From: a virus
Reading direction: 5' to 3' (one strand)
IMG/VR virus record: IMGVR_UViG_3300036770_001504
Span: 1 to 45,063 of that record
Length of the DNA: 45,063 nucleotides
Part shown: positions 1 to 45,063 of the stretch, in pieces
Position numbering within the stretch: the first letter of the stretch is position 1
Layout: each line of letters starts with the position of its first letter
Program-made: the position numbers and the translations under genes
The notes under the pieces: model-generated
The model's input: the letters and a program-made list of their open reading frames with translations, nothing else
What the model was told of the DNA's origin: nothing
The model's database searches: none

Positions 1-60
1 GTAAACTTAACCACAGCAGATAAATTTCATATGTGGTTTATGTATGAATGTGTTGATTAA
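1..60 (+). CDS. 3' end of an upstream gene (partial)
   Basis: Frame 1 is open from the window edge to the TAA at 58-60 and encodes 19 residues; the other two forward frames are closed by early stops. The residues (ending FMYECVD) look like the end of a beta-rich tail protein, but this is too short to assign. It lies directly upstream of the collagen-like gene on the same strand. Confidence 0.45.
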   Translation, partial: VNLTTADKFHMWFMYECVD

Positions 61-66
61 TAATCT

Positions 67-74
67 GAGATAAT
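67..74 (+). promoter_or_regulatory. Extended -10 promoter, leaderless start
   Basis: The sequence TG-a-GATAAT ends 6 nt before the ATG at 81, so the expected +1 is the A of the start codon. There is no Shine-Dalgarno in front of the ATG and no recognisable -35 box. Confidence 0.5.
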
Positions 75-80
75 ACGTTC

Positions 81-800
81 ATGGCAGTTTCTAAATCTAT
101 GGACTTTCCTGGCAAAAAGAAAAACTATGCATCTCAGGTTGTACAATCACAACAAACAACAGTTGATCAATCTGCAACATACATACCAGTTCCAGGGCCA
201 CAAGGCCCACAGGGACCTCAAGGACCACAAGGGGTACCAGGACCAAGGGGAGATAAAGGAAAAGACGGGGAGAGAGGCCCAAAAGGCGAAAGAGGCACAC
301 CTGGTAAAGATGGTCTAAGTTCTTTATCATCTTCTGGACAACAGGCTGGCTGGGGAGCATACTATAACTCAAACAAAAAATCTATCAGACTTGGAATTGA
401 TAAAGGCGACGAGGGATGGGTAAATATTTGGGTAGATTCAAATCCTAAAAATGAAAAATTTTTGCCAAAAGAAGCAACCAGCCTTTGGAATGAAAACCAA
501 AGAATGCTTAATTTTCATGGTATTAACATAGGCTCTCAAATATTTGTTACATATAACTTTGAACTTACTACATATAATAATAATACAGAGGTTTGGATTA
601 GAACATTTTTTCCTAAATCTGCCATCGATATTTCTCAGCATGTAGGATCATTAAAATATCAATATACCTACAATATGAACGTTACTCAGCACTTCTTCAT
701 AGAAAATGAAGATATGTGGAAAAATGGTGCGGTACCTCAAATCAGAACAGACTATGATGCAGATGTAATAATCAATTCTATACACGTATCTGTGATATAA
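81..800 (+). CDS. Collagen-like tail fibre / virion protein
   Basis: A 239-residue protein with a short polar N-terminus, then a collagen-like segment with Gly at every third residue from 39 to 78 (14 glycines, first as GPQ triplets and then as charged GDK/GER/GPK triplets). The C-terminal domain (about 85-239) is rich in aromatic residues and Asn and looks like a beta-sandwich. Collagen-like stalks in phages form trimeric rods that present a distal receptor-binding or decoration domain; that role is inferred here. The GPQ/GPR/GKD triplets could be hydroxylation substrates, notable because several 2OG oxygenases are encoded nearby. The start is chosen because the extended -10 box sits 6 nt upstream and no SD is present. 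Confidence 0.8.
   Translation: MAVSKSMDFPGKKKNYASQVVQSQQTTVDQSATYIPVPGPQGPQGPQGPQGVPGPRGDKGKDGERGPKGERGTPGKDGLSSLSSSGQQAGWGAYYNSNKKSIRLGIDKGDEGWVNIWVDSNPKNEKFLPKEATSLWNENQRMLNFHGINIGSQIFVTYNFELTTYNNNTEVWIRTFFPKSAIDISQHVGSLKYQYTYNMNVTQHFFIENEDMWKNGAVPQIRTDYDADVIINSIHVSVI
195..314 (+). repeat. Collagen G-x-y coding repeat
   Basis: A 9-nt periodic sequence encoding uninterrupted G-x-y triplets (residues 39-78 of the fibre protein). The first copies are nearly identical GPQ codons; later copies diverge into charged triplets. Confidence 0.85.
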
Positions 801-801
801 T
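793..801 (+). promoter_or_regulatory. Extended -10 promoter
   Basis: TG-a-TATAAT overlaps the TAA stop (798-800) of the preceding gene. A GGAGG-type SD follows before the ATG at 817, so this transcript would have a short leader. Confidence 0.5.
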
Positions 802-816
802 TTACACGGAGGAATT

Positions 817-1233
817 ATGGCATTTCCAGGAACATTAAATATTTCGTATTACAAGGGTGACACCTATGAATTTCGTATATACCCTAAAACAGCAGATGGA
901 GATGTTTTTGATTTAACTCCATATGTAGGCGGAGATTATGATGATGATAACGATCCAGGAACTCCAGTTGTAGATGCCGACGCTGTCGTGTTTTCTTTTT
1001 CAGAAACTAGAGGAGAGCCAGATCCTCATAAATGTTTTGCTGAAATTTCAGATGATAAGACATACATAACTTGTGTAATCAGACCAGAAGACTCTCAGTA
1101 TTTAGATGCTGGAACAACATATGTTTACGATGTTCAAATTTTTAAACCAGCAGGTGATGGAATAACATATCCAACAATACATACATTGCTTACTGGTAAT
1201 ATAACTGTTACTGGGCAGGTATCTCAGTGGTAG
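817..1233 (+). CDS. Virion beta-sandwich protein (baseplate/fibre-associated)
   Basis: A 138-residue acidic protein, predicted all-beta. Its opening, a strand followed by GDTYEFRIYPK and DLTPY, resembles the N-terminal fold of baseplate upper proteins and small fibre-base proteins (GDT-strand-DLT pattern). The product at 8018 has the same layout (VVRGDTASFRVYATD), so the two are probably distant paralogues. No catalytic motif is visible. SD CGGAGG lies upstream of the ATG. The 3' end overlaps the next gene by 7 nt, implying translational coupling. The exact structural role is not established. Confidence 0.6.
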   Translation: MAFPGTLNISYYKGDTYEFRIYPKTADGDVFDLTPYVGGDYDDDNDPGTPVVDADAVVFSFSETRGEPDPHKCFAEISDDKTYITCVIRPEDSQYLDAGTTYVYDVQIFKPAGDGITYPTIHTLLTGNITVTGQVSQW

Positions 1234-1799
1234 ATGTAATTTTATCTAGTGATGACTTAGTTGTTCTTGGTGGGCCAGAATCTGTTAATGTTGAAGTAGA
1301 TTTCGGACCACAAGGTGATCGTGGAAGTTTAATTTTTGTGGGTAATGGAAAGCCAGATCTAGTTGATATTGGACAAACTCCAAATGTATTTGATCTTTAT
1401 ATAAATTTGCTTACAACCGATGATGAATATTTAATGATGTATCAATATGTTGAGGTATTAGGAACATTACAATGGCAAACTCTAACTAAATTAATTCCCA
1501 ATACATATGTTACAAATCAGAATATTGATTTTGATACCGCCAACTATTGCCATATTCCTATTGCATCAATAGTAGATCCATCTTATGTAGGAAGCACTGA
1601 TGCTTCTAACTTTAGTGTTCAGGTAACTTTTGGAACATCTGCAGGGTATCCAATTGTAAGTTCAATTAAAACAGAAGTAGTTACTCTTAGCAGTATTGAA
1701 AATTTAAAAATAACATTCTATGCCAAGGAATTTGATGGTACTAACTGGATCGATATAAGCGGTTCTAGAACAGCCAACCTTCATATTTCGGTGGTATAA
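1227..1799 (+). CDS. Putative minor tail/fibre protein
   Basis: A 190-residue protein starting with GTG inside the end of the previous gene. The N-terminus is hydrophobic and acidic and is followed by a short GPQGDRGS segment (about 28-35), a remnant collagen-like triplet motif often seen where fibre proteins join. The rest is beta-strand-rich with no cysteine cluster or catalytic motif. It belongs to the appendage gene run by position and composition; I do not recognise a specific family. Confidence 0.6.
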   Translation: MVDVILSSDDLVVLGGPESVNVEVDFGPQGDRGSLIFVGNGKPDLVDIGQTPNVFDLYINLLTTDDEYLMMYQYVEVLGTLQWQTLTKLIPNTYVTNQNIDFDTANYCHIPIASIVDPSYVGSTDASNFSVQVTFGTSAGYPIVSSIKTEVVTLSSIENLKITFYAKEFDGTNWIDISGSRTANLHISVV

Positions 1800-1800
1800 T
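1792..1800 (+). promoter_or_regulatory. Extended -10 promoter
   Basis: TG-g-TATAAT is fused with the TAA stop (1797-1799) of the upstream gene. The next gene starts at GTG 1817 after an AAGGGG SD. Confidence 0.5.
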
Positions 1801-1816
1801 CAAAGGGGTGATGTAA

Positions 1817-2458
1817 GTGGCAGTTGAAGACATTGGTAGTTTATGGAATACCAAGCAGCCAGGATATGAAGATGCTGCAGATATTCAGGCAGCCCTAAAA
1901 GCATTCCTTTACGGTAGTTACGATTATGACCAAACAAATACAGACCCAACACAACTTCCAAACCCATCTCTTGCAAAACACCTACAGGGTTTAGACGACA
2001 GGATTACAGATCAAGAAACATTAGGAATAGGATCTGACTATCTTACCCTTTCAGAAATTGCAGCAATAGTATCCCCAGAAGACGGATATATTGCTATGGC
2101 ATCTGACTCTAATGGCGGAGCAGTTGAATCTTTATATGCCTCCGCATTTTACACAAATGAAGCCCCAACAACAGACATTGTAGATGGAGTTCTTTGGGTA
2201 GATAAAGATTCTGAAGCATTAGATACATATGTTTATGATGCAACAGACGAAGAATGGGTAAGAATTAATGATCTTAAGAATGTCATTCAGGCAAAGGGTG
2301 ATATACTTATCGGCAGTTCTGCAAGCAATATAGACAATTTGGCGATTGGTTCAAATGGAACTGTATTGACAGCAGATGACACTCAGCCACTTGGAGTCAA
2401 ATGGCAACAAGTAGATACTGAGTCTATTATAATTTCATCCGTGATGGGTGCGTATTAG
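1817..2458 (+). CDS. Putative tail fibre protein
   Basis: A 213-residue protein starting with GTG; an upstream ATG at 1811 is immediately followed by a stop, so GTG is the only sensible start. The N-terminal 70 residues are helical and acidic. The middle contains a module of the form APTTDIVDGVLWVDKDSE, a fibre element of the general type 'APxxxxxGdlWvdt', also seen in the product at 10879 (APESPENGDLWFDT). The C-terminus carries a GDILIGSSASN / LTADDTQPLGVKW pattern found in the hinge regions of phage fibres. No enzyme motif is visible. Confidence 0.65.
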   Translation: MAVEDIGSLWNTKQPGYEDAADIQAALKAFLYGSYDYDQTNTDPTQLPNPSLAKHLQGLDDRITDQETLGIGSDYLTLSEIAAIVSPEDGYIAMASDSNGGAVESLYASAFYTNEAPTTDIVDGVLWVDKDSEALDTYVYDATDEEWVRINDLKNVIQAKGDILIGSSASNIDNLAIGSNGTVLTADDTQPLGVKWQQVDTESIIISSVMGAY

Positions 2459-2466
2459 GAGGAGAT

Positions 2467-2769
2467 ATGGCTACTACACCAAAATTAATGTATCGTGGAG
2501 CAGCAGCACTTACTGACACAACACTTTACACTGTGCCAGCAGATACAACTGCTATCGTAACAGATATTGTTGTGACAAACACTGACTCTACAGCAGCAAC
2601 ATTTACTATAAAGTTTGATACTGTAGAAGTTCTTTCTGGCGCTACCCTCGCTGCAAACAGTACTGCTACTTTTGAATTAAAGCAGGTACTAGAAGCAGCC
2701 GATGTAGTTTCTGGACTAGCATCTGCAACTACTGTTAAACTTCATATAAGCGGAGTTGAGATTGCATGA
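2467..2769 (+). CDS. Small Ig-like virion protein
   Basis: A 100-residue protein made almost entirely of Thr/Val/Ala strands (TVPADTTAIVTDIVVTNTD), consistent with a single beta-sandwich of the small fibre-base or decoration type. A strong AGGAGAT SD precedes the ATG. The 3' end overlaps the next start as ATGA, implying coupled expression. Confidence 0.65.
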   Translation: MATTPKLMYRGAAALTDTTLYTVPADTTAIVTDIVVTNTDSTAATFTIKFDTVEVLSGATLAANSTATFELKQVLEAADVVSGLASATTVKLHISGVEIA

Positions 2770-3284
2770 GTTATTCTGTATACCCTCCAGAAGAACAGGC
2801 ATCTGCAGTAACAGATAATTGGCAATTAATTGCTTCTAGTACACCAACTACTGGAACTACCGTTACATTTTCTGGAATAGCAACTGATTGGCGTAAACTT
2901 TGGATTTTGACACACGATCCAGTTTCTTTAAGTACTGGGGGAAATACATATATTCGTACAAACACTTTGAGCAATCCAACAGACTATGCATGGCTTGGTC
3001 CTAGTGGAACCAGTTCATTTAGATATAATGATGAAACTGGAATTTATAATTATACTGCAGCAACAGGCGCTAGTGCTATTTTTAATGTTTATATAACAAA
3101 CCCTTCTTCATCATTACCATTTGCAACTTTTGAAGGTGCGGGTTCTGCAGGTACTGGAGGAGATTCTTATCAACGAGGATGGATTAAAAATTTAACTTCA
3201 CCAGTTACACAAATTGATATTATAACAACAACTGGGTATAACGCAAGTAATACTGGTTCATTTAAGTTATATGGGAGCCTATAA
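2766..3284 (+). CDS. Fibre/decoration protein, beta-rich
   Basis: A 172-residue Ser/Thr/Tyr/Gly-rich protein beginning in an ATGA overlap with the previous gene. The pattern WQLIASSTPTTGTTVTFSGI then KLWILTHD, with a C-terminal strand FKLYGSL, is typical of phage carbohydrate-contacting beta-sandwich domains. The function is inferred from context only. Confidence 0.55.
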   Translation: MSYSVYPPEEQASAVTDNWQLIASSTPTTGTTVTFSGIATDWRKLWILTHDPVSLSTGGNTYIRTNTLSNPTDYAWLGPSGTSSFRYNDETGIYNYTAATGASAIFNVYITNPSSSLPFATFEGAGSAGTGGDSYQRGWIKNLTSPVTQIDIITTTGYNASNTGSFKLYGSL

Positions 3285-3286
3285 AT

Positions 3287-3910
3287 ATGTCAACAGTTAG
3301 TTCAACCAGTAAAGTAGCATACATGTATGACCAAGCGTCAGATACTTGGTATGCTGTTGCTGGTACGGCTAACACAAATGTTGCATATACTTGGAATGCT
3401 GCTCACACTTTTGGATCTATCGTAACTGTTAATGATGTTATTAGAGCAAAAGGTGGAGTAAATAGATTTCAAAACCCTACCGCCAGAGATACAGTAATTC
3501 CTTCTCCAGTTAAGGGTACTGTATGTTTTGTTGAGCAAACAGACGGCGGTACTGATATAAACCAAGTTCAAATTTATAATGGTACATCATGGGTAGGAAT
3601 GTTAGATACAACTACTCTTAATAATCAGACATCTGACTATACCCTGGTTTTGGGGGATGCTGGAAAAACAATTACAGTTGATTCTACAATAGATAGAACA
3701 ATTACTATTCCAAGCAATGCTTCTGTACCCTTCGCAATTGGACAAAGACTTGATATTATTCGTATGAACACTGGCAACGTAACTATTGGCGGTACACCAA
3801 CTATTCTTAGTAAAAATTCTAACAAGAAAATTGCTGCGAGGTATTCTGGAGCAACTCTTATCAAAACTGATACAGATACCTGGGTACTTATTGGCGATTT
3901 GACGGCGTAG
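3287..3910 (+). CDS. Fibre protein with shared C-terminal beta-domain
   Basis: A 207-residue protein. Residues 1-45 are a short strand-rich adaptor, and 46-110 contain a fibre module (GGVNRFQNPTARD, QIYNGTSWVGM). Residues 115-207 form a C-terminal domain (pattern 'SDYTLVLGDAGKTITVD', then 'KIAARYSGATLIKTDTDTW') that aligns with the last 95 residues of the large fibre at 11396. The two genes therefore share a mobile C-terminal module, probably a trimerising or tip domain. It follows the previous gene after 2 nt, with a GGGAG SD inside that gene. Confidence 0.65.
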   Translation: MSTVSSTSKVAYMYDQASDTWYAVAGTANTNVAYTWNAAHTFGSIVTVNDVIRAKGGVNRFQNPTARDTVIPSPVKGTVCFVEQTDGGTDINQVQIYNGTSWVGMLDTTTLNNQTSDYTLVLGDAGKTITVDSTIDRTITIPSNASVPFAIGQRLDIIRMNTGNVTIGGTPTILSKNSNKKIAARYSGATLIKTDTDTWVLIGDLTA

Positions 3911-3918
3911 GTGATCCC

Positions 3919-5466
3919 ATGCTTGGATGGCTTGGAAAATGGGCGGGATCCAAAGGAATGGGAAAAATCCCAGACCTTGAAGGCTTATCTAGAGCAGATG
4001 CAAGAAACGCAATTATAAATGCTGGATTTAGTTTAGGTAATGAAACTGTAAGAGGAAATAGTCAGGGAGCAACATCTTCTAATAATGGTAAGGCTAAGGG
4101 AAGAGTTGATACAAACGAATTACTTGATTACGAATCTCAGATAGATTTTGAATACTACTCTTGGGTTGATGAACAAAATACTCAAAATACTCAAAATACT
4201 CAGAACACAGTAAACACTGTAAATACTGTTGATACCGTAAACACTGTAAATACTGTTAATACAGTAAACACCGTAAACACTGTTGACACAGTACCAACAT
4301 GTCAATATAGTTATGGAGAATGGACATCGTTAGGTACAAGAGTAGAACAGACTTGCAATGGATCCATGCTAACTGTTACAAGCGGTCAAGCAGAGGCAAG
4401 ATTTTTGGTTGATTCTGGAAATAATCTTGTTTTATTCCCACCAGAGGGATGCGGTCCTGCAGTTGAGACTAGATGGATAGGTACTCCAGAAACTACCACA
4501 ACGGAAGATTGTTATTACTGTACATGTGAGGTTGATACAGTTAATACAGTAAACACGGTTGATACCGTTGATACAGTAACCACTGTTAACACTGTTAACA
4601 CTGTTAACACTGTAGATTCTGGCCCTGGATATTGTAGATCAGAAGTTAAGCAGGATGGAATTGGTGCATGTAGTTCTGGACTTGCAACTTATACAGTTTG
4701 TTATTCTAATTCAGACTTTACTGGAAGTGTAACTTATTCAGAATGGACTGAATGCTATGAGTCAGGTGTAAATACACAAAATACAGTTAATACTGTTAAT
4801 ACAGTTAATACTGTTAATACAGTTGATACTGTTAATACAGTTGATACTGTTAATACAGTTGATACAGTAAATACTGTTGTTAATATTCAAGATACCGTTG
4901 ATACTGTTAATACGGTAAACACAGTTGACACAGTTAATACAGTAAATACTCCATGCGGACAAGAATGGTATAACTTTACTGGAAATCTTACAGAATGCTG
5001 TGGTTTGGGAGAAAGAGATCAATTAATAGATTGTAATGGAGTAGTTCTTGAAACTGTTATTAGTTGTATTGATACATGTCAAAATACACAAAATACTCAA
5101 AACACCCAAAACACTCAAAACACCCAAAATACAGTTGATACTCAAAACACCCAAAATACAGTTGATACTCAAAACACCCAAAATACAGTTGATACTCAAA
5201 ACACCCAAAACACCCAAAATACCCAAAATACAGTTGATACTCAAAACACCCAAAATACAGTTGATACTCAAAACACCCAAAACACCCAAAATACAGTTGA
5301 TACTTTTGTTAATATTCAGGATACAGTTGATACCCAAAACACACAAAATACAGTTGATACTGTAGATACTCAAAATACAGTTGATACTCAAAATACTCAA
5401 AATACTCCATGCGATTCTTGTTGTCAGATAGGCTGTGTCACCGTTGGATCGAATTGTGCCTGTTAG
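3919..5466 (+). CDS. PASTA-domain protein with NTV/NTQ/DTV tripeptide repeats and Cys-rich beads
   Basis: A 515-residue protein of unknown function. Residues 17-60 fit a PASTA domain (IPDLEGLSRADARNAIINAG), a fold that binds peptidoglycan or beta-lactam-like ligands in host kinases and also occurs in phage tail proteins. After this come four blocks of tandem tripeptides NTV, NTQ, DTV or DTQ (13, 9, 20 and 36 triplets). They are separated by three cysteine-containing globular inserts (about 127-205, 234-284 and 345-388) and closed by a Cys-rich tail (CDSCCQIGC...CAC). Two interruptions share the motif VNIQDTVDT. Thr occupies every third position, so a periodic rod or array is likely. A cell-wall-reaching fibre is my inference; I recognise no homologue for the repeat part. 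Confidence 0.7.
   Translation: MLGWLGKWAGSKGMGKIPDLEGLSRADARNAIINAGFSLGNETVRGNSQGATSSNNGKAKGRVDTNELLDYESQIDFEYYSWVDEQNTQNTQNTQNTVNTVNTVDTVNTVNTVNTVNTVNTVDTVPTCQYSYGEWTSLGTRVEQTCNGSMLTVTSGQAEARFLVDSGNNLVLFPPEGCGPAVETRWIGTPETTTTEDCYYCTCEVDTVNTVNTVDTVDTVTTVNTVNTVNTVDSGPGYCRSEVKQDGIGACSSGLATYTVCYSNSDFTGSVTYSEWTECYESGVNTQNTVNTVNTVNTVNTVDTVNTVDTVNTVDTVNTVVNIQDTVDTVNTVNTVDTVNTVNTPCGQEWYNFTGNLTECCGLGERDQLIDCNGVVLETVISCIDTCQNTQNTQNTQNTQNTQNTVDTQNTQNTVDTQNTQNTVDTQNTQNTQNTQNTVDTQNTQNTVDTQNTQNTQNTVDTFVNIQDTVDTQNTQNTVDTVDTQNTVDTQNTQNTPCDSCCQIGCVTVGSNCAC
4177..5406 (+). repeat. 9-nt tandem repeats encoding N/D-T-V/Q triplets in four blocks
   Basis: Blocks lie at 4177-4293, 4534-4614, 4771-4950 and 5083-5406. 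The unit is (A/G)AY-ACN-(GTN/CAR), with synonymous third positions varying freely. This indicates selection at protein level rather than only recent slippage, although long identical stretches in block 4 suggest recent expansion there. The last block is dominated by NTQ/DTQ and the middle blocks by NTV/DTV. Confidence 0.9.
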
Positions 5467-5468
5467 TA

Positions 5469-5477
5469 TGATATACT
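5469..5477 (+). promoter_or_regulatory. Extended -10 promoter
   Basis: TG-a-TATACT begins just after the TAG stop of the tripeptide-repeat gene. An AAGGAG SD and the ATG at 5494 follow. It would drive the 5494-6821 gene cluster. Confidence 0.5.
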
Positions 5478-5493
5478 TAAATAAGGAGAAAAA

Positions 5494-5691
5494 ATGATAA
5501 CTTTTGCAATTATTGTAGATAATGAGGTTGCTTCAACGCTTGTTATTACTGATGAAAATGAATCTTTGGACCAAACACAAAGACTTGCTGCTGCCCTTAG
5601 ATCAGACTTTACTATATTAGAAACAGAAAACCATAATGTTAAGCCTGGTTGGACCTGGGATGGAACTAATTTTGTAGAACCTTTGGAGTAG
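5494..5691 (+). CDS. Small fibre-associated protein (WxWDGTxF motif)
   Basis: A 65-residue protein: strand (TFAIIVDNEVASTLVI), helix, strand, then the terminal motif PGWTWDGTNFVEP. This layout is common in small proteins next to phage tail fibre genes, resembling fibre-assembly or fibre-tip accessory proteins; the biochemical role is unknown. It has its own promoter and a good SD (AAGGAG), and the Hint gene follows after 3 nt. Confidence 0.6.
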   Translation: MITFAIIVDNEVASTLVITDENESLDQTQRLAAALRSDFTILETENHNVKPGWTWDGTNFVEPLE

Positions 5692-5694
5692 TTT

Positions 5695-6222
5695 GTGTCT
5701 GAAGAACTATCTGCTTGGCAAAAATATAAACTTCAACAAAAACAATCTATAAGTAAAAGCATTATAACTGGATATACAAAACTAGTTTATGGAACAAAAA
5801 TATTAATGGCTGATGGTACTTATAAAAAAGTTGAAGATATCTATATTGGAGATTCTATAAAAACTTTATCTATTAAAGATGCAGATTTTCCTTTTACTTT
5901 TCAACAATTAGGAGATTTTAATTTTTCTTCTTCAAAAGTTTATAATACAGTTCATAAAAAAGAAACCTTTACTCATAATATTTATAATCAATATTTTACA
6001 AGCACGTCTACCCTGCTGACTTTAAGGGATAGTCATCTAATTAAAGTTTTTGCATCTGATATTAAGTTACATGATAAAGTTTTAAACAATGAGGCAGATT
6101 TTGTTTCTATAGAAAAAATAGTTACAAATAATTTAAACATAGATTCAGTATCTTTAGATATTTATCCAGATAAAATATTTTTTACAGAACATCTTGCTAT
6201 TTTTTGTGAGGGTATAAAATGA
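5695..6222 (+). CDS. Stand-alone degenerate Hint (intein-like) domain protein
   Basis: A 175-residue protein starting with GTG, with GGAG inside the end of the preceding gene as SD. After about 35 residues a Hint block A appears: GTKILMADGTYKKVEDIYIGD (residues about 42-62). A His in a block-B-like context (RDSHLIKVF) and a terminal IYPDKIFFTEHLAIF, resembling block F, follow. The position that holds the nucleophilic Cys/Ser in active inteins is Lys here, and the terminal HN is absent, so self-splicing is not expected. It aligns with the C-terminal domain of the protein encoded at 13027, including MADGT and IFFTE. The next gene, a 2OG oxygenase, overlaps by ATGA. AT-rich codon use matches the oxygenases more than the fibres. 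Confidence 0.65.
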   Translation: MSEELSAWQKYKLQQKQSISKSIITGYTKLVYGTKILMADGTYKKVEDIYIGDSIKTLSIKDADFPFTFQQLGDFNFSSSKVYNTVHKKETFTHNIYNQYFTSTSTLLTLRDSHLIKVFASDIKLHDKVLNNEADFVSIEKIVTNNLNIDSVSLDIYPDKIFFTEHLAIFCEGIK

Positions 6223-6821
6223 ATAAAAAAATACTAGACGACAGAATAGTAGAATATACAGGATTACTAAACAATCCAGATAAAATAATTAATGATATAT
6301 ATGATGTATGCAAAAAATATAGTTTAAAATTTGCAGAAAGTACAATTAATAATTATCAAATAGACAAAGACAAAGTGTCATCTACAGCCTTCTGGTTACA
6401 TGCTTCTCCAAAAGATATAGAAATTTCAACAACATTTCCAAATGAAAAATTTGAAATAAATTCTTATATAGATAAAGAAGTTTCTGAAGCAGTTTTTGAT
6501 TATATTGATAATTACGATGTTAAAATAAAGCAAAAAGAAAGATGGGGTATGGTTAGATATGAGAAAGATCAGTTTATTACTTGGCATCAAGATGGACCAG
6601 ATCCAAAAGATAACCCTAATGGAAGAAAACTTTCTTTTGTTTTATATTTAAATGATAATTATGAAAATGGTGGAATTCAGTTTAGAGATTATATTGGAGG
6701 AGAGGAATATAAACCAACTGCTGGGAGTTTATTAATATTCCCCTCCTACCCTCAATATTCACATAGAGTTATTCCTGTGAGTTCTGGAACAAAATATGTC
6801 AATATTTCTTTTGCTATTTAG
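6219..6821 (+). CDS. 2-oxoglutarate/Fe(II)-dependent oxygenase (prolyl 4-hydroxylase-like)
   Basis: A 200-residue single-domain protein with a complete facial triad. WHQDG gives His123 and Asp125, SHRV gives the distal His182, and Lys192 in SSGTKYVNISF sits where 2OG is bound. The core strands FVLYLNDNYENGGIQF and AGSLLIFPSYPQYSH are classic double-stranded beta-helix segments of the P4H/PiuC type. Such enzymes hydroxylate amino-acid side chains or small molecules using 2OG and O2, acting in the cytoplasm. Translational coupling to the Hint gene and position among fibre genes suggest a virion-protein substrate, which is inference. Its 3' end overlaps the convergent lysozyme gene by 4 bp. Confidence 0.85.
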   Translation: MNKKILDDRIVEYTGLLNNPDKIINDIYDVCKKYSLKFAESTINNYQIDKDKVSSTAFWLHASPKDIEISTTFPNEKFEINSYIDKEVSEAVFDYIDNYDVKIKQKERWGMVRYEKDQFITWHQDGPDPKDNPNGRKLSFVLYLNDNYENGGIQFRDYIGGEEYKPTAGSLLIFPSYPQYSHRVIPVSSGTKYVNISFAI

Positions 6822-7378
6822 TTAGGAAATTTTTCTAACCACTCCCTAGTTCTAGGGGTAATTCCTTTCCAAGAACTCCAGTTTTCTCCTCCTTGAGACA
6901 TATGAAATGCAATTTCTGCATTAACAACTGGATTAAACAAGTCTGCATTGTGATCTAGGTCATATTTTTTACGACGATCAGGACCAAGCATTCCAATCAT
7001 ATTAATTTGAAAAATACCATACGAACTGTCTCCAGTTCTGGAATTTCCATTGAATGCAAATGGCCTACCACTACTTTCTTTTTTAGCAATAGCCCATGCC
7101 TCCTTGAGACTTTGTCCCTTAAAGCCCACTAACCTAAGTAATTCTTTAAGGTCCTTATCAGATAGAGATGTAGCGTTTTCATATTTTTCTAACTGATCTT
7201 CTTTAGCCTTAGAAACGACTTTGGCCACTTCCGTGGCCTCTATTGTTTTTTCAAGCACGATATTACTATCGTTTAGTCGGTTTTCAGAAGCATTGGCAAC
7301 GTTTGACCAAACACCAAACATAGCCAATATGCTGAGTGTACCAATGATATTCCTGTTATTATTCATAAAGTTAATCAT
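6818..7378 (-). CDS. Secreted lysozyme/transglycosylase-like protein (SLT/GEWL fold)
   Basis: A 186-residue protein and the only gene on the minus strand. Residues 1-30 form a Sec signal peptide (basic Asn-rich start, hydrophobic core IIGTLSILAMFG, likely cleavage after ANA). A linker follows, then a lytic transglycosylase-like domain: catalytic Glu101 in KKESSG, SSYGIFQIN at 118-126, and the WSSWKG end motif. It would cleave peptidoglycan glycan strands outside the membrane. The start is chosen at 7378 because AAGGAGG lies 5 nt upstream; a longer reading to 7405 has no RBS. It has its own divergent promoter, so it can be expressed apart from the late genes. Endolysin, entry-related or superinfection-related roles are all possible. 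Confidence 0.8.
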   Translation of the reverse strand: MINFMNNNRNIIGTLSILAMFGVWSNVANASENRLNDSNIVLEKTIEATEVAKVVSKAKEDQLEKYENATSLSDKDLKELLRLVGFKGQSLKEAWAIAKKESSGRPFAFNGNSRTGDSSYGIFQINMIGMLGPDRRKKYDLDHNADLFNPVVNAEIAFHMSQGGENWSSWKGITPRTREWLEKFPN

Positions 7379-7400
7379 AGTTTCCTCCTTAGAAACGAAA

Positions 7401-7421
7401 AACACCTTGTTTAAGGGTGTT
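7401..7421 (-). other. 5' stem-loop in the lysozyme leader
   Basis: AACACCTT and AGGGTGTT form an 8-bp stem (one G-T pair) with a 5-nt loop. On the minus strand it is followed by a short T-rich run. Because it lies only a few nt after the predicted +1, it may stabilise the mRNA rather than terminate it. Confidence 0.45.
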
Positions 7422-7432
7422 TAACATTTCTT

Positions 7433-7462
7433 AGTATAACACAATTTGGGAAGGATAGTCAA
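7433..7462 (-). promoter_or_regulatory. Minus-strand sigma70-like promoter for the lysozyme
   Basis: Reading on the minus strand: TTGACT (complement of 7457-7462), an 18-nt spacer, then TATACT (complement of 7433-7438) preceded by TG-t. It is one of the few promoters in the window with both -35 and extended -10 elements. The predicted +1 is near 7426. Confidence 0.65.
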
Positions 7463-7466
7463 ATAG

Positions 7467-7475
7467 TGATATAAT
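7467..7475 (+). promoter_or_regulatory. Extended -10 promoter, leaderless start
   Basis: TG-a-TATAAT ends 8 nt before the ATG at 7484. No SD is present. It lies back to back with the minus-strand lysozyme promoter. Confidence 0.55.
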
Positions 7476-7483
7476 TATTTTCT

Positions 7484-7999
7484 ATGGCTGAGATAACTAA
7501 TAATTATGGTTTAACATATCCAGAATCAACAGATTCTGTTAATGTACATAATGATATTAAAAAATTAGCAGATGATGTTGATGATGCTATTTCTTCTCTT
7601 GATGCCTCAAATGTGAGGGTAAAAGTAATTAATAATTCAGGATCAAGTATAGGTGCAGCAAAACCAGTATATGCTGTAGGACATACAAATAATAAAACAC
7701 AAATAGAATTATTTACATCAGATTTATCAGATAATTATCCAATTCTTGGTTTGACAAAAACATCATTAGATGATGGAGATAGTGGAGAAGTTGTTGTTGC
7801 TGGCGTTTTAACAAATGTAAATACAAGTAGTTTTTCTGTAGGAGAATTATTATATGTGGATGCTTATGGTGCCCTTACAACTACCGTCACAGGTGGCGCA
7901 ATAGGAATTGTTGCAGTGGCAGACGCATCAACTGGAGTAATTGTTATTCAGGCAAAGGGTAACGGCACTTGGGGAGCACTCAAGGCTGGCCTTGCTTAA
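7484..7999 (+). CDS. Fibre/virion surface protein
   Basis: A 171-residue protein. An N-terminal helical tag (EITNNYGLTYPESTDSVNVHNDIKKLADDVDDAI) resembles conserved attachment segments of phage fibre proteins. It is followed by a beta-domain of the type 'VKVINNSGSSIGAAKPVYAVG ... LGLTKTSLDDGDSGEVVVAGVL', a repeat-like fold shared with phage decoration and fibre proteins. The start is supported by the -10 box at a leaderless distance. The exact role is unknown. Confidence 0.65.
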   Translation: MAEITNNYGLTYPESTDSVNVHNDIKKLADDVDDAISSLDASNVRVKVINNSGSSIGAAKPVYAVGHTNNKTQIELFTSDLSDNYPILGLTKTSLDDGDSGEVVVAGVLTNVNTSSFSVGELLYVDAYGALTTTVTGGAIGIVAVADASTGVIVIQAKGNGTWGALKAGLA

Positions 8000-8002
8000 T
8001 TA

Positions 8003-8011
8003 TGGTATAAT
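8003..8011 (+). promoter_or_regulatory. Extended -10 promoter, leaderless start
   Basis: TG-g-TATAAT ends exactly 6 nt before the ATG at 8018, and no SD precedes that ATG. This is one of the cleanest leaderless starts in the window. Confidence 0.6.
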
Positions 8012-8017
8012 CACATT

Positions 8018-8431
8018 ATGGCAACAGCAAGAAATCTGTCTCAGGGAAAATATAATGTTGGAAATACTCCACCAGTAATTGTTTGGACTGTTGTTCGTGG
8101 AGACACAGCATCCTTTAGAGTATATGCAACAGATGATGCAAGAGAGCCATTAAACATTCCAGATTATACAATTACAATGGAAATTAAAAGACCAAATGCA
8201 GAGGCTGATCTTGGACTAGGAACAGATGCTGCCACAATTATATTAACCTTAAACCCAGAACCAGATTCAGATGATGAGGCTGGAGAGTTTACTGTCTCAT
8301 TAACAGCAGAACAATCTGCCCAACTTGAAACGGGAGATATTTTCGATATTGAACTTCGAAGCGCAGGAAACGCCCTTGTTTGGACGGTAGCGCAAGGAAG
8401 CATGAAAATAATTGAAGATATTACACTTTAA
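8018..8431 (+). CDS. Baseplate-upper-protein-like beta-sandwich
   Basis: A 137-residue protein whose core VVRGDTASFRVYATDDAREPLNIPDYTITMEIKRP has the 'GDT...f.v...D..G.PldL' signature of N-terminal domains of baseplate upper proteins, which anchor fibres to the tail tip. The C-terminal strand VWTVAQGSMKIIEDITL completes the sandwich. It appears to be a distant paralogue of the product at 817. The stop shares one base with the next start (TAATG). Confidence 0.65.
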   Translation: MATARNLSQGKYNVGNTPPVIVWTVVRGDTASFRVYATDDAREPLNIPDYTITMEIKRPNAEADLGLGTDAATIILTLNPEPDSDDEAGEFTVSLTAEQSAQLETGDIFDIELRSAGNALVWTVAQGSMKIIEDITL

Positions 8432-8652
8432 TGGCAAGTGTAAAAATAGTAGAGAAAAAGAAAAAGAATCTTAAAGCAATTAATGCAATCTCATATGCAA
8501 TTATAAATGTTTCGCATAATACAAGGACGGTAAAGATAGAAGAAGTATTACCGTTTAGAGTTAAGTTTACAAATATAGGTATACCAAATCTAATTTCTTC
8601 TGCCCCTGGAATTGGCGTTGCAGTTATTGGATTTAATAACTATATCCTGTAA
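8431..8652 (+). CDS. Small conserved-looking virion-associated protein
   Basis: A 73-residue protein with a Lys-rich N-terminus (KIVEKKKKNLKAIN), then LPFRVKFTNIGIPN and APGIGVAVIGFNNYIL. The hydrophobic C-terminal strand with a terminal NNYIL looks like a motif of small proteins between fibre genes; no function is known to me. It is translationally coupled to the preceding gene. Confidence 0.5.
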   Translation: MASVKIVEKKKKNLKAINAISYAIINVSHNTRTVKIEEVLPFRVKFTNIGIPNLISSAPGIGVAVIGFNNYIL

Positions 8653-8671
8653 AAAAATATAAAAAAGGAGT

Positions 8672-8677
8672 TATAAT
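8672..8677 (+). promoter_or_regulatory. -10 box at leaderless distance
   Basis: TATAAT ends exactly 6 nt before the ATG at 8684. The TG extension is missing. An AAGGAG at 8665-8670 is 13 nt from the ATG, too far for a usual SD, so either leaderless initiation or a weakly spaced SD is possible. Confidence 0.4.
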
Positions 8678-8683
8678 AACGAC

Positions 8684-9130
8684 ATGGCCAAAATATCAAT
8701 TGCTGCAGTAAAAAGCAAATTTCAGACGGGTGATCGTCCTTCTCAAGAAGACTATGAAGATTTAATTGATACCCTTGCAGGTGCGGGTAATGATCTAGGA
8801 ACAACAGGTAATAACGAAAATACAATTTCAGGGATTGAAAATGTTACAGTAATTGATAACTTTGATGCAACTGAATGGCGTATGGTTAAATATCTTGTTT
8901 CTATAGCAAAGACTACAAATGGCGATAATAAATTTTATGCAACAGAATTGACCATATTGGTGGACGGTTCAAATGTGAACGTTTCAGAATATGGCACAAT
9001 AGACAACGATGGGAATATTGGCACCATTAGTGTCTCTAGGACAGGAGATACAGTTGCTTTAACTGTTACTCCAGATCCAGTAATTAAGCCAGTCACAGTT
9101 CGTTATGCACGAATTGGACTTAAGGCATAA
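8684..9130 (+). CDS. Fibre protein with WR-K-LV beta-domain
   Basis: A 148-residue protein. Residues 1-35 (VKSKFQTGDRPSQEDYEDLIDTLA) are a common fibre N-terminal element, probably for attachment. Residues about 60-148 form a beta-domain (FDATEWRMVKYLVSIAK, YATELTILVDG, VSEYGTIDNDG) that recurs at the C-terminus of the next gene (SWAAADYRTAKFLVKTAYG, VAEVLLTLD, ITEYAMVGTNG). The two proteins probably share a tip or trimerisation domain. Confidence 0.65.
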   Translation: MAKISIAAVKSKFQTGDRPSQEDYEDLIDTLAGAGNDLGTTGNNENTISGIENVTVIDNFDATEWRMVKYLVSIAKTTNGDNKFYATELTILVDGSNVNVSEYGTIDNDGNIGTISVSRTGDTVALTVTPDPVIKPVTVRYARIGLKA

Positions 9131-9144
9131 AAGGAGATAAATAA

Positions 9145-10848
9145 ATGGCAACAGTAACAAAAGACTTTAAGGTAAAGAATGGTCTTATTGTTGAAGGCAC
9201 AACAGGTACCATCGACGGACAAGACATTCTTACTAAGAAGCAAGATGACCAAAACTATATTATTGGTCTTATTGGCGGTTCTTCAGATTCCGCTAACACA
9301 CCAAACACAGTCGTAAAGCGTGATGCTAATGGCGACTTTGCTGCGGGAGTAATAACAGCAGACCTAACTGGTGATGTAACTGGTAATGCAGATACAGCAA
9401 CAGCACTTGAGACTGCTCGTACAATTTCTTTGGCTGGAGATGTAACAGGTTCTGTATCTTTTGATGGTACAGCAAATATAAGCATTACAGCAACAATCGA
9501 TGGCTCTTTTGCAACAGATGCAGAAGTTGCTACAGCAAAGTCTGAAGCAATTGCAGATGCAGAAGATTATACAGATGGCCGTGAGACTGCTATCACAACT
9601 GCTTATCAGGCTTATGCTGATCAAGCAGAGACAGATGCAGTTGCATCTGCTGGTTCTTACACAGATGCTCGTGAAATTGCAATTACCTCAGCATATGAGG
9701 CTTATGCAGATCAGGCTGAAGTAGATGCTAAGGCATATACAGATACTCGTGAAACCGCAATTACTTCTGCTTACCAAGCATATGCTGACCAAGCAGAAAC
9801 AGATGCTATTGCTTCTGCTAATTCTTACACAGATACAGCAGTTGCAAACCTTGTAGATTCTGCTCCAGCAACTCTTGATACCCTCAACGAGTTGGCAGCA
9901 GCACTTCAGGACAATCCAGACATTATTGGTGACCTTCAGACAATTGCTGCAGGAAAGCAAGATACATTAACTGCTGGTGCAAACATTGACATTACAGGTG
10001 CAACAATATCTGTAACAGGTTTGACATCTGCAGAAATCTCTGACTTTGATGCACAGGCAGTAACAGCAAACACAGGTCTATGGGATGCTTCAGGTTCAGC
10101 ATCAGCAGCACAGGCTGCAGCAGAATCTTATGCAGATGGCCTTGCTGTTAATTATGATGCAGCAGGTTCTGCTTCAGCAGCCCAAGCAGCAGCAATCGCA
10201 GCAGCAGAATCATATGCTGATGGTCTTGATGGAGCAACAAATACTCGTATTGATAACCTAACAACAACAGATGTTGCTGAGGGTACAAACCAGTATTACA
10301 CAACTGCTCGTGCTCAAGGTGATGCAGCATCACTACTTACAGGTGCTACATTAACAAACATTCAGATCACTGGTGACGGAAATGGTCTTACAATTACCGC
10401 AGAAAATGGTGTTGCAGACTCTGATACAGATGATCTTGTTGAAGGCTCAACAAACCTTTACTTCACAGATGCTCGTGCAGTATCTGCTCTTGAAGCAGTA
10501 GTTCCAAACTTTGAAGCAGTAGAAATTGACTCACTTGCAAAGCAGGTAGCAGCAACAGTTTCTGTCCCAACTGCCTCAACAGTTACAGGATTCTCATGGG
10601 CAGCAGCAGACTACAGAACTGCAAAGTTCTTGGTTAAGACTGCTTATGGAACACACACAGATGTAGCAGAAGTTCTTTTGACTCTTGATACATCAGATAA
10701 TATTGCTATCACAGAATACGCAATGGTAGGCACAAATGGGTCTGCTATGACAATTTCTGCAGATGTTTCTGCTGGAGATGTCCGTCTTCGTGTAGCAACC
10801 GTCAACAATAACTCAACAGTTACTGTTGTAGGTACACTTTTAGCATAA
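9145..10848 (+). CDS. Long coiled-coil tail fibre
   Basis: A 567-residue Ala/Thr/Asp-rich protein. The N-terminus ATVTKDFKVKNGLIV is shared with the protein at 10879. The central 130-235 region has helical repeats of about 33 residues containing AYADQAETDA and SYTD.RE.AI, then LVDSAPATLDTLNELAAAL, a motif shared with the fibre at 11396. Modules of the type 'NQYYTTARAQGDA' and 'NLYFTDARAVSAL' follow, and a C-terminal beta-domain (about 460-567) is shared with the product at 8684. Trimeric fibres of this make-up bind receptors. AAGGAG lies 9 nt before the start. Confidence 0.8.
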   Translation: MATVTKDFKVKNGLIVEGTTGTIDGQDILTKKQDDQNYIIGLIGGSSDSANTPNTVVKRDANGDFAAGVITADLTGDVTGNADTATALETARTISLAGDVTGSVSFDGTANISITATIDGSFATDAEVATAKSEAIADAEDYTDGRETAITTAYQAYADQAETDAVASAGSYTDAREIAITSAYEAYADQAEVDAKAYTDTRETAITSAYQAYADQAETDAIASANSYTDTAVANLVDSAPATLDTLNELAAALQDNPDIIGDLQTIAAGKQDTLTAGANIDITGATISVTGLTSAEISDFDAQAVTANTGLWDASGSASAAQAAAESYADGLAVNYDAAGSASAAQAAAIAAAESYADGLDGATNTRIDNLTTTDVAEGTNQYYTTARAQGDAASLLTGATLTNIQITGDGNGLTITAENGVADSDTDDLVEGSTNLYFTDARAVSALEAVVPNFEAVEIDSLAKQVAATVSVPTASTVTGFSWAAADYRTAKFLVKTAYGTHTDVAEVLLTLDTSDNIAITEYAMVGTNGSAMTISADVSAGDVRLRVATVNNNSTVTVVGTLLA

Positions 10849-10878
10849 CAAAATAAATAAAAGAGGGAGTGGTAGATC

Positions 10879-11334
10879 TTGGCAACAGTAGATAAAGATT
10901 TCAAGGTCAAAAATGGGCTAGTCGTCACTAATGGCGGTAGTTTCGGAGGATCTGTAGTTGTAGGAGAACCTACACTTGACACGCATGCTGCTACTAAGGC
11001 CTATGTGGATTCACTAGCAAGCGGTATGGTTGTTGGATCTACCGCTCCCGAATCACCAGAAAATGGAGATTTATGGTTTGATACATTGACAGAAAGAGTT
11101 AATGTATATTATGGTGGCTCATGGCTTACCATAGCGTCAATTGATGACACCCTAACATTACGGGATCACATTCATGATACTTCAATTGATGGAAATGGAC
11201 TAATAGTTTCTACCTTCATAAGTGGAGGTAGTTTTAATGACCCACAAGGAACGCCAGTAGATGGCGGTACTGCAACAACCTCATCATGGGAAAATACTTA
11301 TGATGGCGGGGTAGCAACAGATAACTTCAACTAA
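10879..11334 (+). CDS. Short fibre protein (TTG start)
   Basis: A 151-residue protein. The TTG start is supported because the following residues (ATVDKDFKVKNGLVV) align with the ATG-initiated N-terminus of the fibre at 9145, and GGGAG lies upstream. Middle modules are THAATKAYVDSLASG and APESPENGDLWFDT, both typical of phage fibres; the end is a Gly/Thr-rich segment with HIHDTSIDGNG. It is probably a second fibre using the same anchoring point. Confidence 0.65.
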   Translation: MATVDKDFKVKNGLVVTNGGSFGGSVVVGEPTLDTHAATKAYVDSLASGMVVGSTAPESPENGDLWFDTLTERVNVYYGGSWLTIASIDDTLTLRDHIHDTSIDGNGLIVSTFISGGSFNDPQGTPVDGGTATTSSWENTYDGGVATDNFN

Positions 11335-11341
11335 AAATTGA

Positions 11342-11350
11342 TGTTATAAT
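11342..11350 (+). promoter_or_regulatory. Extended -10 promoter
   Basis: TG-t-TATAAT lies 45 nt before the ATG at 11396. The leader carries an AAGGAGA SD, so this transcript is not leaderless. Confidence 0.5.
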
Positions 11351-11395
11351 TAGATCGAAAAACTGGTAGAAATACCATAAGGAGAGAATAAAAAT

Positions 11396-12997
11396 ATGGC
11401 AACAAGAATGCAACAGCGCAGAGGGACTGCAGCACAATGGACAGATGCAGATCCAATTTTAGCAGCAGGAGAAATCGGATTTGAGACCGACACTGGTAAA
11501 TTTAAGATTGGTAATGGTACCTCTGAATGGTCTGCTCTCTCCTACTTTACAGACTCACAAGATTTTGATACAACAGATTTTGTTTTAAATGCACAAAAAG
11601 GAATTGCTAATGGTGTGGCAACACTAAATGGTAACGGGCATGTTCCCATTAGCCAATTAGGCGCACTTATTGATAATGCACCAGAAGCATTAAACACATT
11701 AAATGAATTGGCGACAGCAATAACTGATTTAGAAACAAGTCTTACAGCACAAATAACATCACAAATAGACACTAATATTACGGCTCATAGACAAGATACT
11801 ACAGATGTTCATGGAATTGCAGATACATCAGAACTTGCCACACAAGGATATGTTGATACTACATCAAGTAATGCGGTAAGCACACATAATGATTTAACAA
11901 CAAACGTTCATGGTATTGACGATACGACAGATCTTGCAACACAAACCTACGTAGGCACTTCAATATCTACTTCCATAACTACACATAATGAGTTAACTGA
12001 AAATGTACATGGTATAGCAAACACAGGCCTATTAGCAACTTCAGATGATGTTTCTACTTCAGTAACTGCACATAATGACACGACATCAAATGTACATGGT
12101 ATAGCAGATACAACACAACTAGAAACAACAAGTGGCGCACAAGACAAAGCAAACGCAGCACAGGCTGCAGCAGAAGCAACAGCATCGTCAGACGCTACAA
12201 CTAAAGCAAACGCAGCACAGACTGCAGCAGAAGCAACAGCAAGCACTGCTTTAGATAACCACAATTTAGATACAACAAACGTACATGGTATTGCAGATAC
12301 AGCAGACCTTGTTCTTACAAATGATGCTCGTTTGTCTGACGAAAGAACACCACTTGATTCTTCTGTAACAGATGCAAAGATCAATGGAACTCTTTCTCAG
12401 TCATCAATTACAAATCTTACAACAGATCTTGCTGCAAAGGCTCCTCTTGAGTCCCCAGCATTAACTGGAACACCAACTGCTCCAACAGCAACTGCTGGAG
12501 ATAATAGCACTCAAGTTGCTACAACAGCATATGTTGATTCAGCAGTTACAGCACTTGTTGATTCAGCACCAGGAGCACTAGACACTCTTAATGAGTTGGC
12601 TGCTGCGCTTGGAGATGACGCAAACTTCTCAACAACTGTTACAAACAGCCTTGCTTTGAAGTTAGAACAGTCAGATCTTGATAGTGCAACATATTACACA
12701 TTTAATGCTCAAACAGCAAGTTATACTCTTGCATTAACAGATTCAACAAATATGGTTACAGTAAATTCTGGTTCAGGAACAACAGTAACAGTTCCACCAA
12801 ATTCTTCAGTAGCCTTCCCAATCGGAACATATATTGATATTTTCCAATTAGGTGCGGGACAAGTAACAATCGCAGAAGGTTCTGGAGTTACAATTTATGC
12901 AACACCAGGAAAGAAACTTCGTACACAATACTCAGGTGGATCTCTTGTTAAAAGAGATACAGATACCTGGTATTTGACAGGCGATATCGTAGCATAA
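11396..12997 (+). CDS. Large modular tail fibre with VHGIADT repeats
   Basis: A 533-residue protein. Residues 1-50 (RMQQRRGTAAQWTDADPILAAGE, then KIGNGTSEWSAL) match the N-terminal fold of major tropism determinant and hyaluronidase-type fibre proteins, which attach to the tail. Residues about 130-310 contain five copies of a unit with the core NVHGIADT. LVDSAPGALDTLNELAAAL (also in the product at 9145) and a PALTGTPTAPTA shaft motif follow. The last about 95 residues are the C-terminal domain shared with the product at 3287. It probably forms an extended trimeric fibre. Confidence 0.8.
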   Translation: MATRMQQRRGTAAQWTDADPILAAGEIGFETDTGKFKIGNGTSEWSALSYFTDSQDFDTTDFVLNAQKGIANGVATLNGNGHVPISQLGALIDNAPEALNTLNELATAITDLETSLTAQITSQIDTNITAHRQDTTDVHGIADTSELATQGYVDTTSSNAVSTHNDLTTNVHGIDDTTDLATQTYVGTSISTSITTHNELTENVHGIANTGLLATSDDVSTSVTAHNDTTSNVHGIADTTQLETTSGAQDKANAAQAAAEATASSDATTKANAAQTAAEATASTALDNHNLDTTNVHGIADTADLVLTNDARLSDERTPLDSSVTDAKINGTLSQSSITNLTTDLAAKAPLESPALTGTPTAPTATAGDNSTQVATTAYVDSAVTALVDSAPGALDTLNELAAALGDDANFSTTVTNSLALKLEQSDLDSATYYTFNAQTASYTLALTDSTNMVTVNSGSGTTVTVPPNSSVAFPIGTYIDIFQLGAGQVTIAEGSGVTIYATPGKKLRTQYSGGSLVKRDTDTWYLTGDIVA

Positions 12998-13026
12998 TTA
13001 AATTAAGTTAAAAGGAGAAGATAGAT

Positions 13027-14415
13027 ATGCCAATAAGAGGTAAAGGTGGTAAGGGTAGAGGTGGACGTTCTAAAACACGTCGTGAAGGAACAGTTCCAGG
13101 AGTACCAACTGGCGTAACTGCCACAGATGTTGGAACAAACCGTCCATATAATAACGGTGCAGTAACTGTAACATTTACAGCAGCATCAGACGGATCAACT
13201 CCAGCAACATCTTATACAGCATCAGGATTCTGTAGCGTACATAATACAACACATACAGTAACTGGGGCATCTTCTCCATTAACTATAACTGGCTTTGGCT
13301 CTGGTGTATCAACAACGATTACCGTAAAGGCAAACAACCAATACGGCTCATCTGCTGATTCTTCACCATCTTCATCTGTTACCGTAACAACTGTACCAGC
13401 CACACCTTCTGCACCTTCCGCATCTTCTCCTTCAGCAGGAACAGATAGCGTATCATGGTCAGCGCCAGCAAACGGTGGTAAGGCTATTACAAATTATTAC
13501 TGGACATCATCAGATAGTAAGAGTGGAAATACAACATCTACATCTGTAAGCGTTGCTCAAGAACAGGGAACTGCTCAAACATATAATGTTCGTGCAGATA
13601 ATGCTAACGGTTCTTCTGGAACGTCAGCAAACTCGGGATCTGTTACTACAACATTTTCTTTTACTCCGTTTAGCGTGTTCTCGTTCTCACCATTCGGCGT
13701 GTTCTCGTTCTCACCATTCGGTGTGTTCTCGTTCTCACCATTTGGTTTCTCACCATTCGGCGTGTTCTCGTTCTCACCATTCGGTGTGTTCTCGTTCTCA
13801 CCATTTGGTTTCTCACCATTCAGTTTCTCACCATTTGGTTTCTCACCATTTGGTTTCTCACCATTCAGTTTCTCACCATTTGGTTTTTCACCATTTGGTT
13901 TCTCACCATTCGCTCCACTCTTTGGACCAAGAATTTATTCATTGTCTCCACATACAAAAGTAAGAATGGCTGATGGAACCTTAAAAGAGGCACAAGATAT
14001 TGTTTTAGGAGATGAACTAATGTCTGTGATTCTTCCAGGACTTGGTGATGTATTTACAACAGAAAGTCTTGCTGCATGGTCTACATCCGAAGATATTTCA
14101 GATTTAAATACTGTTTCAACAACTGTAAATAGAATCAAAACTCATACATCTGAGACTCTTCATATAATTAATGGAGATTCTTTCTCTCCTAGCCACCTTG
14201 TTTTAGTAAAAACAGATAATGATGTTTCTATGAAAAAAGTTTCTGACATTGTAGAAACAGATTTCGTTTGGTCTCAAGGGCAGTGGAATGAAATTACTAC
14301 ATTAGAAGTAATAGAATATCAAAATAATGTTATTAATATTAACTGCGAACCATATGATATTTTCTTTACAGAAAATGCCCTAACCCACGATGGCGCCGAA
14401 TACTATAACAATTAA
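13027..14415 (+). CDS. Fibronectin-III / FSPFG-repeat / C-terminal Hint-domain protein
   Basis: A 462-residue protein with four visible parts. It has a basic tail 1-20 (KGGKGRGGRSKTRR) and two fibronectin type III-like domains at about 24-120 and 124-208. A Phe-rich FSPFG/VFSF repeat covers 210-295. A Hint domain covers about 305-456: block A SLSPHTKVRMADGTLKEAQD with Ser305 in the nucleophile position, His390 in SPSHLVLV, and block F YDIFFTENALTHDG. Active inteins end HN followed by Cys/Ser/Thr; here HD and a 7-residue tail follow, so splicing is doubtful, although cleavage at the N-terminal side is conceivable. It is terminated by a strong hairpin. Display on the virion surface is inference. 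Confidence 0.7.
   Translation: MPIRGKGGKGRGGRSKTRREGTVPGVPTGVTATDVGTNRPYNNGAVTVTFTAASDGSTPATSYTASGFCSVHNTTHTVTGASSPLTITGFGSGVSTTITVKANNQYGSSADSSPSSSVTVTTVPATPSAPSASSPSAGTDSVSWSAPANGGKAITNYYWTSSDSKSGNTTSTSVSVAQEQGTAQTYNVRADNANGSSGTSANSGSVTTTFSFTPFSVFSFSPFGVFSFSPFGVFSFSPFGFSPFGVFSFSPFGVFSFSPFGFSPFSFSPFGFSPFGFSPFSFSPFGFSPFGFSPFAPLFGPRIYSLSPHTKVRMADGTLKEAQDIVLGDELMSVILPGLGDVFTTESLAAWSTSEDISDLNTVSTTVNRIKTHTSETLHIINGDSFSPSHLVLVKTDNDVSMKKVSDIVETDFVWSQGQWNEITTLEVIEYQNNVININCEPYDIFFTENALTHDGAEYYNN
13654..13911 (+). repeat. FSPFG / VFSF tandem repeat
   Basis: Repeats of about 15 and 24 nt (variants of ttctcaccatttggt with or without gtgttctcg) encode residues 210-295. Near-identical DNA copies point to recent expansion. 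The encoded segment is about 40 per cent Phe, very unusual for a soluble protein. Confidence 0.9.
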
Positions 14416-14428
14416 TAAATAGGAAAAT

Positions 14429-14460
14429 AGCCCCCTATAGCAGGGGGCTTTTTCTTTTTT
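14429..14460 (+). terminator. Strong rho-independent terminator
   Basis: An 8-bp GC-rich stem AGCCCCCT / AGGGGGCT with a 5-nt loop is followed by TTTTCTTTTTT. It closes the fibre region. Confidence 0.9.
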
Positions 14461-14461
14461 G

Positions 14462-14470
14462 TGGTATACT
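14462..14470 (+). promoter_or_regulatory. Extended -10 promoter
   Basis: TG-g-TATACT lies directly after the terminator T-run. It is followed by AGGAG and the ATG at 14490 and starts the oxygenase/ribonucleotide reductase island. Confidence 0.6.
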
Positions 14471-14489
14471 TAATAAAGATAGGAGAATT

Positions 14490-15146
14490 ATGGATTATAA
14501 CAATATACCCAAAAGCGTTAGTAAATCTACCAAACCTCATAAATTTTTTGAAAGAACTTTGAACAATAATTTAAATATTTTGTCATCTGAACTACATGAT
14601 AGATATGAAAAAATAGAACAGGCAAAATTAATTGGAGTTACTCCTGTGGGCGAAGATGAACTATGGAAGTCTTCAAATAGCGTTTCTACTATGAAATGGA
14701 GACAGTATAATGTTTTTCAATTTCATTCAGTTGGAATATATGATTTATTCAAATCTGTACGAGAAATGACTGTTGAAGCCTGTGATTATTATAATTTAGA
14801 TTTTGAAAAACAAAAATATATGATACAAGGATGGTTTAATATTAATTATTCAAAAAGGGGAAAGTTAGATTGGCATGATCATGGCCCCCACGGCGCTCCT
14901 AATTTTCATGGGTATTATTGTGTAAAAGCAGAACCATCTATAACTTATTATAAAGTATTTGATAAAGATATAGAAAATCATAATATAAATAATCGTGCAA
15001 TTCTTTCAGAAATGGGACATCCCCATGCACAGGCTGACTGGGATTGGGATGGTCCAAGAATTACTATTGCATACGACATTATCCCATTGAGAGATTTGTT
15101 AATGCATGCCAAAGATCAAGAACAGCATTGGATACCACTGGCATGA
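14490..15146 (+). CDS. Putative 2OG-Fe(II) oxygenase, copy 1 of a tandem pair
   Basis: A 218-residue protein of the larger phage 2OG-oxygenase type, similar to the '2OG-FeII_Oxy_5' group. Core: MIQGWFNINY, then WHDHG (His129, and Asp130 or His131), GYYCVKAEPSITYYK, SEMGHPHAQADW with His177/His179, and DGPRITIAYDIIP with Arg190 in the 2OG-binding position. The iron site is HxH-like rather than the usual HxD. It is paralogous to the next gene (shared KPHKFFER, GYYCV.AEPSITYYK, PRITIAYDIIP). The substrate is unknown. The 3' end overlaps the paralogue as ATGA. Confidence 0.75.
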   Translation: MDYNNIPKSVSKSTKPHKFFERTLNNNLNILSSELHDRYEKIEQAKLIGVTPVGEDELWKSSNSVSTMKWRQYNVFQFHSVGIYDLFKSVREMTVEACDYYNLDFEKQKYMIQGWFNINYSKRGKLDWHDHGPHGAPNFHGYYCVKAEPSITYYKVFDKDIENHNINNRAILSEMGHPHAQADWDWDGPRITIAYDIIPLRDLLMHAKDQEQHWIPLA

Positions 15147-15787
15147 TAGCAATGAAACCACCTCATAAATTTTTTGAAAGATATTTAGACAATAATTTAG
15201 ATGAACTTTATAATTATTTAGAAGATCAACTAGATTTATTGATTTCTGGAAAATTGGTAGAAATTGATTCTGAAATTTTGTCAAAATTTAATAAATACAA
15301 TGGTGCACCAACTCAACTAGGCATGCACTATAATATTTTTAATTTTGAAAATAAATTTATAAAAAATTTACAAAATGCATTAAGAGATGCGGTAAAAGAA
15401 GCATGCGAGTATTATGGTCACGATTATGAATCAATGAAATATATGATACATGGTTGGTATAACTATGATCCAAAAACTATGGATGGTTCTTCTGGAGTCA
15501 ACCCACTAAAAAATGATAAATTTTATCACGATCATATGGGCGGAGAAGGCGCCCCAGTTTATCATGGTTATTATTGTGTAAATGCAGAGCCATCAATAAC
15601 ATACTATAAAATAAATAACGAAATTGATTTTGAAAATCATAATAAAAATAATCGAGCAATAGTTTCTGAAACTGGACATCCCCACGGAAGAGATGATTGG
15701 TATCAAGATAAGCCAAGAATTACTATTGCCTACGATATTATTCCAACATCTCACTATACGTTTGATAGTTTATGGATTGATTTATGA
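15143..15787 (+). CDS. Putative 2OG-Fe(II) oxygenase, copy 2 of a tandem pair
   Basis: A 214-residue protein. The start is placed at ATG 15143 because it overlaps the previous stop as ATGA and because homology with copy 1 begins right after (PPHKFFER). It carries FYHDHMGGEGAP, GYYCVNAEPSITYYK, SETGHPHGRDDW and KPRITIAYDIIP, preserving the His and Arg positions of copy 1 despite clear divergence elsewhere. Retention of two divergent copies suggests different substrates or a heterodimer. Function is inferred from fold motifs only. Confidence 0.72.
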   Translation: MIAMKPPHKFFERYLDNNLDELYNYLEDQLDLLISGKLVEIDSEILSKFNKYNGAPTQLGMHYNIFNFENKFIKNLQNALRDAVKEACEYYGHDYESMKYMIHGWYNYDPKTMDGSSGVNPLKNDKFYHDHMGGEGAPVYHGYYCVNAEPSITYYKINNEIDFENHNKNNRAIVSETGHPHGRDDWYQDKPRITIAYDIIPTSHYTFDSLWIDL

Positions 15788-15915
15788 AAAAATTTTTGTG
15801 CTTTGTTTTGGGGCATAAAAAAGAAACAAAAGAATGTCCAATTACAGGTGCTAAACAAATTATATGTTTGAGATGTTTTCCCCAAAAGCATTCATCTAGA
15901 ATGAGTTTTAATTAA
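15784..15915 (+). CDS. Small Cys/His protein, possible zinc ribbon-like
   Basis: A 43-residue ORF starting in an ATGA overlap with the oxygenase. It begins MKKFLCFVLGHKKETKECP and continues to ICLRCF, giving the pattern C-x4-GH...C...C-x2-C. Small phage proteins with the pattern 'LC..fGHk....C.rCg' (DUF1660-like) are common and probably bind zinc; the role is unknown. AT content and coupling to the upstream gene support it as a real gene, but there is little else to support it. Confidence 0.55.
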   Translation: MKKFLCFVLGHKKETKECPITGAKQIICLRCFPQKHSSRMSFN

Positions 15916-15938
15916 GTATAAACTTAAAGAATAACATT

Positions 15939-15963
15939 AGAGTTTTGCAAAACTAAAAACTCT
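15939..15963 (+). promoter_or_regulatory. Inverted repeat / operator candidate upstream of ribonucleotide reductase
   Basis: AGAGTTTT (15939-15946) and AAAACTCT (15956-15963) form an inverted repeat. Overlapping it, GTTTTGCAAAAC (15942-15953) is a perfect 12-bp palindrome. It occupies the position of the -35 of the promoter at 15963-15971, and no T-run follows, so an operator is more likely than a terminator. Confidence 0.4.
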
Positions 15964-15971
15964 GGTATACT
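15963..15971 (+). promoter_or_regulatory. Extended -10 promoter for ribonucleotide reductase
   Basis: TG-g-TATACT is followed by a 32-nt leader region that holds an AAAGGAG SD before the ATG at 16004. Confidence 0.55.
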
Positions 15972-16003
15972 TAAACAATAACAGTTTTTAAAGGAGCAAA
16001 TCG

Positions 16004-18034
16004 ATGTCAGATTTTTTTAGTTTTCGTTTGTCTGAAGAATTCGTAAATGAGTATAAAACAAAAGAGGCGCCATTCGGTTTTTCAGACGCAGGTGGCAATT
16101 CATTGGGAGAGATTACATTTATTCGTACCTACTCTCGTATGAAAGAAGATGGAACTAAAGAAAGATGGTATGAGGTTTGTCGTCGTGTAATCGAGGGCAT
16201 GTATTCAGCACAAAAGAATCATGCAAAAGAAAACAGGCTACCGTGGAATGATTATAAGGCTCAATCATCAGCAAAAGAAGCATATGATCGTTTGTTTAAT
16301 TTAAAATGGACACCACCAGGAAGAGGATTGTGGTCTTTTGGCACTGCTCTGACAATGGAAAAGAAAAATTCTGCAGCACTACAAAATTGTGCCATGGTTT
16401 CTACAAAAGACATAGACAGAAATGATCCAGGACAACTATTTGGCTGGGTAATGGATGCCCTTATGATGGGCGTGGGCGTAGGCTTTGATACTTTGGGCGG
16501 GGAGAAAAATTTACCTATTTATGACCCTACGGAGCCAGCACAAATATATGAAATACCAGATACCCGTGAAGGTTGGGTTGAATCTGTTAGATTATTAATT
16601 AATTCATTTTTAAAGCCCAACATGTATATTCAAGAGTTTAATTATGATCTTATTAGGCCCCTAGGCGCCCCTATAAAGGGCTTTGGAGGCACTGCAAGCG
16701 GTCCTGCACCACTTATACAACTACATAAGCAGATTAGGTCTGTAATAGGCGGTAGGGCTGGAGAAACACTAGACTCAAGAGCAATCGTAGATATCGTAAA
16801 CCTTATTGGTACCTGCGTAGTGTCAGGAAATGTTAGACGATCTGCTACCCTGGCTTTAGGCGGAGCAGAAGACAAAGATTTTATGAATTTAAAAAATGCT
16901 GAAGTTTTTCCTGAGCGTAATTCTTTTGATCCAGAAAATCCAGGGTGGGCATGGATGTCTAATAACTCCATTTCTGCGACGGTAGGTACAAAGTATGAAG
17001 ACTATGTAGACCTAATAGTAAACAATGGAGAGCCAGGATTCATTTGGCTTGATGTGGCTAGAAACTATGGTCGTTTGGCTGATCCAAAGGATGGTAAAGA
17101 TTATCGTGTCATGGGCTTTAATCCATGTGCAGAGCAACCATTGGAGTCATACGAATTGTGTACTTTGGTTGAAGTGCACTTAAATCGTCATGAGTCTAAA
17201 GAAGACTTTTTACGTACATTAAAGTTTGCATATTTGTATGGCAAGACGGTAACGCTAATTCCTACACACTGGCAACAGACAAATGGAATCATGCAGCGTA
17301 ATCGTCGTATCGGAACATCTCTTACAGGTATTGCTTCATTCTCAGACAAATTTGGCTTGCCTGTTGTGAGAGAATGGATGGACGAAGGATACAAGACTAT
17401 CCGTAAATATGATCATTCATACTCAGAATGGTTATGTGTTCGTGAATCCATTAGAGTCACAACTGTTAAGCCATCAGGGTCTGTATCAATTCTTTCTGGC
17501 GCAACGCCAGGAGTTCACTGGGCACCAGGCGGAGATTATTTCTTAAGAGCAATTAGATTTGGAAATACTGACCCAATGATTCATTTATTTAAGGCTGCTG
17601 GATATAAGATAGAAGATGATCTTGTATCTGCGAATACAACTGTCGTATATTTCCCAGTGCATTCTGGACATCCAAGATCTGAAAAAGATGTTACCTTATT
17701 TGAAAAGATTGCGCTTGCTGCTACTGCTCAGAAATATTGGTCTGATAATGGCGTTTCTGTAACGCTTTCATTTGACAAAGAAACTGAAGCAAAGCATGTT
17801 GCGCCTGCGCTCCACATGTACGAAGGACAACTAAAGGCTGTTTCATTTTTACCAATGGGCAATACTGTCTATCCACAGCAGCCATATACTCAGATTACTG
17901 AAGAAGAGTATAATAGTTATATCGGCCAGATTAAAAAGATCGATTGGTCTGCTATTTATGATGGCGCCGAGAATTTGGAGGCACAGGGAGAGATGTATTG
18001 TACAACTGATTCTTGTGAAATAAAGATAGGATAA
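16004..18034 (+). CDS. nrdJ: Class II (adenosylcobalamin-dependent) ribonucleoside-triphosphate reductase, monomeric type
   Basis: A 676-residue protein. Active-site elements known from the Lactobacillus leichmannii enzyme are present. NPCAEQPLESYELC contains Asn373, Cys375, Glu377 and Cys386, with the same 11-residue Cys-Cys spacing as C408/C419. LQNCAMVS gives Cys129 (C119 equivalent). The C-terminal CTTDSC (Cys666, Cys671) matches the redox-shuttle pair C731/C736. TVKPSGSVSILSG and LPMGN are further family motifs. It reduces ribonucleotides to deoxyribonucleotides using B12, supplying dNTPs for phage replication, and it implies a host that makes or imports cobalamin. It sits in a metabolic island between tail gene blocks and has its own promoter and a possible operator. 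Confidence 0.93.
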   Translation: MSDFFSFRLSEEFVNEYKTKEAPFGFSDAGGNSLGEITFIRTYSRMKEDGTKERWYEVCRRVIEGMYSAQKNHAKENRLPWNDYKAQSSAKEAYDRLFNLKWTPPGRGLWSFGTALTMEKKNSAALQNCAMVSTKDIDRNDPGQLFGWVMDALMMGVGVGFDTLGGEKNLPIYDPTEPAQIYEIPDTREGWVESVRLLINSFLKPNMYIQEFNYDLIRPLGAPIKGFGGTASGPAPLIQLHKQIRSVIGGRAGETLDSRAIVDIVNLIGTCVVSGNVRRSATLALGGAEDKDFMNLKNAEVFPERNSFDPENPGWAWMSNNSISATVGTKYEDYVDLIVNNGEPGFIWLDVARNYGRLADPKDGKDYRVMGFNPCAEQPLESYELCTLVEVHLNRHESKEDFLRTLKFAYLYGKTVTLIPTHWQQTNGIMQRNRRIGTSLTGIASFSDKFGLPVVREWMDEGYKTIRKYDHSYSEWLCVRESIRVTTVKPSGSVSILSGATPGVHWAPGGDYFLRAIRFGNTDPMIHLFKAAGYKIEDDLVSANTTVVYFPVHSGHPRSEKDVTLFEKIALAATAQKYWSDNGVSVTLSFDKETEAKHVAPALHMYEGQLKAVSFLPMGNTVYPQQPYTQITEEEYNSYIGQIKKIDWSAIYDGAENLEAQGEMYCTTDSCEIKIG

Positions 18035-18036
18035 TT

Positions 18037-18645
18037 ATGAATATTGTAGAAAATTTTATTAGCGAAGAAGATGTTAAAGTAATACAAGAATATATAAAAA
18101 CTATTAAATTTAACACTAAGGAAGATCATGATCCACTACATGATAAATTATTTAGCATAGAAAATAATCATTTTGATATTCACACAAGAGGAGAAATGCC
18201 AGATCATATCCTTGAAATTTTTTCAAAATATTCAAAAGGATTTTATAAAATTGTACAAGATTTAAATGAAGAAGAATATCATCCTCCAATGTTTTCTAAG
18301 CACTACATACTAAGGTATAAGGAGGGCGCTAATTCTCCAGTTCATCATAATGAAGATTCAAAGCCGAAGGGCACGTATGGGTCAATCATTGTTTGGCAAA
18401 ACGCAGACTCTGGAGGAGAAATAACATTCCCTTATTTAGAAAAAACAATTAAAACAAATCCAGGAGATTTAGTTTTCTTTGAAGAATTAGAATTAAATTC
18501 TCGTGGAATTTCAGACATACTTTCTGGCAACATGTTTATTTCTGAAGCCTGGATGGGTAAAAAGGGACAACTTTGGATGGAAAACAGAACCACATATGAA
18601 GAAGTTAACTGGGACGATTGGGAAATAAAAGGATTTCATGAATAA
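18037..18645 (+). CDS. 2OG-Fe(II) oxygenase-fold protein, degenerate iron site
   Basis: A 202-residue protein following the reductase after 2 nt. The double-stranded beta-helix is visible in SPVHHNEDSKPKGTYGSIIVWQ, SGGEITFPYLEKTIKTNPGD and LVFFEE. The first ligands could be His104 with Glu106 (HxE), but the usual distal His is missing (ELNSRGISDI) and the 2OG-binding Arg/Lys is replaced (SGNMFISEAW). It may therefore be inactive, bind another cofactor, or be a partner of the next protein. Its end overlaps that gene by 8 nt. Confidence 0.65.
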   Translation: MNIVENFISEEDVKVIQEYIKTIKFNTKEDHDPLHDKLFSIENNHFDIHTRGEMPDHILEIFSKYSKGFYKIVQDLNEEEYHPPMFSKHYILRYKEGANSPVHHNEDSKPKGTYGSIIVWQNADSGGEITFPYLEKTIKTNPGDLVFFEELELNSRGISDILSGNMFISEAWMGKKGQLWMENRTTYEEVNWDDWEIKGFHE

Positions 18646-19147
18646 TCTTGTTAAACATATTCCAAATTTTATGAATGCAACAGATGCTGTAAACGTTTAT
18701 TTATATGCAAAAGATAATGATTCTTTATTTACAGAATACGGGAATAACGAAAAAGAGTTTACTTTTCATGCTAGTTTTACAGATGAAGATATTAAAAATA
18801 TTTTAAATGAATATGGGAAAAATGTTTGGAATTTTGTTTCTGAAAATTATAACGGAGAATTTGCTCAATATGACAATTCAAAAACACATATTGCCAAATT
18901 TACAGAGGGATACGGAATGCATGAGCATTTTGATTCAACAAAACCAAACGATATAGCAACGTTAATTTATATTAATGACAACTATGATGGAGGAGACATT
19001 TATTTCCCAGAACTTGGAATTTCTATTAAACCAGGCATAGGAGATTTAGTTTGTTTTCCAGATACACCAGACTTTGTCCATGGAGTAAAGCCAATTACAA
19101 ATGGCATAAGATATACGTCTCCAAGATGGATAACACGGCTGGTATGA
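18638..19147 (+). CDS. 2OG-Fe(II) oxygenase (prolyl 4-hydroxylase-like)
   Basis: A 169-residue protein with an intact site: HEHFD gives His97 and Asp99, DFVHGV gives His148, and NGIRYTSPRW gives Arg158. The strands LIYINDNYDGGDIYFPELG and KPGIGDLVCFPDT are typical of the P4H/PiuC-type fold. It is closely related in layout to the product at 6219. The start lies within the previous gene, so the two are translationally coupled. The substrate is unknown; modification of virion proteins or of a host metabolite are both possible. Confidence 0.83.
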   Translation: MNNLVKHIPNFMNATDAVNVYLYAKDNDSLFTEYGNNEKEFTFHASFTDEDIKNILNEYGKNVWNFVSENYNGEFAQYDNSKTHIAKFTEGYGMHEHFDSTKPNDIATLIYINDNYDGGDIYFPELGISIKPGIGDLVCFPDTPDFVHGVKPITNGIRYTSPRWITRLV

Positions 19148-19153
19148 TAAAAT
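19145..19153 (+). promoter_or_regulatory. Extended -10 promoter, near-leaderless
   Basis: TG-a-TAAAAT overlaps the TGA stop (19145-19147) of the oxygenase gene and ends 9 nt before the ATG at 19163, which has no SD. Confidence 0.4.
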
Positions 19154-19162
19154 ATACCCATA

Positions 19163-22100
19163 ATGTCTAGTCCTTCTAATCTATATGCTGAAAAAATATA
19201 TGCGGAACATCCGCAGTTTTTGTGGGCACTAGATGATCAGGCTGATTATGTATCATTAATATCTGAATCAAACAGAGACATGTCTTTATGGTCAATAGAT
19301 AATGGATCATCTATTGAAACAGAAGAACTTTTAGATGCACCTTTTCCAGACAGTATAATTAACAAGGTTACGCCAACAGCAGTATTATCAGAAACATTTT
19401 CTATGACTCTGGTAAGTCCAGAAATAATCAATGTAGATAATTTAAATCAAATTCTTAAAACATTTTCTATAGGATCCTATTTTTATACTGCAAGCCCATA
19501 TGCCTTAAGTATTGATATTGGATATAGATATTATGATGATGCTCTAGAAACATATGTTGATGTTTTAAAGACATATGACGCATCATTAAAGGATAGATGG
19601 TATTTTCTTTCAGAAACTTTTAGACCTCAATTTGAAAACTCTATAATAAGACTGATTATTAAAATAAATTACTTGGGTACATCAGAAGAATTATCAGATT
19701 ATATATTTTATATTAACGGAGTAACCATAGGTCAATGGGCAGAAGAATTTCAATCAAGTTCTCTAGGCGTTACGCCAATAACCATTCCATCTAATATTGC
19801 ATTAGAAAGTTCAGATGTTGTGCAAGCGTCAGCATATGGATTATCTGAAGATTTTGGATATTATCTAATAAAAGATAATTCTTTGACCGCTAAAAATTTT
19901 GGAGTTCCAATGGTTTTTGGATCTCAGAATGTAACTAAGTTATACGACAACGAAAACAAGCCAAGCGTAATAGTGCCCTCTAATGGCATGTTGTCTAATG
20001 GCGGAAGATATCAAGAATTTACTTTAGAGTTTTGGTTAAGAACAAATAATTCTTCCTCAGTATCAAAAAGATTAGTTGGGCCAATTGGGTCTACAGACGG
20101 TATTTATCTAGACGGACCATTTTTAATATTAAAAATTAACAACGAATATTCTTCTTATTATGTAGGGCAATGGGAAAGGCCAATGCTAATTCATTGGAGG
20201 TATTCCACAAACTTATCTACAGTGCTTTTAAATGGAGAAGAGATTATAAATTTAATTTTAGATAGTTCGGCCTTGTCCTTGCCAGAAAAATTAAATGAAC
20301 TTGATAAAGATCAAGACTGGATAGGCTTTTATGCTTATACAGATATTCAGCCAGTAGAGTTAGACTGTGTGGCAATTTATCCATACCTTGTCCCGTCCTT
20401 GGTTGCAAAAAGAAGGTTTGTATATGGTCAAGGCGTTCAGTATCCAGAGAACCTAAACTCATCTTATGGTGGAAGCACAGTATTGTTTGATTATGCTTTT
20501 GCAGATTATACAAAAAATTATAACTATCCAGATTTAGGTTCATGGAGTCAAGCATCATTAGACAATGTTGTTGTTGAAGATAACTACCTAAAGTCTCCAG
20601 CATTTTCTACTCCAGAAATATTTATAGATGATGTTACTAAAACACAATCTGATCTATTTACAGACTGTGCAGTAATTCAAAATGAAGAATCATTGTTCTT
20701 AGATCTTAGGCCTTCTGGAGATTGGGATAATGTTAATTCGTATTTATATTTTAATAATTTTGCTATAGACGGACAAGTTCCTCATGCTTTTTATGGGTTA
20801 TTTAAAAAATCATCAGTATATCTAGGTACAGAAGTGCTCATAAGGCTAGAGGATCAATCATCTAATTACTTTTCTATAGAAATTGTTGGAAATGACATTC
20901 ATTATATTCTTAAATATGGAGAAGAAAGTCCAATTATTATATATGAGGCCTTGTCTATTCCAGATGATGAAATTTTTGCCGTAGGTGTTGAAATAGATGT
21001 CTTCAGAGATTACTTTGGAAATGATGTAACTTCATTTTTTACCAATCCAAACCTTTCTATGTATGTTGGTGGAACAAAAGAATTTACAAAAACATTTACT
21101 GGCAATATATATAAAATAGGTCTTTCTTCTGAAAAAAATGTAAAAGACATTTCAAATCTTTTCAATTTATTTGGAGTGCCAAAAGATTATGAAAATATAT
21201 TTAATTTGTATGGCCCAACAATTGATTATGATGGCGGAGACGCAGATCAAGAGTTTTGGCAATATGTTCTTGACGGAGGATCTCATTCCGCATTTTTAAC
21301 AAGCCAACTTTCAGGTCATAACCCAAGTTGTGGAATAACTCCTAAAAATTATTTTGACAGTTTTTATTTAGATGTTGATATTCGAGGATCTTGGAAAGAC
21401 TACATTCCATTGTCATATTTTGGGCAGTATATAACTGACGAGTATGGAGACAGTAAGTTTGGTCTAGACTTTATACAGTTTAATATAAATTATCCAGCAC
21501 CAACAAAATTTAAAGAAACAGAATCTATCAGTGAAGATGGATGGCTTTATTCCGAACTTGCAGCAGAATATTCTTATCCAGTTCAAAGAACCTATGAAGC
21601 ATTAGACAATTATCTTTATACTGGATATGTTGATTATCAAGACTTAGCAGAAAAATCTATTAAAACTTATTCTTATGATACCTCAGATGCAATTCTAAAA
21701 ACATATATTACTTTTGAATATTTAGAAACTGGGGCAAATGCAACTAATGGATTTTTTGCAAACACACAATATGTTCCCAAAAATGGCGTAATTTCTCCAG
21801 GGGACGAATGGATAAATACAAAATATGAAGTTGTAGACAATATAATTATTTATCCACCTAAGGGTGCTGACTTTAATGATCTTGCCATAGTCGTGCATTT
21901 AGAGTTTGAGGTAGATGGAATTAAATATCAGCCAGTAAAGATCAAAAATCTACAGTTAGCATCTCAAGCATTTAATTACAACACAGCAAACAATGTTGGT
22001 ACCAGATTTGGTACTAATGTTTATCCATATGTTAACAATGGATATTATTATAATTATAAAGCAAAAAATCCTTTCACCATATACAAGGGGTCATCACCTT

Positions 22101-22852
22101 ACTTATATCTGACAAGATACTCAGGGCTAGAAATGCGGGGAGACTATGATCCACTTATTAATCGTGGAGTAGCCATACCAGTTAATTCAAGCAAAACACA
22201 GAATTACGAAGTTATGGCAATGCAATCTTTGATTAGATTTAATGGAGACTTTTTCCCATATGCACCAACAAAGGTTATGCAAATAAATGCAAAAAATAAA
22301 GTTATTAAATTTTATATGGTAGCAAATCATCCAACTGGCAAAAGGGCAAAAATATATGCAATAGATGGAAACACTGGTGCATTATATGATGGTATTGTAT
22401 TTTATCTAAATGGACAAATTGTTAAGGAGCCTATATTAAATATTAATGAATGGGCGATGCTAGGCATAGGCTTCCCAAGTATTTTAAACTTTAAGTCATA
22501 CGCTGGATCTATTATGATAAATGGTCCTATTATTTTTAATAGCCTATCTTATTATCAGACTACAAATCTTCAGGCAATTCAGTCTGTAACGAAAAGACCA
22601 TGGGCAAGGGTAAAGTTTGCCCTAGAAGGACTGTTTGATTGGGAATACTGGAATCAATATTATTTATGGCAAGGGGTACTGGTTCAGTCGTCAGTTAGTT
22701 ATTATGGAGTAAATCCGTCTGATCTTTATAAGGCCTATACAGGAACAAATAAAATAATTATTGATGATGACCGTGTTTTTAGTATTCAGGAGTACGAATA
22801 CTCAGTATTTAAAGACCTGCTATGGCAATCACAAATATCAGACCCAGTATAA
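19163..22852 (+). CDS. Large minor tail protein with LamG/concanavalin-like domain
   Basis: A 1229-residue Tyr/Asn/Asp-rich protein with no signal peptide. Residues about 270-415 form a LamG-type jelly roll (FTLEFWLRTNN, GPFLILKINN, WRYSTNLSTVLLNGEEI, IGFYAYT), and a weaker similar region lies around 530-660. The remainder is beta-rich. Such proteins sit at phage tail tips and bind glycans; here the gene lies just ahead of the head module rather than after the tape measure, which is unusual. It was identified by length, composition and the LamG pattern; the exact role is unknown. Confidence 0.7.
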   Translation: MSSPSNLYAEKIYAEHPQFLWALDDQADYVSLISESNRDMSLWSIDNGSSIETEELLDAPFPDSIINKVTPTAVLSETFSMTLVSPEIINVDNLNQILKTFSIGSYFYTASPYALSIDIGYRYYDDALETYVDVLKTYDASLKDRWYFLSETFRPQFENSIIRLIIKINYLGTSEELSDYIFYINGVTIGQWAEEFQSSSLGVTPITIPSNIALESSDVVQASAYGLSEDFGYYLIKDNSLTAKNFGVPMVFGSQNVTKLYDNENKPSVIVPSNGMLSNGGRYQEFTLEFWLRTNNSSSVSKRLVGPIGSTDGIYLDGPFLILKINNEYSSYYVGQWERPMLIHWRYSTNLSTVLLNGEEIINLILDSSALSLPEKLNELDKDQDWIGFYAYTDIQPVELDCVAIYPYLVPSLVAKRRFVYGQGVQYPENLNSSYGGSTVLFDYAFADYTKNYNYPDLGSWSQASLDNVVVEDNYLKSPAFSTPEIFIDDVTKTQSDLFTDCAVIQNEESLFLDLRPSGDWDNVNSYLYFNNFAIDGQVPHAFYGLFKKSSVYLGTEVLIRLEDQSSNYFSIEIVGNDIHYILKYGEESPIIIYEALSIPDDEIFAVGVEIDVFRDYFGNDVTSFFTNPNLSMYVGGTKEFTKTFTGNIYKIGLSSEKNVKDISNLFNLFGVPKDYENIFNLYGPTIDYDGGDADQEFWQYVLDGGSHSAFLTSQLSGHNPSCGITPKNYFDSFYLDVDIRGSWKDYIPLSYFGQYITDEYGDSKFGLDFIQFNINYPAPTKFKETESISEDGWLYSELAAEYSYPVQRTYEALDNYLYTGYVDYQDLAEKSIKTYSYDTSDAILKTYITFEYLETGANATNGFFANTQYVPKNGVISPGDEWINTKYEVVDNIIIYPPKGADFNDLAIVVHLEFEVDGIKYQPVKIKNLQLASQAFNYNTANNVGTRFGTNVYPYVNNGYYYNYKAKNPFTIYKGSSPYLYLTRYSGLEMRGDYDPLINRGVAIPVNSSKTQNYEVMAMQSLIRFNGDFFPYAPTKVMQINAKNKVIKFYMVANHPTGKRAKIYAIDGNTGALYDGIVFYLNGQIVKEPILNINEWAMLGIGFPSILNFKSYAGSIMINGPIIFNSLSYYQTTNLQAIQSVTKRPWARVKFALEGLFDWEYWNQYYLWQGVLVQSSVSYYGVNPSDLYKAYTGTNKIIIDDDRVFSIQEYEYSVFKDLLWQSQISDPV

Positions 22853-22854
22853 TA

Positions 22855-22863
22855 TGGTATACT
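22855..22863 (+). promoter_or_regulatory. Extended -10 promoter, leaderless start
   Basis: TG-g-TATACT ends 7 nt before the ATG at 22871 and begins 2 nt after the preceding stop codon. It is the first promoter of the head module. Confidence 0.55.
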
Positions 22864-22870
22864 ATTGGTA

Positions 22871-23239
22871 ATGAAAAAGAAAAATCCTAACCAAATTGGT
22901 AAGTCAAAGATTAAAGTCATCGATAAGATGTACGACTGGGGCATATATGTCTGGAAAAAACAAAATGGAAAGTGGTTTACAGACGGCCAGGGCAACGTAT
23001 TAAATATACCTTCCATGAAGGGCGATATATCAAAAATAGCAGAATTAAAGAAAGTGGCAGCCCATTATGGCGAGCCAGATGGAGAGGCTGTATTTTTTGC
23101 AGGGCTTAACAGAGTAAGTGATGAAGAGTATGCAGAGCAAAAACAAAGAATGGCAGAAGGACTTATTCCAAATATGAATGATCTTGGAGCCGTACATGCA
23201 GCACAGCAAACAATTAAAAAATATGGAGTTGAAGACTAA
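22871..23239 (+). CDS. Small conserved head-module protein upstream of portal
   Basis: A 122-residue protein with a basic start (MKKKNPNQIGKSKIK), then YDWGIYVWKKQNGKWFTDGQG, HYGEPDGEAVFFAGLNRVSDEEY and GLIPNMNDLGA. I associate this pattern with small genes next to the portal in actinobacteriophages; no function is assigned. The start at ATG 22871, rather than an upstream TTG at 22865, is chosen because it sits at leaderless distance from the -10 box. Its stop overlaps the portal start (TAATG), implying matched expression. Confidence 0.7.
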   Translation: MKKKNPNQIGKSKIKVIDKMYDWGIYVWKKQNGKWFTDGQGNVLNIPSMKGDISKIAELKKVAAHYGEPDGEAVFFAGLNRVSDEEYAEQKQRMAEGLIPNMNDLGAVHAAQQTIKKYGVED

Positions 23240-24822
23240 TGTCAGATAGTCAAGAGTTTACTATAGGTGCTAGAATAGATGATCTTTTTAATCCATTAGA
23301 TCAATTTAAAAACGAAGATCCATTTAACAAACCATGGTCAGAACTAAAATCATATTCTGGAATGGACAATAATTTTAAAAGACGCACATCTAGGTTAGTA
23401 GAAAAGGCAATGCCTAATGATCCTACTCAGGGATATCTTGATAGTGCTAGGGCAGAGCAGCACGGTATTGGTGATGCAAAGTCAAAAGAAATTAATCCAG
23501 GAACCGTATATCGTAACGGGTATGGATTATTTGATGTAATTACTCCACCATGGAATGTTTACGAACTTGCAAATTATTATGATACATCTTTTGCTAATCA
23601 TGCTGCAATTGATGCAAAGGTAGAAAACATTGTTGGCCTAGGGTATGACTTTGAAGTTTCTCCAAGTACAATGCTTCGTTTAGAATCTAATAAAGATTCT
23701 GGGCAGGTAGAAAGAGCAAGGAATAGAATTGAACGTGCAAAAATTGAAATGCACGAGTGGATAGAATCATTAAATGATGATGATTCTTTTACAACAACAA
23801 TGATGAAGGTTTATACAGATGTTCAGGCAGTTGGAAATGGATATCTTGAAATAGGAAGAACTACTCGTGGTGAGATAGGATATATTGGACATATACCAGC
23901 AACTACAATGCGTGTTCGTAGACTACGTGATGGATATGTTCAAATTATAGGACAAAAGGTTGTTTATTTTAGAAATTTTGGAGCAAAGAATGCTAATCCA
24001 GTTACCTCTGATCCAAGACCTAATGAAATCATACACTTTAAACAGTATTCGCCTTTAAATACTTTTTATGGTGTTCCAGATATAATGTCGGCAATAAACT
24101 CGCTCCATGGAGACCAGTTAGCGTCACAATATAATATTGACTACTTTAGCAATAAGGCTGTCCCTCGTTATGTTGTGACACTAAAGGGTGCACGACTTTC
24201 TGCAGATGCCGAAGATAAGATGTTTAGATTTTTGCAAACGGGACTCAAAGGACAATCTCATAGAACTCTATATATTCCTCTTCCAGGAGATAGCGATACA
24301 AACAAAGTTGACTTTAAGATGGAGCCAATTGAAAATGGAGTACAAGAGGGATCCTTTGAAAAGTATCGTAAGCAAAATAGAGATGATATTTTAATAGCAC
24401 ATCAAGTTCCGTTGTCAAAGATAGGTGGAGGAGATTCTGGGGCTATTGCAGCAGCATTGGCCCAAGATCGCACCTTTAAAGAGCAGGTAGCACGTCCAGC
24501 CCAAAAAGAATTAGAAAAAATATTAAATAAGATTGTTAAAGAAAAAACAGATGTACTTGTTTTAAAGTTTAAAGAACTCACCCTGACCGATGAAATAGCA
24601 CAATCTCAAATTTTGGAAAGATATGTTAAGACTCAAGTAATGCTTCCAAATGAGGCTAGATCAATCTTGGGTCTTCCACAAAGGGAGGGGGGAGATGAGC
24701 CTTTCCAGCCTAAGCCAGATGTAGAGAGGGCAAGGGACGGAGAACGAACGAATAATCAGTCCGATGGGGCAGCCACAATTAGTGGAAGAAATCCAAAAGG
24801 CGAGGGTAGATCTACTCCATAG
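23239..24822 (+). CDS. Portal protein
   Basis: A 527-residue HK97/SPP1-like portal. N-terminal wing with PPWNVYELANYYDTSFANHAAIDAK; the central PNEIIHFKQYSPLNTFYGVPDI motif (about 258-280) is a hallmark of phage portals; QASQYN-type and YFSNKAVPRYVV segments follow. A later region, QNRDDILIAHQVPLSKIG, is also typical. The C-terminal 45 residues are hydrophilic and disordered. As a dodecamer it forms the DNA entry channel at the capsid vertex and docks terminase and connector proteins. It is followed directly by the DnaA-box cluster. Confidence 0.93.
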   Translation: MSDSQEFTIGARIDDLFNPLDQFKNEDPFNKPWSELKSYSGMDNNFKRRTSRLVEKAMPNDPTQGYLDSARAEQHGIGDAKSKEINPGTVYRNGYGLFDVITPPWNVYELANYYDTSFANHAAIDAKVENIVGLGYDFEVSPSTMLRLESNKDSGQVERARNRIERAKIEMHEWIESLNDDDSFTTTMMKVYTDVQAVGNGYLEIGRTTRGEIGYIGHIPATTMRVRRLRDGYVQIIGQKVVYFRNFGAKNANPVTSDPRPNEIIHFKQYSPLNTFYGVPDIMSAINSLHGDQLASQYNIDYFSNKAVPRYVVTLKGARLSADAEDKMFRFLQTGLKGQSHRTLYIPLPGDSDTNKVDFKMEPIENGVQEGSFEKYRKQNRDDILIAHQVPLSKIGGGDSGAIAAALAQDRTFKEQVARPAQKELEKILNKIVKEKTDVLVLKFKELTLTDEIAQSQILERYVKTQVMLPNEARSILGLPQREGGDEPFQPKPDVERARDGERTNNQSDGAATISGRNPKGEGRSTP

Positions 24823-24865
24823 TTATCCACAAGTTTATTCACAGTTTATTAACATTTGTGTAAAA
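24823..24865 (+). promoter_or_regulatory. Cluster of DnaA boxes (putative origin or DnaA-controlled operator)
   Basis: TTATCCACA (24823-24831) and TTATTCACA (24835-24843) are two perfect matches to the bacterial DnaA box TTATNCACA, in the same orientation 12 bp apart. TTATTAACA (24846-24854) is a third with one mismatch, and an inverted near-match TGTGTAAAA lies at 24857-24865. An AT-rich stretch follows. The cluster fills the start of the 66-bp portal-protease intergenic gap. Confidence 0.55.
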
Positions 24866-24885
24866 AAGGCTCTATAATATATACT
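24849..24885 (+). promoter_or_regulatory. Promoter for prohead protease/scaffold
   Basis: TTAACA (24849-24854), an 18-nt spacer and TATAAT (24873-24878) make a fair sigma70-type promoter; a second TATACT lies at 24880-24885. No SD precedes the ATG at 24889. The -35 overlaps the third DnaA-like box. Confidence 0.5.
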
Positions 24886-24888
24886 AGT

Positions 24889-26196
24889 ATGACTATATCT
24901 AAGGCCCATTGGGATACCGATGGCGAATCAGTAAGGCTTTCCCTTCCATTTGCGAAGGTTGATAAGGAGAGACGTATCGTCTCAGGTTTTGCGTCACTTG
25001 ATAACGTTGACAAGCAGGGAGATATAGTAACAGCAGAGGCTTCAATGAAAGCCTTTTCTGCTTTCCGTGGAAATATTCGTGAAATGCACCAGCCATCTGC
25101 TGTAGGCAAAATGGTTTCTTTTAAACAAGATCGTTATTTTGATACAGAAACTAAAAAGTTTTATAATGGCGTTTTTGTTTCAGCATATGTTTCAAAGGGT
25201 GCACAAGATGCATGGGAAAAAGTTTTGGATGGCACATACACAGGATTTTCTATTGGCGGTAGAATGAATAAGTGGGATGACGGATATGATGAGAAATCAG
25301 ATTCCACAATTAGAATTATTAAAGATTATGATCTTGTTGAGTTGAGTCTTGTAGATTCCCCAGCAAATCAATTTGCAAATATTATGCAAGTAGAAAAGGT
25401 AGATGGCAATGTTGTCGTAAAAGGACAAGATGTCGAATTAGAAAATGTTTTTTATGATGCAGAATCTGGAATCGTAATGGTTTCAGATCAAGAAACAGTT
25501 GCAAGTCCAGTTACTGGAAATGAAATGAAAAATATAGGTTTCGTTGAAAAAGAAGACAACGAAAAAATGGATATAGTCAAATTCTTAGTAGATAGTGCTA
25601 AAGGCATTAATACTTCTAAGATAACGAAGGAGGTAAATCCTATGACAGAAGAAACAGCAGTTGTTGAAGAAACAACAGAAGTTACAAAGTCAGAAGAAAT
25701 CGCTCCAGAGGCAGATGCCGTAGTTGAGGCTCCTGTTGCAGAAGAAGTTGCTGAAAAGTCTGATGAGACTCCAGCAGCAGAAGAAGTTGCCAAGGCAGAA
25801 GAAACTGTTGAGGCTCCTGCAGTAGAAGTTACTACAGAAGTATCTAAGTCAGATGAAGCAATTGTTGACGCAGTTGCTGAAATCAAGAACACAATTACAT
25901 CAGCCTTTAGCGATCTAGTTGAAACTGTTAAGTCTTTGCAGGCAGAAGTAGAAATGCTTAAGTCTTCAAAGGTTGATACAGACGCAGTAAAAAGTTCTCT
26001 TGAAGCAGTCGCCAAAGACATTGCTGCTACAACAGAACAAGTTAATAAGTTTGGAAAGCGTGTTGACGCAGTAGAAGCAGATACAGCATTCCGAAAGTCT
26101 GGCGATCTAGGCGAGATCGTGCAGGAGCAACCAGAAATGGTTGAAAAATCCCTATGGGGCGGACGTTTCCTCAAAACAGCCGACTTATTTAATTAA
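24889..26196 (+). CDS. Prohead protease fused to scaffold domain
   Basis: A 435-residue protein. Residues 1-170 are a HK97/U35-type prohead serine protease: RLSLPFAKVDKERRIVSGFAS, catalytic His67 in REMHQP, Ser121 in YTGFSIGGR, and the strand DLVELSLVDSPAN. Residues about 250-420 are a Glu/Ala/Val-rich, coiled-coil-like scaffold, with a short basic end WGGRFLKTADLFN likely to contact capsid protein. In lambda-type phages the protease removes the scaffold during maturation. The start at 24889 follows the promoter and is the first ATG before family similarity; an upstream TTG is less likely. Confidence 0.88.
   Translation: MTISKAHWDTDGESVRLSLPFAKVDKERRIVSGFASLDNVDKQGDIVTAEASMKAFSAFRGNIREMHQPSAVGKMVSFKQDRYFDTETKKFYNGVFVSAYVSKGAQDAWEKVLDGTYTGFSIGGRMNKWDDGYDEKSDSTIRIIKDYDLVELSLVDSPANQFANIMQVEKVDGNVVVKGQDVELENVFYDAESGIVMVSDQETVASPVTGNEMKNIGFVEKEDNEKMDIVKFLVDSAKGINTSKITKEVNPMTEETAVVEETTEVTKSEEIAPEADAVVEAPVAEEVAEKSDETPAAEEVAKAEETVEAPAVEVTTEVSKSDEAIVDAVAEIKNTITSAFSDLVETVKSLQAEVEMLKSSKVDTDAVKSSLEAVAKDIAATTEQVNKFGKRVDAVEADTAFRKSGDLGEIVQEQPEMVEKSLWGGRFLKTADLFN
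25642..26196 (+). CDS. Nested scaffold protein from internal start
   Basis: Inside the protease gene, AAGGAGG (25627-25633) lies 8 nt before an in-frame ATG at 25642, far better than the start signal of the full-length gene. The product would be the last 184 residues (from MTEETAVVEET), i.e. exactly the scaffold part without the protease. This copies the lambda C/Nu3 arrangement, where free scaffold is made in excess. The existence of the short product is inferred. Confidence 0.65.
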   Translation: MTEETAVVEETTEVTKSEEIAPEADAVVEAPVAEEVAEKSDETPAAEEVAKAEETVEAPAVEVTTEVSKSDEAIVDAVAEIKNTITSAFSDLVETVKSLQAEVEMLKSSKVDTDAVKSSLEAVAKDIAATTEQVNKFGKRVDAVEADTAFRKSGDLGEIVQEQPEMVEKSLWGGRFLKTADLFN

Positions 26197-26219
26197 GTAA
26201 TCACTTAGGAGGTGACAAT

Positions 26220-27347
26220 ATGTCGGAAGAGATTAAGAAAAACCAGCCAGGAGAATCTGGCGAACTAGGCGGAACCGCACCTGGTCTATACCAGGGACAA
26301 GGCGCTTTCGCTTCAGGTGGTATTGGTGGTGTTACAGATCCAGGTGCAGATACACTTGGAAACATCCCTAATGCGAACTTTGGTGTTACATCTGGTCCAA
26401 ATGCCGTAAATCCTTCGGGTGATGCTGCAAGCGGAATCCTACGCCCTGAACAGGCACGTCGTTTTATTGACTACGTTTGGGATGCTACCGTTCTCGCCCA
26501 AGATGGTCGTCGTGTGACGATGAGAGCAAACACTATGGAACTTGAGAAAGTTAACGTTGGTGAGCGTGTTATCCGTGCTGCTTCACAAGCACTCGGTGAC
26601 TACACAAACACTGGCGCTACCTTCTCTAAGGTAGAACTTACAACCAAGAAACTACGTCTTGATTGGGAAGTATCTGCAGAAGCACTAGAAGACAATGTCG
26701 AGGGGGCTGCATTAGAAGATCATCTCGTACGCTTGATGACAAATGCATTCGCTAACGATATTGAAGATCTTGCGATCAATGGTGACGGTACAACTGCACC
26801 ATTCTTGTCCATCATGGACGGCTTCGTAAAGAAGGAAACAGCAGGCAACTCTCATGAAGCAGTCGTTACTGTTGCTGATAATGCATGGACTCCAGAGGTA
26901 ATGCAGGATATTATCCTTGCAATGCCACGTAAGTATCGTGCAATCAAGAACAACCTTAAGTTCTACGCAGGTACAGATGCCTTCGCAGGTATCGTAAAGA
27001 ATAACGGAACACTTGCTGATGCAGTTGCTGAAGCATTCAGTGGCCGTGTTTCTGGTACCTCTGCAAACCGTCAAGCATACCTTGATGGTGGAGCACAGAC
27101 ATTCGGTGGAGCACGTACAACACGTGTTCTAGGTATCGATGTACAAGAAGTTCCTTACTATCCAGATGGATTTGTCGATTTGACATTCCCTCAGAACCGT
27201 GTATGGGGCTTCCAGCGTGATATCGTTGTAAACCGTGAATACGTAGCGAAGAAGGACACAATTGAATACACTGTATTCGTCCGCTTCGGTATTCAATGGG
27301 AAGAAGAAGACGCTATTGCATACGCTGATGCTGCTTCAGATTCATAA
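26220..27347 (+). CDS. Major capsid protein (HK97 fold)
   Basis: A 375-residue protein. The N-terminal 75 residues are Gly/Ala-rich (possible cleaved or flexible arm). Then comes ILRPEQARRFIDYVWDATVLAQDGRRVTM (N-arm/E-loop start), ATFSKVELTTKKLRLDWEVSAEAL (E-loop strand and spine entry), IEDLAINGDGT and the A-domain end GIQWEEEDAIAY. The SD AGGAGGTGA is the strongest in the window, and codon use shifts to C-ending codons (atc, ttc, cgt), as expected for the most abundant protein. It is followed by a terminator, so its mRNA can end here. Confidence 0.93.
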   Translation: MSEEIKKNQPGESGELGGTAPGLYQGQGAFASGGIGGVTDPGADTLGNIPNANFGVTSGPNAVNPSGDAASGILRPEQARRFIDYVWDATVLAQDGRRVTMRANTMELEKVNVGERVIRAASQALGDYTNTGATFSKVELTTKKLRLDWEVSAEALEDNVEGAALEDHLVRLMTNAFANDIEDLAINGDGTTAPFLSIMDGFVKKETAGNSHEAVVTVADNAWTPEVMQDIILAMPRKYRAIKNNLKFYAGTDAFAGIVKNNGTLADAVAEAFSGRVSGTSANRQAYLDGGAQTFGGARTTRVLGIDVQEVPYYPDGFVDLTFPQNRVWGFQRDIVVNREYVAKKDTIEYTVFVRFGIQWEEEDAIAYADAASDS

Positions 27348-27365
27348 TCTGAATTAGTACCTTTG

Positions 27366-27397
27366 AGAGGGGGAAGGGGTTAATCTCCTCCCCCTCT
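27366..27397 (+). terminator. Terminator after capsid gene
   Basis: A 9-bp perfect stem (AGAGGGGGA with TCCCCCTCT), extendable by two pairs across a bulge, loop in between. A weak T-rich stretch (TATCTTTAG) follows, so termination may be partial. Confidence 0.7.
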
Positions 27398-27411
27398 TAT
27401 CTTTAGTATTC

Positions 27412-27420
27412 TGTTATAAT
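27412..27420 (+). promoter_or_regulatory. Extended -10 promoter restarting the head operon
   Basis: TG-t-TATAAT lies just after the capsid terminator, followed by AGGAGG and the ATG at 27443. Confidence 0.6.
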
Positions 27421-27442
27421 AGTTCACATAGGAGGTTAAATA

Positions 27443-27934
27443 ATGGAAGAAAATACTTTTAATAATGAAATGCCAGCAGAAGATTTTATTGCTCCAGAAG
27501 TTACTGTAGAAGCACCATGGGCTGAAGAGCCAGTTGTTGAGGCTCCTATGCCTGAAACTAAGGTGGAAGAAGTTGCTGCAGAAAATAATATTGAGGCTGT
27601 AATATCTGAGGCTGCAGAGCCAGTCGATGCAATTACTACATCTGATTTTAGCAAGTCTTCGTCTGACACAGTTCAGGCTGTAGGCTCTATTGTAAATGGA
27701 GTAATTGGTGTTGCAGAAACTCCAAGAGTGGCCAAGAAAACTGTTGCTCCTTCAAAGAAAAAGAAGGAAAATACAGTTGCCGTATATTCAACTAAAAATG
27801 TAAGTTGGAATGGAGTTGGTAAGGTTAGCAGAGGATATAATATTGTTACTGCAGAACAAGCAGAGCAATGGAAGACTCGTGATCACATACGAATCGCTAC
27901 ACCAGAAGAGGTAGCCAGGGAGTTTGGTCGCTAA
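27443..27934 (+). CDS. Head protein with acidic N-terminus and conserved C-terminal domain
   Basis: A 163-residue protein. Residues 1-95 are acidic, Val/Glu/Ala-rich and probably disordered, similar in make-up to the scaffold. A basic KKTVAPSKKKKE linker follows, then a compact C-terminal domain (TVAVYSTKNVSWNGVGKVSRGYNIVTAEQAEQW, then TPEEVAREFGR). I associate the C-terminal domain with genes after the capsid gene in actinophages; function unknown, possibly minor head or decoration protein. It abuts the next gene with no gap. Confidence 0.65.
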   Translation: MEENTFNNEMPAEDFIAPEVTVEAPWAEEPVVEAPMPETKVEEVAAENNIEAVISEAAEPVDAITTSDFSKSSSDTVQAVGSIVNGVIGVAETPRVAKKTVAPSKKKKENTVAVYSTKNVSWNGVGKVSRGYNIVTAEQAEQWKTRDHIRIATPEEVAREFGR

Positions 27935-28813
27935 ATGCAAATTCTTAGAGTTCCGCCATATGATTTATCCGTAACACTAGATGTTTCTGAAGCATCTACT
28001 GAATACGACTACGTTATTGTAGATATGGCGGATCTCTCTGAATCAACTGGAACAATAGTATCAAGTTCTGAAAGCAAGGTAGAAATACCTTTATCATCTG
28101 AATATGATACAGAATATAAAATAACTGTAGATGGATCTGATACATATATTGATGTAGTAAGACCATATGTAGATCCAAACGAGCATGGAACAACTGCAAG
28201 CGAAATTGCAGCATACGCAGCAAATGAAGAATTAGCCAGAGCAATCATTGACTCTGTTTGCGATGTAGATTTTTATTTTAAAAAGAGAATAATTGAAACA
28301 ACAGGTCTTGGGGTAGATTATTTACCAATATGGGTAGATGCACTAGACGTTATTAAGGTTTATGAAAATAATGTACTACTTTATGATGCAAGTGATTTAG
28401 AAAATTCTGTTAGCGAATTTGAAATTATTGCAGACAAATCTGCTATTACAATGACATATAGCGATGCAATTAATAGAGATGAGTCTGCTCGTATTTTGCT
28501 ACCCGCTTCACCAACAGATATTGCAGAACTAGATTATTCTGCACGAGGATTTCCCAAGGGATGGGATTATAGAATTACATTAGAGGTTGGATATCACAAA
28601 GTCCCTGCAGATATCAAGAGGGCAGCAGAATTATTAATTCATGATATTGATTGTGGTAAATTAGATTACTATAAGCGTTATATTAATTCATATAATACAG
28701 ATCAGTTTAGAGTTCAATTTGATAAGGCAGTATTTGAAGGTACTGGCAATTTGATTGTAGATAAAATCCTTGATAAGTACCGCAAACCGATTGAGTTCGT
28801 TGGAGTACTGTAA
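27935..28813 (+). CDS. Head-tail adaptor (connector)
   Basis: A 292-residue protein. The N-terminal 80 residues form a beta-sandwich; the rest contains a helical adaptor-like core (SEIAAYAANEELARAIIDSVCDVDFYFKKR, and VPADIKRAAELLIHDIDCGKLDYYKRYINS). This fits gp6/gp15-type adaptors that form a ring under the portal. The assignment rests on position (second gene after capsid) and the helical C-terminal pattern; the N-terminal sandwich is an extra domain. The stop shares a base with the next start. Confidence 0.7.
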   Translation: MQILRVPPYDLSVTLDVSEASTEYDYVIVDMADLSESTGTIVSSSESKVEIPLSSEYDTEYKITVDGSDTYIDVVRPYVDPNEHGTTASEIAAYAANEELARAIIDSVCDVDFYFKKRIIETTGLGVDYLPIWVDALDVIKVYENNVLLYDASDLENSVSEFEIIADKSAITMTYSDAINRDESARILLPASPTDIAELDYSARGFPKGWDYRITLEVGYHKVPADIKRAAELLIHDIDCGKLDYYKRYINSYNTDQFRVQFDKAVFEGTGNLIVDKILDKYRKPIEFVGVL

Positions 28814-29262
28814 TGGCTATATGCGAAACTACAGACTTCGCATTTCCTATGCAAGCAGATGTATATCATCCAATTGTTGAACAAGGGCCGTATGGCAACA
28901 TCAAAAAGACTTGGGTTTTAGATAGAACTATTGCTTGTTCTTTTTCTCCAGCAGGATCTGCTTTTAAAGAAGAAGTAACTCCAAACGTAAACATAACACA
29001 AGAAAAGATATTATTAGGTCGTGTCAGAACTGATATTAGGGTGTCTAGCGAAGAAGCCAATAATTCAATTACAAACGTTATTATTACAAACATTAAAGAT
29101 AAAAATTGTAATGAGGTTTATTTAGAAACGGTTGGTCCACGTGCTGGTAAATCAACCATATTTGAAATAGCAACTCAGGACCCATTTGTTGGACCATTTG
29201 GAAATGTTGAATATTATAATGTTGTTATACGTAGGTCAGAAAATCAGGCAAGTGATATATGA
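28813..29262 (+). CDS. Head closure (stopper) protein
   Basis: A 149-residue protein of small beta-barrel type: MQADVYHPIVEQGPYGNIKKTWVLDRTIACSFSP at the start, then strands to YNVVIRRSENQ. The length and place between adaptor and gp10-like gene match stopper proteins that seal the filled head. Sequence motifs are weak, so synteny carries the call. TAATG junction before and ATGA junction after. Confidence 0.65.
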   Translation: MAICETTDFAFPMQADVYHPIVEQGPYGNIKKTWVLDRTIACSFSPAGSAFKEEVTPNVNITQEKILLGRVRTDIRVSSEEANNSITNVIITNIKDKNCNEVYLETVGPRAGKSTIFEIATQDPFVGPFGNVEYYNVVIRRSENQASDI

Positions 29263-29933
29263 TAGCCGTAAAACTAGATAGCAATTTATTCAGAAAAGAA
29301 ATGAATAACATTATTAATTATTCTACAGGCTTTCTTGATGGAGTTCAAAAGGGAAAGAAAGTATTTCTTGATAACCTAGGAAGAGATACTATTGAATTGC
29401 TTAAACAATATATTGATTCAAGCGCCAGAGTTAGCCCACAAACTTTGCATCATGTTTATGAATGGTATCAGGTTGGAAGTCCAGATGCAAGATTATTTGA
29501 TATAGACTATACATTGAGTGGCCTTGGTCTTTCTTTTAGATCTTCATTTAGGCAATCTTCATCTGTTAAAGATGGATCTAGAGAACCCTTTTACAATAAA
29601 GCAATTATTATGGAACAGGGTCAGCCAGTTATTATTAAACCAAAAAATGCACAGGCTTTAAGATTTGAGGTAGATGGAGAAGAGGTATTTACTAGACAAC
29701 CCGTTGTAGTTAATAATCCTGGTGGCGCAACAGAGCGTGGCTTTGAAAAGGTATTTGATTCATTCTTTAGTAGATATTTTAAGCAAACATTTTTACGTAA
29801 AAGCGGTATGCTAAAAGATTTTGAAAATCCAGTTGCATATAAAAAGAATCTTAAATCAGGTGCTAAACTTGGCAGAGGCAAGGGTATCGAAACAGGATAT
29901 CGTTGGATTGCTAATATAAAGGCGGTTAAATAA
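29259..29933 (+). CDS. HK97 gp10-like neck/tail-joining protein
   Basis: A 224-residue protein: helical start (KEMNNIINYSTGFLDGVQKGKKVFLDNLGRDTIELLKQYIDS), HHVYEWYQVGSPDARLFDIDY, then strands and a basic C-terminus (KSGAKLGRGKGIETGYRW). Proteins at this place in the gene order help join tail and head. It overlaps both neighbours (ATGA, TAATG), consistent with stoichiometric translation. Confidence 0.7.
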   Translation: MIAVKLDSNLFRKEMNNIINYSTGFLDGVQKGKKVFLDNLGRDTIELLKQYIDSSARVSPQTLHHVYEWYQVGSPDARLFDIDYTLSGLGLSFRSSFRQSSSVKDGSREPFYNKAIIMEQGQPVIIKPKNAQALRFEVDGEEVFTRQPVVVNNPGGATERGFEKVFDSFFSRYFKQTFLRKSGMLKDFENPVAYKKNLKSGAKLGRGKGIETGYRWIANIKAVK

Positions 29934-30538
29934 TGACTTATGCAGAATTATATGGCCCAAATGCATCATCAATTAATACACCAGTGCTTTGGATAAACAA
30001 ATATCTTGAAGAAAAAATTCCAGAACTATCTGGGCTTGGAAATTTTCCATTTTTTCCTTCTACTCCATCAACAATAAATGATTTAACTGAATACTTTAAC
30101 AGCAGCACAATAGGGGCAGCAGCAACATGGGATAGATTAATAAAAATGAGAAGATCTGCATTTCCACATATAAAGTGTGAACAGGTTATGTATTATTTTT
30201 ATGCACAGGGGTCAAACCCAATAGAGACTATGATTCATATACAAGAAACAGTGCTAAGGCTATTAGATAGAGGAGACGAGTCTGCTCGTGAAATAAACAA
30301 CTGGGCAATGAACAGGCAAATTAGAATTGACAACAATACTGTATTTGACAATCAATTTTATTTTCATGATTTTAAAATATATCAGTTAGAAGAGACTAGG
30401 GATATTATAGATTTTGGCACCGCACGTACATACGGGGGAAATAAGATTATTATAGATTATGACTACCATCAATCCAAAGACCTTACAAATCAAGATTGGC
30501 AGCCAGAACCCAAGGCAGCAACCAAGTTAATAATTTAA
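29933..30538 (+). CDS. Tail terminator protein
   Basis: A 201-residue protein: TPVLWINKYLEEKIPELSG, FFPSTPSTINDLTEYF, a strand-helix centre (KCEQVMYYFYAQG, THIQETVLRLLDRG-like region) and an acidic strand end. The alpha/beta layout and position directly before the tube gene match tail terminators that cap the tube. It is the last gene before the terminator at 30537. Confidence 0.68.
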   Translation: MTYAELYGPNASSINTPVLWINKYLEEKIPELSGLGNFPFFPSTPSTINDLTEYFNSSTIGAAATWDRLIKMRRSAFPHIKCEQVMYYFYAQGSNPIETMIHIQETVLRLLDRGDESAREINNWAMNRQIRIDNNTVFDNQFYFHDFKIYQLEETRDIIDFGTARTYGGNKIIIDYDYHQSKDLTNQDWQPEPKAATKLII

Positions 30539-30581
30539 TAAAAGGCTGTATACTTATACTGAGGAAACACGCCTTTTTATT
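30537..30581 (+). terminator. Terminator between connector genes and tail tube gene
   Basis: AATAAAAGGC and GCCTTTTTATT can pair (about 10 bp, one bulge) with a long loop and a T-run on the 3' arm. The loop holds two TATACT boxes (30549-30554 and 30555-30560), so a promoter for the tube gene may be embedded. Confidence 0.6.
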
Positions 30582-30607
30582 CTATAGAAAAAAAAGAGGT
30601 GAAATAA

Positions 30608-31240
30608 ATGGCTCTAGGTAATAGTAATAATATTATCGTCGGTGCAGCCCAGGTCTTCGTTTACGATGGACCTTTGGCAGTGGGTGGAAACCCAACACCA
30701 GAAGAAGGAGAAGCCTATGTAACCACACTTGAGGGTACAACAGGCTTTGACAGTATTGGTTACACTATGAATGGTTTGGAACTCGTTTTCCAGCCAGACT
30801 TTGGTGAAGTTCAAGTTGACCAGATTCTTGACGTTGCTAAGTTATATAAGCAAGGTATGCAGGTAAACCTAAATACCACTTTTGCTGAAGCAACTTTAGA
30901 AAACTTAATTATCGCAGTAGCAGCAAACGCTGAGACTGATCTTACTGGTGACAAAACAACTACAACAGGCCAAGTATTCAACATGAAGTCAGGCTCTCTA
31001 GGCGAATGCCCAGTTGAGCGTGGTCTTGTTGCTGTTGGTCCTGGAACTGGCGATTGCGAAGAGGGTTCCAACTTGGAACGTATCTATGTCGCATATCGTG
31101 CACTCTCGATTGAAAATGTGACTGTTTCTGCAAAGCGTGATGAGGCTACAATGTTTGAAGTTTCATTCCGTCTACTTCCAGAAGATAGCACAGGCTCTTA
31201 TGGTAAGATCATTGATCGTACTGTAACTACCACACCATAA
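30608..31240 (+). CDS. Major tail tube protein
   Basis: A 210-residue beta-rich protein: NNIIVGAAQVFVYDGPLAVGG, GFDSIGYTMNGLELVFQPDFGEVQVDQ, YKQGMQVNLNTTFAEATLENL, and the C-terminal EATMFEVSFRLLPED. These are typical of Gram-positive siphophage tube proteins that stack as hexameric rings. It has an AGAGGTG SD and enriched codon use like the capsid. It is bounded by terminators on both sides, which fits a monocistronic high-copy message. Confidence 0.9.
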   Translation: MALGNSNNIIVGAAQVFVYDGPLAVGGNPTPEEGEAYVTTLEGTTGFDSIGYTMNGLELVFQPDFGEVQVDQILDVAKLYKQGMQVNLNTTFAEATLENLIIAVAANAETDLTGDKTTTTGQVFNMKSGSLGECPVERGLVAVGPGTGDCEEGSNLERIYVAYRALSIENVTVSAKRDEATMFEVSFRLLPEDSTGSYGKIIDRTVTTTP

Positions 31241-31255
31241 TACAACTTAATAAAA

Positions 31256-31299
31256 ACAGAAGGCTCAGTCATATTTGAAAAGGCTGGGCCTTTCTGTTT
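31256..31299 (+). terminator. Terminator after tail tube gene
   Basis: ACAGAAGGCTCAG pairs with CTGGGCCTTTCTGT (13 pairs, one bulge, one G-T) around a 15-nt loop, ending in TTT. It is a strong hairpin. Confidence 0.85.
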
Positions 31300-31307
31300 G
31301 CTATAAT
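31299..31307 (+). promoter_or_regulatory. Extended -10 promoter, leaderless start
   Basis: TG-c-TATAAT ends exactly 6 nt before the ATG at 31314 with no SD, and is fused to the end of the tube terminator. Confidence 0.6.
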
Positions 31308-31313
31308 TGTTTA

Positions 31314-31997
31314 ATGGCTAAAAATGTATACGAAGTTGGATATATAGAAACATTATCTGGAGATGTAATTGAAATCTCCCCGCTTAAAATAAAATACATG
31401 AAGCAATTTATGGACAAATTTGAGCAGGTAAAAAGTGCAAAAGATAATGACGAATCTATAGATATTTTAATTGAATGCTCAGTTATAGCAATGAAACAAT
31501 TTAGGCCAGGAAAATATAAAACAAAAGAAGATTTAGAACTAGACTTTGACATGCAAAGTTTATATAAGATATTAGAGTATTGCGCTGATGTAAAAATAAA
31601 AGATAATGAAGAGAAAGAATCATCAATAAAAACAAAAGATGACGGGTCTAGTTGGGAGACCATGGACTTGCCTAAATTAGAGGCTGAAGTATTTATGACT
31701 GGAATCTGGAAAAATTTTGAGGAACTTGAAGAGTCCATATCTATGCCAGAACTAGTATTATTGTTATCAACAAAAAGAGATTTAGACTATGATAATAAAA
31801 AATTTAATGCAGCATTACAGGGCGTAGATTTAGATAAACAGTCAAATAAAAATAATGCCTGGGAAGATATGAAGGCCAGGGTATTTAGCAAGGGTAGGGC
31901 CACAGATTCTAAGGATATATTAGCACTACAAGGTATAAATGCTCAACAGGCAGGGTTTGGAATAGGCATGGGCATTGACTACGAAAAGATAAATTAA
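31314..31997 (+). CDS. Tail assembly chaperone, long form (G-T fusion-like)
   Basis: A 227-residue protein. Residues 1-95 align with the whole of the next gene product (LKIKYMKQFMDKFEQV, DND.S...L.EC..IAM.Q). Residues 115-227 add a T-like extension (FMTGIWKNFEELEESISMPELVLLLS, KFNAALQGVDLDKQ). It therefore resembles the fused gpGT product of lambda-type phages, but in one continuous frame. It assists tape measure folding and tube polymerisation. The start at ATG 31314 is chosen for the leaderless promoter; an upstream start at 31275 would lie in the terminator. Confidence 0.75.
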   Translation: MAKNVYEVGYIETLSGDVIEISPLKIKYMKQFMDKFEQVKSAKDNDESIDILIECSVIAMKQFRPGKYKTKEDLELDFDMQSLYKILEYCADVKIKDNEEKESSIKTKDDGSSWETMDLPKLEAEVFMTGIWKNFEELEESISMPELVLLLSTKRDLDYDNKKFNAALQGVDLDKQSNKNNAWEDMKARVFSKGRATDSKDILALQGINAQQAGFGIGMGIDYEKIN

Positions 31998-32010
31998 TAA
32001 AGTTCCAGTG

Positions 32011-32019
32011 TGATATAAT
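32011..32019 (+). promoter_or_regulatory. Extended -10 promoter
   Basis: TG-a-TATAAT is followed by a 26-nt gap that holds a GGAGG SD before the ATG at 32046. Confidence 0.55.
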
Positions 32020-32045
32020 TGGAAAAGTCGATAACGGAGGAATAA

Positions 32046-32381
32046 ATGACGACAACAGTACATGAAAAGCAAACAGTATCCTTGATGGATGGCACAGAAA
32101 TACAACTTAAGCCACTTAATATTGCTCTGCTTCGTAAGTTTATGAAGAACTTTGAAAAGATTCAAAAGGTAGCAGACGATAATGATAAGTCAATGACTGT
32201 CCTTATGGAATGCGTACAAATTGCTATGCAGCAATACAAGCCAGACTTGGCGGGGGATCTAGAAAAGTTAGAAAACAATATTGATCTTCCAACAGTCTAT
32301 AAAATTGTGGATGTTGCATCAGGTATTAAATTAGGAGAAGATAACCCTCTTGGCAATCCTCTCGTAAATGTAAATGCCTAA
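32046..32381 (+). CDS. Tail assembly chaperone, short form (G-like)
   Basis: A 111-residue protein: VSLMDGTEIQLKPLNIALLRKFMKNFEKIQ, NDKSMTVLMECVQIAMQQYKPD, LPTVYKIVDVASGIK. It is paralogous to the first 95 residues of the preceding protein and lacks the T-like extension. In most siphophages the short and long chaperones come from one gene by ribosomal frameshift; here they are two genes with separate promoters. It lies just before the tape measure gene, with which it should interact. Confidence 0.75.
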   Translation: MTTTVHEKQTVSLMDGTEIQLKPLNIALLRKFMKNFEKIQKVADDNDKSMTVLMECVQIAMQQYKPDLAGDLEKLENNIDLPTVYKIVDVASGIKLGEDNPLGNPLVNVNA

Positions 32382-32406
32382 TTAAATAAAAAAGAGGTGG
32401 AAATGA

Positions 32407-35400
32407 ATGGCAGATGTTAATGCTAATATTAGCGTTAATATTGACACGTCTGCAGCGCTATCAGAGTTAAAAAATTTACAGCGTCAAATATCAAATTTCC
32501 ATAACTCTATTGCAAAGTCTAGCGCTTCTGCAGCGATAGCACAAAGAAATCTGCAGCAGGGGTTCGTCGATTCAATAAATTCAACGGGACAGTTTGCTGC
32601 CCGTATACAAACAATCCGAACCTCTGCTGAATCTTTTACTAATTCTCTTGAGAAGAATAAGTTCTCAATGCGAGAATACTTTAGATATGGCATTGCATCT
32701 TCTAAGATGTTTGGCAAGGTATTTAAAACCGAATTTGATACTATAAATAAAGTTGCCATAGAAAGAACAAGAAAACTTCAAACCCAGTATATAAAAATGG
32801 GTCGTGATGCTAATGGAGCAATGAAGGCAATTGCCGTAACACCTCTTGCTCTTGATATGGAAGATTTAGCAACAAAGACTATGATTGCTGCACAAAAACA
32901 GCAACTATTTAATCAACTTTTATCACAAGGCAGCACCAACTTAATTAATTTTGGTAAGAACACTCAGTGGGCTGGACGACAGTTAATGGTTGGTTTTACC
33001 CTTCCACTATCTGTATTTGGCAGCACAGCATCCAAGGTCTTTATGGATCTTGAGATGGAAATGATTAGGTTTAAGCGTGTTTATGGAGATTTGTTTACCA
33101 TAGACGAAGAGACTGATGCTAATATGCAAAGCATCAGAGGTTTGGCTCAAGAGTTCACAAGATATGGCGTTACAGTACAAGAAACTCTTGCAACAGCAGC
33201 AGATGCAGCAGCAGCAGGTTTTAGTGGAACAAAACTTGAAGCAACAGTAAGACAAGCAACTCGACTTTCTGTACTTGGTGAAGTTGAAAGGCAAGAGGCG
33301 TTTAAGGCTACTATCGCACTACAAACAGCATTTAAATTAAATAATAATGAATTGGCAGACTCTATTAACTTTTTGAACGCAGTTGAAAACCAATCTGTTG
33401 TTAGCCTTCAAAATTTAACTGATGCTATACCAAGAGTTGCTCCTATTATTAAAGGACTTGGCGGAGACGTTAGAGATCTTTCCGTATTTCTTGCTGCTAT
33501 GCAAGAAGGTGGTGTAGATGCAGTATCTGCAGCAAATGGTTTGAAATCAGCGCTTGCTTCTATTATTAACCCAACTAAAGTTGCAAAAGAAATGCTTAAT
33601 AGTGCGGGTATTGATATTAAAAATATTGTAGACAGAAATGTTGGCAATCTAATGCGTACTGTATTAGATCTTGGAGACGCACTAAAAACACTGACTCCAT
33701 TAGCAAGACAAAAAATACTTGAGCAATTATTTGGTAAGTTCCAGTTTGCTAGAGTCGGAGCATTGTTTGAAAATATAGCAAAAGAAGGATCTCAGGCTCA
33801 ACGCACCATGGAACTTATGCAGATGTCTGCACAAGATCTTGCACAACTTGCAAATAAAGAATTGGCTGCCATTGAAGAAAGTTCTGCTACAAAATTTAAG
33901 GCTGCTGTTGAAGAATTAAGAGCAGCAATTGCACCAATGGGAGAACTATTCCTTGAAATTGTTACTCCAGTTCTTAAGGCAATAACTTCATTGGTTGAAA
34001 GATTTAATAATCTATCAGACAATAGCAAGAAAACAATAGGTACTATTATTACAATATTGGGTGGAGTAGCCCCAATTGTTCTTATGCTTGTCGGTTTATT
34101 TGCTAACTTTGCTGGTAACTTAATGAAGTTTTTTGGCATACTAAGAAATGGATATTTAAAACTAACTGGTCAATCTAAATATCTTGGAGAGCAAACTAAT
34201 TATTTGACCAGCGAGCAAATGGAGGCAGAGGCTGTTGCTTCTTCTCTTGATCAGGTACACGCAAGACTAACACAAAGATTTACATCAGAAGCAGAGGCAT
34301 TATTTGCTTTAACTAATGCATATCGACAAGCATCAGAAGCAGCAAGAAGATTTGCAATTAATAACCCTGGCATGATGAATCCACAAGGGCCAATGCGTAA
34401 ATATAATAAGGGTGTCAGCATAGTTCCAGGTAGTGGCAATAGAGATACAGTTCCCACAATGCTAACCCCTGGAGAATCTGTAATTCCAGCAGATATGACC
34501 AAGAAATATGGCGGTCTTATTCAGAGTATGATTTCCGATAATATTCCAGGATTTAAAAAAGGCGTTGCTGGAGTTGGTACTGGTGCAACAATAGGAACTG
34601 TACTAGGAGGAACTTTTCAGCAAAGAAGATTCTCTCCTGTAGCAATGATGGCACCAGGTAATTATGCTGGTGGATTTGGTATGGATCCAGAATGGCTTGC
34701 TTTAAATGAAGAAGCAAAGGCATCTTTTGCATCTGCATTAAGAACTGCAGCAATGGCAGAGGCTGGAATTAGACAAACTAAAGATAATTATCAAAATTTC
34801 TGGTCTGGTCTTAATCCAGTATTAGACGGAATATTTGATATTTTTGCACAAGGAATAACTCCTGATGTAAAAAATGTTGCAGATGTTGGACAATCTCAAT
34901 ATCCATTAATGATAAATCATATTGATCAATTAGAAAGCAATCTTGCAATTAGTGCAGATGTTGCAGAACAATTACGTAACTCATTAAGAAAATTAGTTGT
35001 ACCTTTAGAGTCTGATTTAACTCAACAGGATGTTAGAAGAGCAGAGATAGCAGTAGATGATTTAGGCGAGGCATATGTTAAAAGAGCATCATACGAAAGA
35101 TCTGGAACAACTCTAAAACCACAGGTTGTAAGAAATTTTCCAAGAGAATTAGAGATGCGAGGATTGCTTCCTCCAACATATGAAGATTATACGTTTGCAC
35201 ACATACCACAAGCAATGTCTTCTGAAGTAACAATTCCTCCATATTTGAGAAAGAAATCTGGAACTGGTAATCCTGCAGAACTTGCTTTAATGGAACAAAT
35301 AAGTTCTGGAGCAGTTATAAAAGAAGGATATCAAATAGGTGTTAATTTAGGTAAAGAATATAAGGCTGGAGTAGAAAAAAGTGGGGCACAGGATATATAT

Positions 35401-38400
35401 TTAGAAACTCGTGACAGACAAAGCCCCCATAGATTAGCGCCACAAGATGGAAAAGATGATGCTATTGCTTATACTAGTGCAAGAGATCAAGAATTAAAGA
35501 GGGCTGCCTCTAATTATGTTCAAACAGATTCTGGCTTATTAGTTCCACCTGGAACTCCAACTGGAGGAGGGACAACTTCTGGCAGTTCTCCAGTATTCCT
35601 AGGCATGCCAGGTGTAAGACAAAAAGAATCACTTGGACAAAGAATGCGAGGAAAGTATTCTGCACTATCAGACAGAATGGCTAACACTAGAGCAAGTATG
35701 CAACCAATGATGAATAAGTTTAATGGCGCTGCTATGGCTTTGACAAGTGTCGGTATTGCTGCTTCTATGATACCTGGTCCATTTGGTCAAATAGCACAAC
35801 AGGCAATGCCAGTTATTATGGGTATTCAGGGATTAGCAATGGCACTTCCAATGCTAATGACTCCAATGGGTGCTGCTGTAGGAATTGTTGCAGCAGTAGC
35901 AGCAGGGTTTTATTTAGTTAATAAAGCACAGAAAGATTATGTAAAGAGCGTAAAAGAAAATGCAGAGAAAGAGGCAAAGATAAGACAAGGATCCGCAGAC
36001 TCTGTAAGGTCATACTCTGAATTTTTGGGAGAAGGCGGTACTCCAAGTCAAAGACAATTTAATCGTCGTGGAGATACAAGATTTATTAGTGCTGAAAATG
36101 CCAAGTTGGCAAAGTTTAGAGAGTATTACGAAGGTGTTGGCAAAGAGTCTGCTGAAGTTATTAAGTTTTCAGCAACGAAGGGAAGCGCTGAAGCATTAGC
36201 AGCAACTGCACAAGATATAGCAAATAGAGTTTCTGTATTTGGACTAGATCCAAAAGACATTGCTGCAAACATTAAGGCTGCTGCAGAACTTTCTGGGGTA
36301 AATGAATTAGAACTTAAGGCTAAATTACAAGAACTTCTTGCTCCCAATGGACAAGATATTCTTACTACTCCATTGACTATTGAGGCAAGAATAAAGTTTT
36401 TATCTAAAAGTTTAACTAAAGACTTGAAGGGTATAGAGTCTCAAATATCTTCTTTGACTGGAACACAAGTTGCTGGCTTTGGCACTAGGATGCTAAGAAG
36501 TCTTGGAACCGCATACTTGGGAACAAAAGACAAAACAGGTGATGAACAAAAAGCCTTTGAACAAGACCAAAAAGCAATGGCATTAATTCAAAACCAGTTA
36601 GATGTTTCTTTTACAAAATCATCTGAGGCTCTTGCAATGTTGAATGCCCAATATGTAGATGGAGCAATAAACGCTAAAGAATACAATGCTCAGCATATGG
36701 CAATTATGCAATCATTTGATGAATTATCAGAAAGTACTAATTCTTATCTAGAAAAACTAAAAGAAATTGATCCAACAGGCAAGTATGCAGCAGATGCAAT
36801 GTCTGATATTGCAGACAATGTCTTGGCGCCATTTGTAAAGGCAAATAAAAAAGTTGGGGGGCAGATAAAAGAAATAATAACATCTTTGCCAACCGAAGTA
36901 CAAACAAATGTTTTGGTAAATCTTTCAAGAGGAAGTTTAACTCCTACAGATATATTGCAAATGGATTTATTGTTAGAGCAAATGCAAGGAAAAACAGTAG
37001 AGCAAAAATATCAATTTATAGCCGATCTTCCCTCTTTGTCTAAAAACTTAAAAGCAATAATGAATCTTCATATTGCATATGAGGAACTAACTGCAGCAGA
37101 AAGAGTTAAAATACAGGCAATGGCAAATTGGACCATTGGACAAATGATTACAATGGAACAGGCAAGAGCAAACAATGCATACTTAAATGCTAAGGATAAG
37201 GTTGATAAATTAGAGGCAAGAATTAAGAAAATGAATCGTGTTACCAAAGATTCTCCAGAACTTGATGGAACTACTGATATAACAGAAGACGGGTCTGGCT
37301 CAGATCCATATGCATTCTTAGACCCATTGCTTTCTAGATTAAAGCAGGTACGAAAAGAATCAATAAATGCTGCTGGTGGCGTAGAATATTTTGTTAAACT
37401 ATTAAGCAAGGACATGAAGGGCTTCAAGGGCATGGACCAAATGCTTCGTGCTGCTGGAGCAACTCAAGGATTTATTGATATTGTAAATGGACTTGATTCA
37501 GATCAACTTAAATTATTTGGCGACAGACTGTATAAGATTAAAGATGGCAAGATTATATTTGGTGATCTTGGTAAGGCAATTCAAAGATTTACTAAAGAGG
37601 TAGAACTTGGCAATTTCCAAGATCAAATGCAACAAACAATTGTAGATGCAGAAAATCAATATAAAGCGTATGTTAAGTTACGTGCTGCAGGCTTAAGTGC
37701 TTCTAAGACATTAGAGATTTTAGCAGAACAAGGACTTGCAGCAGCAATTGCAGCAGAAAGTGTTGATAGTGTTGACTTTAAAAACTTTATTGCGGGTGCA
37801 AAAAAGAGCACAGAAGAAACAAAAAAATTAGCAAAAGAACTTAAGGCTTTAAGATTTGAAGCAGAGCAAGAACAGGAAACTGAAGCAGATAAGATAGATG
37901 ATTTCTTTGCATATGAAGAAGCCAGAATTAAATTAGAAAAATATCGCCAGTTTGTTGAAAAACAAGGAATGTCTCCTGCAGACTTTGAAAGAAATAGAAT
38001 TAAGCCTGCTGAAAAAGCAGTTGAAGCAGCACAAGATGCTGTAGATGCAATACAAGATCAAATAGATGCAGAACAAGAATTTATTGATCAATACAATCGT
38101 GGAATAGAACTCATTGGTAGACAAGAGGATATAATTAATGAAGAGTATGATAAACGAAATGAAGCAATAGATCAACAGATAAATGCTTTAGATAAAGTTC
38201 AGCAATTAAATCAAAATATTGCAGAAAATCAAAAGAGACAAACAACTCTTGCAGATGCCTTAAGCACTGGTGATATCGCTGCTGCAGCACAAATTGCACA
38301 AGAGATGAGATCTGCCTCTGCACAGCAATCTATTGAAGCACAAAAGGCTGCTCTTGAGGAACAAAAGAATAGATTAGAACTAGAAAGACTTGCTAAAATT

Positions 38401-39468
38401 AAAGCATTACAAGTTAGTATTAATGGGGTACTTTATACAAGAGATCAACTAAATGCTCTTATAACTGAAAAAGAAGATAAAATTTATGAAATTCAAAATA
38501 CAACATTAAAAGATGCAGAAAAAATAGTTGTAGAAAAACAAAATGAACTTAAGGTTTTAGAGGATATTCTTAGAACATATGAAGAAGATTTGTCTGCTGC
38601 AATTGCAAATATTAAAACAGAGTCTGGTTTGACAAAAACAGAATGGGAACTTATTAGAGATGCTGTAAATGCTACAAATGATTATTTTGATACCATGGTT
38701 CTTGATTTGGATGCTATTGCTACAGGAACATTGAATATTGCATCAGCATGGGATGCTGTAACTGCTGCAATTAATGCTGCTATTGCTGCTCAGGCTGCTT
38801 TTGCTGCAGGCGCAGGCGCAGGCGGAGGCGGAGGCGGAGGCGGTGGAGGCGGAGGCGGTGGAGGCGGAGGCGGCTCACAGGTTGTTATGACTAGTGTTGG
38901 GGGTACTGAATTTACTGCCGATCAAGTTAAAGATCAAATAAAAACTCTTACAGATTTAAGAGAAACAACAAAAGTTGGTACTGGAATTAACTTCTTGCTA
39001 AAAGAGAATATAGATGAATTAACTGATGCCTTAAAAAATCCAAAAACAGGACCAAATGTTGTTGATGAACAAACAAAACGTGCTGCCATGGCTGCAGCAA
39101 CCGTAGCCTCAAATGCTTCTAAGCCTACATTCGGCGGTGGCGGTGGAAGGTATGGAATGCTATTTGAATCTAAGGGTGGATTTATTAAGCCTAAATATTT
39201 AGCAGCAGGAGGATTTGCAAGGGGATCCGACAAGATACCAGCAATGCTTACCCCTGGAGAATTTGTAATGAATAAATATGCTGTTCAATCTTATGGCCTA
39301 GATAAAATGAAGGCTATTAATTCTGGAGAATACAATGGCGACAGCATGTATAATTATAATCTAACGGTTAACGTAAAGTCTGACGCTAATCCAAATGAAA
39401 TTGCAAATACTGTCATGGGTCAACTACGACAGATTGAGTCTAAGAGATTGAGGAGGGATAAAATCTAA
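32407..39468 (+). CDS. Tail tape measure protein
   Basis: A 2353-residue protein. The TP901-type core lies at about 180-430 (WAGRQLMVGFTLPLSVFGSTA, SVVSLQNLTDAIPRVAPI, GVDAVSAANGLKSALASI). Hydrophobic segments are near 535-565 and 1120-1180. Long coiled-coil stretches occupy about 1800-2100. A run of 18 Gly is at 2139-2156. The motif P.MLTPGE.V occurs twice (about 682 and 2277), as often seen at repeats in actinophage and Gram-positive tape measures. At about 0.15 nm per residue the tail would be near 350 nm long. No lysozyme or peptidase motif was recognised in it. AGAGGTGG SD. Confidence 0.93.
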   Translation: MADVNANISVNIDTSAALSELKNLQRQISNFHNSIAKSSASAAIAQRNLQQGFVDSINSTGQFAARIQTIRTSAESFTNSLEKNKFSMREYFRYGIASSKMFGKVFKTEFDTINKVAIERTRKLQTQYIKMGRDANGAMKAIAVTPLALDMEDLATKTMIAAQKQQLFNQLLSQGSTNLINFGKNTQWAGRQLMVGFTLPLSVFGSTASKVFMDLEMEMIRFKRVYGDLFTIDEETDANMQSIRGLAQEFTRYGVTVQETLATAADAAAAGFSGTKLEATVRQATRLSVLGEVERQEAFKATIALQTAFKLNNNELADSINFLNAVENQSVVSLQNLTDAIPRVAPIIKGLGGDVRDLSVFLAAMQEGGVDAVSAANGLKSALASIINPTKVAKEMLNSAGIDIKNIVDRNVGNLMRTVLDLGDALKTLTPLARQKILEQLFGKFQFARVGALFENIAKEGSQAQRTMELMQMSAQDLAQLANKELAAIEESSATKFKAAVEELRAAIAPMGELFLEIVTPVLKAITSLVERFNNLSDNSKKTIGTIITILGGVAPIVLMLVGLFANFAGNLMKFFGILRNGYLKLTGQSKYLGEQTNYLTSEQMEAEAVASSLDQVHARLTQRFTSEAEALFALTNAYRQASEAARRFAINNPGMMNPQGPMRKYNKGVSIVPGSGNRDTVPTMLTPGESVIPADMTKKYGGLIQSMISDNIPGFKKGVAGVGTGATIGTVLGGTFQQRRFSPVAMMAPGNYAGGFGMDPEWLALNEEAKASFASALRTAAMAEAGIRQTKDNYQNFWSGLNPVLDGIFDIFAQGITPDVKNVADVGQSQYPLMINHIDQLESNLAISADVAEQLRNSLRKLVVPLESDLTQQDVRRAEIAVDDLGEAYVKRASYERSGTTLKPQVVRNFPRELEMRGLLPPTYEDYTFAHIPQAMSSEVTIPPYLRKKSGTGNPAELALMEQISSGAVIKEGYQIGVNLGKEYKAGVEKSGAQDIYLETRDRQSPHRLAPQDGKDDAIAYTSARDQELKRAASNYVQTDSGLLVPPGTPTGGGTTSGSSPVFLGMPGVRQKESLGQRMRGKYSALSDRMANTRASMQPMMNKFNGAAMALTSVGIAASMIPGPFGQIAQQAMPVIMGIQGLAMALPMLMTPMGAAVGIVAAVAAGFYLVNKAQKDYVKSVKENAEKEAKIRQGSADSVRSYSEFLGEGGTPSQRQFNRRGDTRFISAENAKLAKFREYYEGVGKESAEVIKFSATKGSAEALAATAQDIANRVSVFGLDPKDIAANIKAAAELSGVNELELKAKLQELLAPNGQDILTTPLTIEARIKFLSKSLTKDLKGIESQISSLTGTQVAGFGTRMLRSLGTAYLGTKDKTGDEQKAFEQDQKAMALIQNQLDVSFTKSSEALAMLNAQYVDGAINAKEYNAQHMAIMQSFDELSESTNSYLEKLKEIDPTGKYAADAMSDIADNVLAPFVKANKKVGGQIKEIITSLPTEVQTNVLVNLSRGSLTPTDILQMDLLLEQMQGKTVEQKYQFIADLPSLSKNLKAIMNLHIAYEELTAAERVKIQAMANWTIGQMITMEQARANNAYLNAKDKVDKLEARIKKMNRVTKDSPELDGTTDITEDGSGSDPYAFLDPLLSRLKQVRKESINAAGGVEYFVKLLSKDMKGFKGMDQMLRAAGATQGFIDIVNGLDSDQLKLFGDRLYKIKDGKIIFGDLGKAIQRFTKEVELGNFQDQMQQTIVDAENQYKAYVKLRAAGLSASKTLEILAEQGLAAAIAAESVDSVDFKNFIAGAKKSTEETKKLAKELKALRFEAEQEQETEADKIDDFFAYEEARIKLEKYRQFVEKQGMSPADFERNRIKPAEKAVEAAQDAVDAIQDQIDAEQEFIDQYNRGIELIGRQEDIINEEYDKRNEAIDQQINALDKVQQLNQNIAENQKRQTTLADALSTGDIAAAAQIAQEMRSASAQQSIEAQKAALEEQKNRLELERLAKIKALQVSINGVLYTRDQLNALITEKEDKIYEIQNTTLKDAEKIVVEKQNELKVLEDILRTYEEDLSAAIANIKTESGLTKTEWELIRDAVNATNDYFDTMVLDLDAIATGTLNIASAWDAVTAAINAAIAAQAAFAAGAGAGGGGGGGGGGGGGGGGGGSQVVMTSVGGTEFTADQVKDQIKTLTDLRETTKVGTGINFLLKENIDELTDALKNPKTGPNVVDEQTKRAAMAAATVASNASKPTFGGGGGRYGMLFESKGGFIKPKYLAAGGFARGSDKIPAMLTPGEFVMNKYAVQSYGLDKMKAINSGEYNGDSMYNYNLTVNVKSDANPNEIANTVMGQLRQIESKRLRRDKI
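38821..38874 (+). repeat. Poly-glycine coding run (GGC/GGA/GGT)
   Basis: Eighteen consecutive Gly codons made of alternating ggc, gga and ggt, preceded by GCA-GGC alternation. It is a sharp GC-rich island in an AT-rich gene and likely prone to slippage. Confidence 0.9.
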
Positions 39469-40109
39469 TGTCAACAGCAGATTATATGCTTGGTAGAAAG
39501 AAATATCAAAGGCCACAGGCCATGCTTTGGTCTGATAATTCTGGAACACTTGTTGATGGGTTATATGTTCCAAATGGTCTAGAGGTAGGCCAAGATGTTG
39601 GTTCAGAAACCGATGAATCTTTATATAATCAATTTTTAATATTATCTGACAACAATAGATCTCCTATTGATATTTCTCCAACAAGAATTGAAAAAAGAGA
39701 ACGAATGATTAATGGTCGTATGCGTTCATACCATATTGCTGACAAACTTACTATTAGTACATCATGGGAAATGCTACCATCTAGATCATATTATACTGTT
39801 CCAGAATTTAACGCAACAACTGGAATATCACCTCATGCTGGAGACAATAGCCTTGAATATACTACAGACGGAGGAGCAGGCGGAGTAGAGTTGTTAGATT
39901 GGTATGAAAATCATCAAGGTCCATTCTGGGTATATATGGCATATGATAAGTATTCTAATTTTGGAAAAGACTCAAATGCATATGCACATTTATCTCAGTA
40001 TAATCAATTGGTTCAAATGTATTTCGCTGATTTTAATTACTCCGTTGTAAAGCGAGGCGGTAGTAATTTCGACTTCTGGAACATATCAGTAACACTGGAA
40101 GAGGTATAA
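39468..40109 (+). CDS. Distal tail (Dit-like) protein
   Basis: A 213-residue beta-rich protein located directly after the tape measure, the usual place of the Dit/hub protein. Motifs: ISPTRIEKRERMINGRMRSYHIADKLTIS, DWYENHQGPFWVYMAYDKY, and the final strand DFWNISVTLEEV. The end (WNISVTLEEV) is typical of tail hub proteins that ring the tube end. TAATG junctions on both sides. Confidence 0.7.
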   Translation: MSTADYMLGRKKYQRPQAMLWSDNSGTLVDGLYVPNGLEVGQDVGSETDESLYNQFLILSDNNRSPIDISPTRIEKRERMINGRMRSYHIADKLTISTSWEMLPSRSYYTVPEFNATTGISPHAGDNSLEYTTDGGAGGVELLDWYENHQGPFWVYMAYDKYSNFGKDSNAYAHLSQYNQLVQMYFADFNYSVVKRGGSNFDFWNISVTLEEV

Positions 40110-43100
40110 TGTTTCAGAACGAAGATTTAAAATCTCATCTAGAATCATCTAGTACAGTAAAAACACAAGCAGCAATTATTGCTGAGTGGAATATGAATAC
40201 TGCAGACAATATATTTAAAATAGGTAACTATAGATATAGGCCTACTGCTTCAAACAATACTGAAGACCCAGATTTTAAATATAAGATTATTCCAAATACA
40301 TTCGATGTAAATGATGTGGGAAATTTTTATACTGGAGCAACAGACTCAGATGTAAAAATAGACGGTGGAATAAATCCAGTAGATAATGAGCAACCATGGT
40401 TTTTATTGTCACAAAACCAAAAAAACAAAATGCTTTATTCTTTAGAGGATTGTTTTAAGCGTTTTAGACCAAGGTCGGGAATTAATAAGGCAGTTGCTAT
40501 GCCAGGTAGAAAATTACATCACTCAAATCTAAATATGTCAAACAGACCACGATACTATATGGCAGATAAGAACGATAACTTCAAATATTGGACCTCATAT
40601 AGAAAAGAGTCTGGAGAAGAAAGGGGCATAGCAAATATACCTCTTAATGGCCAACATTACATTAAAGATGCCTGCCCATTTGTTGTGTATGAAAACGAAG
40701 TCCCTGCTAACAGAGTTGTAATTAAAATGCAAACAAATGTTGGGTCTATTGATCTTGGCCCATTCTCAAATGCTTCTGGATCATTTTCTGATCCTTTGTA
40801 TGGAGATGAAAATAGAACCGTACCATCAAAATGGAAGATTCAACATTTAAAAGGCAATAACTGGGTTGATGTTATTAGTTTTAATTCTTCTTCACGCAGA
40901 AGTAACGGAACACAAATTATTAAAAATGATGGATATGTAGAATTGGCTTATGGGCTAAAGGTTCCAGACAAATATAAAGATATTTTTATTAGAGCAGAAG
41001 AATATAATAATGAATCATTTTTACCAGAAAAAGCAATTAATGGATATGCTTATTTAATAAAAGAAAACGATAACGATCTTGGGGTTTATCATATTTGGGT
41101 AGATGGGACTTGGCAAACCTTTGTTCCAGAATATGGCTGGTATCTTGAAGAAGAAACAGTTACAAGATTAACTAACTTTGTAACAGATTTAACAGACCCC
41201 ATTAGTTTTACATCACCAACTGATGGAAGTAATATATTCAGAGAGTTTGAAAAAATCAGGGGAGTCAGGGTAGTTGTTGAAACTATGAACAAAGTAAACT
41301 CTACTTTTGATCTAATAGAAATATCTCCAAGGCTAGTTGTTGATATATCAGAAAAGGCTGTATCTTTTAATGTACAAAAAATAGCATCAGATCTTGGAAC
41401 TAGTGGTTTGCCAGTTGGACAACTTTTGGCATCTATCGGAAGTCTTGATATTTTTGATTATGACGATGCGTTTAACGATAATAATACTGGAAGCCTTGTA
41501 AATAATTACTTATCAAATAATATACAATTTAAGTTTTATGATGTTGTAGTAAATGTAGACGGATATGATTATTTGATTCCATTAAAAACTTTATACTCTG
41601 AAGGTTTTCCACAATATACGCCAGGAGAAAGAAGGGTTACTCTTGAATTAAGAGATCTATATTTTTATTTTGAATCAATAAAGGCTCCAGAGATGCTGGT
41701 TACAAATGTATCATTGAGTTATGCTATATCACTTTTGCTAGACTCTGTAGGTTTTTCAAATTATACTTTCAAAAGAATTGATCAAGAAAAAGAATTAATA
41801 ATTCCATTTTTCTATATAGCACCAGATAAAACTGTGGCAGACATATTAAACGATTTAGCGGTATCAACACAAACTGCAATGTTTTTTGATGAGTATAATA
41901 ATTTTGTAATGATGAGTAAAAACTACATGATGCCATCAAATGGCGAAAGAGATGTAGACTTTACGCTATACGGAACAAATGACTTTGTGGATTCTGGTGT
42001 TATTGAAAATCAAAATGCAAATGTTAAACTTACAAACATTATAGACATTGCCTCTACAGACAAAAATATTTTTAACGACGGCAAAATCAATTATACAAAT
42101 AGATATATTCAAAGATCATACGGCAGTTTAAAGCAAGCCACAATGATAGATAATGAGGCTGCTGCTAAAAACTGGATATATAAACCAGCACTGCTTTGGG
42201 AGATAACTGGAGATCAATCTCTTAGGTCTATAAATGAAGAAACGTCAACTCAGTCTAAATATAGTTTATCGGCTATACCATTAAATTCTGATATATCAGC
42301 AAATGTTCCGTCAGTTGTAAATAATCAACTAATAAACAACGTCATAGATTTGGGAGAGGCTGTTTATTGGCTTGGAAGACATGCTGGATATTTTTATGCC
42401 AACGGAGAAATTATTAGGTTTGATGCTATTCAATACAATATTCCAGGAGCGGAAAAAACAATTATTAGAGAAGAATCAAATGGAACATCAACATTTACAA
42501 CCGAAATATCTGGGGCAATTGGAAATGTATGGATAAGTAGTAATCAAGAGTACCAATATTATATGTCTAAACTTCCTTTTAATGGAAAGATATATCCAAC
42601 TGGACTAGTTAGAATTTATACAGAGCCAAAATATGAGGAGATTGATGGAATCACCATTATGAAAAATGGCGAGGTAGCACGACATGGTCGTGGACAATTC
42701 TCTACTCCAGTATTAGAACACAAGGCTGGACTAAACAGTTATTGGTCTAATAACTCTTATATTCGAGGTATGGAGATGGAGTCTAAGCATATTTTTGGAT
42801 TAATTGATGGAGATATCCTAGACAATACAGATATTGCTGAACTATCATTAACAACTAATGCAGCAGGAATAAGCAACACAAGAGCAAGAGAAAATGTAAG
42901 AACTGGTGTAATAAAAAACTTTTTGTCAACCTCATATACAAATGAAGTTCAGAATAATACCATAAAGTCAACACAGACTGGATCAGTTCAGGCTTCTGCC
43001 CTTGTAATGAGTGGTCCGTCTTTTAGTACGACAGAAACTCCGATAGACTTTGTTTCATATCAGTATAAAGCGCTTGACAATAAGTTTAAGCATTTTGGAA

Positions 43101-44518
43101 CTAGGATGAGAATTATTGGAAAGGTAGAGTCTAGCGAGACAAGAGGTCAAACTGCAATCAATGCAACGCCTTATTACGTTTTATCTGGTTCACAACCCAA
43201 TCAAAGTTTAAATATATCTGGAGGCTCTGGCGGAATTGCTGTGATGGTTAATCCAGATACAAACGTTGGTTATTACTTTGAAATTATAGCCCTAACAGAA
43301 AGAAATGTTAGTGAATACTCTACAGAAGCAGACATACTTCATAATATAGTTTTTTATAAAATTTATGCTGACTCATCTGGAAATGCCATACCAATAAAAC
43401 TTTGGGGCGGATTGGGAAATATAATTGTTGACGACGGAAAGTTTACTGGACAATATAGATTTGTAGGAGAAGAGAATCCAACAGTTTATGATCTTGCCGT
43501 TGAGTACCAAGACATAGGATCAACAAGAAGATTCTATCTTTATATAAATAACAAACTTATAGAGGTGGTAGATGATACCAGTCCATTACCAATCTATAAT
43601 AATATGGCCCTGTTTGTTCGTGGCGGATCTAAGTGTATGTTTGAAAACGTTTATGCATTAACAAATAACTATAGTCAAAATACTGTTTTTGCTTTAGATA
43701 CTCCAGTAGCAGCAGCCTTTGGAGACGATGAAATTAATGCAAATGAATCGTTTAGAAAATATGCAATGAGTGGAGTTGTTCAGTCAACATATCTTGCGGG
43801 GTTAAGTACCAATCAGCCACCAAAATTTAATATGTATTTTGAAGAGTTTGGAACAATTATGAGAGAGGCTGCGTACTTAAAGGTAAGATATGACAAAGCC
43901 TATCCAGCATTATATGCACAGATATCTCCAACATTTAACAGAATAAAGGGCTATGTTGTTTCTGGATTTAGAGCAGGATCTTACGGTGCAGAATTTTTAA
44001 TATTTAATTCTACTGATACAACTCTTAATTTAGACGAAACGAGCGGTAACTATTTAAGAATTCAAGGAATTACATTTACACAACAATCAACAAATGAGTT
44101 AAGTGTTGATAATTATTTTGCTAAAAATAGCAACTTTTCTGATCCAGAAATTAGCAAGAGCGGAATTATAATTTCTCCACTTAGGGCACAGAAGGATTAT
44201 GATAAAATCAAAACAAGCAGACTGACTTACGGTAAAAAAGAATTTGTCATAGATCCACAATACATTCAAACAGAGGATGATGCAAAAGACCTAATGTCAT
44301 GGATTATTCAAAAAGTAATGAGGCCAAGAAAAAATGTGGGTGTTTCAATATTTAGCACACCCATTATCCAGTTGGGAGACATAGTAAATATTGTTTATAA
44401 AAATGAATTAGAGCAAAATGTTATAGCGCCAGAAACATCAAACTTTGTGGTATATAATATAGAATATTCTAGGGATATAGGTGGACCTAACATGACCCTA
44501 TATTTGAGTGAGGTATAA
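40109..44518 (+). CDS. Large tail-associated/minor tail protein
   Basis: A 1469-residue protein. Residues 1-420 are a beta-rich adhesin-like part. The centre (about 480-700) has the hub-type region with TVADILNDLAVSTQTAMFFDEYNNFVM, and DFVDSGVIENQNANVKLTNI. The region about 960-1190 is a LamG/jelly-roll (YYFEIIALTERN, YDLAVEYQDIG, RRFYLYINNKLIEVVDD, NMALFVRGGSKCMFENVYA). The C-terminus (1350-1469) is LMSWIIQKVMRPRKNVGVSIFSTPIIQLGDIVNIVYKN, a gp27-like end. It should form the tail tip and contact the cell surface. No peptidase motif was recognised. Confidence 0.75.
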   Translation: MFQNEDLKSHLESSSTVKTQAAIIAEWNMNTADNIFKIGNYRYRPTASNNTEDPDFKYKIIPNTFDVNDVGNFYTGATDSDVKIDGGINPVDNEQPWFLLSQNQKNKMLYSLEDCFKRFRPRSGINKAVAMPGRKLHHSNLNMSNRPRYYMADKNDNFKYWTSYRKESGEERGIANIPLNGQHYIKDACPFVVYENEVPANRVVIKMQTNVGSIDLGPFSNASGSFSDPLYGDENRTVPSKWKIQHLKGNNWVDVISFNSSSRRSNGTQIIKNDGYVELAYGLKVPDKYKDIFIRAEEYNNESFLPEKAINGYAYLIKENDNDLGVYHIWVDGTWQTFVPEYGWYLEEETVTRLTNFVTDLTDPISFTSPTDGSNIFREFEKIRGVRVVVETMNKVNSTFDLIEISPRLVVDISEKAVSFNVQKIASDLGTSGLPVGQLLASIGSLDIFDYDDAFNDNNTGSLVNNYLSNNIQFKFYDVVVNVDGYDYLIPLKTLYSEGFPQYTPGERRVTLELRDLYFYFESIKAPEMLVTNVSLSYAISLLLDSVGFSNYTFKRIDQEKELIIPFFYIAPDKTVADILNDLAVSTQTAMFFDEYNNFVMMSKNYMMPSNGERDVDFTLYGTNDFVDSGVIENQNANVKLTNIIDIASTDKNIFNDGKINYTNRYIQRSYGSLKQATMIDNEAAAKNWIYKPALLWEITGDQSLRSINEETSTQSKYSLSAIPLNSDISANVPSVVNNQLINNVIDLGEAVYWLGRHAGYFYANGEIIRFDAIQYNIPGAEKTIIREESNGTSTFTTEISGAIGNVWISSNQEYQYYMSKLPFNGKIYPTGLVRIYTEPKYEEIDGITIMKNGEVARHGRGQFSTPVLEHKAGLNSYWSNNSYIRGMEMESKHIFGLIDGDILDNTDIAELSLTTNAAGISNTRARENVRTGVIKNFLSTSYTNEVQNNTIKSTQTGSVQASALVMSGPSFSTTETPIDFVSYQYKALDNKFKHFGTRMRIIGKVESSETRGQTAINATPYYVLSGSQPNQSLNISGGSGGIAVMVNPDTNVGYYFEIIALTERNVSEYSTEADILHNIVFYKIYADSSGNAIPIKLWGGLGNIIVDDGKFTGQYRFVGEENPTVYDLAVEYQDIGSTRRFYLYINNKLIEVVDDTSPLPIYNNMALFVRGGSKCMFENVYALTNNYSQNTVFALDTPVAAAFGDDEINANESFRKYAMSGVVQSTYLAGLSTNQPPKFNMYFEEFGTIMREAAYLKVRYDKAYPALYAQISPTFNRIKGYVVSGFRAGSYGAEFLIFNSTDTTLNLDETSGNYLRIQGITFTQQSTNELSVDNYFAKNSNFSDPEISKSGIIISPLRAQKDYDKIKTSRLTYGKKEFVIDPQYIQTEDDAKDLMSWIIQKVMRPRKNVGVSIFSTPIIQLGDIVNIVYKNELEQNVIAPETSNFVVYNIEYSRDIGGPNMTLYLSEV

Positions 44519-44519
44519 A

Positions 44520-45023
44520 ATGGCAGAAGTAAATGCAACACCTAATCTACCAAGGCTAGTAATCCCAGAGTCCGTAGAAGTAAAAAATGTAAAGCCAGCA
44601 ACCCCAGATGTAATTTTGTTTGATGATGAGTCTGTTCCAATTGAGGTAATGACTGACCTTATATTTGAAAATATTGGAGGGCAGGAATTAATAAATATCG
44701 TAAGATCAGATATAGTAAATGGACAAGATGTAATATATCAGCCAATCAAGAATTTAAGTAGTGTATATTTTCAGTATAACCCACAAAATATATTAGGTCT
44801 TCAGGATATAGATTTTAATTATTTTAAAAAGTTTCCTATTAATTTTGCAAACAAGGTGCCAGAATGCGGAACTGGGCCAGACTGTTCTATAGTATATATT
44901 GACTCAGAAACGGGTAATTTGATAATAAATGTAGTGAATATGGCAAACGACGAACAGGTAGAGGTTTCAATAATAGCAGACGGGGCAGTGTTAGATGATA
45001 CAATATACGAGGTGAATTTATGA
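44520..45023 (+). CDS. Minor tail/baseplate protein
   Basis: A 167-residue acidic protein (PRLVIPESVEVKNVKPATPDVILFDDESVPIEVMTDLIFENIGGQE, YFQYNPQNILGLQDIDFNYFKKF). The start at ATG 44520 is chosen over an upstream GTG at 44508 because GAGG lies 6 nt before it. No family is recognised; position after the tail tip protein suggests a baseplate component. It overlaps the next gene (ATGA). Confidence 0.6.
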   Translation: MAEVNATPNLPRLVIPESVEVKNVKPATPDVILFDDESVPIEVMTDLIFENIGGQELINIVRSDIVNGQDVIYQPIKNLSSVYFQYNPQNILGLQDIDFNYFKKFPINFANKVPECGTGPDCSIVYIDSETGNLIINVVNMANDEQVEVSIIADGAVLDDTIYEVNL

Positions 45024-45063
45024 TAACTAATACAGGCAAAAGCATATTGGCAAAGTACTTAAT
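45020..45063 (+). CDS. Minor tail protein, 5' end only (partial)
   Basis: It starts in an ATGA overlap and reads MITNTGKSILAKYL before the window ends. Proteins starting with this type of sequence (GK.ILAKYL) are common minor tail proteins of actinophages. Only 14 residues are available. Confidence 0.6.
   Translation, partial: MITNTGKSILAKYL

Follow-up and report, generated by a model that had tools for sequence, protein, structure and literature searches.

Tripeptide repeats upstream of a C-terminal Hint domain, as analysed here, are present in the jumbo phages Erwinia pEa_SNUABM_32 (gp111), Dickeya AD1 (gp108) and NCTB (BN7874_136). These collagen-Hint proteins are annotated as virion or tail proteins. 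They differ from the present family by Gly-X-Y repeats and by a further stretch between repeat and Hint domain, and no oxygenase is named among the annotated neighbours examined. The Gracilibacterium PTD protein carries a tripeptide array with Thr, for which synonymous variation of the 9-base units and a coil prediction were reported and selection at the protein level was inferred (PMC6851277, accessible part). The phage arrays are alike in their Thr tripeptides, synonymous variation, coil and protein-level selection. The PTD protein differs in being cellular and predicted to be extracellular, and the accessible part of that report mentions neither a Hint domain nor an oxygenase (PMC6851277).

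Antifreeze glycoproteins, (Ala-Ala-Thr)n, seem to function as disordered proteins and are glycosylated on Thr (PMC6628104, accessible part). Thr occupies every third place in both cases, but the units are Ala-Ala-Thr there and N/D-T-V/Q here, and no relation is shown. In the Skp1 pathway of Dictyostelium, Gnt1 acts on the product of a prolyl 4-hydroxylase (PMC3515798, accessible part). This pathway is a model for hydroxylation followed by Gnt1, with the difference that one Pro is concerned in Skp1, whereas the NT[V/I/Q] (NTx) arrays are without Pro. Cyanophage 2OG-Fe(II) oxygenases belong to the same superfamily as the enzyme considered here and occur in multiple copies per genome (PMC10436341, PMC12774648, accessible parts). 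Among the 40 of 193 records listed, the enzyme of the window was at most 28% identical to cyanophage oxygenases at a length coverage of at least two thirds, and up to 40% identical over about half. No account of such arrays in phages was found in the literature searched, which consisted of partly accessible sources with subscription journals and preprints mostly outside.

The window takes up the start of an IMG/VR contig (45,063 of 108,556 bases). An actinobacterial host is likely, since the portal protein shares about 47% identity with its counterparts in Streptomyces phages, e.g. Annadreamy. The neighbourhood is fibre-like, in support of the original prediction: a collagen-like protein is encoded at 81-800, and 11396-12997 encodes an Mtd_N protein. 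Other loci are given by L numbers.

Anatomy and predicted structure of the array protein

The array protein (515 aa) is encoded on the plus strand at 3919..5466. A PASTA-type N-terminal domain (residues 12-81; 3952..4161) is followed by four NT[V/Q] blocks, which alternate with three Cys inserts and end in a Cys-rich tail (residues 498-515; 5410..5463). The tail stands where most orthologues have the Hint domain. Block 1 has 13 units (residues 87-125; 4177..4293), block 2 has 9 (residues 206-232; 4534..4614), block 3 has 19 (residues 285-345; 4771..4953) and block 4 has 35 (residues 389-497; 5083..5409), with one VNIQ break each in blocks 3 and 4. The Cys inserts cover residues 126-205 (4294..4533), 233-284 (4615..4770) and 346-388 (4954..5082). 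By eye, insert 2 is related to a bead of the VTP-array orthologue L189. Insert 3 is a predicted small beta bead common to the orthologues. PDB matches covered the PASTA domain, bead 344-389 and the Hint domain, the best match of the bead (Z 3.2) not being meaningful.

This layout reads as had been claimed from the sequence, including Cys-containing beads between the arrays (22 Cys in total). Instead of the roughly 78 tripeptides claimed, 76 Thr-centred tripeptides were counted across the four blocks (pattern [NDTP]T[VQTPF], runs of at least 3), composed of 32 NTV, 19 NTQ, 13 DTV, 8 DTQ, 2 NTP, 1 TTV and 1 DTF. Collagen-type Gly at every third residue is absent from the ORF, Thr being there instead. 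At E 0.1, neither Pfam nor PHROGs had a family matching the whole protein, and tblastn at E 0.01 gave no match in 50,697 phage records. For the orthologue P0002, all 48 matches in these records ran through the Hint part only.

The predicted N-terminal PASTA domain holds by fold. The AlphaFold2 model of this segment (pLDDT mostly 58-79) aligned to the PASTA domain of PknB (2kui) with Z 9.1 and 1.7 Å over 64 residues. At 18 bits, the segment stays below the Pfam PF03793 cut-off of 23.2, which is passed in orthologues only (P0002 28.6, P0003 35.0 and L189 34.6 bits). PknB PASTA domains bind peptidoglycan.

Relatives by the part before the Hint domain are L002-L005, L046, L053, L054, L237, L248 and L250, and further L189, but with VTP arrays. 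Orthologue units are NTQ/ATQ in L002, L003 and L005, NTI in L046, L054 and L250, and VTP/VTPA in L189; Thr is the residue common to all, whatever the unit. The composition was counted over 734 units from 28 contigs, some near-identical, with a search pattern that itself requires Thr and V/I/Q. The first position was Asn in 574, Asp in 102, Ala in 42 and another residue in 16 units, and the third Ile in 489, Gln in 161 and Val in 84.

Selection on the arrays is at the protein level, in agreement with the original prediction. Among 333 units flanked by two matching units per side (17 array proteins), Thr was missing in 3 and kept in 330, and the third base of its codon differed from that of the previous Thr codon in 191. 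Tandem 9-base units and array lengths that vary among relatives would suit DNA-level slippage products without protein function, but this reading is largely contradicted by the same counts and is given next to no credence. In AlphaFold2 monomer models of the window protein and of L054, the arrays were coil at a pLDDT of about 25-45, with the PASTA and Hint domains of L054 well predicted. On these models the arrays look like disordered flexible spacers. Fully extended, the 228 array residues at about 3 Å each could span up to about 70 nm. The proposal that the arrays have a fold of their own and assemble into a rigid trimeric rod, as a new fibre type, found no support. Collagen-type repeats upstream of Hint domains in other phages speak for it. 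The monomer models, however, give the arrays no fold, so that a rigid rod is unsupported, and the VTP/VTPA substitution in L189 (units of 3 and 4 residues) together with the VNIQ register breaks makes a strict threefold geometry unnecessary. On present evidence a new fold is not supported, and the rod is considered very unlikely.

Beyond the last array, most relatives have a Gly-rich stretch, then Cys1 and a Hint domain with terminal His-Asn. The closest solved fold to the predicted Hint domain of L054 is a BIL domain (6y75; Z 20.8, 1.7 Å, 140 residues). C328, H413, H478 and N479 (Cys1, block-B His and terminal His-Asn) are invariant in the orthologue Hint alignment, and the 16 relatives aligned keep both the Cys1 that follows Gly and the His-Asn at the end. 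The Hint domain of the relatives is expected to be self-processing. In the window, the array gene is followed on the plus strand by a small ORF (65 aa; 5494..5691) matching phrog_14370 (unknown function, E 3.6e-5) and by a free-standing, degenerate Hint-like ORF (5695..6222), which was recognised by alignment (sub-threshold Pfam match to Hom_end_hint, 8e-5). In the latter, other residues stand in place of Cys1, block-B His and terminal His-Asn alike, and the self-processing step seems to have been lost in this phage. The start of this Hint-like ORF, SEELSAWQKYK, resembles EEQLSAWEKYK, with which a small Zn-ribbon-like gene begins downstream of the L189 array; the ORF is possibly a chimera.

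Association of arrays with 2OG-Fe(II) oxygenases

To our knowledge, phage 2OG-Fe(II) oxygenases are many and their substrates mostly unknown. The oxygenase gene of the window (6219..6821, plus strand) overlaps the Hint-like ORF by four bases. Its product matched PF13640 (8.6e-14; 52.7 bits vs. a cut-off of 27) with the HxD...H motif kept; the iron ligands H123, D125 and H182 are invariant in the alignment. An SLT-type lysozyme-like gene on the minus strand (6818..7405) marks the same locus in relatives.

A genomic link between arrays and 2OG-Fe(II) oxygenases, in line with the earlier suggestion that nearby oxygenases could hydroxylate Asn/Asp, was found in every contig counted. In 29/29 phage contigs with NT[V/I/Q] arrays in long ORFs (array ORFs under 190 aa excluded), an oxygenase homologue lies at most 750 bp downstream, and those included in the oxygenase tree form one clade. 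By the part before the Hint domain, the 29 array proteins form five groups: 11 of PASTA type, 14 of a long FN3/W..W..C-bead type, L050, L239, and L251 with L375. For this clustering, proteins were cut at the lowest Hint match, and some were consequently clustered by the N-terminus alone. The long proteins L026, L047, L048, L052 and L057 contain recurring beads, each about 60 aa long and of the pattern W..W..C....R, which by eye are thrombospondin-like; for L026, no Pfam TSP_1 match was listed at E 1.

Scans from several starting points were compared. Among the 80 loci listed in a Hint profile scan, the window itself included as one locus, 12 have NTx arrays, each with an oxygenase at most 600 bp downstream (12/12). 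Oxygenases also accompany the listed FFxPP-type (6/6), PTP-type (2/2) and collagen-type loci (1/1; weak, E 4e-6), and 2 of the 58 listed Hint loci outside these array groups have any oxygenase. A scan with the NTI DNA pattern only, blind to Hint and oxygenase, gave 37 stretches, 5 without an in-frame array, 7 in ORFs below 190 aa and 25 in longer ORFs. Two of the longer ORFs are cut at the locus end, and 22 of the other 23 have Hint and oxygenase at most 600 bp downstream; the remaining one, L252 (DTE/DTI), has neither nearby. With the NTQ pattern 11 stretches were obtained and with the NTV pattern 12, which were known family members, the DTV proteins L021-L025 and short or out-of-frame ORFs. 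Scans with an oxygenase profile, built from array-linked oxygenases of related contigs (80 loci listed each), returned as new clade members with upstream sequence at least L375, L126 and L386. Among the matches listed, one of these three has a strict NTx array (L375, 40 units). In L126 the array is degenerate and combines QNTQ with Pro; the stalk of L386 is of the GGSTNSGGSTCS type. For L371, L372 and L387, the contig begins no more than one gene before the oxygenase.

For the oxygenase tree, duplicate loci were removed and representatives below 180 aa dropped (218 to 98). The 111-row IQ-TREE was computed without L233 and L243, both truncated. Array types were labelled by pattern rules with a 1.5 kb limit, and L126 was relabelled by hand. 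One clade (support 100/100) comprises 20 oxygenases that neighbour NTx arrays, together with the L126 enzyme. On the tree, the NTx label changes 3 times, compared with a mean of 22.7 on shuffling, and 0/500 shuffles were as low. The remaining rows so labelled are, in L046, L053, L248 and L250, an additional oxygenase that comes first and, in L239, the second oxygenase. An enlarged clade counts 25 rows, L375 being the sister (support 100), and includes L386, L371, L372 and L387.

L189, L184 and L157 represent the same syntenic locus as the window, with common flanking fibre genes and the minus-strand lysozyme. L189 has VTP arrays and L184 and L157 have Pro arrays; their oxygenases belong to another clade, and the NTx clade is absent within the 12.6 kb examined. 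L239 combines VTP and NTI arrays in one protein and has one enzyme of each clade, the second of which groups with that of L189. This apparent switch of array and oxygenase at one locus is regarded as the strongest point; relatedness among phages inflates the counts. Related phages would change spacer sequence and oxygenase type together, a reading held, jointly with the explanation preferred below, at slightly better than an even chance.

Exceptions and other candidate enzymes

The rule is tight for NTx arrays only, because the Pro/Thr stalks L062 and L064 and the collagen-type stalks L078, L080, L082, L093 and L115 have no oxygenase in the flank. The collagen-type repeats of these five sit further upstream of the Hint domain. 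An NTx-clade enzyme is the only one nearby in L050, whose arrays are PT and NTI, and in L238, where they are Pro/Phe and NTI and 6.8 kb downstream was examined. L046, L053, L248 and L250 have an additional oxygenase from another clade although they lack Pro arrays. Neither Hint nor oxygenase was found with short array ORFs below 190 aa, namely L227 and L235 (both cut by the locus end), L236, L240, L242, L244 and L255 in the NTI scan and L013, L016, L017, L020 and L029 in the NTQ and NTV scans. Some short array ORFs read antisense to other proteins; L016 (177 aa, six NTQ) may be a real array ORF. In bacterial and archaeal genomes, at least 114 pattern stretches were found. The 80 loci examined gave no Hint or oxygenase profile match anywhere; 62 of them contain in-frame array ORFs, 29 of which are below 190 aa.

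Asn as the hydroxylated residue is a guess, made because Asn dominates the units and most all-Asp arrays encountered are without the enzyme. The all-Asp DTV arrays L021-L025, like L252, have neither Hint nor oxygenase nearby, which hints at Asn but is confounded with lineage. L237, counted as NTx, has (DTI)5 and PPVVVNTD repeats with both Hint and oxygenase, and this weakens Asn as target. Some of the (DTV)n arrays L022-L025 stand beside EP-rich or collagen-like stretches.

Other enzymes and substrates were considered. The Asp/Asn beta-hydroxylase family PF05118 occurred in 5/22 array records and 5/24 comparison records (3 over cut-off), some of the latter carrying Pro arrays or oxygenases themselves; being equally frequent in both, it has no special link to arrays. 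One such gene lies at 80934-81296 of the window's contig. GT61 was rejected as a general partner (1/22 records, the window's contig), and PF11397 as a constant one (3/22 and 3/17 records in overlapping sets, 0 in 14 control genomes). Collagen is unlikely as a rule to be the oxygenase substrate, since no collagen match was obtained at E 0.001 in 11/15 NTx records, including four with lengths of 96-117 kb.

PF11397 is presumably the family of the first GlcNAc-transferase (Gnt1) of the Skp1 pathway. Such genes lie near oxygenases in L050, L371, L372, L157 and L166, and about 1.1 kb downstream of the oxygenase in L375. In L126 (7604-9097), a PF11397 GlcNAc-transferase is fused to a 2OG-Fe(II) oxygenase in one ORF of 498 aa. 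The window's contig has no PF11397 gene and three GT61 genes at 83.7-87.7 kb, for which reason glycosylation of the array Thr, indirectly suggested by such genes, is a lead only. L211-L212, from the rest of this contig (about 77-101 kb), contain a carbamoyltransferase, five PF13640 genes, one PF05118 gene and the three GT61 genes.

Possible roles of the paired genes

The explanation preferred, with a confidence just above even, is that the array protein is a fibre or adhesin with disordered spacers, which are hydroxylated by the neighbouring, array-matched oxygenase. The product of 3919-5466 would be a phage fibre or decoration protein, presumably located on the virion. Its PASTA head may bind the host wall or anchor the protein, and the small Cys beads would be held apart by flexible, extended, Thr-centred spacers. 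Within the N/D-T-V/I/Q unit, the 6219-6821 enzyme would hydroxylate one residue, possibly Asn, and sugars may then be attached to the hydroxyls and to Thr. The spacer of most relatives leads through the Gly-rich stretch and Cys into a Hint domain expected to process itself. That the arrays adjoin one hydroxylase family across many related phages suggests that the phage modifies its own fibre spacers; the arrays as substrate are proposed from this linkage. The matched hydroxylase is the surprising and testable part and the new point.

A wider form of this proposal is held tentatively, at well below an even chance. Phages might run a private post-translational fibre code, in which NT[V/I/Q], Pro/Thr and Pro/Phe stalks would each have their own hydroxylase clade. 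The target of the NTx clade would be a residue other than proline, perhaps Asn, with as many as dozens of hydroxylations per chain, and the product a densely modified and possibly glycosylated tether.

Alternatively, the arrays may be plain, unmodified spacers and the oxygenase a neighbour by operon history, acting on the Cys beads, another fibre protein or a metabolite. Predicted disorder and free swapping of the unit agree with this, as do the other repeat stalks and all-Asp arrays that manage without oxygenase, and in the eight array records counted (NTx, mixed or VTP) there are 1-11 PF13640 oxygenases per record. But the linkage spans five kinds of array protein, the oxygenase clade changes with array type at one locus, and the scarcity of collagen matches in the NTx records also speaks against it; plain spacers are a possible but doubtful reading. 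Hint and oxygenase travelling as one cassette could be another source of the linkage. The Hint domain would be the key element if the array were a tether presenting a Gly-thioester, either for ligation or for release, with the oxygenase serving the Hint module, which would fit the residues kept in the 16 aligned relatives and the BIL-like fold. In the window, however, the Hint-like ORF is detached and has lost these residues, yet arrays and oxygenase persist, and L055 and L058, Hint relatives of comparable identity (39%) that lack NTx arrays, show no oxygenase over record lengths of 31.5 and 22 kb. This reading is rated as unlikely.

With hydroxylation by the matched oxygenase as the preferred explanation, a substrate for a phage 2OG-Fe(II) oxygenase can be proposed from genetics alone and in testable form. 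If true, it would represent multi-site, non-proline protein hydroxylation in viruses, would help to explain why several such oxygenases are kept per phage, and would mean that a fibre stalk and the enzyme modifying it are exchanged as a pair.

Further stalk proteins of comparable layout were observed. In L098, L103 and L121, (FFxPPx)n arrays stand ahead of a Hint domain with several oxygenases in a row downstream, as a Pro/Phe counterpart. A second stalk protein of the window phage (13027-14415) has an FN3/Ig-like start, an (FSPFG)-type array and a Hint-like domain, in which by eye Ser replaces Cys1 and the end is His-Asp. In phage NCTB, a degenerate-looking Hint-like ORF (L040:4480-4941), annotated as 'intein domain protein', lies directly behind the collagen-Hint protein and resembles the window ORF 5695-6222 in layout.
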